A DNA stretch of 64,000 bases from contig NZ_JABXKH010000059.1 in NCBI RefSeq assembly GCF_017115105.1, positions 1 to 64,000 of the forward strand, in the 5' to 3' direction. Within the stretch, counting starts at the first letter, position 1. Each line of letters begins with the position of its first letter. The stretch comes from Nostoc sp. NMS2 (GTDB lineage: Bacteria; Cyanobacteriota; Cyanobacteriia; Cyanobacteriales; Nostocaceae). Below are positions 1 to 64,000 of the stretch, piece after piece. Position numbers and translations under genes: made by a program. Below the pieces are notes generated by a model. That model worked only from the letters and a program-made list of their open reading frames with translations. It was not told where the DNA came from and did no database searches.

Positions 1-125
1 GCTCCCCTGCTCCCCCGGTTACTGAGCGTAGTCGAAGTATGCTCCCCTGCTCCCCCTGCTCCCCTGCTCCCCTGCTCCCCTGCTCCCCTGCTCCCCACTC
101 CCCACTCCCCATTCCCCACTCCCTA
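1..125. repeat. Low-complexity CCCCTGCTC-type repeat with an embedded small dispersed repeat
   Basis: The window opens in a degenerate tandem of CTCCCCTGCTCCCC units that drifts into CCCCACTC units. Positions 17-39 interrupt it with GGTTACTGAGCGTAGTCGAA-GTA, a 23-nt unit that recurs at 20641-20663 and 54130-54152. The rest of the stretch up to the first gene at 261 shows nothing gene-like. Confidence 0.8.
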
Positions 126-260
126 TTCTCTTTCGATTCAAAATTCTTCATTGGGGTTAATATAACTCCTAAACTAGAAGGATGAATAAGACTCATATAG
201 TTAGAGATAATAAGCTGTAAAGAAAGATTTAACTTAGTTCTATCCCGCAATTAGCTCAAA

Positions 261-1427
261 ATGCAGACACGCAAGCTACTCGACTGGTGGCAAACATTCA
301 CACCAATAGCGCGAATCGGGGCGATCGCGTTATTCGTTCCACTGCTAGTTCTAAATGGTTGGGCACTTTCGGTATTTTTCAATTATTTCCATTCTCTCAT
401 AGTCATTTTAGTCGGAGCCTCAGTTTTAGCATTTCTGCTCAACTACCCCGTGAGTTGGATGGAACATCATGGTGCTAAACGAGAGCAAGTTGCTATCCTA
501 GTATTTCTCTTGGCTTTATCGATTTTATTGGCGTTGGGGGTAACGCTTGTGCCGTTGGCCCTTACCCAAGCTCAACAACTGGTGGCTCGGTTGCCAGAGT
601 TGATCGACTCTGGACGCTCTCAGCTAATGATATTAAACGAAAAAGCGGAGACTTTTGGCTTACCGATTAACCTCGATGCTCTAGTGGTACAAATCAACGA
701 TCGCGTCAAGGGACAATTACAAGCGATCGCTGGACAAGTTTTAAATCTGGCAGTAGTTACAGTCACTAGTCTTCTAGATATCCTCTTGACGATGGTTTTG
801 ACTTTCTACCTTTTACAGCATGGGAGTGAACTCTGGGAAAGTTTAGTAGAATGGCTACCCTCTAAATTTCGCGATCCTTTCTCTAAAACAGTCCGCCTGA
901 GCTTTCAAAATTTCTTTATCACCCAGTTGATTTTATCTACCTGCATGGCATCAGCCCTCATTCCTACCTTTTTGTGGCTGAAAGTACCATTTGGACTGCT
1001 ATTTGGGCTAACTATTGGTCTAATGGCTCTCGTCCCCTTTGGTGGTTCTGTGGGCATCGCTCTGACTACACTATTGGTAGCACTGCAAGATTTCTCAATG
1101 GGTGTGAGAGTTTTGATAGCAGCAGTAATCGTACAGCAAATTCTCGAAAACTTAATTGCCCCCCGAATTTTAGGCAGTTTTACTGGTTTAAATCCAGTTT
1201 GGATTTTAATTTCAGTTTTAACAGGGGCAAGAATTGGCGGACTTTTGGGTGTAATTGTGGCAGTACCCACAGCTGTTGTGATTAAAACCGCTTTAAGTGC
1301 GTTGCGTCCTGGTGGCGAGACAAACGATAGCGGCACGGGAGAGATAACTGTACCCGTTGCAGCCAACGAGTCCTCGAAAGCAAACGCCAAAAACACTCTG
1401 AGTATTTCTGAAGCGACATTACCTTAA
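261..1427 (+). CDS. AI-2E family transporter (PerM/YhhT-like permease)
   Basis: This 388-residue protein is a polytopic membrane protein of the AI-2E exporter superfamily. Paired hydrophobic segments lie near residues 20-65, 75-105 and 160-185, and a long hydrophobic block covers about 215-345, the usual arrangement of this family. The C-terminal 45 residues are polar, rich in Asn, Ser, Thr and Ala, and probably cytoplasmic. Family members export diverse solutes or act as antiporters, so the substrate cannot be read from sequence. It stands alone and is convergent with the serpin gene, sharing the hairpin at 1428-1451. The ATG at 261 follows an AT-rich leader with no strong Shine-Dalgarno. 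Confidence 0.85.
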   Translation: MQTRKLLDWWQTFTPIARIGAIALFVPLLVLNGWALSVFFNYFHSLIVILVGASVLAFLLNYPVSWMEHHGAKREQVAILVFLLALSILLALGVTLVPLALTQAQQLVARLPELIDSGRSQLMILNEKAETFGLPINLDALVVQINDRVKGQLQAIAGQVLNLAVVTVTSLLDILLTMVLTFYLLQHGSELWESLVEWLPSKFRDPFSKTVRLSFQNFFITQLILSTCMASALIPTFLWLKVPFGLLFGLTIGLMALVPFGGSVGIALTTLLVALQDFSMGVRVLIAAVIVQQILENLIAPRILGSFTGLNPVWILISVLTGARIGGLLGVIVAVPTAVVIKTALSALRPGGETNDSGTGEITVPVAANESSKANAKNTLSISEATLP

Positions 1428-1451
1428 GGAGGCAGGAGGTTTCCTGCCTCC
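1428..1451. terminator. Bidirectional hairpin between convergent genes
   Basis: GGAGGCAGGA and TCCTGCCTCC form a stem of about 10 bp with a 4-nt loop. It fills the 24-nt gap between the stops of the AI-2E permease and the serpin. It is GC-rich and has no long T-run, so termination is inferred from its position. Confidence 0.65.
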
Positions 1452-2783
1452 TCATTGTGGCTCAATGATGGAACCCATAAACAAAACGTTTCCCGTCTGA
1501 TTATCCCTAATAGCACTAAAAAAGGGACGGTCAACAATCATCTTGAATGGTTCTGGTTCTTGTCTCAAAGATGTTGTTACTATTCCCACAGAAGTAGCCG
1601 CAGCCGCTTCGGTGCCTTCTTCATTCACTTCGACAAAAGTTTTATGCTTAACTTGGCTAATGGCAAAATTTTTACCCATGCCAGAAAAATTGGCTTTGCT
1701 GCTGAAAGCCTCTTCCATGCCTAAACTTTTCAAGGCATCATTGAGTGTAACTTCGTAATCTGTTTTGAAGCGAGGTAGACGAATAAATCCTTTTTGTTTG
1801 TTGAACTGAGTCATCCATTTTTCCCAGTTTTCAATATTCAAGTTCTGATAAAAGGCTTTGAGATTAGAGTTCTGTTTGGGTAGGAAGATATAAAAACTGA
1901 TTTTCCCATCTTTACCGTAAGGTAAACTAACTGCCTGAAATTGTTCGCTTTCATAGTATTTATAGTCACCTTCTTGTGACATCATTGGGTGTTGCTTTCG
2001 TCTGCCAGGTGTTATGTAAAAAGGATATTGAGCAGTTTTACCTTTGTCAAATTCGTTACTCCAATTACCTTTAAAATATATGGCATTAATCAGAAACAAC
2101 ACTTGATCTGGTTCAATACTTTCAACTATTTTAGTTATTTTACCCTTAGTATTTTCTTTTACCCAGTTATTGATAATACTAGATGCGGCGGCATCTTTAA
2201 AGTTTAAATTGCTGACTTTAGCTTGATAGAAATCCTGGGTTCTCTTGAGAAAGTCTGGTGCAAAGCTAACATCTTGATTTGCCCAAAGCGAGTTAGCAAT
2301 ACTCAGTTGGACTTTCGCATCTGGATTTTCTAAAAGCTGCTTTAATACCGCCGCGTAAGAAGAGTTGATTTCTGGTAGATTCATTCCCTGTAATTCCAGG
2401 GTTTTTGCCATTGCTTGTTGAGTTGAGCCGCTAGCGCCGTTGTAGGTCATGGCTAGAGCGATCGCAACACTCGAAGGTGAGATAAAAACATTATTCTCAC
2501 CTTTATCATCTTTCAGAACTTCTGAAAAGAGTTTAAAGCCAAACTTATTGCTAGACTCAACTATTCTTGTATCAGGGTTGACTGTTTTTTTTTGCAATGG
2601 AGTTTCTGGCTGAGGTAAACTAGATTGGGCCAGGGCACTTTTGTTACTCTCGACTTGAGAACAACCTAATACACTGAATAGAACAACACTTGCAGCTGCC
2701 AAAGCATAACGTCTGCCCAGACTTACACCATAACGTCTTTGCAGAAAATTCTCTTTTGCATCACTAAATTTTTGCCGATTCAT
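1452..2783 (-). CDS. Serpin family protease inhibitor (lipoprotein)
   Basis: This 443-residue protein has an N-terminal basic and hydrophobic stretch ending in a lipobox (VLGC, Cys41), so it is probably a membrane-anchored lipoprotein. The serpin core covers roughly residues 70-443, with the typical NAIYFKGNW segment and C-terminal DRPFFSAIRD. The hinge of the reactive-centre loop reads EEGTEAAAAT (residues 388-397), the small-residue pattern of inhibitory serpins. Counting from the P15 Gly (390) puts the scissile bond at Thr404-Ser405, which would favour elastase- or subtilisin-like targets. The exported S8 protease gene at 3324-4919 lies just upstream on the same strand. Family assignment is firm; the target protease is inferred. 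Confidence 0.93.
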   Translation of the reverse strand: MNRQKFSDAKENFLQRRYGVSLGRRYALAAASVVLFSVLGCSQVESNKSALAQSSLPQPETPLQKKTVNPDTRIVESSNKFGFKLFSEVLKDDKGENNVFISPSSVAIALAMTYNGASGSTQQAMAKTLELQGMNLPEINSSYAAVLKQLLENPDAKVQLSIANSLWANQDVSFAPDFLKRTQDFYQAKVSNLNFKDAAASSIINNWVKENTKGKITKIVESIEPDQVLFLINAIYFKGNWSNEFDKGKTAQYPFYITPGRRKQHPMMSQEGDYKYYESEQFQAVSLPYGKDGKISFYIFLPKQNSNLKAFYQNLNIENWEKWMTQFNKQKGFIRLPRFKTDYEVTLNDALKSLGMEEAFSSKANFSGMGKNFAISQVKHKTFVEVNEEGTEAAAATSVGIVTTSLRQEPEPFKMIVDRPFFSAIRDNQTGNVLFMGSIIEPQ

Positions 2784-3323
2784 TCTGCTACCTCACTTGC
2801 CAAAGATTCCCGATCTGTGCTGATAAGTTGACGCAGATACTGTGTCAATGATTAACTATTGCATTTGCTTCAATAGAAAATGAGACTGTTACAGTTTTTG
2901 TAACAGCAAGTTAATAGCTCAGACTCAGAGGAATTAAACACAACTTATTAAAGCTGCTAATTCTTACTTGAGGCGGCTATGCAGATGAATTATGAAGAAT
3001 CTCTATTTTGAGGAACTTTTTTATTTATTAATAACAGTATTGTAGACTACCTAAACATAAAATAACTACTCCTACGGGTTTTTATAGATATAGGATTTAC
3101 ATAAAACCACAGGCGGTAGGGGTAATTCATGAATTACCCCTACCTGAAAATTTTTTTTCGGCTATTGTTTTCGGAAGTACTGAGATAGAAGTAACATTTA
3201 TTAGTTGCATGAAATACAGAACTTTCATAGTGACGCACGCCTATGCGCTCCGATAGGAGAGTGTTGTTCAAATAGATGAAAATCCTGTAAATTGACACAG
3301 ATAAAAATAGTTGTTACCCTATT
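2784..3323. other. Intergenic region upstream of serpin; one long palindrome
   Basis: No plausible gene is visible here. The stretch is AT-rich and contains a perfect 28-bp palindrome at 3116-3143, a short piece of the GCATGAAATACAGA repeat near 3207, and a small inverted repeat around 3240 (CGCCTATGCG...ATAGGAG). The promoter of the serpin gene must lie in the first 100-200 bp above 2783, but I could not assign its boxes. Confidence 0.6.
3116..3143. repeat. Perfect 28-bp palindrome
   Basis: GTAGGGGTAATTCA is followed directly by its exact reverse complement, with a T8 run 8 nt further on the + strand. The spacing would fit a + strand terminator, but no + strand gene ends here. It looks like one of the short palindromic dispersed repeats of Nostocales. 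Confidence 0.75.
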
Positions 3324-4919
3324 TTAATTGATGGGTACACTCCACCAAGCTAAACTATAGGGTTGAGTCGCTTCATTGAGCTTTTGACGAAACTGGACGC
3401 GGATTTTGTAATTGCCAGTAGCAGGAATGGGGCAGAAAATATGTTCTACACTATCGATTTGGCTGATTGAAGAGCAAACAGCACCAGCATCAGAATTTTG
3501 GGCATCAGCTTTTACTAAGTATAGGTCGAGATTATTTAAGCCGCGATCGCGAAAATTTTCGCCCGCGTCATATTGTTGGTTTTTATTTTTATCGTTGAGT
3601 TCTACCAATCGATCCCAACTTAGGGTGACAGCAACAAAACTCCCCTGCTTTAACGGTTTTGCTAACACATAGTCAACAGACGCTCCAACATCAACTTTGT
3701 GATAATCCCAACCAATAGCTGACACCGTAGCTGATGGCTGCCATTGACCAGCACTCAATTGCTGATAAGCGCGAAATGTATTTAAATGACCTGCTCCCAT
3801 TTGAGCATCCAAGGGAATCTTGGGATCTTTATAAGCATCAGAATCTAGCCAGTTTTGATTTTGTTTATCAATTAGCGTCCGGCTCATTCCCAACTGCAAG
3901 CCATCGCCACTATCTTGGATTTTGTCTGCTGAATTCAGCAAGACAGCTTTCATTACTTGATGATGCCGAGAATCAATGCTCCAGTGGGGTTGTTTTGTGC
4001 GTATCTGTCGGTCAGCAAATTCTTGTAAGAGAGCAACAGTAGCCGTAATTTGAGGCGCTGCAAAACTAGTACCTGTAACCTTGTTCAATTTGCCATCTGG
4101 ATTCAGCAAAGGAATATTATTCCCAGGAGCAACTAAGCTGATAGCGCGGCGGCCACCAAGATCAAATTCCCTTCCAGCTAGCCTTCCACTCACTCCTTGG
4201 TTAGCACCCGCTAGATTAGCCACATCTACTTTGTTAAAAACTCCCCCACGGCGGGATGAAAAAGCCACATTCATTCCGTTAAAATTGTCTGTAGGAATAG
4301 GAATACCGCCTTTACCCTGGTTGCCTGCGATCGCATACAAAACATCATGAACACGGCTAGACCAGTCAACACATAAAGTTAGTAAAGCGTTACCGTCTAA
4401 AACAGCCTCTGGTCTAGGATCGCGGCTTAAAGGTTCACCAAAGCTAAAATTAATGGCACGAACATCGCCACCATTCTGTAGCGCTATGTGCTGTGCCGAT
4501 AAACACTCTTCTGGCTGACCCATGCTTTTAGTTGAACCCACCGCAGACGAATACAATCTCGCTCCTGGAGCAATTCCCGGCAAAGCTTTGTCTCGACTTA
4601 CCATCACACCAGCAACATTGTAAGCGTGGGGGTCAACACCGGTATTAGACTTAGCTGGCCCATTGCGTAAGAATACTCCCGCTAAAGATATGGCGCGATT
4701 TTTAGACACCGCCTTATCCCACCCAAACATTCCCGGCCGACCAATTTCCACTTGACCAATAGCAATCTTACGACCGATTAAATTATAAGGAGCTTGGTGT
4801 AGCTTCAGAGCATCAATACCGTTAGTTCCCAAAGCAGATTCTAAAGCTGAAGCAATTACCGGCGCACTCAGACAAGAAGCGCTTAATCCCCAAATTATCC
4901 AGGTTAGTTTTTTAGTCAT
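3324..4919 (-). CDS. Exported S8 (subtilisin-like) family peptidase with altered triad
   Basis: This 531-residue protein has an N-terminal signal peptide (hydrophobic residues 5-24, ending VIASA). The subtilase fold is recognisable by the Ser motif GTSFAAP (Ser285), the oxyanion Asn in AIAGNQG (Asn200), and a His motif reading DPHAYNVAG (His98) where HGTHVAG is usual. The Asp motif, normally VIDTG, reads QVEIG, so Glu58 occupies the catalytic Asp position. Residues about 400-531 form a beta-rich C-terminal domain resembling P/PPC-type domains, with a Ca-binding-like DKNKNQQYDAGENFRD stretch. It may be a weak or inactive protease, or it may use Glu. It shares strand and locality with the serpin gene. 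Confidence 0.85.
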   Translation of the reverse strand: MTKKLTWIIWGLSASCLSAPVIASALESALGTNGIDALKLHQAPYNLIGRKIAIGQVEIGRPGMFGWDKAVSKNRAISLAGVFLRNGPAKSNTGVDPHAYNVAGVMVSRDKALPGIAPGARLYSSAVGSTKSMGQPEECLSAQHIALQNGGDVRAINFSFGEPLSRDPRPEAVLDGNALLTLCVDWSSRVHDVLYAIAGNQGKGGIPIPTDNFNGMNVAFSSRRGGVFNKVDVANLAGANQGVSGRLAGREFDLGGRRAISLVAPGNNIPLLNPDGKLNKVTGTSFAAPQITATVALLQEFADRQIRTKQPHWSIDSRHHQVMKAVLLNSADKIQDSGDGLQLGMSRTLIDKQNQNWLDSDAYKDPKIPLDAQMGAGHLNTFRAYQQLSAGQWQPSATVSAIGWDYHKVDVGASVDYVLAKPLKQGSFVAVTLSWDRLVELNDKNKNQQYDAGENFRDRGLNNLDLYLVKADAQNSDAGAVCSSISQIDSVEHIFCPIPATGNYKIRVQFRQKLNEATQPYSLAWWSVPIN

Positions 4920-5071
4920 TTGTTATTTGTCATTGGTCATTCAATTTTAGATTTTGAATTTTGGATTTGGGATTGAAGGAAAAATCTAAAATCTAAAATC
5001 CAAAATTATAAGTCTTGCTCGATGTTTTGTTACAATGCTTACAGACGAAGACGCTTAAAAACCCACTAGCC

Positions 5072-5779
5072 ATGACCCAAAACCTATCTCAAAAGCCCAT
5101 TGTAATTTCTCCATCTATCCTATCAGCCGATTTTAGTCGTCTTGGTGACGAAATTCGCGCCGTAGACGCAGCCGGAGCAGATTGGATTCATGTTGATGTA
5201 ATGGACGGTCGTTTTGTACCTAATATTACGATAGGCCCTCTGATTGTGGAGGCGATTCGTCCGATTACAACTAAACCACTGGATGTCCACTTGATGATTG
5301 TGGAGCCAGAAAAGTATGTAGAAGGATTTGCTAAGGCGGGTGCTGATATTATCTCCGTACACTGCGAACATAATGCTTCTCCACATCTGCACCGTACCTT
5401 GGGGCAAATTAAAGAGCTTGGTAAGAAAGCTGGAGTTGTACTTAATCCTGGTAGTCCTCTAGAGCTAATTGAATATGTTCTAGATTTGTGCGATTTAGTA
5501 CTGATTATGAGCGTCAACCCTGGTTTTGGTGGTCAAAGCTTTATCCCTGGTGTGTTACCCAAAATCCGCAAGCTGCGTCAAATGTGTGATGAACGCGGTC
5601 TTGACCCTTGGATTGAAGTGGATGGAGGGCTGAAGGCAAATAATACTTGGCAAGTTTTGGAAGCTGGAGCTAATGCAATTGTGGCCGGTTCAGCTGTATT
5701 TAATACCAAGGATTATGCTGAGGCTATTACATCGATTCGCAACAGCAAGCGTCCTACCCCAGAATTAGCCAAGGTTTAA
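5072..5779 (+). CDS. rpe: Ribulose-phosphate 3-epimerase
   Basis: This 235-residue TIM-barrel enzyme interconverts ribulose-5-phosphate and xylulose-5-phosphate in the Calvin cycle and the oxidative pentose phosphate pathway. The family signatures [43 protein letters not shown] and EVDGG(L)K are all present with the metal-binding His and Asp residues. The ATG at 5072 is preferred over one at 5015 because homology starts immediately after it and the extra 19 residues are unlike the family. It is followed by a good hairpin terminator and stands alone on its strand. Confidence 0.97.
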
Positions 5780-5807
5780 TTCATTATTGGATTAACCATT
5801 CTCTACA

Positions 5808-5843
5808 AAAAATAGGGTGGGCAAATTGCTCACCCTATTTTTA
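5808..5843 (+). terminator. Rho-independent terminator of rpe
   Basis: AAAATAGGGTG and CACCCTATTTT form an 11-bp stem around an 11-nt loop, ending in a T-run, 29 nt after the rpe stop codon. Confidence 0.85.
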
Positions 5844-5992
5844 TAGCGGTTCTCAATTGCATGAAATACAGACCTAACCCCCAGCCCCTTCCCTACAAGG
5901 GAAGGGGAGCAATATTCAAAGCCTCTCTCCTTTTAGGAGAGAGGAATGGAAGAGAGGTCAGAGTGTATTCCATCCAGATGAGAAGCGCTATA
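5843..5992. mobile_element. MITE-like element, family with ATAGCGGTTCTCA ends
   Basis: This is a 150-bp element. Its left end (ATAGCGGTTCTCAATTGC) and the reverse complement of its right end (ATAGCGCTTCTCATCTGG) match as imperfect terminal inverted repeats of about 28 bp, continuing as ATGRAATACA. The interior is a palindromic block of CCTTCCC/GGGAAGG and CTCTCTCC/GGAGAGAGG. A second copy at 8946-9155 is interrupted, and a further end of the family lies at 56213-56229. No coding capacity. Confidence 0.75.
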
Positions 5993-6790
5993 TTTACACA
6001 AAAAAATACTGAAAGCTCTTCAAGTTTTGAACTTCCAGTATTTACTATATAAATTGAAAATTTAGAAAGCATGATAATCCAGGTTGGGAGAACTAGGATT
6101 ACAATACTTGAAAGAGAAGCGTATGACCTACTAGCTAGTTCCACCAGCCACGACAATGATTTCACCGTAACTTTTCTGTTTCCGTTCCTGTTGTTGGTGT
6201 TAAGCGTTTGCTTTATTTAATAAAGCAACACCAACCACAAGATAGGAAGTTTTATAAGCATTACTCGCATCGTCTGCAGTCGATGAAAGCTGTGTAAAAT
6301 TTGGATTGGGGGAATCCACCTCCCCAAATTCTCTTTGCTCAGACTTCCTCAGAAAAAGAACCACCAGGAGCAACGGTTGCATCATTAGCCTTGGTATAGG
6401 AGTTATTTACTCCATAAAATGCTGACTACTTTTGTAATCAGTTTGATTTATTTCATAGTCAGAACTAATCATTGATTTTATTTTTTAAATTAACTTGCTT
6501 GCTGTGAATCACCTCTATTTTGGTTGAAATTGTGGTTGTTATTAGTTTACCAATGTCGTCAGTATATATTTGCCATTTTGGCAGATTTTTACAAAAAAAT
6601 ATCAGATTAATCACTACGATCGAAAACCTACCATGCGATCAATTTTAAATTAGCATGGCAGGCTCTCAGATACTCAATCAACTCTAGGGCAGAATCTCTT
6701 GATTGCAAATTTTTTTTAATTGACTCCACAGCGTTTCAAGGACATATCTTGAGTTAATGGCGATTTCCTTGATTAATGTTCGTTAATTGG
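5993..6790. other. Intergenic stretch downstream of the hetP-like gene
   Basis: Apart from short open frames without family resemblance or good start signals, nothing gene-like is visible. A 61-codon minus-strand frame at 6200-6385 is open but has no recognisable similarity, and I do not call it. The sequence is AT-rich. Confidence 0.5.
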
Positions 6791-7132
6791 CTATCCCAAT
6801 TTCTGGTCTAAACTAACACCACGGATTTCTGTTTTTTGTTTTCCAACTACTTCAAGATATGCAGGTCTTGAATCATTCGCCTGTTTCAGCATTTTTAGAT
6901 TTTCACTTTGCTGTTGTTTTGTTCTGTTAGTTTGAGAGTTTTCTTTCAGCAATCGGTTGTAGGTACGGTACGGAATGTAATGAAGAGGATTATAACCAGT
7001 AAAACGTAGCATTAAAACACATGCCCAGGAGTACTTTCCAGCAATAATTGCTTCAACTACTTTGTCAAATTGTTGAGCCTTCACTGTTGTATCTAAGTTA
7101 CTACTAATACCAGCAATGTCTTGATTCATCAT
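6791..7132 (-). CDS. HetP-family heterocyst commitment protein
   Basis: This 113-residue protein carries the HetP-family core at about residues 20-65 ([20 protein letters not shown], then [20 protein letters not shown]) followed by a Gln/Asn-rich linker and the tail [15 protein letters not shown]. In Anabaena PCC 7120, HetP and its paralogues control commitment to heterocyst differentiation downstream of HetR, some promoting and some delaying it. Here hetC is not adjacent, so this is more likely one of the dispersed paralogues than hetP itself. It is shorter than I recall for HetP of PCC 7120. Family assignment is strong from motif recognition; its positive or negative role is unknown. Confidence 0.85.
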
Positions 7133-7301
7133 AGTGTTTAATTATCTTGGATGAAGTAAACTAGTTCGGTTTCTGCGATGGTTGGCGTTTCAATTGAGGT
7201 TTACAAACTGCACTAACCTTTTTGCAGTTATTGAATCGCTTTCGGGAAATTATCAGCAATTTGGCGATGTTGGATGTTGACGAGGGCTAAAAATCCATCT
7301 A

Positions 7302-7568
7302 TCAACAGATGCGTACATAACTTTCCCAAACTCTGATTAGCTCCCGCAGCTTTGAGCGGTAAAGATACAGACTGAAACTTCTCTGCTGTTTGAGCTTTAC
7401 CTTGGCGCTGTTAAGCAGAGTTTTAGTGATTTTGGCTGATAACTCCCCTATTAAACTAGTTTTGGCAAGAGCTAGCTTGTAGTAGGGATACAAATTATAT
7501 TGATTCATTGCTGAACTGTCCCCTTGGCTTGAGGTTTCGACTGCATTTGACCTGATGATTCTTTTCAT
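7302..7568 (-). CDS. Small hypothetical protein upstream of the hetP-like gene
   Basis: This 88-codon frame begins MKRIIRSNAVETSS and ends in a basic, aromatic-rich segment (SFSLYLYRSKLRELIRVW). It has no signal peptide or membrane segment, and I do not recognise a family. It lies 169 nt upstream of the hetP-like gene on the same strand, so the two could be co-transcribed. An in-frame Met at residue 21 offers an alternative start. Whether it is expressed is uncertain. Confidence 0.4.
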   Translation of the reverse strand: MKRIIRSNAVETSSQGDSSAMNQYNLYPYYKLALAKTSLIGELSAKITKTLLNSAKVKLKQQRSFSLYLYRSKLRELIRVWESYVRIC

Positions 7569-8945
7569 GAACTAACAACAATCAAGTTTTTAACTAAGTT
7601 TGTTGGCTGCTCATTCCTAATTATCCAGATTCCTCCGATGAATTGAGGAAACTGTAGCTTTTACTTGTTAGTAAGTGAAAGGTAAAAATTTATCTTTTGT
7701 CTTTTCATTTGACTGGTAGGACAAAAGTCTAGGCGTAGCTCTTGGTAGATGCAGTTTTATCCTTTGAAACTTTATTGACTCCTAATTCAATAAATTTTCT
7801 CTGTTAAAACGCCTGTATTTCTTACTACTGGTTAATTAAGCAATTTCCGGCAACTTTTCATATTTTTTCGAGTAGTGGAAAAATTTATTTATCTTTGAGC
7901 TTTAACAACGTCATTCGTATATATACTATTTTTTGTCGTTGATGTCATCTACTAAGTTAGTAGATTTTTAAGTTAAATTTACTGAATCTATTTCGATACG
8001 TACTTGCGGATTGTGCAACTTTTAATTTTGTCCTCCTTTCGCTAATTTCTGAGGGGTGTGACCCCTCATACAATCTCAATTTAAACACTTTATTATTGTC
8101 GAGTCGCTAGAAAATACTACCATTAACTATAATGTAAAACAACTTCTAAAAATAGTAACTGCTAAAGACTAAAAAGCGTTTGCAGCCATAGCATTGAGCA
8201 TATTTTATTAATAAGTTCAATTAGATAATGATATTTATTATTCTGATGTTTCTTGATTTACAAGAACTACATCTTCAACGGATCTAAATAAAATCGCTGT
8301 AAACCGATCGTGAATATTTCATGATTATTAGCCAATACGGTTCAGTTAGAGCCAAAACTCTGAAACTGCGTAGGTTCGGTTGAACGAAGTGAAACCCAAC
8401 AAACCCAGAAAAATGTTGGGTTTCGTTTCTCAACCCAATCTACGATTATTAGCTAGTAATAACAGCTAGCCTAGTTTTGAAAAATAATACTGGGTTAGCA
8501 TTATAGACAACTAGTTTTAATTATTATCAATTGAATAAAGTAAAACATAGTAGGATGCTTTGAAGAAAAAATATGTAGTAGGTTAAATTTTTAAAATATT
8601 AGATTTTCTAATATAGAATATTGCCATTATTCAGCAGTATCTTCTATGTGTCTTTATCTTTAAAAGATTTCTCAAGTAGAGATTACGGATGCTATGGCAC
8701 TTGGGCTAAATGCTAGTAAAAACCACCAATTGCCATGAGTTTGTTATAAGTACTTTGCTCAACAAGAATACCTCGGTCTAGAACAAAGATATAGTCGGCA
8801 TAGAGGAGTCTGGAATTCTCTATGCTTCAACTCTTACCATTACTGAAATTTTCCTTTGCTTCCGGAAACACTCGGAAAATAAAATCACAAATTTAAGCTC
8901 TGCTTTCTCACATAAAGACAGACTAATTCTGGCAACGCATATACG
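7569..8945. other. Long AT-rich region without genes
   Basis: About 1.4 kb has no convincing coding frame. It contains a hairpin of GAAACCCAACA with TGTTGGGTTTC near 8391-8425, preceded by the sequence ATACGGTTCAGTTAGAGCC that resembles the end of the MITE at 9025-9141. Sequence around 8700-8900 shows no strong structure. The region could hold an unrecognised regulatory RNA or long promoter for the hetP-like operon. Confidence 0.5.
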
Positions 8946-9155
8946 ATAGCAGTTCTCAATTGCATGGAATACAGACTTAAACCCCAGTCCCTTCTCTTGA
9001 AGGGAAGGGAAGTACGATTCAAAGCCAATACAGTTCAGTTAAGGCTTTACTCTTTGTCAAGCTGAATTTTTTTAACGAACCGCGAAGACACGAAGAACGC
9101 GAAGGAAGAAAAGAAAGAAATGCTTAACTGAACTGTATTGGGGTATGAGAACCGT
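8946..9155. mobile_element. Second copy of the ATAGCGGTTCTCA MITE, interrupted by another MITE
   Basis: The left end ATAGCAGTTCTCAATTGCAT and the right end GGTATGAGAACCG match the element at 5843-5992. Between them, at 9025-9141, sits an unrelated element with perfect inverted ends, so this copy was a landing site. Confidence 0.65.
9025..9141. mobile_element. 117-bp MITE with perfect 19-bp terminal inverted repeats
   Basis: The left end CCAATACAGTTCAGTTAAG is the exact reverse complement of the right end at 9123-9141. The interior reads through CGCGAAGACACGAAGAACGC repeats and has no coding capacity. It is nested in the element at 8946-9155. Confidence 0.8.
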
Positions 9156-9167
9156 TTTGATCGCTAA

Positions 9168-11591
9168 TCAATTAATAACTAAGTAAATTCCCCAGACTGC
9201 CATTGCCCGTAAGTATGTGCTAGCGCGGAAAGTGCCAGCTGCGGTGATAGCTTCGGGGGTGCGAAATTGTAGACCATTTTCATAAATTTGCTGGACTACA
9301 GCCTGTGTTAATCTCAACGCTTCATCTTTCATTCCCATTTGCACAAGAAAAGCCGCTAGCCCAAAGTTTATCCCTGTCCAAACTTCTAGGGGATGAGTAG
9401 CTTTAGGGTTTTCTGGTGAACCGTCAGGACGAACACCATTGGCAGCACCAAACTCTCCATTGCAGAATTTCAAAAAGCAGGCATCATAAACAGTTTTCAG
9501 GGCAGAAAGGGCGCGATCGCTCGGTACAATATCAGGTAAGTCCAGGAGTCGGGCGTAGAACTGTCCGCACAATTGATCTGCCATGACTACATCGGAGCCA
9601 CTTTCACTATCAAGTTTGTAGTATTGCCCATTCCAGAGTTTTTCTTGGTAGATAGGAAGGGATTGTTTTAACCAAGTTTCATAAATGGATTTTTGAACCG
9701 CCAAGCCGCCAAGATCGCCAAGTTTGTGAGTTAATAGAATATCGCTAATTGCGATCGCAGCCTCTAGCGCTGCTAACCACAATCCACCACAATAGGCGCT
9801 GACTCCTTGTAACCGCCAATCATCAAAGGTTTGGTCAGGCGCACCAGAATTTTCAGGAATTCCATCACCATCAAGGTCAAAGGTTTTGAGGTAGTCGAGG
9901 GTTTGAACGATCGCATTCCAACAATCTGCTAAGAATTCTACATCGTCAGCACCCGTCAGCATAAAATCGCGGTATACTTGCAAGACAAAATCACTACCTA
10001 AATCTTTCCACAAGTTACAGTCTTGATAACTGGTGTAATTGGTTTTCTGCCAGACGTGTTCATTCGGTGCGCCTAAATCGTGGGGTGTTGCACCAGCGAC
10101 TTTGCGAACTGCAATCGGACTTTCAGCTTTGATTGTCATGTAATAGCCGATGATTCGGGGTGTATCATCACCTTGAGGAATCGCCCGTGCAAATGCCCTC
10201 ATCACCGACTTCTCCAGTTCGGGAAACAGCATCAGTAGGGCAAAAGAGCCGTATAACCGCACATCTAGACTTTCATACCACCGATAATCTAGGCACTCCA
10301 GCACCGCAAACTGACCGATGGGGTCAAGTTCTGATGCTGCACTCCAGAGAGTACCGCCGCTAGTGAGGTCATAAAGCTCATTAAATAGAGCCATTTTAAA
10401 CCAGTTGGGCAAATCTTCCCGGTCGAGAATGGGTTGTTGCCAAGTTTGAATTTGCGATCGCCAGGTTTGATATTCTTGGAGAGCAGTAGATGCGATCGCC
10501 CAAGCATTATTTCCACTTCTATCAAAAAAGTCTGTATATCTGCGATAATAGTCGACTCCGGCGGCAAATTCTGTAATGGGCAAATCCCAAGCGAGGACAA
10601 AGGGGATTTCGAGAGTTTCGCCTGGTTGGAGAGTGAAACGAAGTGCGATGCCTGCGGCCGGCGTAGCCATCGCAGCCCCTAACTGTTCACCTTCTGCTAG
10701 TGGATTTGCATCTATATAATTGAGCAAAGAACCATCTTTCGCAAAGCTTTGCCACACCTCATCACCAGTTCCTTCAGGATTCCAGCGATTGTGATGAAAT
10801 ACTTCCACTTGGGGATGTTTCAGTGTCGCAATACACCAAGTTCCATCTCCTTCTTGCAAAGCATCACTACCAACCCGACTTAAAAGACAGCCAAACTGTT
10901 GTGTATTTTCCACTGTTTGGTTATAGTTTCCTTGACTTTCGCCCCAACGCGGTTGGTATTCATAAACCGGACTACCATCATCACGCACCCGCACTTGGGG
11001 AGATTTGAGGGCATTTGTAAACCAGCCCACCATATTTTGCCAAGTGAGCATAATGCTGAGAGTAATTGGTGTATCTGTGGGGTTGTGGGCATTCCAGAGG
11101 AATATTGCCACAGGGTAGCTAGTTTCTTGATAATTACCTGCCCAGACTGGGGAAAATTGCTCACAAGTCAACTGTGCTTGGAATACATTTTCATACACAA
11201 ACCAGCTACGTGGGTATAGCGCGTGATAATTACCTGTTCCCTCTGTGCTGGGAATCGGATACCACTGCCAAGCTTTAAGAGTGCCATCATCAGGCCCTTG
11301 GGTAGATAAAGCGTAGGCTTGGGAAGATGTGCCATTGGATTCAAATACACTGAATTGACAAGCAGGGACGTTTTTGAAGGTATGCTCACCGCCGTCGATG
11401 TGCCACAGGTTAAAATCTCCCCGTGAAGAACGACCGATGCAACCTGCACCAAAGCCACCTAAAGGCATACCATGCCAAGGACCATCATCGATATTACTTG
11501 CGTAGCGAACGGTATAAGGTTTGTCCCAGGCTAAACCGATAGGACGGCTCCAAGTGCAAGAGGGAATTTTCGGAGAAAATTGATTTGTCAT
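9168..11591 (-). CDS. GH116 family glycoside hydrolase (non-lysosomal glucosylceramidase-like)
   Basis: This 807-residue enzyme resembles GBA2 / bacterial GH116 beta-glucosidases. The N-terminal beta-sandwich (about 20-345) contains GMPLGGFGAGCIGRSSRGDF, and the C-terminal alpha-barrel (about 390-805) contains FVLQVYRDFMLTG and AYCGGLWLAA. By alignment with GBA2-type proteins from memory, the nucleophile is Glu432 in VLECLDYRWYESLDV and the acid/base is Asp586 in GAPDQTFDDW; the 154-residue spacing agrees with the family. No signal peptide is visible, so it is probably cytoplasmic and acts on beta-glucosides or glucosylated lipids. It is monocistronic with its own 388-bp upstream region. Confidence 0.9.
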   Translation of the reverse strand: MTNQFSPKIPSCTWSRPIGLAWDKPYTVRYASNIDDGPWHGMPLGGFGAGCIGRSSRGDFNLWHIDGGEHTFKNVPACQFSVFESNGTSSQAYALSTQGPDDGTLKAWQWYPIPSTEGTGNYHALYPRSWFVYENVFQAQLTCEQFSPVWAGNYQETSYPVAIFLWNAHNPTDTPITLSIMLTWQNMVGWFTNALKSPQVRVRDDGSPVYEYQPRWGESQGNYNQTVENTQQFGCLLSRVGSDALQEGDGTWCIATLKHPQVEVFHHNRWNPEGTGDEVWQSFAKDGSLLNYIDANPLAEGEQLGAAMATPAAGIALRFTLQPGETLEIPFVLAWDLPITEFAAGVDYYRRYTDFFDRSGNNAWAIASTALQEYQTWRSQIQTWQQPILDREDLPNWFKMALFNELYDLTSGGTLWSAASELDPIGQFAVLECLDYRWYESLDVRLYGSFALLMLFPELEKSVMRAFARAIPQGDDTPRIIGYYMTIKAESPIAVRKVAGATPHDLGAPNEHVWQKTNYTSYQDCNLWKDLGSDFVLQVYRDFMLTGADDVEFLADCWNAIVQTLDYLKTFDLDGDGIPENSGAPDQTFDDWRLQGVSAYCGGLWLAALEAAIAISDILLTHKLGDLGGLAVQKSIYETWLKQSLPIYQEKLWNGQYYKLDSESGSDVVMADQLCGQFYARLLDLPDIVPSDRALSALKTVYDACFLKFCNGEFGAANGVRPDGSPENPKATHPLEVWTGINFGLAAFLVQMGMKDEALRLTQAVVQQIYENGLQFRTPEAITAAGTFRASTYLRAMAVWGIYLVIN

Positions 11592-11979
11592 CGCCTAATG
11601 TTACAGCGTGCAGTCATGTCAATGAAGACTAGCGCGATGTGTGATTTTTCTCAAGGGGCACAACAATATGCCTTCTCGATTTAGTAGTCTGGTAGTATCT
11701 GGCTCAGTTTGGCAAAAATATCTCAGCAAAAATCCGAAAAGCAGCAATTTCAGCTTGTAGCTCAGTATATACTTACAAAATTAATATTCACTCTAGTACA
11801 GCTTGGTAAAAATATAGCTACCATATCAAACAAGACTTAGGGCAAAATCCTCTTGTTTGAGATGGTAGGCAAAGTTCCACCACAGTGTATTATGAGTCTC
11901 AATAGGAATATAAACTTTTCGATTTCAAATTTGTCTATCTGTTAAATACGAAATCATCCGCAAAATTAGGAGCGTAATT
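11592..11979. other. Divergent promoter region between GH116 and PPC-protein genes
   Basis: This 388-bp stretch separates two divergent genes and contains the long hairpin at 11819-11867. The sequence AAATTAGGAGCGTAATT just before 11980 provides the ribosome binding site (AGGAG, 7 nt spacing) of the + strand gene. Confidence 0.6.
11819..11867 (+). promoter_or_regulatory. Long hairpin in the 5' region of the PPC-protein gene
   Basis: TACCATATCAAACAAGA pairs with TCTTGTTTGAGATGGTA across a 15-nt loop, with one internal mismatch. It lies 112 nt before the start codon and has no T-run, so it could be a leader structure or a protein-binding site. Function is not known. Confidence 0.5.
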
Positions 11980-13212
11980 ATGCTACTAGAAACCAAAAAC
12001 TATCGCCACAAATTAAGCCGCATTTTAATTTGTTCATTAGGTAGTAGTTTGTTGATCGCGAGCAATGTGCTACCTATAAATGCTTTGGGAAAACCTCAAC
12101 ATTCTCAAGGCTTCATAATTGCCAAATCACCAGATGAGAGACAACCAGAAGCAGTAAAAAAAGGAATTGAGCAACTTCCTGCTTCTCAAGCAACAATATC
12201 TCCAAGAAAGAAGACATCTATTGATTCGCCAATACAGACTCGTCCTATGTCTTCTAATACAGAAACTTCCCAGCCAACCTCGAACGCTTCAAATGATGAC
12301 TCTACTTCTAGACCATCTAGACGTAGGGCTTCTAACTCAAATTCTAATCGTTCCAATAGTAGTGCATCTAGATCGTCTGGGGGTAGCGGTTCTAATTCAA
12401 ATACTAATCGTTCTAATACTGGCTCCGGGAGAGTTCGCAAGCCAAGTTCTAATGTAGCTAGAAGTGGCAACCAAAATATCGACCGTCCAGCAGTTTCTCA
12501 ACCTGTGACACCTACTTACAAAGAGATTAACTTTGTAGATGTCGCATTGGGGATTCTGAGTAAGAGTGACTTTCAATCTCAAGGTAGATATTTTCATTTC
12601 TATGAGTTTGAAGGTAGAGAAAATCAATTAGTCCAGATGAGGCTTGTTGGTAGTAAAGATACACGCAGATCAAATAACTTGAGTTTAAATCCTTTGTTGT
12701 TTCTGCACGATCCTGATGATAATATCATCGTCAAAAAAGGCACTTTAGAAAAAAGCAGTGATGGGGATGATGCCTTCGTTTTTGCGCGGCTGCCTAAAAA
12801 TGGCATTTACAAAATTGCAGTTACTAGCCGAGATCCCGGTGAGATAGGTCGCTATAGTTTGGCTCTGAGGAATGACAGAGCTAGCTATACTTTAGATGAA
12901 GCAGGCCAACTAAGCGCCAATAGCTCAACCTTGAAACAAAATGGAGGCGCTTACAATGTTTCTAATTTCCAAGGAAGAAAAAATCAGCTTGTAAGTATTC
13001 GTGTAGATAGTGTTGATGAAGAATTTTCTCCTTACGTAGCTTTGCTAAATTCAAAAGGACAGACGATCGCTATAGATAGAGACAAAGATAAAGCTGGCAC
13101 GTACAGTTCTTTAATTGACCGAGCTAGGTTGCCTGAAGATGACACTTACTATATAGTTGTTAGTTCCAAAAATCCACAGGAACACGGTAAATATAGATTG
13201 ACTATCTTCTGA
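11980..13212 (+). CDS. Exported protein with two PPC-like domains and a Ser/Asn-rich linker
   Basis: This 410-residue protein starts with a signal peptide (residues 1-36, hydrophobic LICSLGSSLLIASNVL). Residues about 85-150 are low complexity, dominated by Ser, Asn, Arg and Gly. Two related beta-sandwich domains follow, about 180-300 and 302-410; each runs from a GQ/GRYFHFYEF-type strand to a YKIAVTSRDP...GRYSLAL or YYIVVSSKNP...GKYRLTIF end, the pattern of bacterial pre-peptidase C-terminal (PPC) domains. There is no protease domain, so it is a secreted or surface protein of unknown role. The AGGAG site supports this start. Confidence 0.75.
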   Translation: MLLETKNYRHKLSRILICSLGSSLLIASNVLPINALGKPQHSQGFIIAKSPDERQPEAVKKGIEQLPASQATISPRKKTSIDSPIQTRPMSSNTETSQPTSNASNDDSTSRPSRRRASNSNSNRSNSSASRSSGGSGSNSNTNRSNTGSGRVRKPSSNVARSGNQNIDRPAVSQPVTPTYKEINFVDVALGILSKSDFQSQGRYFHFYEFEGRENQLVQMRLVGSKDTRRSNNLSLNPLLFLHDPDDNIIVKKGTLEKSSDGDDAFVFARLPKNGIYKIAVTSRDPGEIGRYSLALRNDRASYTLDEAGQLSANSSTLKQNGGAYNVSNFQGRKNQLVSIRVDSVDEEFSPYVALLNSKGQTIAIDRDKDKAGTYSSLIDRARLPEDDTYYIVVSSKNPQEHGKYRLTIF

Positions 13213-13223
13213 TAAAAAAACCT

Positions 13224-13291
13224 CTCCCTGGTTTTAATACGCAAAATCTGTCCCTTTCCGAGTCGGAGAGGGACATTCTAGTAGGGGAGAG
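13224..13291. terminator. Hairpin cluster between convergent genes
   Basis: TCCCTTTCCGA and TCGGAGAGGGA form the central stem, inside an outer pairing of CCTCTCCC with GGGGAGAG. It separates the + strand PPC-protein gene from the minus-strand kinase gene and ends in short A/T runs on both sides, which suits bidirectional termination. Confidence 0.65.
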
Positions 13292-13295
13292 ATTT

Positions 13296-15332
13296 TTACT
13301 GAGACAACTGCCAAATCTTAATGGTGTTGTCTTCACTACCACTGACAAGGGTTTTACTATCAGGACTGAAGGCTACGGATGTCACAGTGTTGGTATGCCC
13401 TTTAAGGGTGAGAATTTCTTCTCCTGTGGCTGAATTCCAGAGTTTGATGGCGCGATCGCGGCTACCACTAGCAATCATTTTACCATCGGCACTGAAGGCT
13501 ACGGTTGTGACTGTGTTGGCGTGTCCTGCCAGTGTGCGAATTTCTTTTCCCGTTAGTAGATCCCAAAGTTTGATGGTGCGATCGCGGCTAGCACTGGCTA
13601 AAATTTTCCCATCTGGACTAATAGCTACAGATGTTACTGTTTGATAATTTCCCTCTAATGTGCGGATTGAGTACCCTTTTGTGAGATTCCAGATTTTGAT
13701 CGTCTTGTCAAAACTGCCACTAGCAAGAATCACACTATCGGGACTGATGGCTAGCGATCGCACCCAGAATGTATGCCCTACCAGTGTCCGAATTTGCTCT
13801 CCTGTGGCTAAATCCCAAATTTTAATGGTGTTGTCATCACTACCACTTACCAGAGTCTCACTATCAGCGCTGATCGCTAGGGCGCGAACTGAGTCAGAAT
13901 GCCCTTCTAAAGTCCGAATTTGTTTTCCGGTTGCGAGATTCCAAATTTTGATGGTGCTGTCATCACTACCACTTACCAGAGTTTTACCATCTGGGCTAAT
14001 TACTACCGTATTCACCTGCCGAGAATAAGCGTTAAGTGACGATATTTCTTTTCCAGTGGCGAGATTCCAAAGTTTGATTGTGCGATCGGCCCCACTGCTG
14101 GCAATGGTTTTACCATCGGGGCTGATGGCGACGGATAAAACCGAGTTTTCATGTCCTTGGAGGGTGTTAGCTAAGGAAACCTTACCCAAAGTAATCTTTG
14201 ACGGTTGACCTAAAAGCACGTCATCTTTGCCAGAATTATTATGCTGACTCAGCCTAGATACTAAACTGGTTTGAATCCGACGAAAATGTTTATACCAAGA
14301 TTCTTGGAATCCGAACAACAGAATCAAAGCACTTACCAAAATTAAAGTTCTCAGTAAGGGATAACTTTTTGGTAAAGATGGGGCTTGAGTTGCGGGGATT
14401 TTTCCAGAGGACTTACCGGCTGGTGGTAGGGCAAGGAGTTGTTTGGGAGTTAAGTCTTTGAGAATTTCATCGGCTGACTGGTAACGTTCATGGATATCTT
14501 TTTTTAAAAGCTTGTCGATGACAAAATCCAACTCAGCATTTAATGGACTCCGCAAATATTCCCGCCAATTACTCACCCAGGCGTACCCCGATTCCATCCA
14601 CAACTGAAAAGGCGAATTTCCCGTTAGCAGATGAAAGCAGGTAGCGCCTAAACCGAACAAGTCACTGGCGGGGAAAGCTTTACCATCTCTAATTTGTTCT
14701 AGGGGAGAATAACCATGTGAACCAATGGATGTGCCAGATTTGTGCTGAACTTGTGCGGTGAATTGCTTTGAGGAACCAAAATCAATCAGACTCAATCGCC
14801 CATCACTTTTATTGCGGATAATATTTTCTGGTTTGATATCCCGATGAATGACTTTGCGATCGTGGATAAATTTTAAGATGGGCAATAAATCTAGCAAAAT
14901 AGATTGAATTTCCCTAGCATTATACCCCTTGCGCTGTTGCAACTCCTTTAACAAATTATCGCCATTGATAAACTGCTGCACTAAATATAGGCAGCCGTCT
15001 TGCTCAAAGTAAGCTATTAAAGTTGGAATTTGGGGATGTTCCCCAAGGTCTTGTAGTCGCTGTGCTTCTTCGGCAAACAACTCCATCGCCTTTTTTTGCG
15101 ACCAAGTTCCTTGGAACTTTGGAGCTAATTGCTTGATAACACAACGTTCATTGAGTTTATCGACATCTTCTGATAGATAGGTTCTGCCAAATCCCCCCTC
15201 ATCTGAAAGGACTCGGATGACACGGAAGCGATTTCTTAAAAGTGACACCAACGGGGTGCTACAACTTTGGCAAAACTTCTTTCCATTGGGATTCAGGGGA
15301 TTTAGGCAATCGGGATTTAAGCAGCAGATCAT
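13296..15332 (-). CDS. Ser/Thr protein kinase with N-terminal zinc ribbon, TM segment and WD40 propeller
   Basis: This protein of about 678 residues begins with a four-Cys zinc ribbon (CCLNPDCLNP, then KKFCQSC). The kinase domain follows with G-loop DEGGFGRTY, Lys in CVIKQLAP, catalytic loop VIHRDIKPENI and LIDFGSSK. One membrane segment (LRTLILVSALILLFGF) lies near residue 330. About seven WD40 repeats with SGSDDNTIKIWDLATG-type units make up the C-terminal 300 residues, presumably outside the membrane or as a protein-binding propeller. The ATG at 15332 is chosen; an upstream TTG would add nine residues. It is a Hanks-type kinase with unknown substrate. The repeats are nearly identical at DNA level, suggesting recent internal duplication. 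Confidence 0.93.
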   Translation of the reverse strand: MICCLNPDCLNPLNPNGKKFCQSCSTPLVSLLRNRFRVIRVLSDEGGFGRTYLSEDVDKLNERCVIKQLAPKFQGTWSQKKAMELFAEEAQRLQDLGEHPQIPTLIAYFEQDGCLYLVQQFINGDNLLKELQQRKGYNAREIQSILLDLLPILKFIHDRKVIHRDIKPENIIRNKSDGRLSLIDFGSSKQFTAQVQHKSGTSIGSHGYSPLEQIRDGKAFPASDLFGLGATCFHLLTGNSPFQLWMESGYAWVSNWREYLRSPLNAELDFVIDKLLKKDIHERYQSADEILKDLTPKQLLALPPAGKSSGKIPATQAPSLPKSYPLLRTLILVSALILLFGFQESWYKHFRRIQTSLVSRLSQHNNSGKDDVLLGQPSKITLGKVSLANTLQGHENSVLSVAISPDGKTIASSGADRTIKLWNLATGKEISSLNAYSRQVNTVVISPDGKTLVSGSDDSTIKIWNLATGKQIRTLEGHSDSVRALAISADSETLVSGSDDNTIKIWDLATGEQIRTLVGHTFWVRSLAISPDSVILASGSFDKTIKIWNLTKGYSIRTLEGNYQTVTSVAISPDGKILASASRDRTIKLWDLLTGKEIRTLAGHANTVTTVAFSADGKMIASGSRDRAIKLWNSATGEEILTLKGHTNTVTSVAFSPDSKTLVSGSEDNTIKIWQLSQ

Positions 15333-15907
15333 TATCTGACAGGCGCGACTGCATAACAAATTAGGCTAAGTTTGCCCCGAACTGTCCCTTAAGAAAATTG
15401 ACTCTCGCTTACTTGTGGTAGAAAACCCTGTGCTGGGAATTGGGGAATTACTTAATATAGTTAGCGTTTGTAAATAGTAGTTAGTCTTCCTCATCTGTGG
15501 AAAACTACGAGAGCCATAAAATTAATTATTCTTCCGATTATATAATAATCTGAATAGAAATATTTTTCTGAACTGCTACCCCTAGTAATTTTGCTTGTAT
15601 ATTGACAAGCGACAATTGACTAAGTATTAAGTGAAACCCTGATTAATTAACCATCACTGACTATCAAATGTAGTCACAATGCTTACTAAATTTGTTTTTT
15701 ATATTTTAAATTGCCTATGATTAATTGTTAATTTGATACTTTAGCTAAATAAGGCTTCAAAGAAAATCGGACTGAATCCCATCCCTTCTCTACGAGACGC
15801 TGCGCGAACAAGAAGTGAGAGGGATAGCCGCAAACCTACTTAGTCCATTACCATTAGTGCCAATGACAAATGACAAATGACAAATGACAAATGACTAATA
15901 ACCTTGT
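15333..15907. other. Intergenic region between two kinase genes
   Basis: AT-rich DNA without a gene. It contains a small dispersed repeat (TACGAGACGCTGCGCGAAC, 15791-15809, also at 42612-42630) and five tandem TGACAAA units at about 15862-15897. Confidence 0.6.
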
Positions 15908-16960
15908 TTACTTAAGCCTCGCTCTCCATTTCCGAATAGCATTAGCAGTTCTGGCAACTGGTGGCATGTATACATCAGGAGTTTCGTTATAGTTTTCGTA
16001 TTGTGTAATACTTTTATTATTTAATTTTTGGGTAGTTAGACAGTTAGCTAAAGTCGGCAAATAGCTTTCGTAACTTAAAGCTTTTATTACTTCATCGGCA
16101 GTCTTAAACCGATCGTCTAACGTAATTTTCACCATTTTTTCTAAAATTTTGGCGAAACTATCGGTAATATTTACTTCATTTTGCCAGCATATCTCACCAG
16201 TATTTGGGTGGTAATCAAATTCTAAAGGACTTTTACCAGTCAACATATAAATACAAGTTACACCCATTGCATAAATATCACTGGCATAAACTGGACGAAG
16301 AGAAAACTGTTCTGGTGGCGCAAATCCCCTAGTTCCAATAAAGTTGGTATTTAAAACATGATTGGTAGAGTTTTCACAAGCATCAACTAATTGCTCTTTC
16401 ACCGCACCAAAATCAATCAGCACTACCCGCCTGTCATACTCACACCGCAATAAATTCTGGGGCTTAATATCCCGATGAATTACATGATGTTTATGAAGAT
16501 ACTGTAATACTGGTAATAATTCCTGTAAAAACTGTTTTACTGAGGCTTCACTTTTGGGCCCACCTCGCCGCACTTCTTGGGCTAAAGTCAAACCCGGTAC
16601 GTATTCTTGAATTAAAAAAAACTCACCATTCGCCTGAAAGTAGTCTAGCAGCATGGGAATTTGCGAATGACTACCGAGTTGACCTAAAGTTCGTGCTTCT
16701 TTTTCAAAACGCGCACATGCCTTTTGCCAACTTTGGGGACTAGTCACTTTCGGGCAAAGCTGTTTAATGACACACAGAGGACTTCCAGGTAATACGGCAT
16801 TTTTGGCTAAAAAAGTGATGCCAAAACCACCTTTACCTAGAACTTGCAATATTTCATAGCGATCGCGAAATAGCCTCTTAGAAGCACACATCTGACCAAG
16901 TTGAGTTTGCTGTGAAATGCTCTCTTGAGAATTCGTTATTTTCTGAGAAAAGCGATTCAT
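15908..16960 (-). CDS. Ser/Thr protein kinase (Hanks type)
   Basis: This 350-residue protein consists of one kinase domain (about residues 34-300) with G-loop LGKGGFGITFLAKN, Lys in CVIKQL, catalytic loop VIHRDIKPQNLL, LIDFGAVKEQ and the activation segment GTRGFAPPEQ. It has no membrane segment or sensor domain; the last 50 residues are Asn-rich and basic. It resembles the kinase half of the neighbouring WD40 kinase, so the two may be duplicates, but it lacks the zinc ribbon and propeller. The substrate is unknown. Confidence 0.92.
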   Translation of the reverse strand: MNRFSQKITNSQESISQQTQLGQMCASKRLFRDRYEILQVLGKGGFGITFLAKNAVLPGSPLCVIKQLCPKVTSPQSWQKACARFEKEARTLGQLGSHSQIPMLLDYFQANGEFFLIQEYVPGLTLAQEVRRGGPKSEASVKQFLQELLPVLQYLHKHHVIHRDIKPQNLLRCEYDRRVVLIDFGAVKEQLVDACENSTNHVLNTNFIGTRGFAPPEQFSLRPVYASDIYAMGVTCIYMLTGKSPLEFDYHPNTGEICWQNEVNITDSFAKILEKMVKITLDDRFKTADEVIKALSYESYLPTLANCLTTQKLNNKSITQYENYNETPDVYMPPVARTANAIRKWRARLK

Positions 16961-17354
16961 TAGTATAGGATATCTGCTCTGAAATGTCTCTAATCTTACG
17001 ACAAATATTCATTGATAACAGTAACATTACTGGAACTTTGCTAAATCATCACCACTTTTCTGTTAAAAATTCAAAAAGCAAAAATAAACCTCTGTAGAAC
17101 TAGCGCTTTCAAGGTAACTCCAAAAATCTCTCTTGTCTCTGTGTTACGGGCAGTTTGACGGCAGTTGCTACAAGTCGGGGAACCCGCCCACGCAACTGCT
17201 GGGAGCATCCCAAATGTGCAAAAACCTTGATAGCCCTCATCCCCTAACCCCTTCTCCCATCTTTGGGAGAAGGGGAACTAGGTTATGTCTCCCCTCTCCC
17301 AAAGATGGGAGAGGGGCTGGGGGTGAGGGAAAAGATTTAAAAACATATTGAGTT
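16961..17354. repeat. Repeat-rich intergenic region with large palindromes
   Basis: At 17202-17224 the sequence GGGAGCATCCCAAATGTGCA matches the terminal repeat of the MITE that interrupts hicA at 50343-50557. From about 17236 to 17332, CCCTCATCCCC...CTCCC pairs with a reverse block GGGAG...GGGGGTGAGGG, and each half is itself a hairpin around CATCTTTGGG/CCCAAAGATG. Coding-like frames here are products of the palindromes and are not called. Confidence 0.65.
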
Positions 17355-19589
17355 CTAAGGCACTTCAATAGGAATCAAAGCATTTTCTGGCAAGTAATTG
17401 CAAAAACGCCCTTCATCTGCAAGTACCAAAATCAGACGCAGAGGATAATCTGGCGGAACTTGCAAATCTGCCCACGGTACGGCCAACTCTAAACAATTAT
17501 TTATTGCTACTTGAGCGCGACTGAAACGGGGATGCCATTGATAATTATCTCCAGCTTCCCGAAACTGAATCGATTGCGTCAGCAAATTAACTTCTAGAAG
17601 ATGGTGGAAAAGATAATTAAGTGGGGCTGCATCTGGTAAATCTGCCAAAGGAACTGGGCTATTAACCATTGTTTTTTCTGGATAGAACCACAGTAAATTC
17701 AATTCTGTGGGAAAATCCCCCCCTGGTGCAACGCCGCCTTTAAAGTCCAGCCGCAAATAGAAATTGAGGTGATCCACCCCATACCAAAGTCGCTGGATGA
17801 CACTGCTATTGTGCATCGTTCCCCGCGCCCCGCCGATTTCTATGCGTCCAGCTTTGTCCCAATCTTGCTCATCACCCTTACCATCGATAACGGGATGAAT
17901 AAACCCTTGTGGGGTGTGGCTTCCCTGTGCTTCGTGGATTTCCACTGGTTGCTTGAGATAAGGCGGTACAGGTTCATTTAATGCTTTGTAAATGCCAAAC
18001 AGGTGTTCTCGAAACAACTGGTCAAAAATGGCATCCTGATTTGAGGAGTGTCCTGCACCAAACCACCAAAACCAGTCTGAACCCTCTGCGGCATACAATG
18101 CTTCCCATGCTTCTGGGTTGTTTTCTTCCGTTGCTTCGGGATGGCTTGCGAGCACAAGCCTTGCTTCTGTCAAGTAATCCCAAGCCCGATTTTTGGCGCG
18201 ATCGCCTATCCAAGTGGTGAAGTTGCCATCCACCCAAGAACCACTATGTAGTTGCCCTCCGGGAATGGTGGCTGTGGCGGGAAATTCTTCGAGAAATTCG
18301 GAGACGGTGACGAGTTTGAGGTGGGGTTCATCGCTCAAACTTTGATACAAAGCTTCTAAGAAGGGTTTGCCGTCTTCGGGATAAAATTCCCAGCAATTCT
18401 CGCCATCTAAGGCGATGGTAACTAGCCAAGGTTGTTCGCTGTGACTGTCTCTTTGCATTTTGGCGATCGCTTGCAAATGTCCTACTAAGTCTGCTGCTGC
18501 CTTTTTTGCTGGCATCGCACTGTAGGTAAAGCCAATCAAATCTGATAATCTGTGGTCACGAAACACAATTGACAAATCACCCTCTGCGGTTTGCAGGCGA
18601 TAGGGTTGGTACAACAGTTCTGGTTGCTGCACATTCCCCGCCCCATCCCGATGAAAAAAGTGTTTCAGCGTCCATCCCAAGACAGCTTCATCTGAGCATA
18701 TCCACTTAAATCCTTGGTTAATAATGTGTGGCAGGATCGCCGGACTTACTGACTGTTCCGAAGGCCACAAACCACGAGGTATCTGTCCAAAGCGGTCTTT
18801 ATAAAAGTTCCAAGCTTTCCGTAAGTGACGGGGAATATCTTCTTCCCACTGAAAGCGCTGCATAGGTAGCGTCATATTGGGCACAGCTACCCGACCGGAG
18901 TTAGTATCAGCGAGTAAGGGTAAAATCGGGTGGGTGTAGGGCGTGGTGGTAACTTCTAGCTGCCCCGCCTCCTGCATTTTGCGGTGTTGGGGGATGATGC
19001 GGCTGAGGATTTCTCGTTGTTTGGAATAAATGCGCTGGCGATCGCTTAAAGTAAAATTCCGACCCTTTTTTAACCAAGTAGCAATTTCCGGGTCATCCCA
19101 AAATAGCGGATCGATCCAAGCCAAATTGTGCCAAGCTAGCAAATCACCATAATCTGGCAATTCCCAATTTGCTAAACACCAAGCTTGCCCCTTCTCCTGC
19201 CTTTGCTGATACAACTCGCTATAGCGGGGATGTGGGTCAATCAACGTATGGTGATTGGCATCAAAAAAGTGTTGGATAATAAATTCGCGCTGTTGCTGGG
19301 TGAGTTGTTCATCCGGTGTCAAGCAGGCTGTGAGGTAAGGGTCAAAAGCAGTCCCAGCAATATAATCTTCGAGTTGTAATATCAGCGATGGAACTAAATT
19401 CACCGTTTGGTGCAACTTAGGATACCGCTCTAAGAGCAATACCAAATCCAAATAATCTTTAGTCCCATGTAAACGTACCCAAGGTAGACGGTATTGCTGA
19501 CTCGGAGATAGCGAAACCCCACTACCAGGAGATTTGTACAGAGGCTGATGTTGATGCCAGATAAAAGCGATGTAAAGAGGATGGGACAT
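17355..19589 (-). CDS. Glycoside hydrolase family 57 protein (alpha-amylase/glucanotransferase type)
   Basis: This 744-residue protein begins with the GH57 motif IAFIWHQHQPLY. Other family motifs follow: WPSEQSVSP, the nucleophile region WICSDEAVLGW (Glu near residue 300) and the acid/base region IALDGENCWEFYPEDG. The C-terminal 200 residues form a beta-rich domain (about 560-744). GH57 enzymes act on alpha-glucans such as glycogen, as amylases, branching enzymes or 4-alpha-glucanotransferases, and the exact activity cannot be chosen from the sequence. There is no signal peptide, so a cytoplasmic role in glycogen metabolism is likely. Confidence 0.9.
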   Translation of the reverse strand: MSHPLYIAFIWHQHQPLYKSPGSGVSLSPSQQYRLPWVRLHGTKDYLDLVLLLERYPKLHQTVNLVPSLILQLEDYIAGTAFDPYLTACLTPDEQLTQQQREFIIQHFFDANHHTLIDPHPRYSELYQQRQEKGQAWCLANWELPDYGDLLAWHNLAWIDPLFWDDPEIATWLKKGRNFTLSDRQRIYSKQREILSRIIPQHRKMQEAGQLEVTTTPYTHPILPLLADTNSGRVAVPNMTLPMQRFQWEEDIPRHLRKAWNFYKDRFGQIPRGLWPSEQSVSPAILPHIINQGFKWICSDEAVLGWTLKHFFHRDGAGNVQQPELLYQPYRLQTAEGDLSIVFRDHRLSDLIGFTYSAMPAKKAAADLVGHLQAIAKMQRDSHSEQPWLVTIALDGENCWEFYPEDGKPFLEALYQSLSDEPHLKLVTVSEFLEEFPATATIPGGQLHSGSWVDGNFTTWIGDRAKNRAWDYLTEARLVLASHPEATEENNPEAWEALYAAEGSDWFWWFGAGHSSNQDAIFDQLFREHLFGIYKALNEPVPPYLKQPVEIHEAQGSHTPQGFIHPVIDGKGDEQDWDKAGRIEIGGARGTMHNSSVIQRLWYGVDHLNFYLRLDFKGGVAPGGDFPTELNLLWFYPEKTMVNSPVPLADLPDAAPLNYLFHHLLEVNLLTQSIQFREAGDNYQWHPRFSRAQVAINNCLELAVPWADLQVPPDYPLRLILVLADEGRFCNYLPENALIPIEVP

Positions 19590-19667
19590 AGCAATAGTTA
19601 GGAGTTAAGAATGAGGAGTTAGGAGTTGATTCAAAACTCATAACTCCTAACTCCTAACTCCTAACTT

Positions 19668-19898
19668 TTACACCACTTGTTCAATTTCCGCAATTTCAGG
19701 AATCATTTCCTTCAGGCGGCGCTCAATACCCATTCTCAGGGTCATTGCAGAACTGGGACAAGAACCACAAGCACCTTGCAGGCGCAGTTTTACAACAGGC
19801 CCATCAAGTTCTACGAGTTCCACATTGCCGCCATCAGACATGAGATAAGGGCGCATTTCATCTAAGACTGTTTCAACGTTGTCAATTGTGAGTTCCAT
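19668..19898 (-). CDS. nfu: NifU-like iron-sulfur scaffold (Nfu)
   Basis: This 76-residue protein is a stand-alone NifU C-terminal domain. It has [20 protein letters not shown], in which the CxxC pair binds a bridging [4Fe-4S] or [2Fe-2S] cluster between two subunits, followed by [12 protein letters not shown]. In cyanobacteria this scaffold supplies clusters to photosystem I and other proteins. It is full length for the family. Confidence 0.95.
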
Positions 19899-19976
19899 AG
19901 TTTTAGACCTGCTAAGTTAATGGTGGGCATTGGGAATGGGGCATGGGGCATGGGGCATTGAAAAAGAGGCAAGGGA
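19899..19976. other. Short GC-patterned spacer
   Basis: It contains repeated GGGGCATGGGGCAT-type units and leads into the dispersed structured element at 19977. No gene. Confidence 0.5.
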
Positions 19977-20150
19977 GCAGGGAGCAGGGGGGACAGAAAA
20001 GAGTTGGGATTCGACCCCACATGTTGCGCCAGTTTCCCGCTATCCACGAGAACCACTTATAAGAAGTAGGGACTCAGACCCATGTTCTGCTCTGCTCCAC
20101 GGCAGGAGAAAGGGGTCATTTCCCCCTGCTCCCTGCTCCCTGCCCACTTT
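19977..20150 (-). repeat. Dispersed, structured non-coding element (copy 1)
   Basis: The core contains hairpins TGGGATTCGACCCCA, CACTT-(ATAAG)-AAGT and GGGACTCAGACCC, followed by CATGTTCTGCTCTGCTCCAC. It is bracketed by complementary GGGAGCAGGG and CCCTGCTCCC tracts. Copies lie at 37260-37412 (same orientation) and about 41117-41270 (opposite). The hairpin stems are kept while loops differ between copies 1 and 2, which suggests an RNA. The strand is a guess from resemblance of the reverse strand to IS605-linked RNAs. Confidence 0.5.
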
Positions 20151-20508
20151 CCCCTGCCTCTTCGTTGAATAATAATTATTCCTGTGCCAGATGCGCTATT
20201 ACTCGTTAACTATTATCCAAAATCTTATTTTCCATTTTGTCTGAACAAAGTTTTCGTGCGACCCTCCTACTTTACTTTAGCTTTTAGGTTCTGCTTTGCA
20301 GTCTGACGGAAGACAGGATTTAATGCTCCTAAGTACACGTCACCGTAAAAAGGGGTCAAAAATCTATTATTTTGTAAATTTGAGTAGAGCGGAGCAAAAG
20401 CCAACATTTAGGCGTTTGTTGTGTTTTGTTCTTCAACCCAGCCCATAATTATACAATTTTGTGGTCTAGGGACGGAATTCTTTCCAATCTCCCATCCCCA
20501 ATCTTGTT

Positions 20509-20745
20509 ATCGAACAGAATTCAGAATTCAGTTGGGTATTCTGTATGACTGGCGGATGAATAACCGGCGTTTTTGCACCCCCACCAAATCGTAGATTTGG
20601 TGGTCAACAAGACCTGCGCCGGTCTGAATCCCCGACTGATGGTTACTGAGCGTAGCCGAAGTATTTATTCTGACCGGAGGCGGAGCGTCTCCGGCTCCGC
20701 TCCTGTTAGCGGATAGCTAGGGTTTAGCCCATTCTGACTTCTGAA
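20509..20745. repeat. Composite dispersed repeat with GAATTC ends
   Basis: CAGAATTCAGAATTCAG on the left and CTGACTTCTGAATTC on the right are inverted. The interior holds a hairpin CACCAAATC-GTA-GATTTGGTG, an insertion of the TGAGCGTAGCCGAAGTA unit (20641-20663) and a GGAGGCGGAGCGTCTCCGGC palindrome. Related ends occur at 25484-25512 and 38346-38400. No coding capacity. Confidence 0.55.
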
Positions 20746-20853
20746 TTCTTCTTCAATTATTTTATTGAATAATAATTACTAAAAAACTTTAAAATTCAAA
20801 ACTCCAAACCCAGTATTGGCAATATTCCAGATGACAAATGACCAATGACTAAC

Positions 20854-22647
20854 TCATGACAAGCTAAATGCCCCACTATCGCTAACAGCATTATCTGTTG
20901 AGTCGCTATCACTAGACGAAACCATGACTGGCTGTTGATATAGTGGCACTGTAAATGTCACTGTTGAACCAAGTCCTTCACCCAGACTATAAAAATGTAC
21001 CTCGCCGCCCATTGCTTCCACTAGCTTCTGAGATATTGCCAGTCCTAAACCTGTGCCACCATACTGGCGAGTGCGTGAGCCATCCACCTGAGAAAATAAT
21101 TGAAACAGTTTATCTTGTTTATCCAAAGAAACACCGATACCAGTGTCTGCCACACGGACTCTCACCATGCCAGGAAATTCCTGACCTTGAAAGTTCGGCT
21201 TCGCTTTTTTGAGTACCAAATCGGCGCTGACAGTGACACCACCTTCATGGGTAAATTTGATGGCATTACCTAGCAAATTGAGCATAACTTGTAGCAAGCG
21301 TTGGTAGTTGCTTTGGACAATGATTTCATCCGAGGTAGCAGGCATTTGCATCCGAAAGCTGAGATTTCTCGTTTCTGCTTGGGGACGCATGAAACTTTCT
21401 ACAGCACTGAATAGCTCATCTAGCTTGACTGGAGCGTAAGTTAACTCCATTTTGCCAGCTTCGATTTTGGCAATGTCCAAAATGTCGTTGATGATATTCA
21501 GCAGATGTATCGATAAGTGGTGAGCTTCTGCCAAAAACTGGTTTTGTTCTTCTGGGTCATCTGCCATCCCTTCCAAAATCAGCTTCAAGAAGCCAATCAT
21601 GCCGTTGAGGGGGGTACGAATTTCATGGGATACATTAGCCAGAAACTCGCTTTTTAGACGGGAAGCTTCTTCGGCTTTTTGACGCGCTGCTTCTAATTCT
21701 TTATATAAAGTAGCATGTGCGATCGCAGTTCCCAATTGATCTGCTGCTTCTTTTGCTAGTTCTAATTCCGATTCTGTTAATGTATAGCATTCATCTTGCC
21801 AATTCAAGGCAACCAATCCATTGGCTTGGTCTTGATAGCAAGTCGCAACCACCAAAGTTTTCTGGCGTGCAGACCCTATATATCCAGGCACTTCCATCAC
21901 AACTGGTTCTAGGGTTGCCAAAGCCTTAGCAAAGGCTGGCTCAGAAGCTACATCTATTTCTGAGCCTAGTACTGATCTGAGTTCTGGCTGGCGATACTCA
22001 GCCTTCACTTTTACTTTTGAGTTAGAGGGCTGATAAGGACAAATAATACAGCGCTCTAGCCGCAGCGCTTTGCCTAAACTGTCAACTGTTTGCTGCCAAA
22101 TAATATCTAAATCCAATGTCCGGCGAATATTTCTGGTAATCCGATTTACCAGTTTTTGATGTTGCTGCGATCGTAAAGCCAACTCTATTTGGGTGGGTGT
22201 TTTGGATGCCACACGCCCTTGTTTTTTGTTGAGTGTCGCTTGCACTAAGCGTCCCATAACTAAAACTGTAGTGGCAGTTGTTCCCAAACTCGGCATAATC
22301 GGACTAATCACTAAGTCCAACTCAAATAATTCCTGATGGTAGCTAAACCAACACTGAAACCTTTCTGGCACCAAACTTGTCAAAATTCGGTGCAATCGTT
22401 CCACATAATTAACCTTATCCACTGGGACAAAGGTTTGCGTCTGGTTCAGCTCGTCAACTATTTTTTCGGTATTTAATCCCAGGAGTTCGCTGTGCTGCCA
22501 ATGAAAGGTCAGATAGCGCCCTGCCCCATCTTGCGTATACACCAACTCGGCTCCTAGAGTTGGTAATGAGCCATCAGTTTTACTGGTAATAGATTCCAGA
22601 TTTTGGGAAAATACATTCGGCAATTGGGAATTGGCAGTAATAGTCAT
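20854..22647 (-). CDS. GAF-domain sensor histidine kinase
   Basis: This 597-residue kinase has a PAS-like N-terminal region (about 30-115), a GAF domain (about 175-315), a short coiled coil (316-335), a HisKA domain with phospho-acceptor His341 in FLANVSHEIRTPLNG, and a HATPase domain with N-box Asn461 (NLLGNAIKFT), G1 DTGIG (501-505) and G2 GGTGLGLAIS. No membrane segment or receiver domain is visible, so it is a cytoplasmic sensor that must signal to a separate response regulator. No regulator gene is adjacent, making it an orphan. The GAF Cys200 (LERC) is not in a convincing bilin-binding context. Confidence 0.92.
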   Translation of the reverse strand: MTITANSQLPNVFSQNLESITSKTDGSLPTLGAELVYTQDGAGRYLTFHWQHSELLGLNTEKIVDELNQTQTFVPVDKVNYVERLHRILTSLVPERFQCWFSYHQELFELDLVISPIMPSLGTTATTVLVMGRLVQATLNKKQGRVASKTPTQIELALRSQQHQKLVNRITRNIRRTLDLDIIWQQTVDSLGKALRLERCIICPYQPSNSKVKVKAEYRQPELRSVLGSEIDVASEPAFAKALATLEPVVMEVPGYIGSARQKTLVVATCYQDQANGLVALNWQDECYTLTESELELAKEAADQLGTAIAHATLYKELEAARQKAEEASRLKSEFLANVSHEIRTPLNGMIGFLKLILEGMADDPEEQNQFLAEAHHLSIHLLNIINDILDIAKIEAGKMELTYAPVKLDELFSAVESFMRPQAETRNLSFRMQMPATSDEIIVQSNYQRLLQVMLNLLGNAIKFTHEGGVTVSADLVLKKAKPNFQGQEFPGMVRVRVADTGIGVSLDKQDKLFQLFSQVDGSRTRQYGGTGLGLAISQKLVEAMGGEVHFYSLGEGLGSTVTFTVPLYQQPVMVSSSDSDSTDNAVSDSGAFSLS

Positions 22648-22819
22648 TAATTGAGTTGGATAGACAAAGGATATCCGACCGTAATTTTACTAAAGCTGCT
22701 AAAATTTATACATAAATTTTTACAGCTTTTTTGTTTTTATTGAGTATTTCTTGGTGTTCTGAAATCCAGCTTGGCAAACTTCACCTTTTTTAACTTGCAT
22801 TAACAGATGACTGATGGCA

Positions 22820-23056
22820 TTAATCGTTCCATTCACCGCGAGGAGGAACGGGGGTACGCACAGGGGTGCGCGTCAGTTCGTCATCTCTGAGGATTTCACC
22901 ACGCAACCACTGGCGAATTGCTACCTCAATCACTTTACTTGGATCATTGGTGAGATGCTGAATTTGCTCTAGTAACTCTGAGTCCAGGCGGACGGCAATT
23001 TCTACCTTATCGGCTCGTGTGTTTTCCGCTTCGGTAGTTTTCTCTTGCATATTCAT
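22820..23056 (-). CDS. Ribbon-helix-helix (CopG-like) domain protein
   Basis: This 78-residue protein has a short polar N-terminus, then KVEIAVRLDSELLEQIQHLTNDPSKVIEVA-type sequence (residues 17-46) matching a ribbon-helix-helix DNA-binding or antitoxin fold, followed by AIRQWLRG and a Pro/Thr/Arg-rich tail. RHH proteins often bind DNA as dimers. No partner toxin gene is adjacent. An in-frame Met two codons downstream is an alternative start. Confidence 0.65.
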   Translation of the reverse strand: MNMQEKTTEAENTRADKVEIAVRLDSELLEQIQHLTNDPSKVIEVAIRQWLRGEILRDDELTRTPVRTPVPPRGEWND

Positions 23057-23645
23057 AGGTTTGATATACTCTGAATTGGTTTTGTCTAAAGCTTTGTAAA
23101 GTAGTTATATTCATCATTTGGGCTAATTCGCTGAAAAATCTTCAAGGGGACATTTACATAGTTCCCCGAAATAGCACCAAAGTAACAGCTTTAAGTTTCA
23201 AATCGCATTTTTCATATAACTGACTAGACAATGGCTCTAGAAGTTTTGCCGATAAATCAGTGATTATGAGTAATTACGGGTCGTAATTGCCCAAGATCAC
23301 TACATGATCCCTACATATACTTATTTACATTTATTGTACGCTCCTAGCTGTTGAATACTAGCAGTGACAAATAGACTTTCATAATATTCTTAAAAGTCCA
23401 CCTATTTAGATCGAAAGTTAAAGATGGGGTGAAGAGGGAAGGGGAGGCAGAGGGGCAGGGGGCAGGGGGCAAGGGGGCAAGGGGGCAGAGGGAAAATAAT
23501 AACTTCTAACTTTTAATTCCTAACTTCAAGCTCCTAACTCCCCACTCCCCATTAAAAGCAAGCAGCGTCTTGGCTAAGAAAGCATTAAAATACATTAAGT
23601 AAATTGCTCTTTTAACTTTGGTTGCTGCTAAGGCAAAGATAGTAT
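23057..23645. other. Divergent intergenic region upstream of lepA
   Basis: It contains a purine-rich GGGGGCAGGGGGCAAGG microrepeat (about 23436-23492) and TAACTTCTAACTTTTAATTCC-like direct repeats just after it. No gene or clear RNA structure was found. Confidence 0.55.
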
Positions 23646-25457
23646 ATGACTGACGTTCCCGCAGTTCGCATTCGCAATTTTTGTATTATTGCTCACATCG
23701 ACCACGGGAAATCAACCCTCGCCGATCGCTTGCTACAAGCGACTGGCACTGTTGAAGACCGAAAGATGAAGGAACAGTTTCTCGATAACATGGATCTGGA
23801 ACGGGAGCGCGGCATTACGATTAAGCTGCAAGCTGCCCGGATGAATTACACAGCTAAGGATGGTCAGCAGTATGTGCTGAACCTAATTGATACTCCTGGA
23901 CACGTGGATTTTTCTTATGAAGTCTCCCGTTCTCTTGTTGCTTGTGAAGGAGCGCTATTGGTGGTAGATGCTTCCCAAGGTGTGGAGGCGCAAACTTTGG
24001 CAAATGTCTATTTAGCCTTAGAGAGTAACCTGGAAATTATTCCGGTTTTGAATAAAATTGATTTGCCTGGAGCAGAACCAGAACGGGTAGTTGGCGAAAT
24101 TGAAGAAATTATTGGTCTAGATTGCAGTGGTGCGATTCTGGCTTCTGCTAAAGAAGGAATTGGGATTGATGAGATTTTAGAAGCAGTTGTCGAGCGGATA
24201 CCGCCACCGCCTAATACCATAAATGAACGCTTACGCGCGTTAATATTTGATAGCTATTACGACAGTTACCGAGGAGTAATTGTGTATTTCCGGGTGATGG
24301 ATGGCACTGTCAGAAAAGGCGATCGCATTCATTTAATGGCATCCGGTAAAGAATTTGAAATTGATGAGTTAGGTGTCCTTTCTCCCACTCAAAAGCAAGT
24401 TGAAGAACTGCACGCTGGGGAAGTAGGCTATTTGGGAGCGGCAATTAGAGCAGTAGCTGATGCACGGGTGGGCGACACAATTACCCTCAGTAAGGCAAAA
24501 GCTGAGTCACCCTTACCAGGTTACGCAGAAGCGAACCCAATGGTTTATTGTGGGATGTTCCCCATTGATGCTGACCAATTTGAAGACTTGCGGGAAGCCT
24601 TAGAAAAGCTGGAACTCAACGACGCAGCACTGCACTATGAACCGGAAACTTCTAGCGCGATGGGGTTTGGCTTCCGTTGCGGGTTTTTGGGCTTGCTACA
24701 CATGGAAATCGTCCAGGAACGCCTAGAGCGCGAGTATAATCTCGATTTAATCATTACAGCCCCCTCGGTAGTTTATAAGGTGATTACTCTCAAAGGAGAG
24801 GAACTGTACATTGATAATCCTAGTCGTTTGCCTTCTCCCAACGATCGCGAACGAATTGAAGAACCCTACGTCCAAGTAGAGATGATTACGCCGGAAACTT
24901 ATGTCGGCAGCTTAATGGAGTTGTCACAAAATCGTCGGGGCATCTTTAAAGATATGAAATATCTCGCCCAAGGACGAACCACACTCACTTACGAACTTCC
25001 CTTGGCGGAAGTTGTCACTGACTTTTTCGATCAAATGAAATCGCGATCGCGCGGTTACGCTAGTATGGAATATCACCTCATTGGCTACCGTGAGAATCCC
25101 CTAGTGAAGCTGGATATCATGATTAACGGCGATCCTGTGGATTCCTTGGCGATGATTGTGCATCGAGACAAAGCTTACAACGTTGGGCGGGCAATGGCAG
25201 AAAAACTCAAGGAACTAATTCCCCGCCATCAATTTAAAGTCCCAATTCAGGCATCTATTGGTAGTAAAGTTATTGCCAGTGAACATATCCCCGCCTTGCG
25301 GAAGGATGTGCTAGCCAAATGCTACGGTGGTGACATCAGTCGAAAGAAGAAACTCTTACAGAAGCAAGCAAAAGGTAAAAAGCGGATGAAATCTGTAGGA
25401 ACTGTGGATGTACCCCAGGAAGCTTTTATGGCGGTATTGCGCTTAGATCAAAGCTGA
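23646..25457 (+). CDS. lepA: Elongation factor 4 (LepA)
   Basis: This 603-residue translational GTPase has an intact G domain: G1 [10 protein letters not shown]2 [10 protein letters not shown]3 DTPGHVD and G4 NKIDLPGA. Domains II, III and V follow, along with the LepA-specific C-terminal domain ending in [20 protein letters not shown]. LepA remodels stalled ribosomes, and its length matches the family. It is single-copy and stands alone. The downstream region is packed with MITEs. Confidence 0.98.
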
Positions 25458-25474
25458 TGGAAAAAAGAATTTAG

Positions 25475-25649
25475 GAGTAAGAATGGGCTAAACCCTAGCT
25501 ATCCGCTAACAGAATAATGCCTCCGGCATGGTCTTCGCGTTCAGAATGAATTGAAGTCTGAGTGGCGGATAGCGAGTCTGCAAACGTCTGAATTTGCTCT
25601 TTGGCGTTGCTGAATTAAGGGATGATTCTTGTGAGGTGGGCCGAAAAGC
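25475..25649. repeat. Degenerate dispersed repeat remnants after lepA
   Basis: GAATGGGCTAAACCCTAGCTATCCGCTAACAG is shared in reverse with the end of the repeat at 20700-20735, and AGTGGCGGATAGCGAGTC repeats part of it. This is the first of four repeat blocks laid end to end up to 26176. Confidence 0.55.
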
Positions 25650-25843
25650 CATTGGTGTCAACTTAACGTGAAACCCTCGCAATGACGTTATATTAAGCCT
25701 ACTCAATTACCAATTAAGTCGTCGGAACCCCACCCCGCTTTTGTCTAGCGACAAAATCTCCCCTCCCCGTGAACGGGGAGGGGATTAAGGGGTGGGGTAA
25801 AATTACCGTGGAATAAGCTTTCTGACTTAAGTTGACACCAATG
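25650..25843. mobile_element. 194-bp MITE with perfect 17-bp terminal inverted repeats
   Basis: The left end CATTGGTGTCAACTTAA is the exact complement of the right end TTAAGTTGACACCAATG. The interior is a nested palindrome of CCCCACCCC/GGGGTGGGG and CTCCCCTCCCCGT/ACGGGGAGGGG. No open frame of useful size. Confidence 0.8.
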
Positions 25844-25854
25844 CCGGAAATACC

Positions 25855-25967
25855 TGACTTTTCACGTTATGTGGAAAAGCTAACGATTAACCTAACCCCC
25901 TTCCCTACGTTCGCGTAGCGGCACGAAGTGCGGGAAGGGGGAAAATTTAAAGTCTCTCTCCTTTTAG
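25855..25967. mobile_element. Truncated copy of the TGACTTTTCACG MITE
   Basis: TGACTTTTCACGTTATGTGG and the downstream CTAACCCCCTTCCC block match the intact element at 60764-60907. The match stops in CTCTCTCCTTTTAG, where the next MITE begins, and the right half is missing. Confidence 0.7.
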
Positions 25968-26176
25968 GCTACGGTGTACACACAAGTCTTTGAGAGTTGC
26001 CTCATAGCGTTTAGATCCCCCCTAGCCCTTAAAAAAGGGGGGAATCGGAGTCAAAGTCCCCCTTTTGAAGGGGAGCCACTGCGGTCTTGGGGTCTTCCCA
26101 AGTGAAGCAAGTGGCGTGGATTTAGGGGGATCTTCAACGATTTTGGTTTTCTAGAAAGATGTGTCTACACCGTAGC
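25968..26176. mobile_element. MITE with CTACGGTGTACACA ends (copy A)
   Basis: Terminal inverted repeats GCTACGGTGTACACA and TGTGTCTACACCGTAGC bound a palindromic interior of GATCCCCCCTA/TAGGGGGATC. The reverse strand of its right half matches the left half of the element at 37437-37602 over some 55 positions. A small repeat GCCACTGCGGTCTTGG...CAAGTGGC (26075-26115) is embedded in it. Confidence 0.8.
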
Positions 26177-26437
26177 CTAATTGTTCAATGTCGATTAAAG
26201 CCTGAGTTACAAAACGGGCACTCAATTATCTTAAATTACGAATTACGAATTACGAATTAGTATCATACCCTGCTTCTTATCGCTAGCATCCAGTCGATAA
26301 CCTTTGATAAACTTTAACAAAATAACTATTAAAAAATCTAAAAATTTTAGTAAAAGTACTCACTGCATTCGCCAGACTTGTATTTTTAGGTAAATGTAGT
26401 TGTTTAGATATTTGTAAAGTGTCGGGGAGTCTAGCAG

Positions 26438-27625
26438 ATGAAGATACTGGTCTTGAGTTGGGAGTTTCCACCAAGGATTGTTGGGGGAATTGCGCGGCAC
26501 GTAGCGGAGTTGTACCCGGAACTGGTAAAGCTAGGACATGAAATCCACCTGATTACGGCGGAGTTTGGTCATGCATCGATGTATGAGGTGGTTGAAGGAG
26601 TAAAGGTACATCGCGTGCCAGTGGCTTATAGTAATGACTTTTTCCACTGGGTAGTGAATCTCAATTTGAGTATGGGAGATCACGGTGGTAAGTTGATCTT
26701 GGAGGAAGGGCCCTTTGATTTAATTCATGCCCACGATTGGTTAGTTGGAGATGCTGCGATCGCTCTCAAGCATAATTTTAAAATACCACTAATTGCCACA
26801 ATTCACGCTACAGAATACGGACGCTACAACGGTATTAACACTGAAATCCAAGGCTATATAAATGGCAAAGAAACCTTGCTGGCTTACAATGCTTGGCGGA
26901 TTATTGTTTGTAGCGACTATATGCGCCAAGAGGTAAAACGAGCGCTACACAGCCCTTGGAACAAAATTGATGTAATTTATAACGGTATCAGAGCCGAAAA
27001 GAAACAGCATCACGTAGATTTTCATGCGCTGGATTTTCGCCGCCAATTTGCTACAGACAACGAGAAAATCGTTTATTACCTCGGTCGCATGACCTACGAA
27101 AAGGGTGTACCTATATTACTTAATGCTGCACCCAAAATCCTTTCGGAAATGGGAGGTAATGTTAAATTTGTCATCGTTGGTGGCGGCAATACTGAGCATC
27201 TCAAGCGCCAAACCTGGGATTTGGGAATTTGGCATCATTGCTACTTTACAGGTTTTCTCTCTGATGATTACTTAGATAAATTCCAAACTGTTGCAGACTG
27301 TGCCGTTTTTCCTAGTCTTTACGAACCTTTTGGAATTGTAGCTTTAGAAAGCTTTGCTTCTCGCGTGCCTGTAGTGGTTTCCGATACAGGTGGTTTTCCC
27401 GAAGTGGTGCAACATACCAAAACAGGTATTGTTACTTGGGTGAACAATTCCGACTCTTTAGCTTGGGGAATTTTGGAAGTGTTGAAAAATCCAGGTTATC
27501 GCCAATGGCTGGTGGATAACGCTTATGAGGATTTAGAGCGGCGCTTTAGTTGGCCGAAATTAGCTAGGCAAACTCAAGAAGTATATCAGCGAGTCGTGCA
27601 AGAGCGATCGCAAATTCCCTGGTAA
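26438..27625 (+). CDS. Glycosyltransferase family 4
   Basis: This 395-residue GT-B enzyme starts with MKILVLSWEFPPRIVGGIARH, the Gly-rich donor-site loop typical of glycogen-synthase-like and related GT4 enzymes. The acceptor half contains LIHAHDWLVGDAA. The donor half contains YLGRMTYEKGV and the EX7E motif EPFGIVALE. Members use nucleotide sugars to make glycans or glycolipids. The donor and acceptor cannot be determined. It is monocistronic, with GGGGAG 9 nt upstream of the ATG. Confidence 0.88.
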   Translation: MKILVLSWEFPPRIVGGIARHVAELYPELVKLGHEIHLITAEFGHASMYEVVEGVKVHRVPVAYSNDFFHWVVNLNLSMGDHGGKLILEEGPFDLIHAHDWLVGDAAIALKHNFKIPLIATIHATEYGRYNGINTEIQGYINGKETLLAYNAWRIIVCSDYMRQEVKRALHSPWNKIDVIYNGIRAEKKQHHVDFHALDFRRQFATDNEKIVYYLGRMTYEKGVPILLNAAPKILSEMGGNVKFVIVGGGNTEHLKRQTWDLGIWHHCYFTGFLSDDYLDKFQTVADCAVFPSLYEPFGIVALESFASRVPVVVSDTGGFPEVVQHTKTGIVTWVNNSDSLAWGILEVLKNPGYRQWLVDNAYEDLERRFSWPKLARQTQEVYQRVVQERSQIPW

Positions 27626-27706
27626 GGGACTTTTCACACTGGCGATTTCTTCAAGAATAGGACTTAGGCACAAGTAACAACCAACACAATTACCTTTTTT
27701 TGTTAA

Positions 27707-28513
27707 CTAATCGTGCTTGGAAGCGTCAGGCATAATTGCCTCCTGAAGATTTACGCCACTGAGGTTAGCTCCCCTCATGTCGGCTCCTCTCAGGTTGGCT
27801 CCTCTGAGATTTGCCCCTGCCAAATTCGCGCTTCTAAGGTTAGTCCAACTCAAGTCAGCTTGACTCAAGTCAGCTTCACTTAAGTTAGCCCGCAACAGGT
27901 AAGCACCACTGAAGCGAGCCTTATTCAATTTAGCTTTGTATAAGTCAGTTTTATAAAGATAAGCCCCCAGTACTTCTGCTTCATACAAACTTGCTTCGCT
28001 GAGGTCAGCCTCAATCAAATTAGCTTCAATGAGGTTGGCAAAAGAGAGATTCGCCCGTATTAGTTTCGCTGCACCTAAATCGGCATCTCTCAAGTTAGCG
28101 TCTCTTAAGTCAGTTCCAATTAGATTAGCATGAGCGATCGCAGCGCCTCTAAGATTCGCCTCACTCAAGTCGGCTCCAATCAAATTAGCCTGACTCAAAT
28201 CTGCCTGGGTAAGGATAGCACCGCTCAAGTTAGCAACACTCAAGTTAGCATCACTCAAGTTAGCTTCAACGAGGAAGGCTTTGCTGAGATTAGCACTACT
28301 AAGGTCAGCACCACTGAGGTTTGCTCGCACCAGTAAAGCATTACCCAAATCTACCTTTCTCAAATTTACCCCTTGGAGGTTTGCACCTCTAAGGTTATCC
28401 CCTTGCAGATTTGCAGTGCTGAGGTCTGGTTCAATCTGAGGATTTTTCTTTCTCCACTCAATCCATGTCACTGCACCTGCTTTCAGTAAAGCTAGATGCT
28501 CTCGATTTGCCAT
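27707..28513 (-). CDS. Pentapeptide repeat protein
   Basis: This 268-residue protein has a short helical N-terminus (LALLKAGAVTWIEWRKKNP) followed by about 40 consecutive A(D/N)LXX repeats to residue 260, predicted to form a right-handed quadrilateral beta-helix. The ATG at 28513 is chosen because AAGGAGAG lies 5 nt upstream; a longer start would overlap ccmP. It follows ccmP by 10 nt, so the two are almost certainly co-transcribed. The molecular role of most cyanobacterial pentapeptide repeat proteins is unknown; the operon suggests a link to carboxysome function or a shared growth cue. Confidence 0.92.
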   Translation of the reverse strand: MANREHLALLKAGAVTWIEWRKKNPQIEPDLSTANLQGDNLRGANLQGVNLRKVDLGNALLVRANLSGADLSSANLSKAFLVEANLSDANLSVANLSGAILTQADLSQANLIGADLSEANLRGAAIAHANLIGTDLRDANLRDADLGAAKLIRANLSFANLIEANLIEADLSEASLYEAEVLGAYLYKTDLYKAKLNKARFSGAYLLRANLSEADLSQADLSWTNLRSANLAGANLRGANLRGADMRGANLSGVNLQEAIMPDASKHD

Positions 28514-28523
28514 TTTCTCTCCT

Positions 28524-29165
28524 TTACTCCTGACGACCACCTAGAGGATTTGCTCGACCAGCTACACTTTCAATGGCCGTTAAAGCTCCCGCCGCACCTG
28601 CTAGAATATCTCGCTCATGTCCACCTAAGTAAAGCCGTCCAAAACTTCCTACAGCTTGAACCTCAAGGATGTTAATCGATGCTGCTTTCTCAGCTTCATT
28701 TGCAGCGAGTGCGGCGTAAGCAGCAGGCTCCACTTCTAATACATATAGCGTTTGCCCTGCTAGTAGTAGCTGTCCCCGTCGCGTGCGATTAATAAGTTGT
28801 GTTTGGTAAGCATCAATGTTGCGGATAATCTGGCTAGAAACAACACGCGGTTTCAGACATTCCTCTTTTCGGACTCCCAATGCCGCTAAAATGGCTTGAC
28901 CAGCAGCCCGCGTTTCGCCTTGGGAGCTAGAATGAACTTCTAATAGTCCGTACAGTCGTTCAACTATCTGTACTCCCGGACGGACAGAGGCAGCTTTCAA
29001 GGCTACATCTGTAATTTTATTAATTTCGATACCAGGAGAGATTTCAATCCACAGTGATGTATCCCCTGGTAATGGTAAGAAGCCTTGGGCTACTGTTCCC
29101 ATATATGCTGCATGTTGAGGTTGCAGGCTGTCGAGAAATACGAAACTGCGTAGTTCTATTCCCAA
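28524..29165 (-). CDS. ccmP: Carboxysome shell protein CcmP (tandem BMC domain)
   Basis: This 213-residue protein has two fused BMC domains and matches cyanobacterial CcmP along its full length. CcmP trimers stack as dimers and form a gated pore in the beta-carboxysome shell, proposed to pass larger metabolites such as RuBP and 3-PGA. The gating residues Glu69 and Arg70 are present in VERLYG. The second domain shows [17 protein letters not shown] and [18 protein letters not shown]. As in other cyanobacteria it lies outside the main ccm cluster. It is the first gene of a two-gene unit with the pentapeptide gene. Confidence 0.93.
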
Positions 29166-29437
29166 GATTTTGCTCTCCAGTCATAAGGGTAAAAATTATC
29201 TATTGCAATATATAAGTCCTTAACTTGGGTCATTTTTGCCACAAGTTAAGGATGGAAAAATACAAAGTAGAAAAATTTTGCTGTCGATAAATTTTACACC
29301 TGAGAAGTATTCTGGCAGTAAAAACCGCCTTGATAATTGTACAAGCTTTATTACGCACAAATCGCTGGCTGCAATGCCTAACTAGTCTTGATTTACTGAT
29401 AAAGTTGATGTGACAAAAAAGTTTTTAGCTAAACTGA

Positions 29438-29468
29438 AGCGGGGAAAGTTCACTGAACTTTCCCCGCT
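29438..29468. repeat. Perfect 31-nt inverted repeat
   Basis: AGCGGGGAAAGTTCA, one central C, then its exact reverse complement. The stem is 15 bp. There is no T-run after it on either strand, and no gene ends nearby, so it may be a small repeat or a protein site rather than a terminator. Confidence 0.7.
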
Positions 29469-29652
29469 ATCTTCAAAATGCTGCCCAAACCGCAGCCAAT
29501 TAAACTGACAATGCTAAAATTTACATATTGACGAATTATACCAGAAGTGGTTTGGCTAGAAACAAGGAAATAAAAGGCTATTCGCTAATTAACTGCGATC
29601 GCTGCACCATATTTTTTACCACAATTTGACGAGCGATGTGTGACGACAAGCA

Positions 29653-29781
29653 TCTAGCCTTGGCGATTAGAAATCGCGGCTATACAAACCAAGTCCGCCT
29701 GCGCGGACTAACGCAAAAGTAAGGATTTTAAACCCTCGTAGACGGATAAAGCCTTGTGTAGCCGTGATTTCCAGTTGCCCG
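29653..29781. mobile_element. MITE of the GGCGATTAGAAATCGCGGC family (copy 1)
   Basis: The left end GGCGATTAGAAATCGCGGCT and the right end TAGCCGTGATTTCCAGTTGCC are imperfect inverted repeats. The interior contains AAGTCCGCCTGCGCGGACTA. Copies lie at 52309-52403 and 54046-54195. Confidence 0.75.
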
Positions 29782-29869
29782 GCGCAGTAAAATATCACTA
29801 AACAGATGCTCTTGAGTAGCGTAAGCAGGAGTAGGTCTTAAATCTTTGTAAGTATAGAGCCTAGAAATA

Positions 29870-30094
29870 TTGCAACAATTAGAAGCCGCTACAAACCTTA
29901 CTGATATCAGCGAATTGCCTTATGACGAAGTGTTTATAGCTGCTAGCCAGTTTTCTCGCTTTGCTCAACTTTTCAACATCAGTAATGCTTCAACTTGCTA
30001 TGAATATCTTCAGGATGATGAAGATAAAGAAATTGAACGATGGTCAGAATTTGTTCACATTCCAGATCCTTCAACTGGAATAGCACATAAGTAA
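29870..30094 (+). CDS. Possible small hypothetical protein
   Basis: This frame of 74 codons begins with TTG and reads LQQLEAATNLTDISELPYDE onward, acidic and without membrane segments. An in-frame stop lies 5 codons upstream. No ribosome binding site or family resemblance was found. Composition is protein-like (many Asp, Glu and aromatic residues), but the call is weak. Confidence 0.3.
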   Translation: MQQLEAATNLTDISELPYDEVFIAASQFSRFAQLFNISNASTCYEYLQDDEDKEIERWSEFVHIPDPSTGIAHK

Positions 30095-30153
30095 GGAAGT
30101 AGCAAGGTTCCTGAGTCACCTTGCTACTGGTTGGCTTTATGCTTTGCTGTGAA

Positions 30154-31450
30154 CTACCCAACACCCATCTGAGTACAGATAGGGTGTGGGCTTCCCAATT
30201 CACAGGGGATTGCCTCGGACTTCATGGATTTTTTACGTCCTGAAGACTTTGGTCTTACATCCCCTCCAAGGGCAGAAGCGCTAGTTCCTAACGCCCATAC
30301 TTCTCCTGTCGGAGACGCTACGCGAACGCCTTTGCTCAGTACAAGAAGTCGCAATCCTTCGTTTCTAATATTGATTGCAGCATTAATATCTCTATCATGC
30401 TGTTTTTGGCAGTGAGGACAATCCACAAACCTAACTCCCAACGAATCATATCCTTTTTGCAACATTGGGATTGGTAGTAGAGTTTCACTACAAAGTTGAG
30501 AAGATGGGAAGAACCTACCTATTTCTTGATAAGTGTGTCCAAATTTCTCTGCTTTGTACTTGAGCATGGTTTGAAACATTCCCCATCCTTGGTCTGATAT
30601 TGATTTTGCCAAGTTGGGATTTTTAACCATATTCAAAACTTTCAAATCTTCTACACAAATAACTTGGTTTTCGTATGCTATTTTGCGAGATAGCTTGTGT
30701 AGAAAATCCTCTCTTACTCTAGCTATTTTACTAGAGGCTCTCGCCACTAAATGTTTAGCTTTGCGACGTTTATTAGATGTTTTGTCCGTCTTCTTAGCTA
30801 ATTTCTTCTGTTTTCGCTTTTTGTTCTTTTCTAACTTAGCTAGCTGCTTTTTAGGAAGGTCGTACTTTGACCCCTCGGAAGTGATAGCAAAGTTTTTCAA
30901 TCCCAAATCAACACCAATAGCGTCTCTAATCGCAACTACTGGATGATCATTTTGGTTGAAAAGAATAGATGCGTAGTACCTACCGTCTGCATTTCTGGAT
31001 ATTGTTACAGTCGTGAACTTGGCATCGGGGAGTTCCTTGTGAAACACGGTTTTTATTAACCCCAAATTACCAGGAAACTTAATCACAGAGTCTTCTGTCA
31101 TCAATTTCACATTCTGAGGATATTGAATCGATTGTTTACCATGCTTAGATTTAAAGTTAGGGAATTTAGCGCGTCCTTCAAAGAAGTTGACAAAAGCACT
31201 CTTATTGGTTGAATGTGACTCGTTGCAACACTTGGCTGTATGCAAGTCCTAGCCATTCATATTCCTTTTTCAACTCTGGAAGCAACTTATCCATAGCTGC
31301 TTTAGAAAGACCTTTCCCAGTTTCTTTATACACGGTAGTAGTGGCATTGAGCATATAATTCCACAACCATCGAGTATTGCCAAAACATTGAGCTAGGTAT
31401 GATTCTTGTTCGTCTGTTGGATAAATTCTAACTTTAATTGCTCTATACAT
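30154..31450 (-). pseudogene. tnpB: tnpB of an IS605/IS1341-type element, frameshifted
   Basis: The first part (31450 to 31202) reads MYRAIKVRIYPTDEQESYLA to SQVLQRVTFNQ and stops. The downstream frame continues with NKSAFVNFFEGRAKFPNFKS to the end. One extra C after the VTFN codons near 31207 explains the break; removing it restores a TnpB of about 430 residues. RuvC residues are kept: Asp in IGVDLGLKNF, Glu in VCVEDLKV and Asp in DRDINAAINI. The first half of the zinc finger reads LCSETLLP with one Cys only, whereas the second half is CPHCQKQHDRD. No tnpA is nearby. TnpB is an RNA-guided nuclease of transposons; this copy is probably dead. Confidence 0.88.
30161..30187 (-). repeat. Hairpin at the 3' end of tnpB
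   Basis: ACACCCATCTG and CAGATAGGGTGT pair with one bulged base around AGTA. It overlaps the last codons of tnpB, the position where IS605-type elements keep a right-end hairpin and the omega RNA ends. Confidence 0.5.
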
Positions 31451-31455
31451 GGTGA

Positions 31456-31528
31456 GCCACTTGCGGTCTTGGCGGTCCCCGTCACGTTAGCGTAGCCTGA
31501 GCGACGCAGGAGCGTCTCGCAAAGTGGC
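31456..31528. repeat. Small dispersed repeat with GCCACTTGCGG ends
   Basis: GCCACTTGCGGTCTTGG on the left and GCAAAGTGGC on the right are inverted. The interior carries GCGTAGCCTGAGCGACGC and GGAGCGTCTCG. A shorter relative is at 26075-26115. It sits just before the tnpB start codon. Confidence 0.6.
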
Positions 31529-31744
31529 GAATCGACCTTACCGTGCTTACTCTTTCATGGTAACATATATTCTAATAGTTGTATTATCTAAAACAAAATA
31601 TTTTGCTCGTTTCCTCCATGTTCTCTGAGCTAATTTCGCTTACGCTCAATATCGCTCAGAGAACTGTCGTCAACTCACGCGCAATTCATCTCACACTTCC
31701 GCTACGCGGTAAGATGTGAGCCTTCTTGCTGTTTAAGGTAAAAA

Positions 31745-33016
31745 TTAAGCTGCAATTCGTGGTCGGGTATTGGGTGCAGTTTGAGACAGCAAACGAGTAT
31801 AAAGTTGAGTCAGTCGGAATCCGACACTGTACCAACTAAAGGCAATTTCTGTCCGTTGTCGAGCCGCTTCGCCTAACTGGTCGCGCCAAGCTGGGTTGGT
31901 AAGAATGCGGTCTATAGCAGCAGCAAAAGCTACTTCATCTTTAGGAGGCGCAAGTAACCCAGTCACTTCTGGTACAACAGTAAACTGCAACCCGCCAACA
32001 TCACTAGCTACGACTGGTGTCTTACTAGCCATTGCCTCAATAGCAACTAAACCAAAAGGTTCATAGTGGCTGGGGACTACGCAGACATCGGCGGCGGCGT
32101 AGTAGAAGGGGAGGGCAGTTTCATCTAGGCGACCAGCAAAGGTTGTACAATTTTCTAATCCGAGTTCAGTCACGATGCTAGCAATGCGATCGCGTTCTAT
32201 TCCATCACTCTGACCTGGACGGCTACCACCACCAATCACTAGCTGGAGGTTAGCTTCACCCCTTAAACTAGACTTGGCAACGGCTCTTACTAAGGTTTCA
32301 ATTCCTTTGCGGCGGTCAAAGCGACCAACATAGAGAACCATTTTGGCATCTGGGGCAATTCCCAACTTTTCCCGCGCCGCAGTTCGCTGAATTCCGCCAA
32401 ATTTGTCAGTATCAGTGCCACAGGGAATCATTTCAATGTTTCCCTTGCTGGAAACTAGTACCCGCATGTGTTTCTGTTCTTGCGGACTGGTTGCAACTAC
32501 ACAATCTATAGTTTCCAAGCAGGCTTTTTCTACAGCTAATCGCTTGGCTGCAATTACGGGAACATCACCAATACTTCTATATTTAACGGCTCCTAAAGAG
32601 TGGTAAGTATGTACCTGAATCAGGGGTTGCTGCTTTTTCAATTCCATACCCACCCAAGATGATAACCAGTAGTTGGTATGAATGAGGGAGTAATGGAACC
32701 CTTGGCGCTGCTGGAATTGCTGGAATTCTTCGATGAATTCAGGTAGATGCTGGAACAAGTTATCTCGCCCGATAAACTCAGATGGGCCAGCTTTTAACCG
32801 AATAGTACGACAGTTTGGGCTATGTTGAGCGATCGCAGCTTGTTCGGGATTACTACGACGAGTGAACATATCCACTTGCCAACCTTGCTGGGCTAAGGCA
32901 TAACCTACTTGACGCACATAAACATTTTGACCCCCAGCTTCTTCTTGACCAATTTCAACCGCCGGGTCGCCATCAACAGAAATTAGGGCAATGCGATGCT
33001 TCTTATTCTGGAACAT
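31745..33016 (-). CDS. GT4 glycosyltransferase, sucrose-phosphate synthase / MshA-like clade
   Basis: This 423-residue GT-B enzyme has the N-terminal signature EEAGGQNVYVRQVGYALA shared by sucrose-phosphate synthases, sucrose synthases and MshA. HTNYWLSSWVG and HTYHSLGAVKYR follow, then the donor-side motifs YVGRFDRRKGIETL, GGGSRPGQSDG and EPFGLVAIE. The length agrees with the minimal, single-domain sucrose-phosphate synthases known from Anabaena. It may therefore make the compatible solute sucrose-6-phosphate, but another sugar acceptor cannot be excluded. It is preceded by a c-di-AMP riboswitch, which supports a link to osmotic control. Confidence 0.8.
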   Translation of the reverse strand: MFQNKKHRIALISVDGDPAVEIGQEEAGGQNVYVRQVGYALAQQGWQVDMFTRRSNPEQAAIAQHSPNCRTIRLKAGPSEFIGRDNLFQHLPEFIEEFQQFQQRQGFHYSLIHTNYWLSSWVGMELKKQQPLIQVHTYHSLGAVKYRSIGDVPVIAAKRLAVEKACLETIDCVVATSPQEQKHMRVLVSSKGNIEMIPCGTDTDKFGGIQRTAAREKLGIAPDAKMVLYVGRFDRRKGIETLVRAVAKSSLRGEANLQLVIGGGSRPGQSDGIERDRIASIVTELGLENCTTFAGRLDETALPFYYAAADVCVVPSHYEPFGLVAIEAMASKTPVVASDVGGLQFTVVPEVTGLLAPPKDEVAFAAAIDRILTNPAWRDQLGEAARQRTEIAFSWYSVGFRLTQLYTRLLSQTAPNTRPRIAA

Positions 33017-33181
33017 AGCTGATTTTCACCTCAAGGTAAATAATCCTGCCTCAAACGCCAGAAATCAAGATATTATTATCCTCTCTCAAGGCCGAGGGCA
33101 GGCACAACGAACCGCAAAGTTACCAGCCAAAGGACACTGACGAGAACAAGGCATTACTTGTTAAGAATGCTGCTCGTTCAG

Positions 33182-33384
33182 TCTCTTCTCAATGCCGACG
33201 AAGTTAGCTGACGGGCTAGGACTGAGAGATGTCCTTCTTAAGAAAGTTATGAGTTATGAGTTTAGTAACTTTTAACTCCTCACCATTAACTGTTAACTTT
33301 CTTCAAAATACGCCCCAGGTTTGGTTCCTCCGCTCCGGTTTCCCCTTTATAAATATTTGTTGGGAATGTAGTGGATTAGGCAGA
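33182..33384 (-). ncRNA. c-di-AMP riboswitch (ydaO/yuaA class) upstream of the GT4 gene
   Basis: Read on the minus strand from 33384, the leader shows the class landmarks in order: CTGCCTAATCC (5' P1 strand), GGAGCGGAGGAACC, CTGGGGCGTAT, then AGCCCGTCAGCTAACTTCG and GTCGGCATTGAGAAGAGAC, whose GGC closes P1. The order and wording match known ydaO aptamers (for example CGGAGGAACC, TTGGGGTTAAT and CCGACAGCTAACTCCGGAGG). A variable helix at about 33232-33305 is long and AT-rich. The start codon of the GT4 gene lies about 165 nt after the aptamer; that space contains a long hairpin (ACTGAACGAG...CTCGTCAGT) that may be the expression platform. Confidence 0.92.
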
Positions 33385-33626
33385 CTGATTTATTTTTCTT
33401 TAAAGTTTTATAACCTTTCGTCATCAACTATGTCAAGAGTATGAACAAAAAAATGGTGATGTTAATCACTTCAAAGCGCGTTGTAACTAGCTTTGAAGAA
33501 TCAAATTGTAGGGGAAAATTGGAGTTGTTGATCAGCTCTCAAGAAGAAAATTACTGATGTTTATTGCTACTTTTTTCAAGTGAAAAATCTATTGTTTGAC
33601 TCTAAATCAACACCCTATCTACTGTT
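33385..33626. other. Spacer between the riboswitch promoter region and the NmrA gene
   Basis: AT-rich, with no gene. The promoter of the riboswitch transcript should lie within about 33390-33450 on the minus strand; I could not assign its boxes with confidence. Confidence 0.45.
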
Positions 33627-34520
33627 TTACACAACACTAGAGGCGCTTTCGGCTGGTTTTGCCCAGCCGTGGTCGCGCAGATAGGATTCAAAGTTGATCG
33701 GGGCAGGAAAATCACGTTTCAACTGTGCCAAATCCGCGATGTAGCCAACGTTCTCAAACCAGCGATACATGATCGTCACTTCTTCCCCGGCTTGCTGCTC
33801 AAACGCTTCAAACGGAATTTGTTGGTAGTTGACAGGTTTGCCCAAGACTCGGCTGAACGCGGCAGCAATTTCTGTCATAGTCATGTCCACACTGGCAACT
33901 TCAATTTCGCGCTTCATGAAGTCTGAGGGTCGATCGAACACCTCGGCAACCATTGCCCCGTAATCTTCTTCGGAAAGCTGCTGCAACTTCGTATCGGGAT
34001 GGAGTGGCTGTGGAAGCGTTCCGGCTTCAACTGTCGATCGCATCATCTTGTAGTTGTAAAAGAAGAACACCGGACGCAGAATCGTGTAGGGCAGACTGAG
34101 TGAGCGAATATATTCTTCAACTTGAAACTTACTGTCAAAATGCGGAATGCCCGTGTTGCGTTCGGCGCTACCCACCGAACTGTAGACAAAATGCTCAATG
34201 CCCGCCGCGTTTGCCGCGTCAGCGAGTGCCCGGCCATAACGAATTTCGACTTCCGCTCCCTCTCTAAAATCTTGCATTGAGAAAACGCCGTAAACGCCTT
34301 GCACAGCGCGATCGAGTGAGGTGCGATCGCTAAAATCTCCCTGTACGAGTTCTGCACCTGCTTGCTGGAGTGCTTGAGCAGCAGGCTTATTTTGATCGCG
34401 AACCATTGCGCGAACCTTAAATTTGCCGCGCTGAAGAAGATGACGCGCCACCGTCCCGCCCTGATTGCCGGTGGCTCCTGTTACCAAGATAATTCGTTCT
34501 GCATTGATTGGCTGTGTCAT
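33627..34520 (-). CDS. NmrA-family NAD(P)-binding oxidoreductase
   Basis: This protein of about 297 residues has an N-terminal Rossmann motif ILVTGATGNQGGTVARHLL and the NmrA-like features VRAMVRDQNKPAAQAL, YSSVGSAERNTGIPHFDSKF and PYTILRPVFFF. NmrA-like proteins bind NAD(P) and often act as redox sensors or atypical short-chain dehydrogenases. The ATG at 34520 fits the family N-terminus; a Met 13 codons upstream (34559) is possible. It is divergent from a LysR-type regulator gene, a common sensor/regulator layout. GC content of this pair is visibly higher than in flanking DNA, suggesting transfer. Confidence 0.88.
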   Translation of the reverse strand: MTQPINAERIILVTGATGNQGGTVARHLLQRGKFKVRAMVRDQNKPAAQALQQAGAELVQGDFSDRTSLDRAVQGVYGVFSMQDFREGAEVEIRYGRALADAANAAGIEHFVYSSVGSAERNTGIPHFDSKFQVEEYIRSLSLPYTILRPVFFFYNYKMMRSTVEAGTLPQPLHPDTKLQQLSEEDYGAMVAEVFDRPSDFMKREIEVASVDMTMTEIAAAFSRVLGKPVNYQQIPFEAFEQQAGEEVTIMYRWFENVGYIADLAQLKRDFPAPINFESYLRDHGWAKPAESASSVV

Positions 34521-34650
34521 CGCTGTTTTCTCACCAATGTTTGTGAATTTGAATTTCATCTTGTCTAAAGAGTAGCTTGTACAGAAAAAAAGAAAAAGTA
34601 GCTAAAATTCAAAACACTTGTGCAAAAGATTCAAAGATGCGGTGGCTTCA

Positions 34651-35568
34651 ATGGACAAGCTGAAAAGCCTGATGATTTTTATGCGCTCCGCTCAATGCGG
34701 CAGCTTTTCAGAGGCAGCCCGACAGTTAGGCATGGCTCCCTCCGCCGTGAGTCGAGCCGTATTGCGCTTAGAAGATGAATTGGGGGTGCGCTTGCTTCAG
34801 AGGACGACGCGCAGTTTGACGCTGACCGAAGAAGGCAAGCGCTTTTATCAACGTTGTCAGCAAATTCTCAACGACTTGGAAGAAGCCGAACTCGAAGTTA
34901 AACAATCGCAAGCCATGCCGATCGGAACATTACGGGTGGATCTGAGCTTTACGTTCGGCAAACTGCATATCGCTCCAGTTCTGCTGCAATTTGCCGCCCA
35001 ATATCCCAAGCTCAAGCTGAACGTTTCGTTTAACGATCGCCTGATCGATCTGATTGAGGAAGGCATTGATGCGACTGTGCGGATTGGCATGAGCAGCGAT
35101 AGCAGTTTGATCATGCACCACCTGGCAACTGCACGCTATGTTACTTGTGCCTCGCCGCAGTATCTCGCCCAGTATGGTACGCCCACAACGCTCACAGAAC
35201 TATTGCAGCATCGCTGTGTCAACTTTATCTATCCCCAGACTCGATAAGAGCCGACCTGGAAGTTTGAGCAAGACGGAAAAGCGATCGACCTCGCCGTTGA
35301 TAGCAATCTGCGATTCGATAACTCAGAAGTTATTTTAGCGGCGGTAATTCAAGGAGCCAGTGTGGTGCAGTTGCCCAAGTTTATTGCCGCAAACGCGATC
35401 GCGCGTGGAGACCTCAAACCGATTCTCCAATCCTATGCAACCCGAATTGGATTGCCAATCACAGTGTTGTATCCCCAAAAACGCTATCTCTCGGCTAAAG
35501 TGCGGGTCTTTGTTGAATTTATGACAGAATTGGCTGCTGCACTCAAGCAAATTGATGTTGTAGATTGA
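34651..35568 (+). pseudogene. LysR-family transcriptional regulator with an in-frame stop
   Basis: The N-terminal helix-turn-helix is intact (FSEAARQLGMAPSAVSRAVL, about residues 18-40), and the effector domain follows. The reading frame meets a TAA at 35245-35247 (after FIYPQTR), then continues in the same frame with EPTWKFEQDGKAIDLAVDSN to a stop at 35566. The full length would be 305 codons, normal for LysR. A single base change would remove the stop. The truncated product of 198 residues keeps DNA binding but lacks about half of the effector domain. It is divergent from the NmrA gene it presumably controlled. Confidence 0.85.
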
Positions 35569-35944
35569 GAGGATTAAGTGCCTACCGAACTCAGGTTGCC
35601 AATAGATCGCCATGATGTAATGAAAAACAACTATCTAAATTATTTCAAAGATCAAAAACGCGAAAGCGAGGGTTTCAGCCTCGCTCTAAAAAGATGTTTG
35701 AACGATTGGATGCCGAAACAGAGCTTAAAACCAGTTCTCGTCTGTTGCTCTGTTTTTATCTTGTAACGGACTCGCAAGCCCTAGCCGAAGACATCATCTG
35801 AGCTAAATTTAATACTTTTTATAATTGTATACTAATACTTTTCGTTGAGTGGAAGTGGTGGTTGGGCTACGCATAACCACCACTTTGAAGTGTCTGTTCG
35901 CACTCAATAGTAAATCTGTATTTGATAACCCGCAACTTGGGTTA
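35569..35944. other. Intergenic region with a terminator
   Basis: AGCGAGG-GTTTCAG-CCTCGCT at 35665-35685 forms a clean hairpin about 100 nt after the LysR frame. The rest is AT-rich and without genes. Confidence 0.55.
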
Positions 35945-37033
35945 CTAGTCATTACTCATTGTATCTTGCCATCTCTCACGCTTGGGCTTGCTCTCCACAT
36001 CGCGCGATCGCGCCTCTTGCCAAGTCCCCCACATTAGAGATTGCTGCCTTTCAACATGGTTAATAAACTGCATGATTGACTGATCTGCTTTGATTGGAGT
36101 TTTCAAATCAAACTTAATTGTTTGGACAATCTTGATGTCACCCATGAGAAAGAATTTGCCTGCAATTTTAGTCAGCCATAATACAACTTGATTGGATAAC
36201 CAACCAAAAAATCCTTTACGTTTCTTAGTAATCAACAGGATTTGACCTTCAGATTTTCCACCTTCGTGGAGGCGGACTGCAAACATCGTATGGACATGGA
36301 AGAAATCGGGGCCAAGTGTCACAATACCAATGCTACCGTACCAATAGCAAATACTGTAAGTTATGGCATTTTTGTAGCAAAAACGGAGGAGTTTAATAAA
36401 AGATGAATTGTCTTTAATGGGTGTAGTGTTACTAAAGATAATTGCATTTTCGTTCAGTTCCTGTCTTTCAAAAATAATTTCTATTGGCAGTTTGTGGACT
36501 GCATTGACATGTTGAGCATCAATCGCATTAATCATCACCACATTGGGGTGACAGTTCATCATAAAGTGAGAATGAATGGCAACATCATACTCTTTTTGCT
36601 CCAATTCTGGAATAAAAGGTAGGGGTTGTTGTGGTATTTCTCCAGTCCAAACCCAAATCATGCCGTACTTTTCAGCAGTAGGCCAAGTTTGTAACTTTAG
36701 GGAAAGCGGCGTATCTAAACATGGGATATCAATACACATCCCTTCAGCATCAAACTTCCAGTGATGAAAAAAACAACGGAGTGCATTACCCTCAACTTTG
36801 CCTTCAGCAAGGTGAGCGCCCATGTGTGGACAGTAGGCATCAAAGGTAGCTACTCTTCTGTCCTTACCACGGTAAATCACTAGTTCTCTGCCCAAAATCG
36901 TGACAGGTTTTACTTCACCTACCCGCAGATTTCGAGAGGGTATTACCCAATACCATCCTTCAATAAAACGCTCTGGATTATTGAAAGTTTTAGGTTTACG
37001 GGTTGAGCTAAAAGTCTGCGAGTTGAGATTCAT
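35945..37033 (-). CDS. Rieske [2Fe-2S] oxygenase (ring-hydroxylating type)
   Basis: This 362-residue protein has a Rieske domain at about residues 27-130 with CPHMGAHLAEG and CFFHHWKF (CxH...CxxH) for the [2Fe-2S] cluster. The catalytic domain follows, with the mononuclear iron site around IDAQHVNAVHKLP (Asp/His/His). Such enzymes oxygenate aromatic rings, sterols or chlorophyll-type substrates with an external reductase. No reductase gene is adjacent, so the substrate is open. It is monocistronic. Confidence 0.88.
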   Translation of the reverse strand: MNLNSQTFSSTRKPKTFNNPERFIEGWYWVIPSRNLRVGEVKPVTILGRELVIYRGKDRRVATFDAYCPHMGAHLAEGKVEGNALRCFFHHWKFDAEGMCIDIPCLDTPLSLKLQTWPTAEKYGMIWVWTGEIPQQPLPFIPELEQKEYDVAIHSHFMMNCHPNVVMINAIDAQHVNAVHKLPIEIIFERQELNENAIIFSNTTPIKDNSSFIKLLRFCYKNAITYSICYWYGSIGIVTLGPDFFHVHTMFAVRLHEGGKSEGQILLITKKRKGFFGWLSNQVVLWLTKIAGKFFLMGDIKIVQTIKFDLKTPIKADQSIMQFINHVERQQSLMWGTWQEARSRDVESKPKRERWQDTMSND

Positions 37034-37259
37034 TTTTATGGTTTCACTTGAGGTGAAGCAGTTGATCTAGAAGTAACATGCGAACTTAAAAAAAACAGTT
37101 ACTTTCAGTACCGTGAGAAACAGTCACCCAAGAAACATTCGTGAGATTTTAAAATAAAGTACTTTTTCTCAATAAGTTAAAATACTCAAAAAAGCCTTAA
37201 TCAGAATAATTCTGATGATATTGCGTTTGTCTAGACGGAGCGAGAATTTTTGAAAAAGA
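37034..37259. other. Upstream region of the Rieske gene
   Basis: AT-rich and without a gene; probably holds the promoter of the Rieske oxygenase gene. GTGAGAAACAGTCACCC and ATTCGTGAGATTT are visible near 37112-37150 without clear meaning. Confidence 0.45.
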
Positions 37260-37412
37260 GTCAGGGGATCTCTTAGCTGGGAGCAAGGGGGATAGAAAAG
37301 AATGGGGATTCGACCCCACCTGAACAAAAGCCACTTAATGGAAGTGAGGGACTCAGACCCATGTTCCACTCTACTCCACGGCTCTCGATTGGGATCATTT
37401 CCCCCAGCTAAT
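37260..37412 (-). repeat. Dispersed, structured non-coding element (copy 2)
   Basis: It shares GGATTCGACCCCAC, CCACTT-(AATGG)-AAGTG, GGGACTCAGACCCATGTTC, CTCCACGG and GGGATCATTTCCCCC with copy 1 at 19977-20150, in the same order and orientation. The small hairpin loop differs (AATGG against ATAAG) while its stem is kept. No open frame is shared. Confidence 0.55.
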
Positions 37413-37436
37413 AGCCCCCTTCCTCCTGCCTCTTCG

Positions 37437-37602
37437 CTACGGTGTACACACATCTTTGTAGAAAACCAAAATCGTTGGAGATCCCCCTAAATCCCCCGAT
37501 AAATTGGGGGACTTTGATTCTAGTTCCCCCTTTTTTTAAGGGGGGTTAGGGGGGATCAAAACGATATGGAATCAGGTGAGCAGACTTATGTGTACACCGT
37601 AG
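37437..37602. mobile_element. MITE with CTACGGTGTACACA ends (copy B) and an 11-bp target duplication
   Basis: This is a 166-bp element with perfect ends CTACGGTGTACACA / TGTGTACACCGTAG (internal pairing extends as GATCCCCCTAA / TTAGGGGGGATC). It is flanked by CTGCCTCTTCG on both sides (37426-37436 and 37603-37613), a clear 11-bp target-site duplication. No coding capacity, so it must have been moved by a transposase from elsewhere. Confidence 0.88.
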
Positions 37603-37613
37603 CTGCCTCTTCG

Positions 37614-38671
37614 TGGGAGTATCCACTTTTGGAAGAAACACCGAGCGATTGGAAATCGCGGGCAATCCGCCAAAACGGGATGCTCCCCCTCTTCGTTGAA
37701 AGAATTAGTTATTATTATTTTCAGACTGTAATAGAAAGGGTTAACTTAGCTACATAAGTCTTAGATTAATATAAATAAAATATTGCAACAATTTCTATCA
37801 CTTTGTTGTATTGTTTTGAGAACAATTACTTTTAATAGCGATTTTTTAATGGTTGTAATTTAATTTGTATTGTAACTCATCTCCAAATAATCTGTCTTCA
37901 GCATTTTCATGAGATTTAATACAACTTTATACAAAAACACTTGGGATTTAACCTCTAATTAAACCATGTTAGTGATATAATACAGATGTCAAAATAAAAT
38001 TGACAAATCGAATACTATATTTAGAGTTCAGTTAAAGATTGCTCAAACCTCTACTAGGTTAAAAGCGTTCTCTAATTATTAAGGTGTTCCAAATTTTTAT
38101 AATCTGGATTGAAAAATCTGCAACAAGTACAATAACAATGGCATTATGGGGCTACTTTTAGTTTGCTAGTTCTAACTGTGAAAAGTAAGCAGGAGCAAAT
38201 GTCAATATATGCTTTGTATCACTAAATGTTACATTTTTATTAAAGTAATTAACTGACTTAGAATCTCCAATTTTATAAATGCTAATCTTGATTTGGTCAA
38301 AAGCTGAATATTAAGCTATCCATTTATAAATAATTTATCAAAACAGAATTCAGGAGTCAGGAGCCAGAATGGGCGTTTAGCCCCTTCTGAATTCTTCTTC
38401 AATTTCACGCTAATCAAGTAGCAGTGCTAATTCGTACTGTTGTCTTTCAACGTCCTTATACAAGAGGAAGATAAGGACAAAGGTTAAAAGTAAAGGGTTT
38501 TGAGCCATTTTCCCTTTTCTGTAACTTTTACAAAAAATCCAAAGTATTTTTGCTACTTCTATCCTATTTTTAGGCGTGAAAAGTTGGAATTAAGAAGGAG
38601 CATTCATCATAGTAATGTTCATTTTGTAAGACTTTTAGCGCTTAATACTTCACATTTTATTGGAGGCTTTC
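37614..38671. other. Long AT-rich intergenic region upstream of the propeller/DNRLRE gene
   Basis: No convincing gene. At 37676-37690, AACGGGATGCTCCC is the end of the GGGAGCATC MITE family in reverse. At 38346-38400 there is a short GAATTCAGGAG...TTCTGAATTC repeat. The remainder is AT-rich leader sequence. Confidence 0.5.
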
Positions 38672-41032
38672 ATGCTTTCTTGGATTCGTCATTCTCTATT
38701 TACAACTCTTTTATCTGTCGGAGTTTTCCAGAGCCTTCCCGTACAGGCCCAGGACACTCTGATGTTTCATGGCAACCGTCAACGTTATGGCTGGAACAAT
38801 GCAGAGACAATTCTTACTCCTGTACTCGTTCGCAATGGTGGCTTTAGTAGACTTTGGGACTCACCACGTTTTAACAGTGTAACTATTGGTGGAACCATCT
38901 ATGCGCCTCATCTCTACGCGACACCCCTCTACGCCGATAATATTTTCATTTCCACAAGTTCTTTCACTGGAACTTTCAACGTTGTATTTGCTGCAACTAA
39001 TAATGGCGATATCTATGCAGTCAATGCGTTTGCAAATGGTAGCGTTAAGCCTGGTACAGTACTCTGGCACACTAATTTAGGCACACCCGTCATTGTGCCA
39101 ACCTCCTCGCTTCTTGAAGGCCCAATCCCAATGGGTGTCCTGAGTACCCCAGTAATCGACCGTACAAACTACTCTCCAGGGCGGCTTTATGTTGCTAGCG
39201 TTGTTGACAATGGCGCAGGCGGAGAGTGGCGTGTCTTTGCACTCAATCTGAGTAACGGTGCAACTGTTTCTGGTTGGCCGACCACAGGTGTTCCAATTAA
39301 CAACATTGCATTGAATACAAACAACATTAACAAAAACGGTGGCAACGGGAAAGCAACTTTTGAAGCAGCAACTTTAATGTCACAGCGCGGAGCGCTCAAT
39401 ATTAGTTCCCTTGGCAGTAAGCTTTACGTTCCGTTTGGCGGCTACAATGACACTGCTGCTGGTTGGTTAGTTGCGATCGATACTGTTAAGGCAACGATCC
39501 TCAGTGCCTTCTCTGCTGGACAGTCGTCCAGGGAGGTTAACGGTGGTATGTGGGGCGCGGGCGGTGTCAGCATCGATAACGATAAGAATGTTTATGTAAC
39601 GACAGGGAACAGTAGTCACCCGATTTATGACACTGCTGTTAATACCTGGGGGGAATCACTGCTTAAGTTCGACTCGCCGCTGAGTATGTTGACAGGCACT
39701 TACACGCCTTCTGACTATATCGCCTTAGAGATTGGCGATATTGATATCGGTGGTAGTTCTCCTATTGTTATTGACCTGAATCCAGCCACAACAGATGCAC
39801 CAAAACTGGTTGCCTTCGGCGGCAAACAAGGGACTATTTACTTACTCAATCGGGCATCACTTCCAGGTAGCTTGACTAACCGTTCTGCAACCAGTTCTCC
39901 AGAAAAGTCATTACTTGCCTCGTCTATTACTCATCCGTTGAATGTCTTCAGTCCTGATTCCAGTTTGCGTGGGAATGCGGAATATGCAAAGATGCGTAGC
40001 ACGCCAGCTTATTTTAATAACGGCACTACTGACTATTTGTATGTCTCAGGTGTTAGTAAAACAACTGATAGCGATGGTGGGGCAACAACAAAGAGTGTGC
40101 CTCCATCTATCGTGCGACTGCGTATTTCGCCATCTGGTGGTTATAACAATGGAGTTTCAGGGCGTTGGCCTTATCTGATCAACGATTTAAGTAACGATAA
40201 TCTGCTGTTTCTTTCACCAGGCGCACCAGTAGTTACCAGCAATGGAAGCAATAACCCACTTGTTTGGGTGCTGGCGGCAAATGTGCGACGCTCAGACTCA
40301 CTGGTAAGTCCTACCACACCTCATCCAATTCTTTATGCTATTGATGGTAAGGATCTTTCTTTGCTTTGGAACAGCGCCAATTCCTGGAATATCTGGAGCG
40401 ATCAGACGACTTGGAATCAAAACGAGGCGCAACTTCAGGTAGGTGGAAAATATAGCACACCAACTGTTGCACATGGAGCAGTTTTCGTTGGTACTGACCG
40501 CATTCAAGCTTTTGGATTGCCTGCTACCAATGCCACAGTGCTAACTCCAACTGCTGACACCTATGTTCGTGATGGAACTTATGCTAATACCAACTTTGGT
40601 ACTGCTAGTACACTTGAAGTGAAGACCACTTCTAATGCTGGTTTAAATCGCAACGCTTACTTTGCATTCAGCTTTAGCGGAGTCAGCAGCATCAGTCGGG
40701 CGACGCTACGCTTATGTGTCAATACGAACGATGGTACGAGGGTGCCGTTAGATGTTTTTACATCGACTCCGCTCTGGTCACAGAATACAATGACCTGGAA
40801 CAATCAGCCTGGATTTAGCACATCGCCGCTCAATCCCACCTCCATTTTAGTTAATGGAACTCAGTATATCTGGTATGAATTCGATGTTACTAATTATGTA
40901 CAGATGCAGAGGTCTGCCGGTGCGACAGCAATCAGCTTTGTCTTGCACAGTCAGAATAATGCTGGTACTAATATCAACCTTAAGTCTCGTGAAGCGAGTG
41001 TTAATCAACCACAGCTTGCGATCAATCCTTAA
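38672..41032 (+). CDS. Secreted PQQ-like beta-propeller protein with C-terminal DNRLRE (CBM96-like) domain
   Basis: This 786-residue protein starts at the ATG at 38672, which has GGAGG 6 nt upstream. A signal peptide ends near PVQAQ (about residue 26). Residues about 50-610 contain repeated beta-propeller blades (for example VVFAATNNGDIYAVN, LYVASVVDNG, NVYVTTGNSSHP, KLVAFGGKQGTIYLLN). The last 165 residues form a DNRLRE domain (TPTADTYVRDGTYANTNFG to VNQPQLAINP), found in surface and polysaccharide-binding proteins. It lacks obvious PQQ-enzyme catalytic residues. It is probably an adhesion or matrix protein. Confidence 0.85.
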   Translation: MLSWIRHSLFTTLLSVGVFQSLPVQAQDTLMFHGNRQRYGWNNAETILTPVLVRNGGFSRLWDSPRFNSVTIGGTIYAPHLYATPLYADNIFISTSSFTGTFNVVFAATNNGDIYAVNAFANGSVKPGTVLWHTNLGTPVIVPTSSLLEGPIPMGVLSTPVIDRTNYSPGRLYVASVVDNGAGGEWRVFALNLSNGATVSGWPTTGVPINNIALNTNNINKNGGNGKATFEAATLMSQRGALNISSLGSKLYVPFGGYNDTAAGWLVAIDTVKATILSAFSAGQSSREVNGGMWGAGGVSIDNDKNVYVTTGNSSHPIYDTAVNTWGESLLKFDSPLSMLTGTYTPSDYIALEIGDIDIGGSSPIVIDLNPATTDAPKLVAFGGKQGTIYLLNRASLPGSLTNRSATSSPEKSLLASSITHPLNVFSPDSSLRGNAEYAKMRSTPAYFNNGTTDYLYVSGVSKTTDSDGGATTKSVPPSIVRLRISPSGGYNNGVSGRWPYLINDLSNDNLLFLSPGAPVVTSNGSNNPLVWVLAANVRRSDSLVSPTTPHPILYAIDGKDLSLLWNSANSWNIWSDQTTWNQNEAQLQVGGKYSTPTVAHGAVFVGTDRIQAFGLPATNATVLTPTADTYVRDGTYANTNFGTASTLEVKTTSNAGLNRNAYFAFSFSGVSSISRATLRLCVNTNDGTRVPLDVFTSTPLWSQNTMTWNNQPGFSTSPLNPTSILVNGTQYIWYEFDVTNYVQMQRSAGATAISFVLHSQNNAGTNINLKSREASVNQPQLAINP

Positions 41033-41312
41033 ATCTGCCCGAAAACGAATTCTCGTTAGCCGGGGTGTTAGAAACTTGAAGTTTCTGTACCTCACCGAAG
41101 AAGCGGAGGGGCAGGGGGCAGGGAGCAGGGGGAACAAGCCCTGCCCTGGAGCCGTGGAGCGGAGCGGAACATGGGTATGAAGCCCCGCCCTTCTAGGGCG
41201 CTCTTACGCAAACCGAGAGTACAAGCTCCGTCTCGGTTTCCCCTTTGCTCCCTGCCCCCTGCTCCCCTGCCTCTTGTGACCTAAGCAAAGAGTTTTAACC
41301 AGTGTGAGTGGT
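41033..41312. repeat. Dispersed, structured non-coding element (copy 3) between convergent genes
   Basis: From about 41117 to 41270 the reverse strand contains ACCCATGTTCCGCTCCGCTCCACGG and TTGTTCCCCC, matching the right part of copies 1 and 2. The + strand adds GCCCCGCCCTTCTAGGGCGC and the hairpin CCGAGAGTACAAGCTCCGTCTCGG. GGGAGCAGGG and CCCTGCCCCC tracts bracket it. It probably also helps terminate the convergent transcripts. Confidence 0.5.
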
Positions 41313-42116
41313 TCAAGTTAGCACAACTTGAAGCGGTTCTTGCCAATCTAAATGCAACTGGGAGTGAGCATTGCCGCTATTAATGGCAATTTCTACCCAG
41401 CCGTGACTGCCAACTAAAGCTAGTATCTCTCCCACATTGACATCACTGTAAGTTTGACAACCTGGTATACTCAACTCAGCCGCTTGTACATACCAAGTTT
41501 TGCCTTGTACGTAACTGGCTGGAATATTGCTGACTAAATTGCCAAAGTGGTCAATATATTGAATGCAACCCACTACACCATTGCTTGTCTGCTTGCACTC
41601 GTCTATATCTAGTTTGACTAAACTTGCTGGATCAATTTCTTGTCCTAGCTGTTTGAGGGAGACACCACTAGCAAGACTAGCTGCCACTGGTGCAAAGATA
41701 TCTCTACCGTGAAAAGTGTTGCTTGGTTGAGGAGTTCGCCAATAGTTAAGATTTGTAAGTTCGACGGCTGCGATCGCCGGACTTTGACTAAGTACCCCAC
41801 TAAAGATACCATTATCTGGGCCTACTAGAAACCCTTGAGCAAATTCTACTGCGATCGCTCGTCGCTTGCTTCCCACTCCTGGATCTACTACTGCCAGATA
41901 CACTGTCCCAACCGGGAAATAGGGATAAGCATTCATTAGGCAAAACCTGGCTGCGGCGATGTTTTGCGGCGGAATTTGGTGCGTTAGGTCTATCACCGTC
42001 AATCTGGGGTTGATTTGGGCTATGACTCCCTTCATTATGCCTACATAGATATCGCGATCGCCAAAATCGCTTAGAAAAGTCACGAGTAATTGTTGACCAA
42101 TCCGCTTATCAGACAT
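41313..42116 (-). CDS. S-adenosylmethionine hydroxide adenosyltransferase (DUF62/chlorinase-fluorinase fold)
   Basis: This 267-residue protein contains the family motifs VTFLSDFGDRDIYVGIMKG, VVDPGVGSKRRAIAV (conserved Asp and Arg) and FHGRDIFAPVAA (conserved His). Together they make the Asp-Arg-His water-activating set of DUF62 enzymes that hydrolyse SAM to adenosine and methionine. The halogenase-specific loop is not evident, so hydrolysis is expected. Physiological role in cyanobacteria is not established. Confidence 0.9.
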   Translation of the reverse strand: MSDKRIGQQLLVTFLSDFGDRDIYVGIMKGVIAQINPRLTVIDLTHQIPPQNIAAARFCLMNAYPYFPVGTVYLAVVDPGVGSKRRAIAVEFAQGFLVGPDNGIFSGVLSQSPAIAAVELTNLNYWRTPQPSNTFHGRDIFAPVAASLASGVSLKQLGQEIDPASLVKLDIDECKQTSNGVVGCIQYIDHFGNLVSNIPASYVQGKTWYVQAAELSIPGCQTYSDVNVGEILALVGSHGWVEIAINSGNAHSQLHLDWQEPLQVVLT

Positions 42117-42227
42117 ATTTTTGCTAAAATATACATTAAGTATTAAAATTCTGTAGCAACAGCTACAAAATATGTGCTATGTTAACAATAGCAGACATAA
42201 ATTGAAAAATTAAAGAAGGTAATCACT

Positions 42228-42383
42228 ATGAATCAAGTTAGACTACAAAGTGCCAGGAAAGCACGAGAAACCCACAGAGAGAGTATTCAAAAAAGCCTAG
42301 AGCATCGCTTACAAGTAGCCAGAGTAAAAGGCGACGAACAACTGATTCGTCAACTGGAAGCTGAAATGAGGTATTCCGGCTAA
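42228..42383 (+). CDS. Small basic cyanobacterial protein (51 aa)
   Basis: ATG at 42228 opens a 51-codon frame starting MNQVRLQSARKARETHRESI and ending LIRQLEAEMRYSG. It is Arg/Gln/Glu-rich and predicted to be almost entirely helical. AGAAGG lies 7 nt upstream of the start and a strong terminator follows 32 nt after the stop, so the unit looks like a complete small gene. I do not know a function. It is too short for many gene finders. Confidence 0.75.
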   Translation: MNQVRLQSARKARETHRESIQKSLEHRLQVARVKGDEQLIRQLEAEMRYSG

Positions 42384-42415
42384 ATTAAGTTTTCATTGTT
42401 CTTAGTTTGTTGTGT

Positions 42416-42439
42416 AACCCGCTACGGCGGGTTTTTTTT
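42416..42439 (+). terminator. Rho-independent terminator of the small gene
   Basis: AACCCGC-TACG-GCGGGTT followed by a T8 run, 32 nt after the stop codon of the 51-residue gene. Confidence 0.9.
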
Positions 42440-42652
42440 GTTCTTATACCAGGGCAAACGCATCTTATTTTCTAATAAAAACTAAAGAAGATTTAAAAAT
42501 GACATAGATAATTGTAAAAATTGAGAATAGGATAAGAGTACTTCAAATAAAAAAATGCCCAATTGTCATTGCCAGCGAAGCAAAGCAATCGCAAAGACTG
42601 GGATTGCTTCTCTACGAGACGCTCCGCGAACGCTTCGTTATCAGTTAATACG
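42440..42652. other. Spacer downstream of the MFS gene with a small dispersed repeat
   Basis: Contains TACGAGACGCTCCGCGAACG (42612-42631), a repeat also at 15791-15809. No gene. Confidence 0.5.
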
Positions 42653-44041
42653 CTATCTTCTAGGATGGTGAATATCAACAGAGTAAGAGTGAGAGTGGCG
42701 TATCAATTTGTGTTGATGAGGATGAATATGTGGTTCGGATTCTAGTATTGCTTGGTGATGGTTGTGCTGATGATGTTCATCGTGGACATGTGAGTGTTCG
42801 TGCCACATATTGTCATGGACCTGTTCATATTCATTTACTGGGAGCTTTAGGGTAAGTTGTACCACAACTAGCAGTGCTAAACTAACCAAGCTGCCATATA
42901 GAAATTCACCTTCAGGGAATTTGCTTCCCAGCCATCCAGCCAAAGGATAAGAAATTGCCCACCACAAGTGACTCCAAGCAAAGTGTGCGCCGTAAACACG
43001 TCCTTGGACGTCACGGGGAATGCGGTCTGCAATTAATGTCTGAGTGGGTAAGTTTACTAAGTTTTGTCCAAAACCAGCCACTAGCCACAAAACCATCAAT
43101 ACACTCAAAGAAGCGTAATTTGCAGGTAGTAGAGACAAAGTTATCAAAACCGCACCAAACGACACAAAACTTGTTCGGGAAAAGCGTTGACTGATTACAC
43201 CAAAAGCTACTGCTGAAAGGGTTGCACCGATACCAAAAGCAGCCATTACCCAGCCGTACTGCACATTTCCTAGTTTCAGCGTCCCCTGGACATAGCCAAC
43301 GGTATTGACTAAAATCTGCGCTCCGGCAATGGATGCAACCAACTGCATGAAGAGTGCGTATCGAATGGGTGCATCACTAAGAAGGCGGGTTGTACCGTCT
43401 TTGATGTCTCGCCAGGTTCTACCACTTGTACTTGATGGCTGTTGATTCGGCTCTACTCTTAACTGACCAGGTAAGGTAAAAATCAATACTGCCGCCACAA
43501 GGAAAGTTACGGCATCCAAAAAGAAAACTTGTCTTGCACCGATGAAAGCGGCGACGCTGCCAGCGATACCAGGGCCAAGTACTCCTAGTAATTGGTAGGT
43601 GGCACTGGAAAGAGCGATCGCACCTGCATAATCATTCTCACCCGTCACTAAAGGAATTGTAGCTTGGTAAGTCGGCGTGAAGAAAGCATTGAAGACGTTA
43701 AGAGCAAATATTAGGGCATACACTTGCCACACTTGCGTCACAAAAGGTAACAGACTTACAAGAACCATCCGTACACAATGCGTTGCTACCAGTATCGACT
43801 TGCGGTCAACACGGTCAGCTAAAGATCCTGCCAAGGGAGACAGCAAGACAAACGCAGTGATCCGCAACGTCAACGCAAAGGCAATTACAACCGCGCTATT
43901 ATCTCCAGCTAACTCGAAAGCAAGCAGAGCCAAACCTACCCAAGTCAGCGCATCCCCTAATAAATTGGTGGTTTGAGCCGCGTAAAGCCGCGCAAACACA
44001 GGGTTTCTCAAACTGTGAAAGAGATGAAGCCTGTTCATCAT
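42653..44041 (-). CDS. MFS transporter with His-rich C-terminus (NrsD-like metal exporter)
   Basis: This 462-residue protein has about 11-12 membrane segments (residues 15-405) and the MFS loop GSLADRVDRKSI. Its last 55 residues contain about 20 His (EHSHVHDEHHQHNHHQ and HIHPHQHKLIRHSHS), a cytoplasmic metal-binding tail. Synechocystis NrsD, a nickel exporter, has the same build, so Ni/Co efflux is the best guess, with Zn or Cu possible. It is divergent from a CsoR/RcnR-family gene, and the intergenic region holds three G-tract sites, consistent with metal-responsive control. Confidence 0.85.
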   Translation of the reverse strand: MMNRLHLFHSLRNPVFARLYAAQTTNLLGDALTWVGLALLAFELAGDNSAVVIAFALTLRITAFVLLSPLAGSLADRVDRKSILVATHCVRMVLVSLLPFVTQVWQVYALIFALNVFNAFFTPTYQATIPLVTGENDYAGAIALSSATYQLLGVLGPGIAGSVAAFIGARQVFFLDAVTFLVAAVLIFTLPGQLRVEPNQQPSSTSGRTWRDIKDGTTRLLSDAPIRYALFMQLVASIAGAQILVNTVGYVQGTLKLGNVQYGWVMAAFGIGATLSAVAFGVISQRFSRTSFVSFGAVLITLSLLPANYASLSVLMVLWLVAGFGQNLVNLPTQTLIADRIPRDVQGRVYGAHFAWSHLWWAISYPLAGWLGSKFPEGEFLYGSLVSLALLVVVQLTLKLPVNEYEQVHDNMWHEHSHVHDEHHQHNHHQAILESEPHIHPHQHKLIRHSHSYSVDIHHPRR

Positions 44042-44082
44042 AATCCGAGCAGTGTTTTTTAAAGCTAATTTATCCCTATTTT

Positions 44083-44224
44083 CTAGGGGGATATGTTTGT
44101 AACTTTAGTTATAACTTACTTTCAAACATATCCAGTAGGGGGGTATTTAATAATTTGTCATCTTGCCATGCTTTGGAAAAGCTTAAAATGGATGTAGCTT
44201 TTATCCTCTGGGGGGGGTATTAAC
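44083..44224. promoter_or_regulatory. Divergent promoter with three RcnR/InrS-like G-tract operators
   Basis: Three sites of the type TNNGGGGG(GG)TAT occur: CTAGGGGGATAT (44083-44094), AGTAGGGGGGTATTT (44134-44148) and CTCTGGGGGGGGTATTAA (44206-44223). RcnR and InrS recognise a G-tract flanked by AT-rich bases such as TACTGGGGGGNATA, so these are convincing operator candidates. The first two are bridged by an inverted repeat GGATATGTTT / AAACATATCC. The last abuts the GTG start codon of the regulator and would give autoregulation. Confidence 0.75.
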
Positions 44225-44488
44225 GTGGTTCACTCCCAAAACAGACAAATTCTCAATCGTCTAGCCAGGATTAAGGGGCATATTGAAGGCATCTGTGAAA
44301 TGGTAGAAGCTGAAAGACCCAGCCCTGACGTGATTTTACAGATTGTGGCGGTTCGTTCTGCCCTCAATAAAGTGGCTCAACTTATGTTGGTAGATTACAT
44401 AGAGCATCGCCTGATTGAAGCGGCTGAAACTGGAGATTTTGAAACAGAGTTGTCTAATTTTCGTTCGGCTTTGGATTTACTGATCTAA
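44225..44488 (+). CDS. CsoR/RcnR/InrS-family (DUF156) transcriptional repressor, ligands replaced
   Basis: This 87-residue all-helical protein aligns with CsoR and RcnR throughout (NRLARIKGHIEGI, VILQIVAVRSALNKVAQLML). In CsoR the metal ligands Cys36, His61 and Cys65 are spaced 25 and 4 residues apart. The aligned residues here are Ser33, Tyr58 and Arg62 with identical spacing, so none of the primary ligands is kept. His3, Cys24 and His61 remain as possible alternative donors. The start is GTG at 44225, next to a G-tract that could serve as operator and ribosome binding site. It is divergent from the His-tailed MFS exporter it probably regulates. Confidence 0.85.
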   Translation: MVHSQNRQILNRLARIKGHIEGICEMVEAERPSPDVILQIVAVRSALNKVAQLMLVDYIEHRLIEAAETGDFETELSNFRSALDLLI

Positions 44489-44801
44489 GATGGACTAGAA
44501 AACCGGGATAAAAAAATTGAGTTGAAAGACTAAAAACCCTCACAATCACGTATGTATATACATAGAGAAAAGCATTGAAACTACGTCATTCTTCTTGTTC
44601 AACCATGTATATTCATCAAATGAATGCTACATACATAATAAGTGGATCTACGAGAAAATAAGCAGTTCCTGTCCGAGCATCTTCTAGGGTTATATAAATT
44701 GTTCTAGCTGCTTGTTGGTTTAGTGAATATCGGCTTGTCACAAACCAAGCGCCTCTATCGTCTTGATTATGTAAGCCAATCTATAACTGTGGGCGATCGC
44801 C
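44489..44801. other. Intergenic region upstream of the SMI1/KNR4 gene
   Basis: AT-rich DNA with no gene and no strong hairpin. A HIP1 octamer lies at 44791-44799 directly before the next ATG. Confidence 0.5.
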
Positions 44802-45482
44802 ATGACCGAACTACTCGCAATACTTGATCGTTTTCACACTGTGCTAACTCAAACTACCCCTAAAATTGCCAACCGCCTACAGACTGGATTAACCCGTGCT
44901 GAAATTGAGGCACAAATCGCTTCACTCTCATGGGAGTTTCCCCAGGATGGTTTCGACCTGTATCAATGGCATAATGGGCTATCTGCCAAGCCAGAAAAGT
45001 TGAATTTGGCAGAGAAATTACTCAGGCTCAAAGGAAAATGGCATGGGGAATTATCCGGTCGAGAGAACGAAATGCATCTAAAACTGGAAAATCGCCTCAT
45101 TGTTGCCAAATTCTTGCCATTAGATTACGCCTTAGCAGGACATCGCCATCTAAAACTTGGCAGATGCTTAATCGATTTGCTGCCATTTTCTATCTTGACT
45201 GATGGCAAGGATACGATCTACTGCATGATGCGCTTAGACCGAGAGAAACCCGTCATCTATTGTGCCAACGGTACAAAACTGCCGCCGATGGGAGTGACTG
45301 AATCATTTTTATCAACACAGCCTCAATTTAGCCAATTGAGTGATTTAATCACATTTCTGATCGCAGTTTGTCAACAAGGGATTCAATCGATAGCAGCGAG
45401 TCAGGAGAGTTTAATAGATGCGATCGATTGTGAACTTAATTCGACGCAGCTTGAACAACTTTACCAACAATGTAAACGCTAA
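44802..45482 (+). CDS. SMI1/KNR4 (SUKH) domain protein
   Basis: This 226-residue protein shows the SUKH pattern: an N-terminal helix, LTRAEIEAQIASLSWEFP, DGFDLYQWHNG, LPFSILTDGKDTIYC and SFLSTQPQFSQLSDLITFLI. The SMI1/KNR4 superfamily includes immunity proteins against contact-dependent and polymorphic toxins, and general protein-binding modules. No toxin gene is adjacent. It is followed after 37 nt by the broken azoreductase. Confidence 0.7.
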   Translation: MTELLAILDRFHTVLTQTTPKIANRLQTGLTRAEIEAQIASLSWEFPQDGFDLYQWHNGLSAKPEKLNLAEKLLRLKGKWHGELSGRENEMHLKLENRLIVAKFLPLDYALAGHRHLKLGRCLIDLLPFSILTDGKDTIYCMMRLDREKPVIYCANGTKLPPMGVTESFLSTQPQFSQLSDLITFLIAVCQQGIQSIAASQESLIDAIDCELNSTQLEQLYQQCKR

Positions 45483-45519
45483 ATCGTTGAACCGATCAGA
45501 AGTTTATGAGACAACACTT

Positions 45520-46142
45520 ATGAAGCTACTTGAAGTTCAATCCAGTGTACGGTTAGAACAATCAATTTCTCGCACACTCAGTCACGAATTTATTCAAACA
45601 TGGCAGAACTTCCATTCTGATGGACGCTATAAACAGCGAGATATTGGGATGAATCCTCCTGCTCATCCTACAGAACTGTGGACAACTGCAAACTATATTC
45701 CTCCAGATGTCGAACACCAGAGATGGAAATGGTACTTGCTGACTCCGAGCAACTGATTGAGGAGTTGCTGTGGGCAGATCGCCTATTACTCGGTGTGCCC
45801 ATGTATAACTTTAGTGTTCCATCAACCTTTAAGGTGTATGTGGATAATATCGTTCGAGTTAATCGCACCTTTACGTTTGATCCAACCAGTTTTACCTTTG
45901 AAGGACTTGCGATCAACAAAAAGGCATTAGTGATTACTCCGAGTGCCGGAAATTTTACGCCCAATACGCCTCTAGGAAGTATGAATTTTTGTGAAACCTA
46001 TTTGCGATCGATTTTGGGCTTTATTGGCATTGAAGACATCACAATTATTGCTGTCCCAAATCAGTTTATGCCTGATGAAATTCGGCAACAGAGTATTGAA
46101 CAGGCACGAGTAAAGCTGATAACGATAGCGGCAACTTGGTAA
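45520..46142 (+). pseudogene. FMN-dependent NADH-azoreductase, frameshifted
   Basis: The first frame, from ATG at 45520, gives the flavodoxin-like N-terminus MKLLEVQSSVRLEQSISRTL and HSDGRYKQRDIGMNPP. Near 45715-45723 the similarity switches to another frame, which supplies TPEMEMVLADSEQLIEELL, GVPMYNFSVPSTFKVYVDN, VITPSAGNF and the C-terminus. The shift is equivalent to loss of one base. The intact product would be about 206 residues, normal for AzoR. It ends 3 nt before the ECF41 sigma gene, suggesting that the two formed an operon. Confidence 0.85.
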
Positions 46143-46145
46143 CTT

Positions 46146-47006
46146 ATGAATCGATTAGACCTGTTCAATCAGTATCGATCCCTCCTGTTTGCGATCGCTT
46201 ATCGAATGCTTGCAAGCGTGACTGAGGCAGAAGATATCGTGCAGGAAGCCTGGATTCGCTGGCAAAGTACTGAAAGTGTAGTGCAGTCTCCCAAAGCGTT
46301 TTTATCTAGTACCGTCACTCGTTTGTGTATCGACCATCTTCGATCTGCCCGGATGAAGCGAGAACAATACATAGGAACATGGTTGCCAGAGCCACTGATA
46401 ACTGAACTAACGGATGTCAAAGACTGTGCTGAATTAGCAGAATCCCTTTCATTCGCATTTCTCATGCTGCTGGAACGCTTATCCCCAGAAGAAAGAGCGG
46501 TTTTTCTATTACGCGAAGTTTTCGATTATGACTACGAGGCGATCGCTAAGACTGTAGGCAAAAGTATTCCAAATTGTCGCCAGATTGTTTGTCGCGCCCG
46601 TCAGCATCTTGTGCTACGCAGACCGACGATCTCCCCAAATTGCCATGATAAAGACATCTTGGTTGAGCAATTTCTCGACTATTGGAATCACGGCGACGTA
46701 CAGGGACTCATTGCACTCATGGCAGAAAATGTAACATTCTGGTCAGATGGAGGAGGTAAAGTTGTAGCAGCACAGAAACCATTGTATGGGTGTCTAAAAG
46801 TAGCTCGTTTTTTGGTGGCAATTCGACGCAGCCGATTAACACCTACGCTAGTTTCGCAGATTGTAGCAGTCAATGGTCAGCCTGGAGTTATGACTATTGT
46901 GGATGAAAAACCCCATAGTACTTTTAGTTTTGAGTTTGTAGGTGATAGAATTCGAGCAATTTATGCAGTGGTTAATCCAAACAAGCTAGCAGCAGTGAAA
47001 TCATAG
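46146..47006 (+). CDS. ECF41-type RNA polymerase sigma factor with SnoaL-like C-terminal domain
   Basis: This 286-residue sigma factor has sigma region 2 (about 8-75, YRMLASVTEAEDIVQEAWIRW), the linker motif WLPEPL, and region 4 (about 110-160, LSPEERAVFLLREVFDYDYE). A C-terminal SnoaL-like domain (about 170-280) contains the DGGGK motif. WLPEP and DGGGR/K are the hallmarks of ECF41 sigma factors, which have no anti-sigma partner and are regulated by their own C-terminal domain. Such factors usually control a neighbouring oxidoreductase gene; here that would be the azoreductase, which is broken. Confidence 0.92.
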   Translation: MNRLDLFNQYRSLLFAIAYRMLASVTEAEDIVQEAWIRWQSTESVVQSPKAFLSSTVTRLCIDHLRSARMKREQYIGTWLPEPLITELTDVKDCAELAESLSFAFLMLLERLSPEERAVFLLREVFDYDYEAIAKTVGKSIPNCRQIVCRARQHLVLRRPTISPNCHDKDILVEQFLDYWNHGDVQGLIALMAENVTFWSDGGGKVVAAQKPLYGCLKVARFLVAIRRSRLTPTLVSQIVAVNGQPGVMTIVDEKPHSTFSFEFVGDRIRAIYAVVNPNKLAAVKS

Positions 47007-47111
47007 TTGAGTCGTTAGGCGGCAGCAGCACAACAACCCTATTGAATCTGACGTAGTTTTGTCGAGTTATCGGTAGAAATTACAGAACTGTTTCTAACCC
47101 CACTCTCCACC

Positions 47112-47861
47112 TCACACTTCTGGCTCAACACCCAAGGCTCGTAACTGTGCTGCCAAGCGTTCAGCCCGTTGCAGAGCAGTTTCTTTAGCTTCTCGCTCAA
47201 GTTCAGCTCGTAAGCATTCTTGTTCGGCTCGTTCTGCACCAGTAGGAATTATATTCCCCGTCGCGTCACACCACCTCAGCCAAATATCCCGCTTACCTTC
47301 ATACGCACCTTCCCACAAACATAAACCTAGCTCAACTTCAGTCAGCCATTGTTCACTCATGAGTATATATTGTCGCCCACGCAACTCGTACATCTGTAGA
47401 ACTTCACCACCAAGTTGCCGAGTTGGCTCAAAGATAATGTAGTACATTACCCGCATCCTGGCATACTCTAAGATTTTCCGTCCTGTTTCATTGCCTTCTC
47501 GATTTGAAACAATTTCAATCACCACCTCTGGCGGTTTACCAAAATCCCAGAAGAAATAAGAGCGATGCCGTCTTTCCCACCAGTTCTCAGCTACTTGTAC
47601 ATCCAGGCTCAAAAATACATCAGGTACAGTTGGCGGTTGCTTGTTACTGGGAAACAACCCCACATTGGCAGCCACGAGAAACCCTTGGGCATTACTTGGC
47701 CCGTTCCAAGAACTGTAAAGTGTTTCTGTCAGCAGCCGTTGTTGTTTTTCAGATGGGAGATTATCCAAGGGTTCATCGTCCTCTGTCACCAGATGACTAA
47801 CATCTGGTAACAAATCTTCTGGTAATAAGCCAGTGTCTGTCAAGATGATAGATTCACTCAT
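47112..47861 (-). CDS. Uma2 family (DUF820) putative endonuclease
   Basis: This 249-residue protein carries the PD-(D/E)XK-type core of Uma2 proteins: VPDVFLSLDVQV, PEVVIEIVSNREG and an ILEYARMRVMYYIIFEP segment. The C-terminal 40 residues form a charged coiled coil (RAEQECLRAELEREAKETAL). Uma2 genes are abundant in cyanobacteria; most have no known role, although a nuclease fold is certain. It stands alone. Confidence 0.85.
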   Translation of the reverse strand: MSESIILTDTGLLPEDLLPDVSHLVTEDDEPLDNLPSEKQQRLLTETLYSSWNGPSNAQGFLVAANVGLFPSNKQPPTVPDVFLSLDVQVAENWWERRHRSYFFWDFGKPPEVVIEIVSNREGNETGRKILEYARMRVMYYIIFEPTRQLGGEVLQMYELRGRQYILMSEQWLTEVELGLCLWEGAYEGKRDIWLRWCDATGNIIPTGAERAEQECLRAELEREAKETALQRAERLAAQLRALGVEPEV

Positions 47862-48275
47862 AAGAAATTCTGGGGGTAGCAGCTTAATTCTATTTTGACA
47901 GCAGCATTAATTTTCTTCATCCTACCAATAGATTTTCTACACTTACTGTTGTCGTCATGGTTGCTACCTGGATAATCGTACTATATTGCGATTGTAAAAA
48001 ATCCGATATCGATCAATATATAGCAATCCTATATAAATTGTGAGAAATGGAATGAGGACGAACCGCCAAGTACGCCAAGTACGCCAAGGAAAAGAGAATA
48101 AAAACAGAATCCCAAAATCTCACGAATGATTTAGGAGTGCTATGGTACTGAAACACTTTCAAGATGATTAATATTAGCTAAGAAAACTTCCATTAAATTG
48201 GTTAATGGGGACTGGGAAGATTTGAATGGGGATTTACACCCCAACCAAATCTTACTTAGACAATTTTTTAGTTTG
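47862..48275. other. Intergenic region with short tandem repeat
   Basis: It contains three direct CGCCAAGTA-type units near 48064-48090, in a unit like that inside the MITE at 50343-50557 (reverse orientation). No gene. Confidence 0.55.
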
Positions 48276-50063
48276 CTAAGACTTTGGTTTATAAGTTGAA
48301 GCAACGTGCAATTCTTTCAACTGTTTAGCATCTACACTTGAAGGCGCATCTGTTAACAAACAACGTGCTTGTTGTGTCTTCGGAAAAGCAATGACATCTC
48401 GAATAGATTCTTCTCTAGCTAGCAACATTACCAAACGATCTAAACCGTAGGCGATGCCACCATGCGGCGGTGTACCATATTCAAATGCTTCTAAGAGAAA
48501 GCCAAATTTACTTTGTGCTTCTTCAGGAGATAAACCAATTGCTTCAAACACTTGCTGTTGAATTTCTCGCTGATAAATTCGCAGACTTCCGCCACCAACT
48601 TCTACGCCGTTGAGTACCAAGTCGTAAGCTTGGGCGCGTGCTGTCTTTAAGTCGCTCAAATCATCAGGATGCGGTGCTGTAAATGGGTGGTGTAGTGCTT
48701 CTAGACGCTTTTCGTCAGCATTCCACTCGAACATCGGGAAATCTGTAATCCAGAGTAAGTTGATTTTTTCTGGATCGATTAAATCAAACTCTTTAGCGAT
48801 CGCTTGCCGTAATCTATCTAATGTCTTATTAACTGTAGCAGCTTCCCCTGCCCCAAACAACAGCAGATGTCCAGCTTTTGCACCTGTGCGGCGTAAAATT
48901 TCTTGTTTTTGTTCTTCGCTGAGGTTATCTTTAATCGCGCCAATGGTGTCAATTTCGCCATCATCTCTAACACGGATATAAGCTAAACCTTTAGCACCGG
49001 CTTCGCTGGCTTCTTTAAATAAGTCACCACCTGGTTTAATGCGGACGTTAGAAATTACATCGTTACCGTTATGAATGGGCAAGATTTTGACGATACCACC
49101 ATTGGTAACAGTGTCCCGAAAGACTTTGAAACCAGAGTCTTTGACAATATCTGAGACATCAACTAATTCCAAACCATAGCGGGTATCTGGTTTATCACTA
49201 CCGTAGCGTTCCATCCCCTCAGCGTAAGTCAGACGGGGAAAAGGGCGCTGTAACTCAATACCTTTAACTGTTTTGAAGATATGGCAAACTAAGTTCTCGT
49301 TTAGTTCGATAATTTCTTCTTGGGACATGAAGCTCATTTCCATGTCCAACTGGGTAAATTCCGGTTGTCTGTCGGCGCGTAAATCTTCGTCACGAAAGCA
49401 ACGGGCAATTTGATAATATCTATCTAAGCCGGATACCATCAGCAATTGTTTAAATAGCTGGGGTGATTGCGGCAAAGCATACCACTCACCAGGATTGACG
49501 CGACTGGGTAGAACATAATCCCGCGCTCCTTCTGGGGTAGAACGGGTAAGTATTGGGGTTTCGACTTCGATAAAACCTTCCAAATCTTCGAGATAACGCC
49601 GCATGGCTTTAACAATTTGATGACGCAGTTGCAAATTTTGCGCCATGCGTTCGCGTCGCAAATCCAAATAACGATATTTCAGCCGCAAGTCTTCCCGCAC
49701 TGTCTCGGTGTCAGCTACGGAAACTTGGAAAGGTAACTGTTTGCGGACAGCATTCAGGAGTTCAATTTTATCGGCGTAGATTTCCACTTCGCCTGTGGGG
49801 ATGCGGGTATTTAGCGATTCTTCGGGACGTTGCGTTACTCTACCCGTGATTTCGACAACATATTCATTTCGCAGGGTGTTCGCATATTCGTAAGAATCTG
49901 GTGTGCGTTGAGGATCGCTGACAATTTGGACAATTCCAGAGCGATCGCGTAAATCTAAAAATATCACACCACCGTGATCGCGGCGACGGTCTACCCATCC
50001 GTAAAAGGTAACTGTTTCTCCAATATGTTCTTTTCGGAGTTCGCCGCAATAATGAGTTCGCAT
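48276..50063 (-). CDS. aspS: Aspartyl-tRNA synthetase
   Basis: This 595-residue class II synthetase has an OB-fold anticodon-binding domain (1-110, [21 protein letters not shown]), the motif 2 region [20 protein letters not shown], a bacterial GAD insertion (about 290-420) and motif 3 [14 protein letters not shown]. Full length for the bacterial type. It could be discriminating or non-discriminating (Asp only, or Asp and Asn), which is not decided here. Confidence 0.98.
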
Positions 50064-50231
50064 AAGTGTTAGTTCTGTTTGTCTGGGCTAGATTGGCAAG
50101 AAAATGTCAAAGCCTTCCCATTATCTAGCATCAATAGTAATTGTAGTAGTTATGGTGAAATAAAAAATGGAATAATCTCACAATATATATAGGAGAATCA
50201 ATGACACCAGAAGAGTAAGTTTTACCTATTT
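50064..50231. other. Upstream region of aspS
   Basis: This 168-bp spacer contains the probable aspS promoter. A short + strand AGGAGAATCA-ATGACACCAGAAGAGTAA unit encodes only six residues and is not called. Confidence 0.45.
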
Positions 50232-50679
50232 TTACAATAGCTCACGGAATTCATCACGGCTAATCTGACAGTCACGGAGTATCTGTGCTAACAAACCAGA
50301 ACCAATTGTTTCACCAGAATGCACCGGAACAACAGTTCGACGGGGACCATCCCAATTTTGCCAAAAGACACAGGATTGGTACAAAAACCCTGTACAAACC
50401 TCTTTCCTTGGCGTACTTGGCGTACTTGGTGAACCAGCGCTGTAGGCGGGTTTCCCACCGTAAGCGACTGGTGAACCCGAAGGGCGGTTCGTTATTTCAT
50501 TATTGGCCTAAGCCAAAATCCCGTATAAAAATAAACTTGCACATTTGCGATGCTCCCGTTCGACGACCATCACTGTGTATCAAAAAATAGTGACTACCTC
50601 AGATTCTTGCTACCTCAAAACCTGCTTTTTTTAAAGCTGTAATTACTTCCCGTCCAGTCAAACTCGGTAGCTTGCTCAT
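50232..50679 (-). pseudogene. hicA: HicA toxin gene, disrupted by a MITE and a stop codon
   Basis: The 5' part (50679 to 50558) reads MSKLPSLTGREVITALKKAG, FEVARI, then TGA at 50601-50599 in place of the usual Arg codon, and continues in frame with GSHYFLIHSDGRR. The 3' part (50342 to 50232) reads RRTVVPVHSGETIGSGLLAQ to FRELL and a stop. A 215-bp element separates them, flanked by an 8-bp duplication. Without the element and one duplicate the frame is continuous, giving a HicA of about 75 residues with its catalytic His in GSHYF. HicA is an mRNA interferase. It starts 2 nt after hicB. Confidence 0.92.
50343..50557. mobile_element. 215-bp MITE inside hicA, GGGAGCATC family, 8-bp target duplication
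   Basis: The ends GGGACCATCCCAATTTTGC and (reverse complement of the right end) GGGAGCATCGCAAATGTGC are imperfect 19-bp inverted repeats. GTTCGACG flanks both sides (50335-50342 and 50558-50565). The interior has GGCGTACTTGGCGTACTTGG and a palindromic block around GCGGGTTTCCCACC, and encodes nothing. Other ends of this family occur at 17202-17224 and 37676-37690. Confidence 0.9.
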
Positions 50680-50681
50680 CC

Positions 50682-50891
50682 TTAAACAGAAACCCTCTGC
50701 ACACCGATAAACTCTAATGCTTCGGCGTTTTCTTGTTCAACCTCTAAACAAAGTTTAATAGCTTCTTTAATCCGTTCTATCAGTTCGTCTAGAGATTTGG
50801 CTTGGGTGTGACATCCAGCAAGACTAGGCATGGAGGCAACAAAATAACCCTCAGAGTCGCGTTCTATAATGACGTTAAATTCTCTGGTCAT
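50682..50891 (-). CDS. hicB: HicB-family antitoxin
   Basis: This 69-residue protein has the HicB N-terminal pseudo-nuclease fold (FNVIIERDSEGYFVASMPSL, AGCHTQAKSLDELIERIKEA) and a short acidic tail, without a clear separate DNA-binding domain. It should neutralise HicA by direct binding. The gene is intact although its partner toxin, 2 nt downstream, is destroyed, so it may now be a relic or a free antitoxin. Confidence 0.9.
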   Translation of the reverse strand: MTREFNVIIERDSEGYFVASMPSLAGCHTQAKSLDELIERIKEAIKLCLEVEQENAEALEFIGVQRVSV

Positions 50892-50965
50892 CTGGAGGTT
50901 GTTGTTTAGTTGGGTAATCTAATTTTAGAGTAGTTGAGTAGCTGCGATCGCCAAAAGAAAGATTT

Positions 50966-51037
50966 ATGCTCAATCAAGGTTTGGCTGTTTTGATGGCTGA
51001 TATGGATAAGAAGCAACAGGAAAGTGAAAAGCTATGA
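50966..51037 (+). CDS. Possible 23-residue upstream peptide coupled to the next gene
   Basis: The frame MLNQGLAVLMADMDKKQQES-EKL ends in TGA that overlaps the ATG of the following gene (ATGA at 51034-51037). It could be a translationally coupled leader peptide or the remnant of a longer gene. An in-frame stop lies just 8 codons upstream of its start. Weak call. Confidence 0.3.
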   Translation: MLNQGLAVLMADMDKKQQESEKL

Positions 51038-51675
51038 CAAAGACAGCAGCAATTACAGAAGCGATTACCAGCTTAACGAATGCCCATAACCGATTCGGCT
51101 TAGTCCGCATTGAAGACGAGCAGTTTTTTCCAGAGTGGTTTGAGGGATTACCTCAAATTACTGAAGCTGAAAAAACCTCCCTGGATGTATTGCGGCGCAG
51201 ATATCTATATCATCGTGGCGAAGGTGACTTGTTAGAGGGCACAGTGATGTTGTTGGTGGTGTCTCCCTTACTTGCGATCGCAGGATTTTACGATCCTCCC
51301 TTTAAAATTGCCGCCGAGTCATCAGTAGAGTTAGTGCTGAATGATGGAGAAGAAATACTGCGTGGAAGGATTGACGTTTTAGTGCTGCAAAATCAGTTGT
51401 GGGTCATGGTGTTAGAGTCTAAAAAAACCACCCTTTCGGTTTGGTCAGCTTTGCCACAAGCATTAGCTTATTTAACGGCGAACCCTCATCCTGATAAACC
51501 TGTGTTTGGGATGGTGACTAACGGTGACGATATTTTATTTATTAAATTAACACAAACACCTACTCCTCAATACGATCTGTCGCGGGTGTTTGCTTTATTT
51601 ACCTCTGCTAGAGAGGTCTATGAAATATTGCAAATTCTCAAGCGTATTGGTCAAGCGATTGCTCCTGTATTATGA
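51034..51675 (+). CDS. Restriction-endonuclease-like protein (HsdR N-terminal / PD-(D/E)XK type)
   Basis: This 213-residue protein is one of a cyanobacterial group annotated as restriction endonuclease subunit R-like. A PD-(D/E)XK core is visible as LRGRIDVLVLQNQLWVMVLESKK, with Asp in GRID and Glu...Lys in ESKK, followed by the helix SALPQALAYL. There is no helicase or methylase gene nearby, so it is not part of a complete restriction system here. The nuclease activity is inferred from the motif. Confidence 0.7.
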   Translation: MTKTAAITEAITSLTNAHNRFGLVRIEDEQFFPEWFEGLPQITEAEKTSLDVLRRRYLYHRGEGDLLEGTVMLLVVSPLLAIAGFYDPPFKIAAESSVELVLNDGEEILRGRIDVLVLQNQLWVMVLESKKTTLSVWSALPQALAYLTANPHPDKPVFGMVTNGDDILFIKLTQTPTPQYDLSRVFALFTSAREVYEILQILKRIGQAIAPVL

Positions 51676-51759
51676 CTGAATAATTAGTAAACAGAACTTG
51701 AAGCACCAAAATTAGTGAGTAATGTTGCAAAGTAGACTACTCCTGTTATGAGTTAGACC

Positions 51760-51893
51760 GCTCCCATAAGTTGTGGAAACACTCCCATAAGTTGTGGAAC
51801 CACTCCCATAAGTTGTGGAACCGCTCCCATAAGTTGTGGAACCGCTCCCATAAGTTGTGGAACCGCTCCCATAAGTTGTGGAACCGCTCCCGT
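51760..51893. repeat. Tandem array of six 21-bp units
   Basis: The unit CCCATAAGTTGTGGAACCGC-T starts at 51762, 51783, 51804, 51825, 51846 and 51867, followed by a seventh, degenerate unit. The first two copies carry an A-for-G change. The period is a multiple of three, and one frame reads repeats of NRSHKLW through the whole array into the sequence CNVNNYSLNKYYQ. Confidence 0.9.
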
Positions 51894-51999
51894 CACGAGA
51901 TAGACCGCTACAGTTGCAATGTTAATAACTACAGCTTAAACAAATACTATCAACGAGTTACCCGCGTCTCTCGAACCAGAGAAACCAGGAATTAAAGAA

Positions 52000-52254
52000 T
52001 TGTTGACGCAATTGCAAGCAGCAATTGAGGCTGATACAAACTTACCTCAAGAAGATAAAGCTGAAGCATTAGAACAAGTGAAAGCTTTAGCAGAAGCCGG
52101 GAAAAATCCCCAAGAAGGTGCGATGCAAAAGGCGGCGAAAACGGCTATAAAGATTTTAAAAGGTACAATTTCTAGTTTACCCAGTGCCACAAAGTTGGTT
52201 GAACAATGCAGCAATCTATTGCCGTTGATTTCAACTTTTTTGGGTTTAGGGTAG
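52000..52254 (+). CDS. C-terminal module of a larger cyanobacterial protein (probably frameshifted gene)
   Basis: This 84-codon frame reads LTQLQAAIEADTNLPQEDKA, EALEQVKALAEAGKNPQEGA and ends in KLVEQCSNLLPLISTFLGLG, all helical. I recognise this as a C-terminal module found on longer cyanobacterial proteins with Asn/Tyr-rich linkers. The open frame extends upstream to 51939 without a Met (LPASLEPEKPGIKELL). The preceding frame (51771-51995) reads SCNVNNYSLNKYYQ just before it, which looks like the missing linker, so one gene appears to be split by a frameshift near 51955. Confidence 0.5.
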   Translation: MLTQLQAAIEADTNLPQEDKAEALEQVKALAEAGKNPQEGAMQKAAKTAIKILKGTISSLPSATKLVEQCSNLLPLISTFLGLG

Positions 52255-52308
52255 CGTGTCAAATTAAGACCCGACGAATGGAATAGAGCCTCCAGCACGC
52301 CAAGGGCG

Positions 52309-52403
52309 AACGCGGCTATACAAACAAAGCTAAGAGAAAATTAAGGTTTTTTTTAACCCGCGCAGGCGGGTTTTGCCTGTGTAGACGCGGTTTCTAACCG
52401 CCC
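52309..52403. mobile_element. MITE of the GGCGATTAGAAATCGCGGC family (copy 2, deleted interior)
   Basis: AACGCGGCTATACAAAC on the left and TGTGTAGACGCGGTTTCTAA-CCGCC on the right match the family. The hairpin AACCCGCGCAGGCGGGTT is intact; it is the uninterrupted version of the site that carries a 23-nt insertion in copy 3. Confidence 0.75.
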
Positions 52404-52507
52404 TTTTATCTGCTTTTATGTACATCGCACCCTTCACCCCCATTCAATATCAGAGATTAAGGTAAAATTATAAGTAAAAATATTAAGAAATTTAAAGAAA
52501 CTAATCA

Positions 52508-54058
52508 ATGTCCAGCATACCTCTTGACAAAAGTAACTCTCGCGTTATCGTTATCGGTGCAGGAATAGGTGGACTAACTGCTGGAGCATTATTAGCTCAT
52601 AGAGGTTACAGCGTTTTAATTTTAGATCAAGCCCTTGTACCAGGAGGCTGTGCTTCGACGTTTAAACGCCAGGGATTTACCTTTGATGTGGGTGCAACTC
52701 AAGTCGCAGGATTGGAACCAGGGGGAATTCACCACCGCATTTTCTCAGAATTGTCAATAGATTTACCAGAAGCAACGCCTTGCGATCCTGCTTGTGCGGT
52801 ATATTTACCTGGGGAAAGCACACCGATTAATGTCTGGCGCGACCAAGAGAAATGGCAAGAGGAACGACAAAAACAGTTCCCCGGTAGCGAACCGTTTTGG
52901 CAATTGATGGCAACTTTGTTTAATGCCAGTTGGGAATTTCAAGGACGCGACCCGGTGCTACCACCACGTAATTTATGGGATTTGTGGCAACTAGCGCAAG
53001 CGGTGCGTCCCAGTACATTAATTACCGTCCCCTTCACTTTATTTACGGTAGGAGATGCTTTACGGTTATGTGGATTGGGAAATGACCAGCGACTGAGAAC
53101 TTTTTTAGATTTGCAACTAAAGCTATACTCTCAGGTGGATGCAGAGAAAACAGCATTACTTTATGCTGCCACAGCGTTGAGTGTATCCCAACTGCCCCAA
53201 GGATTGTTTCACCTCCAGGGAAGTATGCAAGTATTAAGCGATCGCTTGGTACAATCTTTAGAAAGAGATGGCGGCAAGTTGTTGATGCGCCACACTGTAG
53301 AAGAAATCAAAGTAGAAAACGGTAAGGCTACTGCTGTTGTAATTAAAAATCAGAAAACTGGCGAAGTCTGGACAGAAGCAGCCAACCACATAGTTAGCAA
53401 CGTCACCGTGCAAAACTTGGTGCAGTTATTGGGAGAAAAAGCGCCATCTGGATATAAAAACCGGGTGGAAAAATTACCCCAAGCATCGGGTGCGTTTGTG
53501 GTGTATTTGGGTGTAGATGCTAGCGCGATTCCGACTGGGTGTCCTCCCCACTTGCAATTTCTGTATGATGCTGATGGCCCAATTGGCGAGAATAATTCCC
53601 TATTTGTTTCCGTTAGTCATCCTGGAGACGGCCGCGCACCGGAAGGGAAAGCGACAATTATTGCTTCTTCATTTGTCGATCCTGCACAGTGGTGGCAGAC
53701 TGAAGATTATGAAGGACTAAAAGAAAAGTTTACCCAAGAAGCGATCGCTCGGCTTGCCCAATACTTCTATCTCAAACCAGAAACGATTATTCATCAAGAA
53801 GCGGCAACACCCCGCACTTTTGCTCATTTCACAGCCCGCGATCGCGGTATAGTTGGCGGTGTTGGTCAAAGGATTCCCACCTTTGGCCCCTTTGGATTCG
53901 CCAATCGGACACCAATCCAGCATTTGTGGTTAGTTGGTGACTCCACCCATCCCGGCGAAGGTACTGCTGGGGTAAGTTATTCGGCGCTGACAGTAGTCAG
54001 GCAAATCGAATCGCAAAAACTTCTCAACTCACATCTTGCACCTAGCCCTAGCGATTAG
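52508..54058 (+). CDS. crtD: C-3',4' desaturase, CrtD type (carotenoid biosynthesis)
   Basis: This 516-residue FAD-dependent desaturase of the phytoene-desaturase family has the dinucleotide-binding motif VIVIGAGIGGLTAGALLAHRGY and the second motif LVPGGCASTF. The C-terminal flavin motif is HLWLVGDSTHPGEGTAGVSY. Length and N-terminus fit cyanobacterial CrtD, which desaturates the C-3',4' position in myxoxanthophyll synthesis; CrtO or CrtH-like enzymes are the alternatives. The last two codons and the stop lie in a dispersed repeat (see 54046-54195). Confidence 0.82.
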   Translation: MSSIPLDKSNSRVIVIGAGIGGLTAGALLAHRGYSVLILDQALVPGGCASTFKRQGFTFDVGATQVAGLEPGGIHHRIFSELSIDLPEATPCDPACAVYLPGESTPINVWRDQEKWQEERQKQFPGSEPFWQLMATLFNASWEFQGRDPVLPPRNLWDLWQLAQAVRPSTLITVPFTLFTVGDALRLCGLGNDQRLRTFLDLQLKLYSQVDAEKTALLYAATALSVSQLPQGLFHLQGSMQVLSDRLVQSLERDGGKLLMRHTVEEIKVENGKATAVVIKNQKTGEVWTEAANHIVSNVTVQNLVQLLGEKAPSGYKNRVEKLPQASGAFVVYLGVDASAIPTGCPPHLQFLYDADGPIGENNSLFVSVSHPGDGRAPEGKATIIASSFVDPAQWWQTEDYEGLKEKFTQEAIARLAQYFYLKPETIIHQEAATPRTFAHFTARDRGIVGGVGQRIPTFGPFGFANRTPIQHLWLVGDSTHPGEGTAGVSYSALTVVRQIESQKLLNSHLAPSPSD

Positions 54059-54195
54059 AAATCGCGGCTATACAAACGAAGTCCGCCTGCGCGGACTAAC
54101 GCAAAATCAATGTTTTCAACCCGCGCAGGTGGTCACTGAGCTTGCCGAAGTACGGGTTTTGCCTGTGTAGCCGCGACTTCCAGTCGCCTGGTGCA
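54046..54195. mobile_element. MITE of the GGCGATTAGAAATCGCGGC family (copy 3), carrying a 23-nt insertion
   Basis: The ends TAGCGATTAGAAATCGCGGC and (reverse of the right end) GGCGACTGGAAGTCGCGGCT are inverted. Compared with copy 2, the hairpin GCGCAGG/CGGG is split at 54130-54152 by TGGTCACTGAGCTTGCCGAA-GTA, which is the small repeat also found at 17-39 and 20641-20663. The element overlaps the end of crtD. Confidence 0.8.
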
Positions 54196-54319
54196 AGATA
54201 TAAGTCAATTACCAATAATCGAAAAGTCCTCCTTCCTTGGCTGGCAAGTCATACTTATAACCGATGGCAAACAGGACACAAAACTGATGAAATAAGGTTA
54301 GTGTTGCTAATCTGGAGTA

Positions 54320-55426
54320 ATGACAGATAGAGTTTTAATTCTTGGTGGACGGGGGCGGATTGGTAGCAGTGTTGCTCAGGATATAGCTACCCATACGCAG
54401 GCTAAAATTACAATTACTGGACGTTCTGCGGAGTTTGGTAGGGCTGTTAGCTTGTCTTCAGGAGGACAAGTGCAGTTTTTGGTATTGGACTTGGTAGAGG
54501 TTGACAAGTTGCGAGATGCGATCGCAAACTCTAACTTAGTCATCCATTGTGCTGGGCCATTTCACTATCGAGATACTAATGTTCTCGAAACCTGTATTGC
54601 TGAAGGCGTTAATTATGTAGATGTCAGCGACCATCGTTCCTATACCAGCAAAGCTCTAAATTTTCATGAACAAGCTGCTGCTGCTGGTGTGACAGCAATT
54701 ATTAATACTGGCATTTTTCCTGGTATTTCTAACAGCATGGTACGTCAAGGTGTTGAACAATTTGATAAACCAGAAAAGATCCATTTAAGTTATTTAGTTT
54801 CGGGTTCTGGTGGTGCTGGCATTACAGTCATGCGGACAACTTTTTTAGGATTGCAGTATCCTTTTGAGGCTTGGATAGATGGAAAATGGGAGATAATCAA
54901 GCCTTATAGCGAAAGAGAAATAGTTGAGTTTCCATCCCCATATCAACGCAGTGGAGTTTACTGGTTTGATATGCCAGAAACCTTTACATTGCCCAAGGCT
55001 TTCCCATCAGTAAAAACTGTAATTACTAAGTTTGGCTCTGTTCCCGATTTTTACAATCACCTAACTTGGATTGCGGCACACGTTTTCCCTAAATGGTTAA
55101 TGCAGCGTCGTTACATGATTGAATTTCTGTCTCATGTCAGCCATTCGATGACAGATGTCACTAATAATTTTAGTGGGATTGGGGTAGCAGTTCGTTCAGA
55201 AGTTACAGGACAAAAAAATGGTAAAACTGCCGTTTATTGTTCAACTGTAGTGCATGAAAATACAGCGATAGCTTCTGGTTGTGGCACAGGTAGTATTGCC
55301 CAATTGTTGCTAGAAGGTAAACTCAAGAAACCAGGTGTTTTTCCTGTGGAAGAAGCACTGCCAACAGATTTATTTGAAGAAGCAATGCAAAGTCGAGGAA
55401 TTAAAGTTGCTCATAATTGGTTATAA
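54320..55426 (+). CDS. Saccharopine dehydrogenase-like NAD(P)-binding protein
   Basis: This 368-residue protein has an N-terminal Rossmann fold (RVLILGGRGRIGSSVAQDIA) and the family features VIHCAGPFHYRDTNVLETCI, GVNYVDVSDHRSYTSKAL and INTGIFPGISNSMV. It belongs to the saccharopine dehydrogenase-like superfamily, which includes lysine-pathway enzymes and trans-acting enoyl or carotenoid reductases. The exact substrate is unknown. It stands downstream of crtD but with 260 bp between, so a shared pathway is only a possibility. Confidence 0.8.
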   Translation: MTDRVLILGGRGRIGSSVAQDIATHTQAKITITGRSAEFGRAVSLSSGGQVQFLVLDLVEVDKLRDAIANSNLVIHCAGPFHYRDTNVLETCIAEGVNYVDVSDHRSYTSKALNFHEQAAAAGVTAIINTGIFPGISNSMVRQGVEQFDKPEKIHLSYLVSGSGGAGITVMRTTFLGLQYPFEAWIDGKWEIIKPYSEREIVEFPSPYQRSGVYWFDMPETFTLPKAFPSVKTVITKFGSVPDFYNHLTWIAAHVFPKWLMQRRYMIEFLSHVSHSMTDVTNNFSGIGVAVRSEVTGQKNGKTAVYCSTVVHENTAIASGCGTGSIAQLLLEGKLKKPGVFPVEEALPTDLFEEAMQSRGIKVAHNWL

Positions 55427-55600
55427 GAGATTTCCAAGAGTGGGCAACATGAGCTTAACTGAACTATAGGTAAAAATTAATATACCCTGCGGTAGAAGGA
55501 AGAAATGTACCTAAACACTTAGGATGCCTGTGAGCCTTAAATATTGAATGTATTTATACATGACCAACGGCTCATCAGAGAAAACTAGGAGTGCTATTCC

Positions 55601-55987
55601 ATGCAAAAAATTCTATTAACTTTAAAACAAGCGTTACGTTCAAGCTTTTTAATTGTTTGTTTGATGGTTTCCATCAGCTTGTCAGGTTCATTTCTTTTCG
55701 TTCAGCAAGCTAATGCAACTACACTTGAAGAATTGAAACTAATACCTCCAGATTATAAACCAAATTCTGAAGAAGAAATTAATCGCGCTAACGAATATGA
55801 CCCAGGTGTTGGCGTTCAAGAAGAAGAACGAGAAGAAGCTTATGAGCAAGCGATAAAAGATTCAAAGAATCTTAATACTATAGAGAAGACTTACGAAAGG
55901 AATTTGAAGGCTGAACAAGAACAAAATCCCCCAGAAAGTTTTGGTGAAAAAGCTAAAGAAGTTATTGAAAAGGTGACAGGTAAATAG
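55601..55987 (+). CDS. Exported small hypothetical protein
   Basis: This 128-residue protein has a signal peptide (SSFLIVCLMVSISLSGSFLF to ANA, cleavage near residue 40) and then an acidic, helical region with EEEREEAYEQAIKDSKN and QNPPESFGEKAKEVIEKVTG. A good AGGAG site lies upstream of the ATG. It resembles small exported stress-type proteins of cyanobacteria, but I cannot assign a function. Confidence 0.7.
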   Translation: MQKILLTLKQALRSSFLIVCLMVSISLSGSFLFVQQANATTLEELKLIPPDYKPNSEEEINRANEYDPGVGVQEEEREEAYEQAIKDSKNLNTIEKTYERNLKAEQEQNPPESFGEKAKEVIEKVTGK

Positions 55988-55989
55988 AG

Positions 55990-56229
55990 AATATAGACCT
56001 AACCCTCTCTTTGGAGGCTACGATGTACGCTGTATACACAAGTCTGAAATAGCTTAACCAAGACCCCTCCCTAACCCTCCCCTTATAAAGGGGAAGGAAC
56101 TAGATTTCTTATTTCCCCCAAAGATATAGCTTTTCCTAATTAAATGAGGTACTTCATAGGCTCCTATCGAAGAGCGGGGAGGGGGTTGGGGGTGGGGTTT
56201 TTGTACCTCACTCAACTGGGAACCGCTAT
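55990..56229. repeat. Composite MITE remnants (ATAGCGGTTCTCA and CTACGGTGTAC families)
   Basis: GGCTACGATGTACGCTGTATACACA at 56012-56036 is an end of the CTACGG family and GGAACCGCTAT at 56219-56229 is an end of the ATAGCGGTTC family. CCCTCCCTAACCCTCCCC pairs with GGGGAGGGGGTTGGGGG between them. Confidence 0.55.
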
Positions 56230-56247
56230 AAATAAGGGGGGTAACTT

Positions 56248-57546
56248 TTATTCAAATTCATCAATTGTGGCGGGAGGAGTAGTCTTTTTATGATTAGCAA
56301 AATTGCGCTCATACCACTTCATTAATGGAGTTGAACTAATGCCATGAATAATTACAGAAGCTACAATAGTGGTGTAAGTTATCCAAGCAATTTGTTCGCC
56401 AGCTTCACCTTTTAAGCCATTACCAAAAGCATAGGCGAGATAATATAAAGAACCGACACCGCGAATACCAAACCATCCAAATAACCAACGAGTTCCTGGG
56501 TGAAGGGTTCGGCGGTGTGAGTCTAGAGGACGTTTACCTATGGTGCTAATCCAAACTCCTACAGGTCTAATTATCAAGAATAATAAAATTATGACTAACA
56601 AAGATTGCATAGCATAATTGAGTATTGGCTGTAATAACAATATTGAACCCAATAGTAAAATTGTTCCAACTTCCAGCAGCTTTTCAACTTGCTCAATAAA
56701 TTCCAACTGTGCTAGCGGTTTTTCAGGATTTCTGTAACTGCGCTGGACAACTAATCCAGCAACAAATACTGCCAAAAATCCATAGCCATTCACCATTTCT
56801 GTTAAGGAATAAGTTATAAGAATTGTGCTGATAGCAATAAAATCTTCCATTAACTCATCGGCGGGACGGCGTTTTTGAATTTTCTCTTCAATCCAAACTA
56901 TAGATTTGGCAACAACAATCCCCATAATAATACCAACTGCGATCGCCCAAATTAAATCAACTGCAATCCACTGTTTAAACCAGTTACTCCAGTTGTCATC
57001 TTTTAACGCATGAAGACCAAAATAAACGAAGGGGAAAGCTAAAGCATCATTTAATCCACCTTCAGAAGTTAAACCAAATCTCAACTCATCTTGGTCATTT
57101 ATATCAGTTAGTTGTACTTCTGATGCTAATACCGGATCGGTAGGTGCAAGAATTGCTCCTAATAAAATTGCTTCTCCCCAATTCATCCCTAAAAACAATT
57201 TACCCACAACAGCCAAAGCAAAAATTGAAATTGGCATCAAAAATACAATCAATCGCACCGTAATATCCCAAGACTTCAACCTTAGAGGACGAACAATTCT
57301 TAAGCCGCAGCTAAACACAGAAATAATTACTACAAGTTCTGTTATTCTTTTCAGTACTTCAGCATTAAAAACTTCATCTCGACGTAATTGAATCAGTCCA
57401 AAGACGTAAGGGCCAAGAACAATACCAACTATTAGGTAGATAATGGCAAAAGAAAGAGGTAGGCGAGCAATCCAACCTGACCCTAATGTTACCATTAGCA
57501 AAAGTAGACCAATCACCAATAGGTCAATAATATAGATATCTACCAT
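56248..57546 (-). CDS. CPA1-type cation:proton antiporter (NhaP-like)
   Basis: This 432-residue protein has about 12-13 membrane segments. The transport core is visible in LLGAILAPTDPVLASEVQL (the conserved TDP motif) and SEGGLNDALAFPFVYFG (the ND pair that binds the ion). The C-terminal tail is short and polar. It probably exchanges Na+ or K+ for H+ across the plasma membrane and helps with salt and pH balance. It stands alone. Confidence 0.9.
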   Translation of the reverse strand: MVDIYIIDLLVIGLLLLMVTLGSGWIARLPLSFAIIYLIVGIVLGPYVFGLIQLRRDEVFNAEVLKRITELVVIISVFSCGLRIVRPLRLKSWDITVRLIVFLMPISIFALAVVGKLFLGMNWGEAILLGAILAPTDPVLASEVQLTDINDQDELRFGLTSEGGLNDALAFPFVYFGLHALKDDNWSNWFKQWIAVDLIWAIAVGIIMGIVVAKSIVWIEEKIQKRRPADELMEDFIAISTILITYSLTEMVNGYGFLAVFVAGLVVQRSYRNPEKPLAQLEFIEQVEKLLEVGTILLLGSILLLQPILNYAMQSLLVIILLFLIIRPVGVWISTIGKRPLDSHRRTLHPGTRWLFGWFGIRGVGSLYYLAYAFGNGLKGEAGEQIAWITYTTIVASVIIHGISSTPLMKWYERNFANHKKTTPPATIDEFE

Positions 57547-57888
57547 ATAGCGATTTGTATAAAATTAGGCGTTACTTTGTAAGCTTAATTGCAATGCTTT
57601 TTTATTAGTATTACCTATAGGCAGATTTTCTGAAATTAAAGATTAGAGATTCAGACGCTTCAAAGTCTCTCTCCAATTCGGCTACGGTGTACGCACAAAT
57701 CGAAAAACCTGCTCTACTATTAGATTTAATTTGGTAGGGTGCGTTGGGACTAAAGTCCATAACGCACCGAACACAATCGGATGTAGCACGCGAATATTAT
57801 AGCAGCACAACAGGTGTACTACTATGAGTGGTGTATCTACACTACTTTCTCACCCAGACATCACCATTTTTAGTACAAATATACTATA
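57547..57888. other. Intergenic region with repeat ends and a hairpin
   Basis: It contains a CTACGGTGTACGCACA MITE end near 57680 and the hairpin GGTGCGTTGGGACTAAAGTCCATAACGCACC-type repeat at 57738-57768 (described by its arms GGTGCGTT and AACGCACC). TATAAT at 57885-57890 overlaps the next ATG. Confidence 0.55.
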
Positions 57889-58242
57889 ATGTATATAGCG
57901 TCCACAAAGCCTAATGAAATGCCTAACGGCTGTGTGAAAACCTTCTGGAAGATGGATTCAAGGGTTAGTTCGATGATGAAGCATTATATTCTCAACCTCA
58001 ATCCGACTGCCAAGCATGAATGGGATCGGTGTATTCTACGCGATCCGTTGACTGCCAAACGCCCAGACATTGCTAAACTAATTGCTGAAGCGGTTGGTGC
58101 TGATACGGGTAGTTATTTGGTGAGCGTGAATATCGAAGTTCAAGTTTTGCAGCAAGCCGCAGTCCCTCAAGCAGAACAACTCTCGCTGTCGTTTCCAGAG
58201 GTGAGTGTGCCGTCACAACCACAACTGCGAGAAGCGGCTTGA
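57889..58242 (+). CDS. Hypothetical protein
   Basis: This frame of 117 codons starts MYIASTKPNEMPNGCVKTFW and contains MMKHYILNLNPTAKHEWDRC, DPLTAKRPDIAKLIAEAVG and a Gln-rich C-terminus. TATAAT overlaps the first ATG, so the transcript may start after it and the true start may be the double Met at 57973-57978. No family recognised. It is likely cytoplasmic. Confidence 0.5.
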   Translation: MYIASTKPNEMPNGCVKTFWKMDSRVSSMMKHYILNLNPTAKHEWDRCILRDPLTAKRPDIAKLIAEAVGADTGSYLVSVNIEVQVLQQAAVPQAEQLSLSFPEVSVPSQPQLREAA

Positions 58243-58332
58243 TGCGATCGCTTGAAACACCTGCATAATTAATAATTATTTGTATATTTGTAGGGGATCT
58301 TGGCCAAGATCCCCTAATTCTGCCACAGCATA

Positions 58333-59472
58333 CTAGAATCTTTGAGACAGCAGTTGAGCAATTTGCTGATTAATAGTTGCAACATCAAAACGCCGACTAG
58401 CCGAAGTCCTGGCATTATTGGCTATAGTTGCAGTTATTTCCGTCTCCTGAAGACAGGTGATAATCACCTGTGCAAGTTCTTGGGGTTCTCCTGGTGTCAC
58501 TAAAAAACCATTAAGTCCGTGTTCTACCAATTCCATCACACCCCCAGCTTTTGCCGCAACTACAGGTTTTCCACATAGCATTGCTTCTACAATCACTCTA
58601 CCAAAGGGTTCTGGAGAAGTAGAAGTATGTGCCACCAAGTCACAAGTTGCCATTAACTGGGGAATATCTGAACGAAATCCTAAAAATTTGACGCGGTTTT
58701 CTAGTTCCAAATCAGCAACTTGTTGCTGTAATTGTTTGACATAATCTTGTTCGCCAAATAGTGCATCCCCCACTAAAATTACTGTCACCTCTTGCGGACA
58801 TTTGGCAATGGCATCAATTAAAATATGCTGTCCTTTCCAAGGTGCAAGACGGCTAAAGTGTCCGACTACAAATTTTCCTTGCAATCCTAACTCTTGCTGC
58901 AATTTATTAATTTCAGACTCATTAGTTCGGTAAATTTTTGGATCAAATCCGTTATAGACAACTTCGATGATATCTGAGCGTCCTCCTGCTTGGATAAAAG
59001 CTGTTTTACTAGCTTGGGAATTAGCAATTACCAATGAGGCACAACGATTAGCTAAGTTAATCGCAATGCGAAGATTAGTTTGGCTAAAATGTTCTATGGA
59101 AAGAATGTCATGTAAATGATAAACCAGAGGACGACGACTAAAAAAACTTGCTAATGCTCCGACAACTAATGCTTTTTGGGTATTGGCATAAATTAAATCG
59201 TATTCACGCACTTTTTTAATTACTTTAGTAATCAAAGGTGCAAGTTGTCTCAAACTCTTTAATCCTTGCACCAAACTACTTTCTTTGCGAACTTGGATTG
59301 TTTGAGTTGTGAGAACTTCTACTGGGATATGATTTTGCTCTAGTAAATCTTTAAATGCCCCATCTGCGAATAAACCTACTAAAGCGCGATGGGAGTATGG
59401 TTTAGCAATATCTATTAAACATAATTCTGCACCGCCTGGTTTACCACTTTGGTCTAGGAAAAAAATTCTCAT
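58333..59472 (-). CDS. Glycosyltransferase family 4 (first of a pair)
   Basis: This 379-residue GT-B enzyme has MRIFFLDQSGKPGGAELCLI at its N-terminus (Gly-rich acceptor loop), LIYANTQKALVVGALASFF, and in the donor half VVGHFSRLAPWKGQ and the EX7E motif EPFGRVIVE. It is on the same strand as another GT4 gene 78 nt upstream (59551-60720); together they look like a polysaccharide or glycolipid assembly unit. The sugar is unknown. Confidence 0.85.
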   Translation of the reverse strand: MRIFFLDQSGKPGGAELCLIDIAKPYSHRALVGLFADGAFKDLLEQNHIPVEVLTTQTIQVRKESSLVQGLKSLRQLAPLITKVIKKVREYDLIYANTQKALVVGALASFFSRRPLVYHLHDILSIEHFSQTNLRIAINLANRCASLVIANSQASKTAFIQAGGRSDIIEVVYNGFDPKIYRTNESEINKLQQELGLQGKFVVGHFSRLAPWKGQHILIDAIAKCPQEVTVILVGDALFGEQDYVKQLQQQVADLELENRVKFLGFRSDIPQLMATCDLVAHTSTSPEPFGRVIVEAMLCGKPVVAAKAGGVMELVEHGLNGFLVTPGEPQELAQVIITCLQETEITATIANNARTSASRRFDVATINQQIAQLLSQRF

Positions 59473-59550
59473 AAAACTTCCTTGTAATACAATACGGTTC
59501 AGACGCGATAAATCGCGTCTCTACAAAGCAATTTTCGCGTCTCTATTTCA
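59473..59550. repeat. Short palindromic repeat between the two GT4 genes
   Basis: GACGCGATAAATCGCGTCTC at about 59503-59522 is a near-perfect palindrome, followed by a second GCGTCTCT unit. ATACGGTTCAG precedes it, similar to the end of the MITE at 9025-9141. Confidence 0.5.
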
Positions 59551-60720
59551 TTAATTTAATAGAACATTCCGTACTTGCTGGGCGATTTGATTCCAGTCAT
59601 AATGTGTAACAGCATAATGGCGACAGGATTCTCGTGAAGGTATGGGGATGTTTCCCAGTAGTGCTTGTTCTAATTTTTCGGCAATAGCTGATGCTTCGAT
59701 GGAAGTAGTAATTAAATCGGGTGAAAATTCTGTTAGAATTTCTGGCATTCCCCCAACTGGGGTACATAAAACAGGAGTACCACACGCTAAAGATTCGACT
59801 ATTACTAATCCAAATCCTTCAAAAGATTGACTAGGCATTATAGTCAATTCCGCAGCTTGATAAGCTATAGGTAATTGCTCATCAGGGAGAAACCCTAAAA
59901 ATTTAACGTTGTCATCTAATCCTAATTCTGTAGCCTGTTGTTGTAGTGCAGCTTGGATGTGACCACGACCTGCGATCGCTAGCCAAACATCTGGTATTCT
60001 GGGCTTAATTATAGCCAAAGCCTGCAATAATTTGTCAACCCCCGTTCGATGTACTAAGCGGCGCGATGTAAATATTATCCGGCGATTATTTGGCCAGCAT
60101 AGCTGTTTACAAGCATCTTGGCGTGATAAATTTGGTTGAAAGCAATTAATATCAACTCCACCAGGAATAATATTAATTTTGCTCCACGGTACTTGATATT
60201 TTTGATGTAAAATATTGCCAAATGCTTTGCTTAAAACAATGAAGCGATCGCAGCGATTATAAGTATTCTTTTCTATTAGCTGATGCTTAATCAAAAGACT
60301 GAGGTTCTTATTAACTACCTCTTGCTGACTCTCAGAAGCCCAAGGGCCATGAAAGTTAAAAGTAACTGGTACTCCCTTTGGTAAAATATCTAAAATAGGA
60401 AAGCTATACAATGCAAAGTGGAGATTAATAGCATCTGGTTTGTTTGTTCTGGTTTTCTGAAAGTTAGTGCGAATAGACCATAATCTTTGCCAAATAGCAC
60501 TATCAGGAGAAGCTAAATTAGTCAGCTTAATCGGCGAATTTACTTCAGTTTCTGGTAGACCTACTCCACACAATTCAATCTGGTCTTTATTTGCTGCTAA
60601 TTTATGAGTTAATTCATAAACATACCTTTCCAATCCTCCGGGAGTTTTGGGAAACCAGCCTAATCCCAATGTGAGAATAGATGCAGATGATAAAGCTAAA
60701 TTTTCTGGTTTATTTTTCAC
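59551..60720 (-). CDS. Glycosyltransferase family 4 (second of a pair)
   Basis: This 389-residue enzyme is started here at the GTG at 60720, because TAGGAGA lies 9 nt upstream and family similarity begins at about ILTLGLGWFPKTPGGLERYV. A longer GTG-start frame (to 60774) would extend into a MITE and adds unlike sequence. Motifs include INLHFALYSFPIL, NFHGPWASESQ, FTSRRLVHRTGVD and the EX7E EGFGLVIVE. It is the first gene of the two-gene GT4 unit. Confidence 0.85.
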   Translation of the reverse strand: MKNKPENLALSSASILTLGLGWFPKTPGGLERYVYELTHKLAANKDQIELCGVGLPETEVNSPIKLTNLASPDSAIWQRLWSIRTNFQKTRTNKPDAINLHFALYSFPILDILPKGVPVTFNFHGPWASESQQEVVNKNLSLLIKHQLIEKNTYNRCDRFIVLSKAFGNILHQKYQVPWSKINIIPGGVDINCFQPNLSRQDACKQLCWPNNRRIIFTSRRLVHRTGVDKLLQALAIIKPRIPDVWLAIAGRGHIQAALQQQATELGLDDNVKFLGFLPDEQLPIAYQAAELTIMPSQSFEGFGLVIVESLACGTPVLCTPVGGMPEILTEFSPDLITTSIEASAIAEKLEQALLGNIPIPSRESCRHYAVTHYDWNQIAQQVRNVLLN

Positions 60721-60763
60721 TAATATGTCTCCTATAAATATATTAAAACAGTAGGGATGTACC

Positions 60764-60907
60764 TGACTTTTCACGTCATGTGGAAAAGCCTACGAAAAAC
60801 CTAACCCCCTAACCCCCTTCCCGATGCGGGAAGGGGGAAAATTCAAAGTCTCTCTCCTAGAAGGAGAGAGATTTAGAGAGAGGTTTTCCAGATACCGTGA
60901 AAAGTCA
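60764..60907. mobile_element. 144-bp MITE of the TGACTTTTCACG family (complete copy)
   Basis: The left end TGACTTTTCACGTCATGTGG and the reverse complement of the right end TGACTTTTCACGGTATCTGG are imperfect inverted repeats of about 26 bp. The interior has CCCCCTTCCCGATGCGGGAA and CTCTCTCC/GGAGAGAG pairs. A truncated copy lies at 25855-25967. No coding capacity. Confidence 0.8.
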
Positions 60908-61368
60908 AAGATATACAACTGTAAGTCCCTACAGTATGTTCCAAAGATGAATCAATAGAATTTCTAAATCCACATTCCCAATAAGACTTTTATATAGAAC
61001 ACCAATTTATAAACTATTTATATGTCAACGTCAACAATGGATAAAAGCTTGTGTTTTTATTAACTACATAATACAGACTAAGATATATATGATACTTCTC
61101 AATTGACAAAGGTAAATACTAGGTAGAGAGAGCCAAAAATAACTATCAATTAATAATTAGAGAAATATAATGTATTAATGTTTACCGTTTTTACCTACCA
61201 ACAAGTAGCCATTGATACCTTAAATAAAGTTTTAGAGATATTGGCTGAAAAATAATAAAATGATTTTTGTAAAGATAATGTAAAACTATCGCTTATTTAT
61301 AATAATTATATTTTTTACTGATTTTGCAAAAAATGATTGTATATAAATAATTAAAAGCTGAAAAATAT
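60908..61368. other. AT-rich intergenic region
   Basis: No gene, long hairpin or recognisable RNA. Very AT-rich between 61200 and 61368; probably the promoter region of the next gene. Confidence 0.5.
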
Positions 61369-63666
61369 ATGAGAAATAAATTAATGACGAAGTTAGAAGA
61401 ACTCCGTCACAAGCTTAATCAGCACATCAAAAAATTATCTAAACTTAGATATCTACAAAGAAGTAAAACTTTCAACTTTTTACTCAGTCTGACTGTTGGA
61501 GTCATTGTTACTACCCTTGGAATTACAACAGACTGGGCAACAACGGAAACACCCACTATTACATACAAAACATCGGGGACAAGTAATTCTATTGGCAATA
61601 CAAATCTGCTGGTACAAAACAATACTGAAACACCCACACTTACATACAAAACATCGTGGATAGGTAACACCATTGGCAGTGGAAATCTGCGAATACAAAA
61701 CAATATTGAGGCAATGTATGTTGCTCCTGATGGCACAGTTTATACCAACAGCCATTGGGATGAGGCAGGAATGGAGGCAGCTATATATAAAGATGGTAAG
61801 GTTATTGGTGCTATTGGGGATACTCACGGCTGGAGTCGTGGAGGTGGCATCGCTGTAACAGCAAATAGTAAATATATTTACCTTGCCATGACTCAGGGAT
61901 CGAAGGGCAAAACTGATGAAGATTATCCTCCTGAAAGTACAACTTGGCATTGCGTTAGACGCTATGACTTATCGGGAAAACCTGCACCGTTTCCTAATGG
62001 GCGTGGCTGGGATAAAAGTATGTTAATTACCAGTACTAAAAGTGAAGTCACTGGATTAGCAACAGTAGGAAGCGAGTTGTATGTGAGTGATTTTGCTGCT
62101 AACCGCATTCGTGTCTATGATACTGATACGATGAAGGAAGTACGCAGTTTTACCTTTGCCAATCCAGGTGCAATAACTGTTGATTCACAAAAAAATCTGT
62201 GGATTATTCAAAGTAAAAATGGTAGTAAACCTGCTAAAATTTTACATTATTCCCAGAGTGGAAAGCAATTGCCCCAACAGATTGCAGATATCGTTGAACC
62301 AACTGCGATCGCAATTAATCATCAAAGTAAGCTGTTAGTAGCAGAAAATGGCCCGCGTCAGCAAATATTGATTTATGACATCAAAGATCAGCCAGTGCAG
62401 GTGGGTAGTTTTGGTTCTAAGGGTGGTATCTATACAGGAGTTGCTGGTGAAGTTCAAGATTTGAAACTTTACGGGCTTACCGGAGTCGGTGCAGACGCTT
62501 CAGGTAATATCTATATAAATAGTAATGGTTTCAACAAATCGGGAACAGATTTGCGGAAATTTTCGCCATCGGGAAAACTAATATGGCGATCGCTAGGATT
62601 AATATTCGTCGATAATGCAGATGCCGATCCCAAAACTGATGGTGTAGATTTATTCACCAAACAAGAACACTATCTCATGGATTACAGTAAGCCTGCTGGT
62701 AAGCAATGGACTTACAAAGCCTATACCTTAAATCCTTTCAAATATCCTCAAGATCCCCGTCTGCATACATCACCCGATGGAACCTTTGTTCGCCGCATCC
62801 AAGGAAAGCCGTTTTTGTTCCTCACAGATATGTATAACAGCTTCCTGCAAATATATCGTTTTAATCCAGGCACAGATGGGAAAGTTGCCATTCCAGCCGG
62901 AATGTTTGTCGGTAGTAATGGCGCAGATAAACCATTTCTCGCCGGAAATTGGCCACCATATCAACCACAAAAAGGTGAGTGGATCTGGCGCGATCGCAAC
63001 GGTAATGGCAAATTTGAAAATAACGAATATGATACCAGCAAAGATTATCCCTATATCGGCGGCTGGTGGGTAGACAGCAAAGGAGATGTTTGGAAAGCTT
63101 TGCGAACAGAAGATGGAATTCGCCACTATCCTTTACAAGGAATAGATGCCAAAGGCAACCCCATCTACAACTATAGTTCGATGGAAAAGCAAACTACTCC
63201 CAGCATATTTAAAGACTTGCGGCGGATCGAATATTTCCCCGAAACAGATACTATGTATTTGTCAGGCTTCACAGTAGATCATCCTGCATTCGGTGATGAT
63301 ACTGGAGTTGTTGGATCTGAAATTGCCCGTTTTGACAATTGGAGTAAAGGTAATCGTACTCCCCGTTGGCGAATTGTGATTCCTTATGACACCACCGGCA
63401 AACGCGAAGTGTCTACAGCAGCCATGAGTGTGGCGGGAGATCGTGTATTTGCAGTGACAGTCAAAACCGCAGAGGTATATGTCTACAATGCCAAGACGGG
63501 AGCGCAAGTACAACAGTTAAAACCAGGCCCAGAAGTTGGCAGCGAAAGCGGCTGGATTGATATACCTTATGGTATCCGCGCATTTCTTTGTTCAAATGGC
63601 GAGTATCTGGTATTTGTAGAAGAAAATTGGAAAGGAAAAGTGATTATGTATCGGCTGGCGAGTTAA
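61369..63666 (+). CDS. Exported beta-propeller protein with N-terminal duplicated segment
   Basis: This 765-residue protein has a membrane or signal segment (FLLSLTVGVIVTTLGITT, about residues 37-54) after a basic N-terminus, so it is exported or anchored. Two 27-29 residue repeats follow: ETPTITYKTSGTSNSIGNTN-type and ETPTLTYKTSWIGNTIGSGN-type. The rest has NHL/SMP-30-like blades (for example GLATVGSELYVSDFAANRIR, VYDTDTM, GAITVDSQKNLWII, GVGADASGNIYINSNG). An EF-hand-like DRNGNGKFENNEY near residue 540 could bind Ca. No catalytic motif is visible. ATG at 61369 or the one 5 codons later is the start. Confidence 0.6.
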   Translation: MRNKLMTKLEELRHKLNQHIKKLSKLRYLQRSKTFNFLLSLTVGVIVTTLGITTDWATTETPTITYKTSGTSNSIGNTNLLVQNNTETPTLTYKTSWIGNTIGSGNLRIQNNIEAMYVAPDGTVYTNSHWDEAGMEAAIYKDGKVIGAIGDTHGWSRGGGIAVTANSKYIYLAMTQGSKGKTDEDYPPESTTWHCVRRYDLSGKPAPFPNGRGWDKSMLITSTKSEVTGLATVGSELYVSDFAANRIRVYDTDTMKEVRSFTFANPGAITVDSQKNLWIIQSKNGSKPAKILHYSQSGKQLPQQIADIVEPTAIAINHQSKLLVAENGPRQQILIYDIKDQPVQVGSFGSKGGIYTGVAGEVQDLKLYGLTGVGADASGNIYINSNGFNKSGTDLRKFSPSGKLIWRSLGLIFVDNADADPKTDGVDLFTKQEHYLMDYSKPAGKQWTYKAYTLNPFKYPQDPRLHTSPDGTFVRRIQGKPFLFLTDMYNSFLQIYRFNPGTDGKVAIPAGMFVGSNGADKPFLAGNWPPYQPQKGEWIWRDRNGNGKFENNEYDTSKDYPYIGGWWVDSKGDVWKALRTEDGIRHYPLQGIDAKGNPIYNYSSMEKQTTPSIFKDLRRIEYFPETDTMYLSGFTVDHPAFGDDTGVVGSEIARFDNWSKGNRTPRWRIVIPYDTTGKREVSTAAMSVAGDRVFAVTVKTAEVYVYNAKTGAQVQQLKPGPEVGSESGWIDIPYGIRAFLCSNGEYLVFVEENWKGKVIMYRLAS

Positions 63667-63717
63667 GTATTTACAGTAGTTACAACATAGCCTTGATTCT
63701 AAGCTTAACCAAGCCGC

Positions 63718-63751
63718 AGATCCCCGACTTTGTAAAAGTTGTCGGGGATCT
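63718..63751 (+). terminator. Hairpin terminator after the propeller gene
   Basis: AGATCCCCGAC pairs with GTCGGGGATCT around a 12-nt loop, starting 52 nt after the stop codon at 63666. A short T-rich stretch follows. Confidence 0.7.
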
Positions 63752-63840
63752 TGTTTCTGCACGTTTGATTCAGGATTGCTGCTATATGTACAAGAATATG
63801 TGATTAAATGTATCGCAGATTTAATCACATAGAATGCTCC

Positions 63841-64000
63841 ATGCGTCGAGACTCAATTTTTTACAAACTGTTTCAACAATCCCCCACTCTCTTATTTGAA
63901 CTATTGACAAATCCTCCAACAAATGCAAATGCTTATCAATTTGATTCGGTAGCTGTCAAAGAACCCAAATTTGAAATTGACGGGGTATTTCTCCTACCAG
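63841..64000 (+). CDS. Rpn family recombination-promoting nuclease / DUF2887 (partial, cut by window end)
   Basis: ATG at 63841 opens a frame running off the window: MRRDSIFYKLFQQSPTLLFE, LLTNPPTNANAYQFDSVAVK and EPKFEIDGVFLLP. This matches the N-terminus of the cyanobacterial Rpn/DUF2887 proteins, members of the PD-(D/E)XK nuclease superfamily with Asp in EIDGVF. The remainder is outside the window. Confidence 0.85.
   Translation, partial: MRRDSIFYKLFQQSPTLLFELLTNPPTNANAYQFDSVAVKEPKFEIDGVFLLP

Follow-up and report, generated by a model that had tools for sequence, protein, structure and literature searches.

Background

Riboswitches of the ydaO/yuaA class (Rfam RF00379), which respond to c-di-AMP, have been verified in cyanobacteria according to a 2023 review, which cites Mantovani et al. 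2022; in Synechocystis, one such switch resides before slr0753, described as a putative chloride efflux transporter (PMC10117731). As an idea, control of osmoprotectants by c-di-AMP in cyanobacteria is not new: Agostoni and colleagues credit Nelson et al. (2013) with linking cyanobacterial c-di-AMP riboswitches to osmoprotectants (PMC5986932, PMC4284465). The route by which salt or osmotic signals reach cyanobacterial sucrose synthesis is largely open, and a 2019 review describes the cascades that trigger ggpS and spsA in Synechocystis as enigmatic (PMC6753628). Among enzymes, the closest described system is the single-domain sucrose-phosphate synthase (SPS) of Thermosynechococcus elongatus, TeSPS (Tll1590, PDB 6kih; PMC7264703). 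A known heterocyst former has two single-domain SPS paralogs, as does the genome analyzed here, and its spsA is described as salt-induced through OrrA.

We analyzed a stretch of 64,000 nucleotides from Nostoc sp. NMS2 (hereafter, the window) in which a c-di-AMP aptamer precedes, on the minus strand, a gene for an SPS-like enzyme. We put at roughly 0.85 the probability that this leader acts as a c-di-AMP riboswitch on one of the two SPS paralogs of the genome, and thereby governs the supply of sucrose 6-phosphate. The ligand class and the phylum would then be shared with the Synechocystis switch, whereas the target in the window is predicted to be a sugar synthase rather than a putative chloride transporter (PMC10117731). 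If true, c-di-AMP would be connected straight to the synthesis of an osmolyte, and one of two SPS copies would have gained its own signal input in strains that carry the aptamer. Among the literature matches listed, as represented by titles, starts of abstracts and passages, none names SPS as the target of a c-di-AMP riboswitch; an explicit earlier report is possible.

Results and discussion

The aptamer in the leader

In a cmscan of the 64 kb, RF00379 matches the leader at 33392-33178 (-) with 66.3 bits (E = 3.7e-13), well above the gathering score of 38. The alignment spans the full model (1-134), with no nonstandard pairs marked, and the core GTCAGCTAAC (33203..33212, -) is unbroken; the seven nucleotides TCAGCTA within it are near-invariant, being unchanged in 55 of the 57 SPS leaders assembled below. 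A search of the whole genome (7.57 Mb in 183 contigs) agrees, and returns three RF00379 matches, one of which is the window leader. Judged by its sequence, the leader is a genuine c-di-AMP (ydaO/yuaA) aptamer. This identity had been proposed in a sequence-only reading from five quoted aptamer words, all of which are found on the minus strand in the order claimed, and the covariance model now bears it out. The same reading gave 33017-33384 for the leader, whereas the 5' end of the aptamer is 8 nt further out than the latter position; its spacing of 165 nt to the next gene is corrected to 161 nt, the gap between the 3' end of the aptamer (33178) and the ATG (33016).

The window aptamer shares with the RF00379 family its full-length match above the gathering score, its core words and its location in cis before a gene of osmotic relevance. 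It departs from the family norm in its target gene, SPS, and in long inserts in two arms, as well as in a conserved cyanobacterial platform downstream, where a scan for intrinsic terminators came up empty and one element is a candidate anti-aptamer strand. One of the inserts, a long AT-rich segment (33237..33304, -), lies in a variable aptamer arm whose length also differs among relatives; it resembles a dispersed repeat, and the genome has four other weak matches to it, with E values between 4.5e-5 and 5.4e-4. In the leaders of L052, L066, L150, L151 and L153, the RF00379 match begins within the arm insert and thus misses the real P1 strand, which lies upstream; long arm inserts of this kind put RF00379 starts, and perhaps scores, off.

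The downstream enzyme

The next gene downstream is an open reading frame at 31745..33016 (-) that codes for a protein of 423 aa with GT4 domains, as had been stated from the sequence alone. We annotate this protein as a single-domain SPS. In a PDB search, its best solved relative is TeSPS (6kih; 459 bits, E = 1.1e-136), with which it shares 53% identity over 413 positions; MshA follows behind at 209 bits. The residues described for the TeSPS site are A48, Q51, R105, H158, R178, R249, R253, E331, P332, L335 and E339 (PMC7264703), and all 11 are identical in the window protein. Those described as catalytic or phosphate-binding (H158, E331, R105, R178, R249 and R253; PMC7264703) correspond to H139, E319, R84, R159, R232 and R236 of the window protein, and these six are present in 57 of 57 aptamer-bearing proteins, the window's included. 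The site residues are also kept in 34 aptamer-less proteins, two of which differ at Q51; because they are present with or without the aptamer, they mark SPS and not the riboswitch target.

The sequence identity to a solved SPS settles the fold of the window protein, and the earlier description of an SPS-like enzyme is upheld, with an acceptor sugar that is predicted. TeSPS and the window enzyme both consist of a single GT domain, a likeness that concerns the enzymes alone (PMC7264703). The acceptor might be another one, of the MshA-like or glucosylsucrose type, and the aptamer, otherwise as described, would then control a different glucoside. The highest NCBIfam score of the window protein indeed belongs to MshA (TIGR03449), although at 277.4 bits it is below the cut-off of 462.5, and in T. 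elongatus a separate GT4 enzyme, TeGSS, makes glucosylsucrose (PMC9909042). However, verified TeSPS has the same NCBIfam ranking, with MshA first at 288.6 bits, and the PDB search favors TeSPS over MshA by 459 to 209 bits. The TeGSS entries 7fg9 and 7fga are absent from the best 60 of 73 PDB matches, and the arginine equivalent to R253 of TeSPS is kept in the window protein, whereas the MshA alignment shows F there. The NCBIfam model for SPS (TIGR02472, cut-off 576) is not reached by the window protein (124 bits), nor is it reached by verified TeSPS (144.7 bits), which means that the model leaves this branch uncovered and that its cut-off carries no weight here. On the PDB scores and the TeSPS ranking, an MshA or a glucosylsucrose synthase is unlikely as the window enzyme, and we regard control of a different glucoside as improbable.

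Elsewhere, the genome contains one match to the diadenylate cyclase (DAC) domain and one strong match to sucrose-phosphate phosphatase (S6PP; 304 bits), with a weak second at 28.6 bits. A neighboring GT4 gene at 26438-27625 was considered as a glucosylsucrose synthase and set aside, its match to TeGSS being weak (45.8 bits).

Conservation of the aptamer with one SPS paralog

A second SPS gene of the same genome (C49:24064-25296) is 69% identical to the window SPS at the protein level and is without an aptamer. We collected 48 loci that code for relatives of the window protein across public genomes; in 37 of them (17/17, 16/16 and 4/15 in three batches), RF00379 immediately precedes the gene in the same orientation. 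In a family survey of 118 genomes, the matches listed include 27 SPS genes, in 26 genomes, whose identity to the query reaches 75% or more, and all 27 of these carry the aptamer (26 fetched genes plus the window). None of the 25 more distant SPS genes that were fetched, which represent part of the more distant rows among the matches listed, has it. The two surveys overlap, in that many of the genomes in the family survey are apparently the same assemblies as those of the loci (16 duplicates). The occurrence of this gene copy is patchy, in that four sampled genomes of the window's genus are without an SPS of at least 75% identity among the matches listed.

A maximum-likelihood tree of 91 proteins unites all 56 aptamer-bearing rows in a single clade, which comprises 60 rows and has a support of 100/100, and the aptamer label requires three changes on this tree, versus a mean of 27 when labels are shuffled. 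The tree leaves aside L076 (an ORF of just 313 aa), L081 (no ORF of at least 250 aa), 16 duplicate proteins and the window protein itself; the 57 leaders that we analyze correspond to the 56 aptamer-bearing rows plus the window. Nine of the loci, L148-L156, were picked when the aptamer was already visible beside the gene, and their nine of nine is therefore not independent evidence. Four members of the clade score under the gathering threshold. In two of these, L071 (whose protein equals that of L161) and L135, nothing in the leader can be recognised as an aptamer, whereas the leaders of L067 and L075 contain a changed descendant of it. L135 and L161 were among the 25 distant genes of the family survey and, by their position in the clade, are losses and not paralogs. 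Most simply, the aptamer was gained once, on one of the SPS paralogs, and was later lost in some lineages. The identity to TeSPS printed for An-SPS-A, 54% (PMC7264703), equals that of the C49 paralog; with the window protein at 53%, this is a weak hint as to which paralog corresponds to which.

Losses of this kind raise the question of whether the window leader is itself a relic, with an aptamer that has stopped binding its ligand or that is absent from the transcript of the gene. The aptamer-less clade members L071 and L135 would fit such a reading, as would the order of G477, where the core is missing from 5 of 13 SPS leaders. Against it, the window aptamer scores 66.3 bits with its core intact, all 27 close orthologs among the matches listed have retained the aptamer, and the platform and the spacing between aptamer and gene are conserved. 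We consider a relic very improbable. The proposal of a direct c-di-AMP switch on the synthesis of a compatible solute is, as far as sequence can carry it, strengthened by this conserved, paralog-specific pairing of aptamer and gene.

The platform and a proposed switching mechanism

In the 57 leaders, the distance from the aptamer core to the ATG has a median of 195 nt and a range of 162 to 210 nt. The approximately 160 nt downstream of the aptamer form a platform with a mean column identity of 77% in alignment A1, which comprises 25 of the 57 leaders (a second alignment, A2, comprises 20). RNAalifold, together with counts of pairs, predicts three hairpins in this region on the minus strand: hairpin A (33136..33182, from A1), hairpin C (33045..33102, CCTGCC/GGCAGG) and a small hairpin D (33026..33039) that contains the Shine-Dalgarno-like sequence GAGGTGA. 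Pair counts additionally indicate a hairpin B (33101..33124, -; GGTA/TGCC), which has two bases in common with hairpin C. Taken together, hairpins A, C and D have a paired fraction of 92.5% of cells, versus 34-44% when the strands are slid; double-sided changes occur in 5 pairs, versus 1-8 in the slid controls, so that covariation in this set is no proof of these hairpins. For hairpin B, 91.9% of cells are paired, and double changes occur in 2 pairs, versus 0-2 slid. The fold of the whole leader has a z-score of -2.37, with 1 of 100 shuffles as low.

RNAalifold also yields, unprompted, a helix between UCAGCUA of the aptamer core and an element UGGCUGG in the platform (columns 1-7 with 90-96). 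This element, TGGCTGG at 33123..33129 (-), with coordinates counted from hairpins A and B, overlaps hairpin B and is a candidate anti-aptamer strand. The pairing of element and core is complete (7/7) in 53 of the 57 leaders, and the other four (L153-L156), which belong to one lineage, have five of seven pairs. In single sequences, the duplex is weak when compared with shuffles, p <= 0.02 being reached in 2 of 11 SPS leaders tested. The best core-complementary stretch is likewise GGCTGGT at 11 of the 34 sites of L002-L033. Outside the set of 57, one position of the helix varies: L186 has GGUUGG opposite an unaltered core, which gives a G-U pair, and three variant leaders have UCAACUA with UGGUUGG, which gives an A-U pair through changes on both sides. 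The resulting series of G-C, G-U and A-U is of the right kind for a conserved pairing, and may represent a single event.

The pairing of GGCUGG with a near-invariant core suggests an anti-aptamer switch that would act on translation. In the ligand-bound state, c-di-AMP would hold GUCAGCUAAC within the aptamer; in the ligand-free state, the GUCAGCUAAC strand would pair with the downstream GGCUGG element. We take c-di-AMP binding and the place of the core strand in the aptamer from what is known of the family, and the core nucleotides are unpaired in the Rfam RF00379 consensus. Pairing of the core with GGCUGG would compete with hairpin B and would thereby change how hairpin B, hairpin C and the Shine-Dalgarno hairpin are paired. 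Since the last of these ends the chain of pairings, translation initiation is the likely target, and we propose that the switch acts mainly at this step. The level of c-di-AMP would in this way set the supply of sucrose 6-phosphate and, after sucrose-phosphate phosphatase, that of the osmolyte sucrose.

The platform might instead work by attenuation of transcription, through intrinsic or Rho-type termination. Many characterized ydaO switches end in terminators, and in the window the sequence AUUAUUU follows hairpin C. Several relatives, however, are without a U-rich stretch after this hairpin, and a scan for intrinsic terminators, which covers that type only, found no terminator-like site in 33700-32900, where shuffled sequences have a mean of 0.8. 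The small hairpin that encloses the Shine-Dalgarno sequence also argues against attenuation, although by a simple pattern a Shine-Dalgarno-like word is present in only 43 of the 57 leaders. Attenuation is in our judgment the less favored possibility, and control of translation initiation is preferred.

As for direction, analogy with the ydaO switches of Bacillus favors an OFF switch, and it is somewhat more probable that c-di-AMP turns the SPS gene off than on. Under salt, c-di-AMP is described as going up in Anabaena PCC 7120 and down in Fremyella (PMC5986932); these opposite responses in two cyanobacteria give no clear direction for the switch.

Core-altered leaders in one genus

Three leaders upstream of the same SPS gene, all from genus g174, have an altered core: L188 (the same leader and protein as L067), L189 and L190 (the same leader as L075). 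Two of them correspond to L067:3464-3813 and L075:3651-4000. Relative to the canonical core, GCCUAAUCC is replaced by GCCAAAUUC, GGAGGAACC by GGGGGGUUUA, and GUCAGCUAAC by GUCAACUAGC; the CUCUC loop has disappeared jointly with the 3' GAGAG strand. The two that were scanned with RF00379 score 19.2 (L067) and 17.2 bits (L075). The variant leaders can nonetheless be aligned end to end with canonical leaders; the four helices that we checked pair in all three (H2 is CGGGG/CTCCG, versus CGGAG/CTTCG in the window), and the platform is kept, with the element changed from GGCUGG to GGUUGG such that its pairing with the altered core is restored. By descent, we take these leaders to be derived from the c-di-AMP riboswitch and propose them as a candidate variant riboswitch.

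The three altered core blocks are identical across the three variants, and the loops vary. This pattern of blocks within the leader, together with the restored pairing, speaks for function as far as sequence comparison can indicate. Fourfold sites of the SPS gene are 84%, 65% and 65% identical in the three pairs of variants, and the aptamer segment is 84-88% identical versus 81-94% for the upstream flank; in the closest pair, the segment (84.5%) and the fourfold sites (84%) differ little. An aptamer segment no more conserved than its flank speaks against a simple argument from rates. All three variant genomes retain two or three ordinary RF00379 aptamers with the standard core, located before NrtB-like, Usp (universal-stress-domain) and other genes.

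It is conceivable, albeit doubtful, that the variant class senses another ligand and has taken over the control of sucrose synthesis. When the L067 leader was used as a DNA query against 388 genomes of the class, the variant type turned up in just 3, each from g174; of two further matches, one is L186 and the other looks like chance. Conservation of the flank is similar to that of the leader as a whole, and the order of G477 has often lost the switch, so decay remains a rival explanation of the variant. In that order, 13 SPS rows were found above threshold in 12 of 36 genomes. The core is of the standard type in 5 rows and of the variant type in 3, and the remaining 5 show neither; among these core-less leaders, one was judged on 174 nt only, and another, L200, comes from a genome with two copies, the other of which does carry the aptamer. 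As a candidate variant riboswitch with the same gene and platform, these leaders would allow a change of ligand site to be studied with much else held constant. In an order other than that of the window, the SPS leaders of L193, L194, L195 and L198 are without the core, some with platform-like remnants, which indicates repeated loss.

Other c-di-AMP aptamers and neighboring features

The other two RF00379 aptamers of the genome are both on contig C57, one before a gene for an NrtB-type permease and one before a gene for a Usp protein. Between them lie genes for an NMT1-like binding protein and an NrtCD-type ATPase, such that in C57:44000-57500 (L119) the two aptamers flank an operon for an NrtB/NMT1/NrtCD-like ABC importer, which, judged by family, would be of the nitrate or bicarbonate type. 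With two further aptamers before an importer operon and a Usp protein, a small c-di-AMP regulon can be predicted. Across 32 loci (L002-L033, comprising the best-scoring sites and those of the genome itself), 34 core sites were examined: 22 have a gene for an NrtB-like permease within 750 nt downstream, 2 a Usp protein and 10 neither. Two core sites precede the same permease gene in L004 and in L005. In L060 (L060:1977-4000) and L061 (L061/L143), genes for SPS and an NrtB-like permease are divergent neighbors, each with its own aptamer.

At the gathering threshold, the only Rfam match in the 64 kb besides RF00379 is a single CRISPR-DR28-like repeat (RF01356, 37.4 bits) at 52354-52377 (-), with no second copy at threshold in the window. 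An IS605 OrfB/TnpB-like gene at 30154-31450 (-) is probably broken; the ORF as listed has a TTG at 31245 as its first codon and does not extend to the likely N-terminal start at 31450. Approximately 2.6 kb downstream of the SPS gene, at 28524-29165 (-), is a gene for the carboxysome shell protein CcmP (NF053796, 408 bits).
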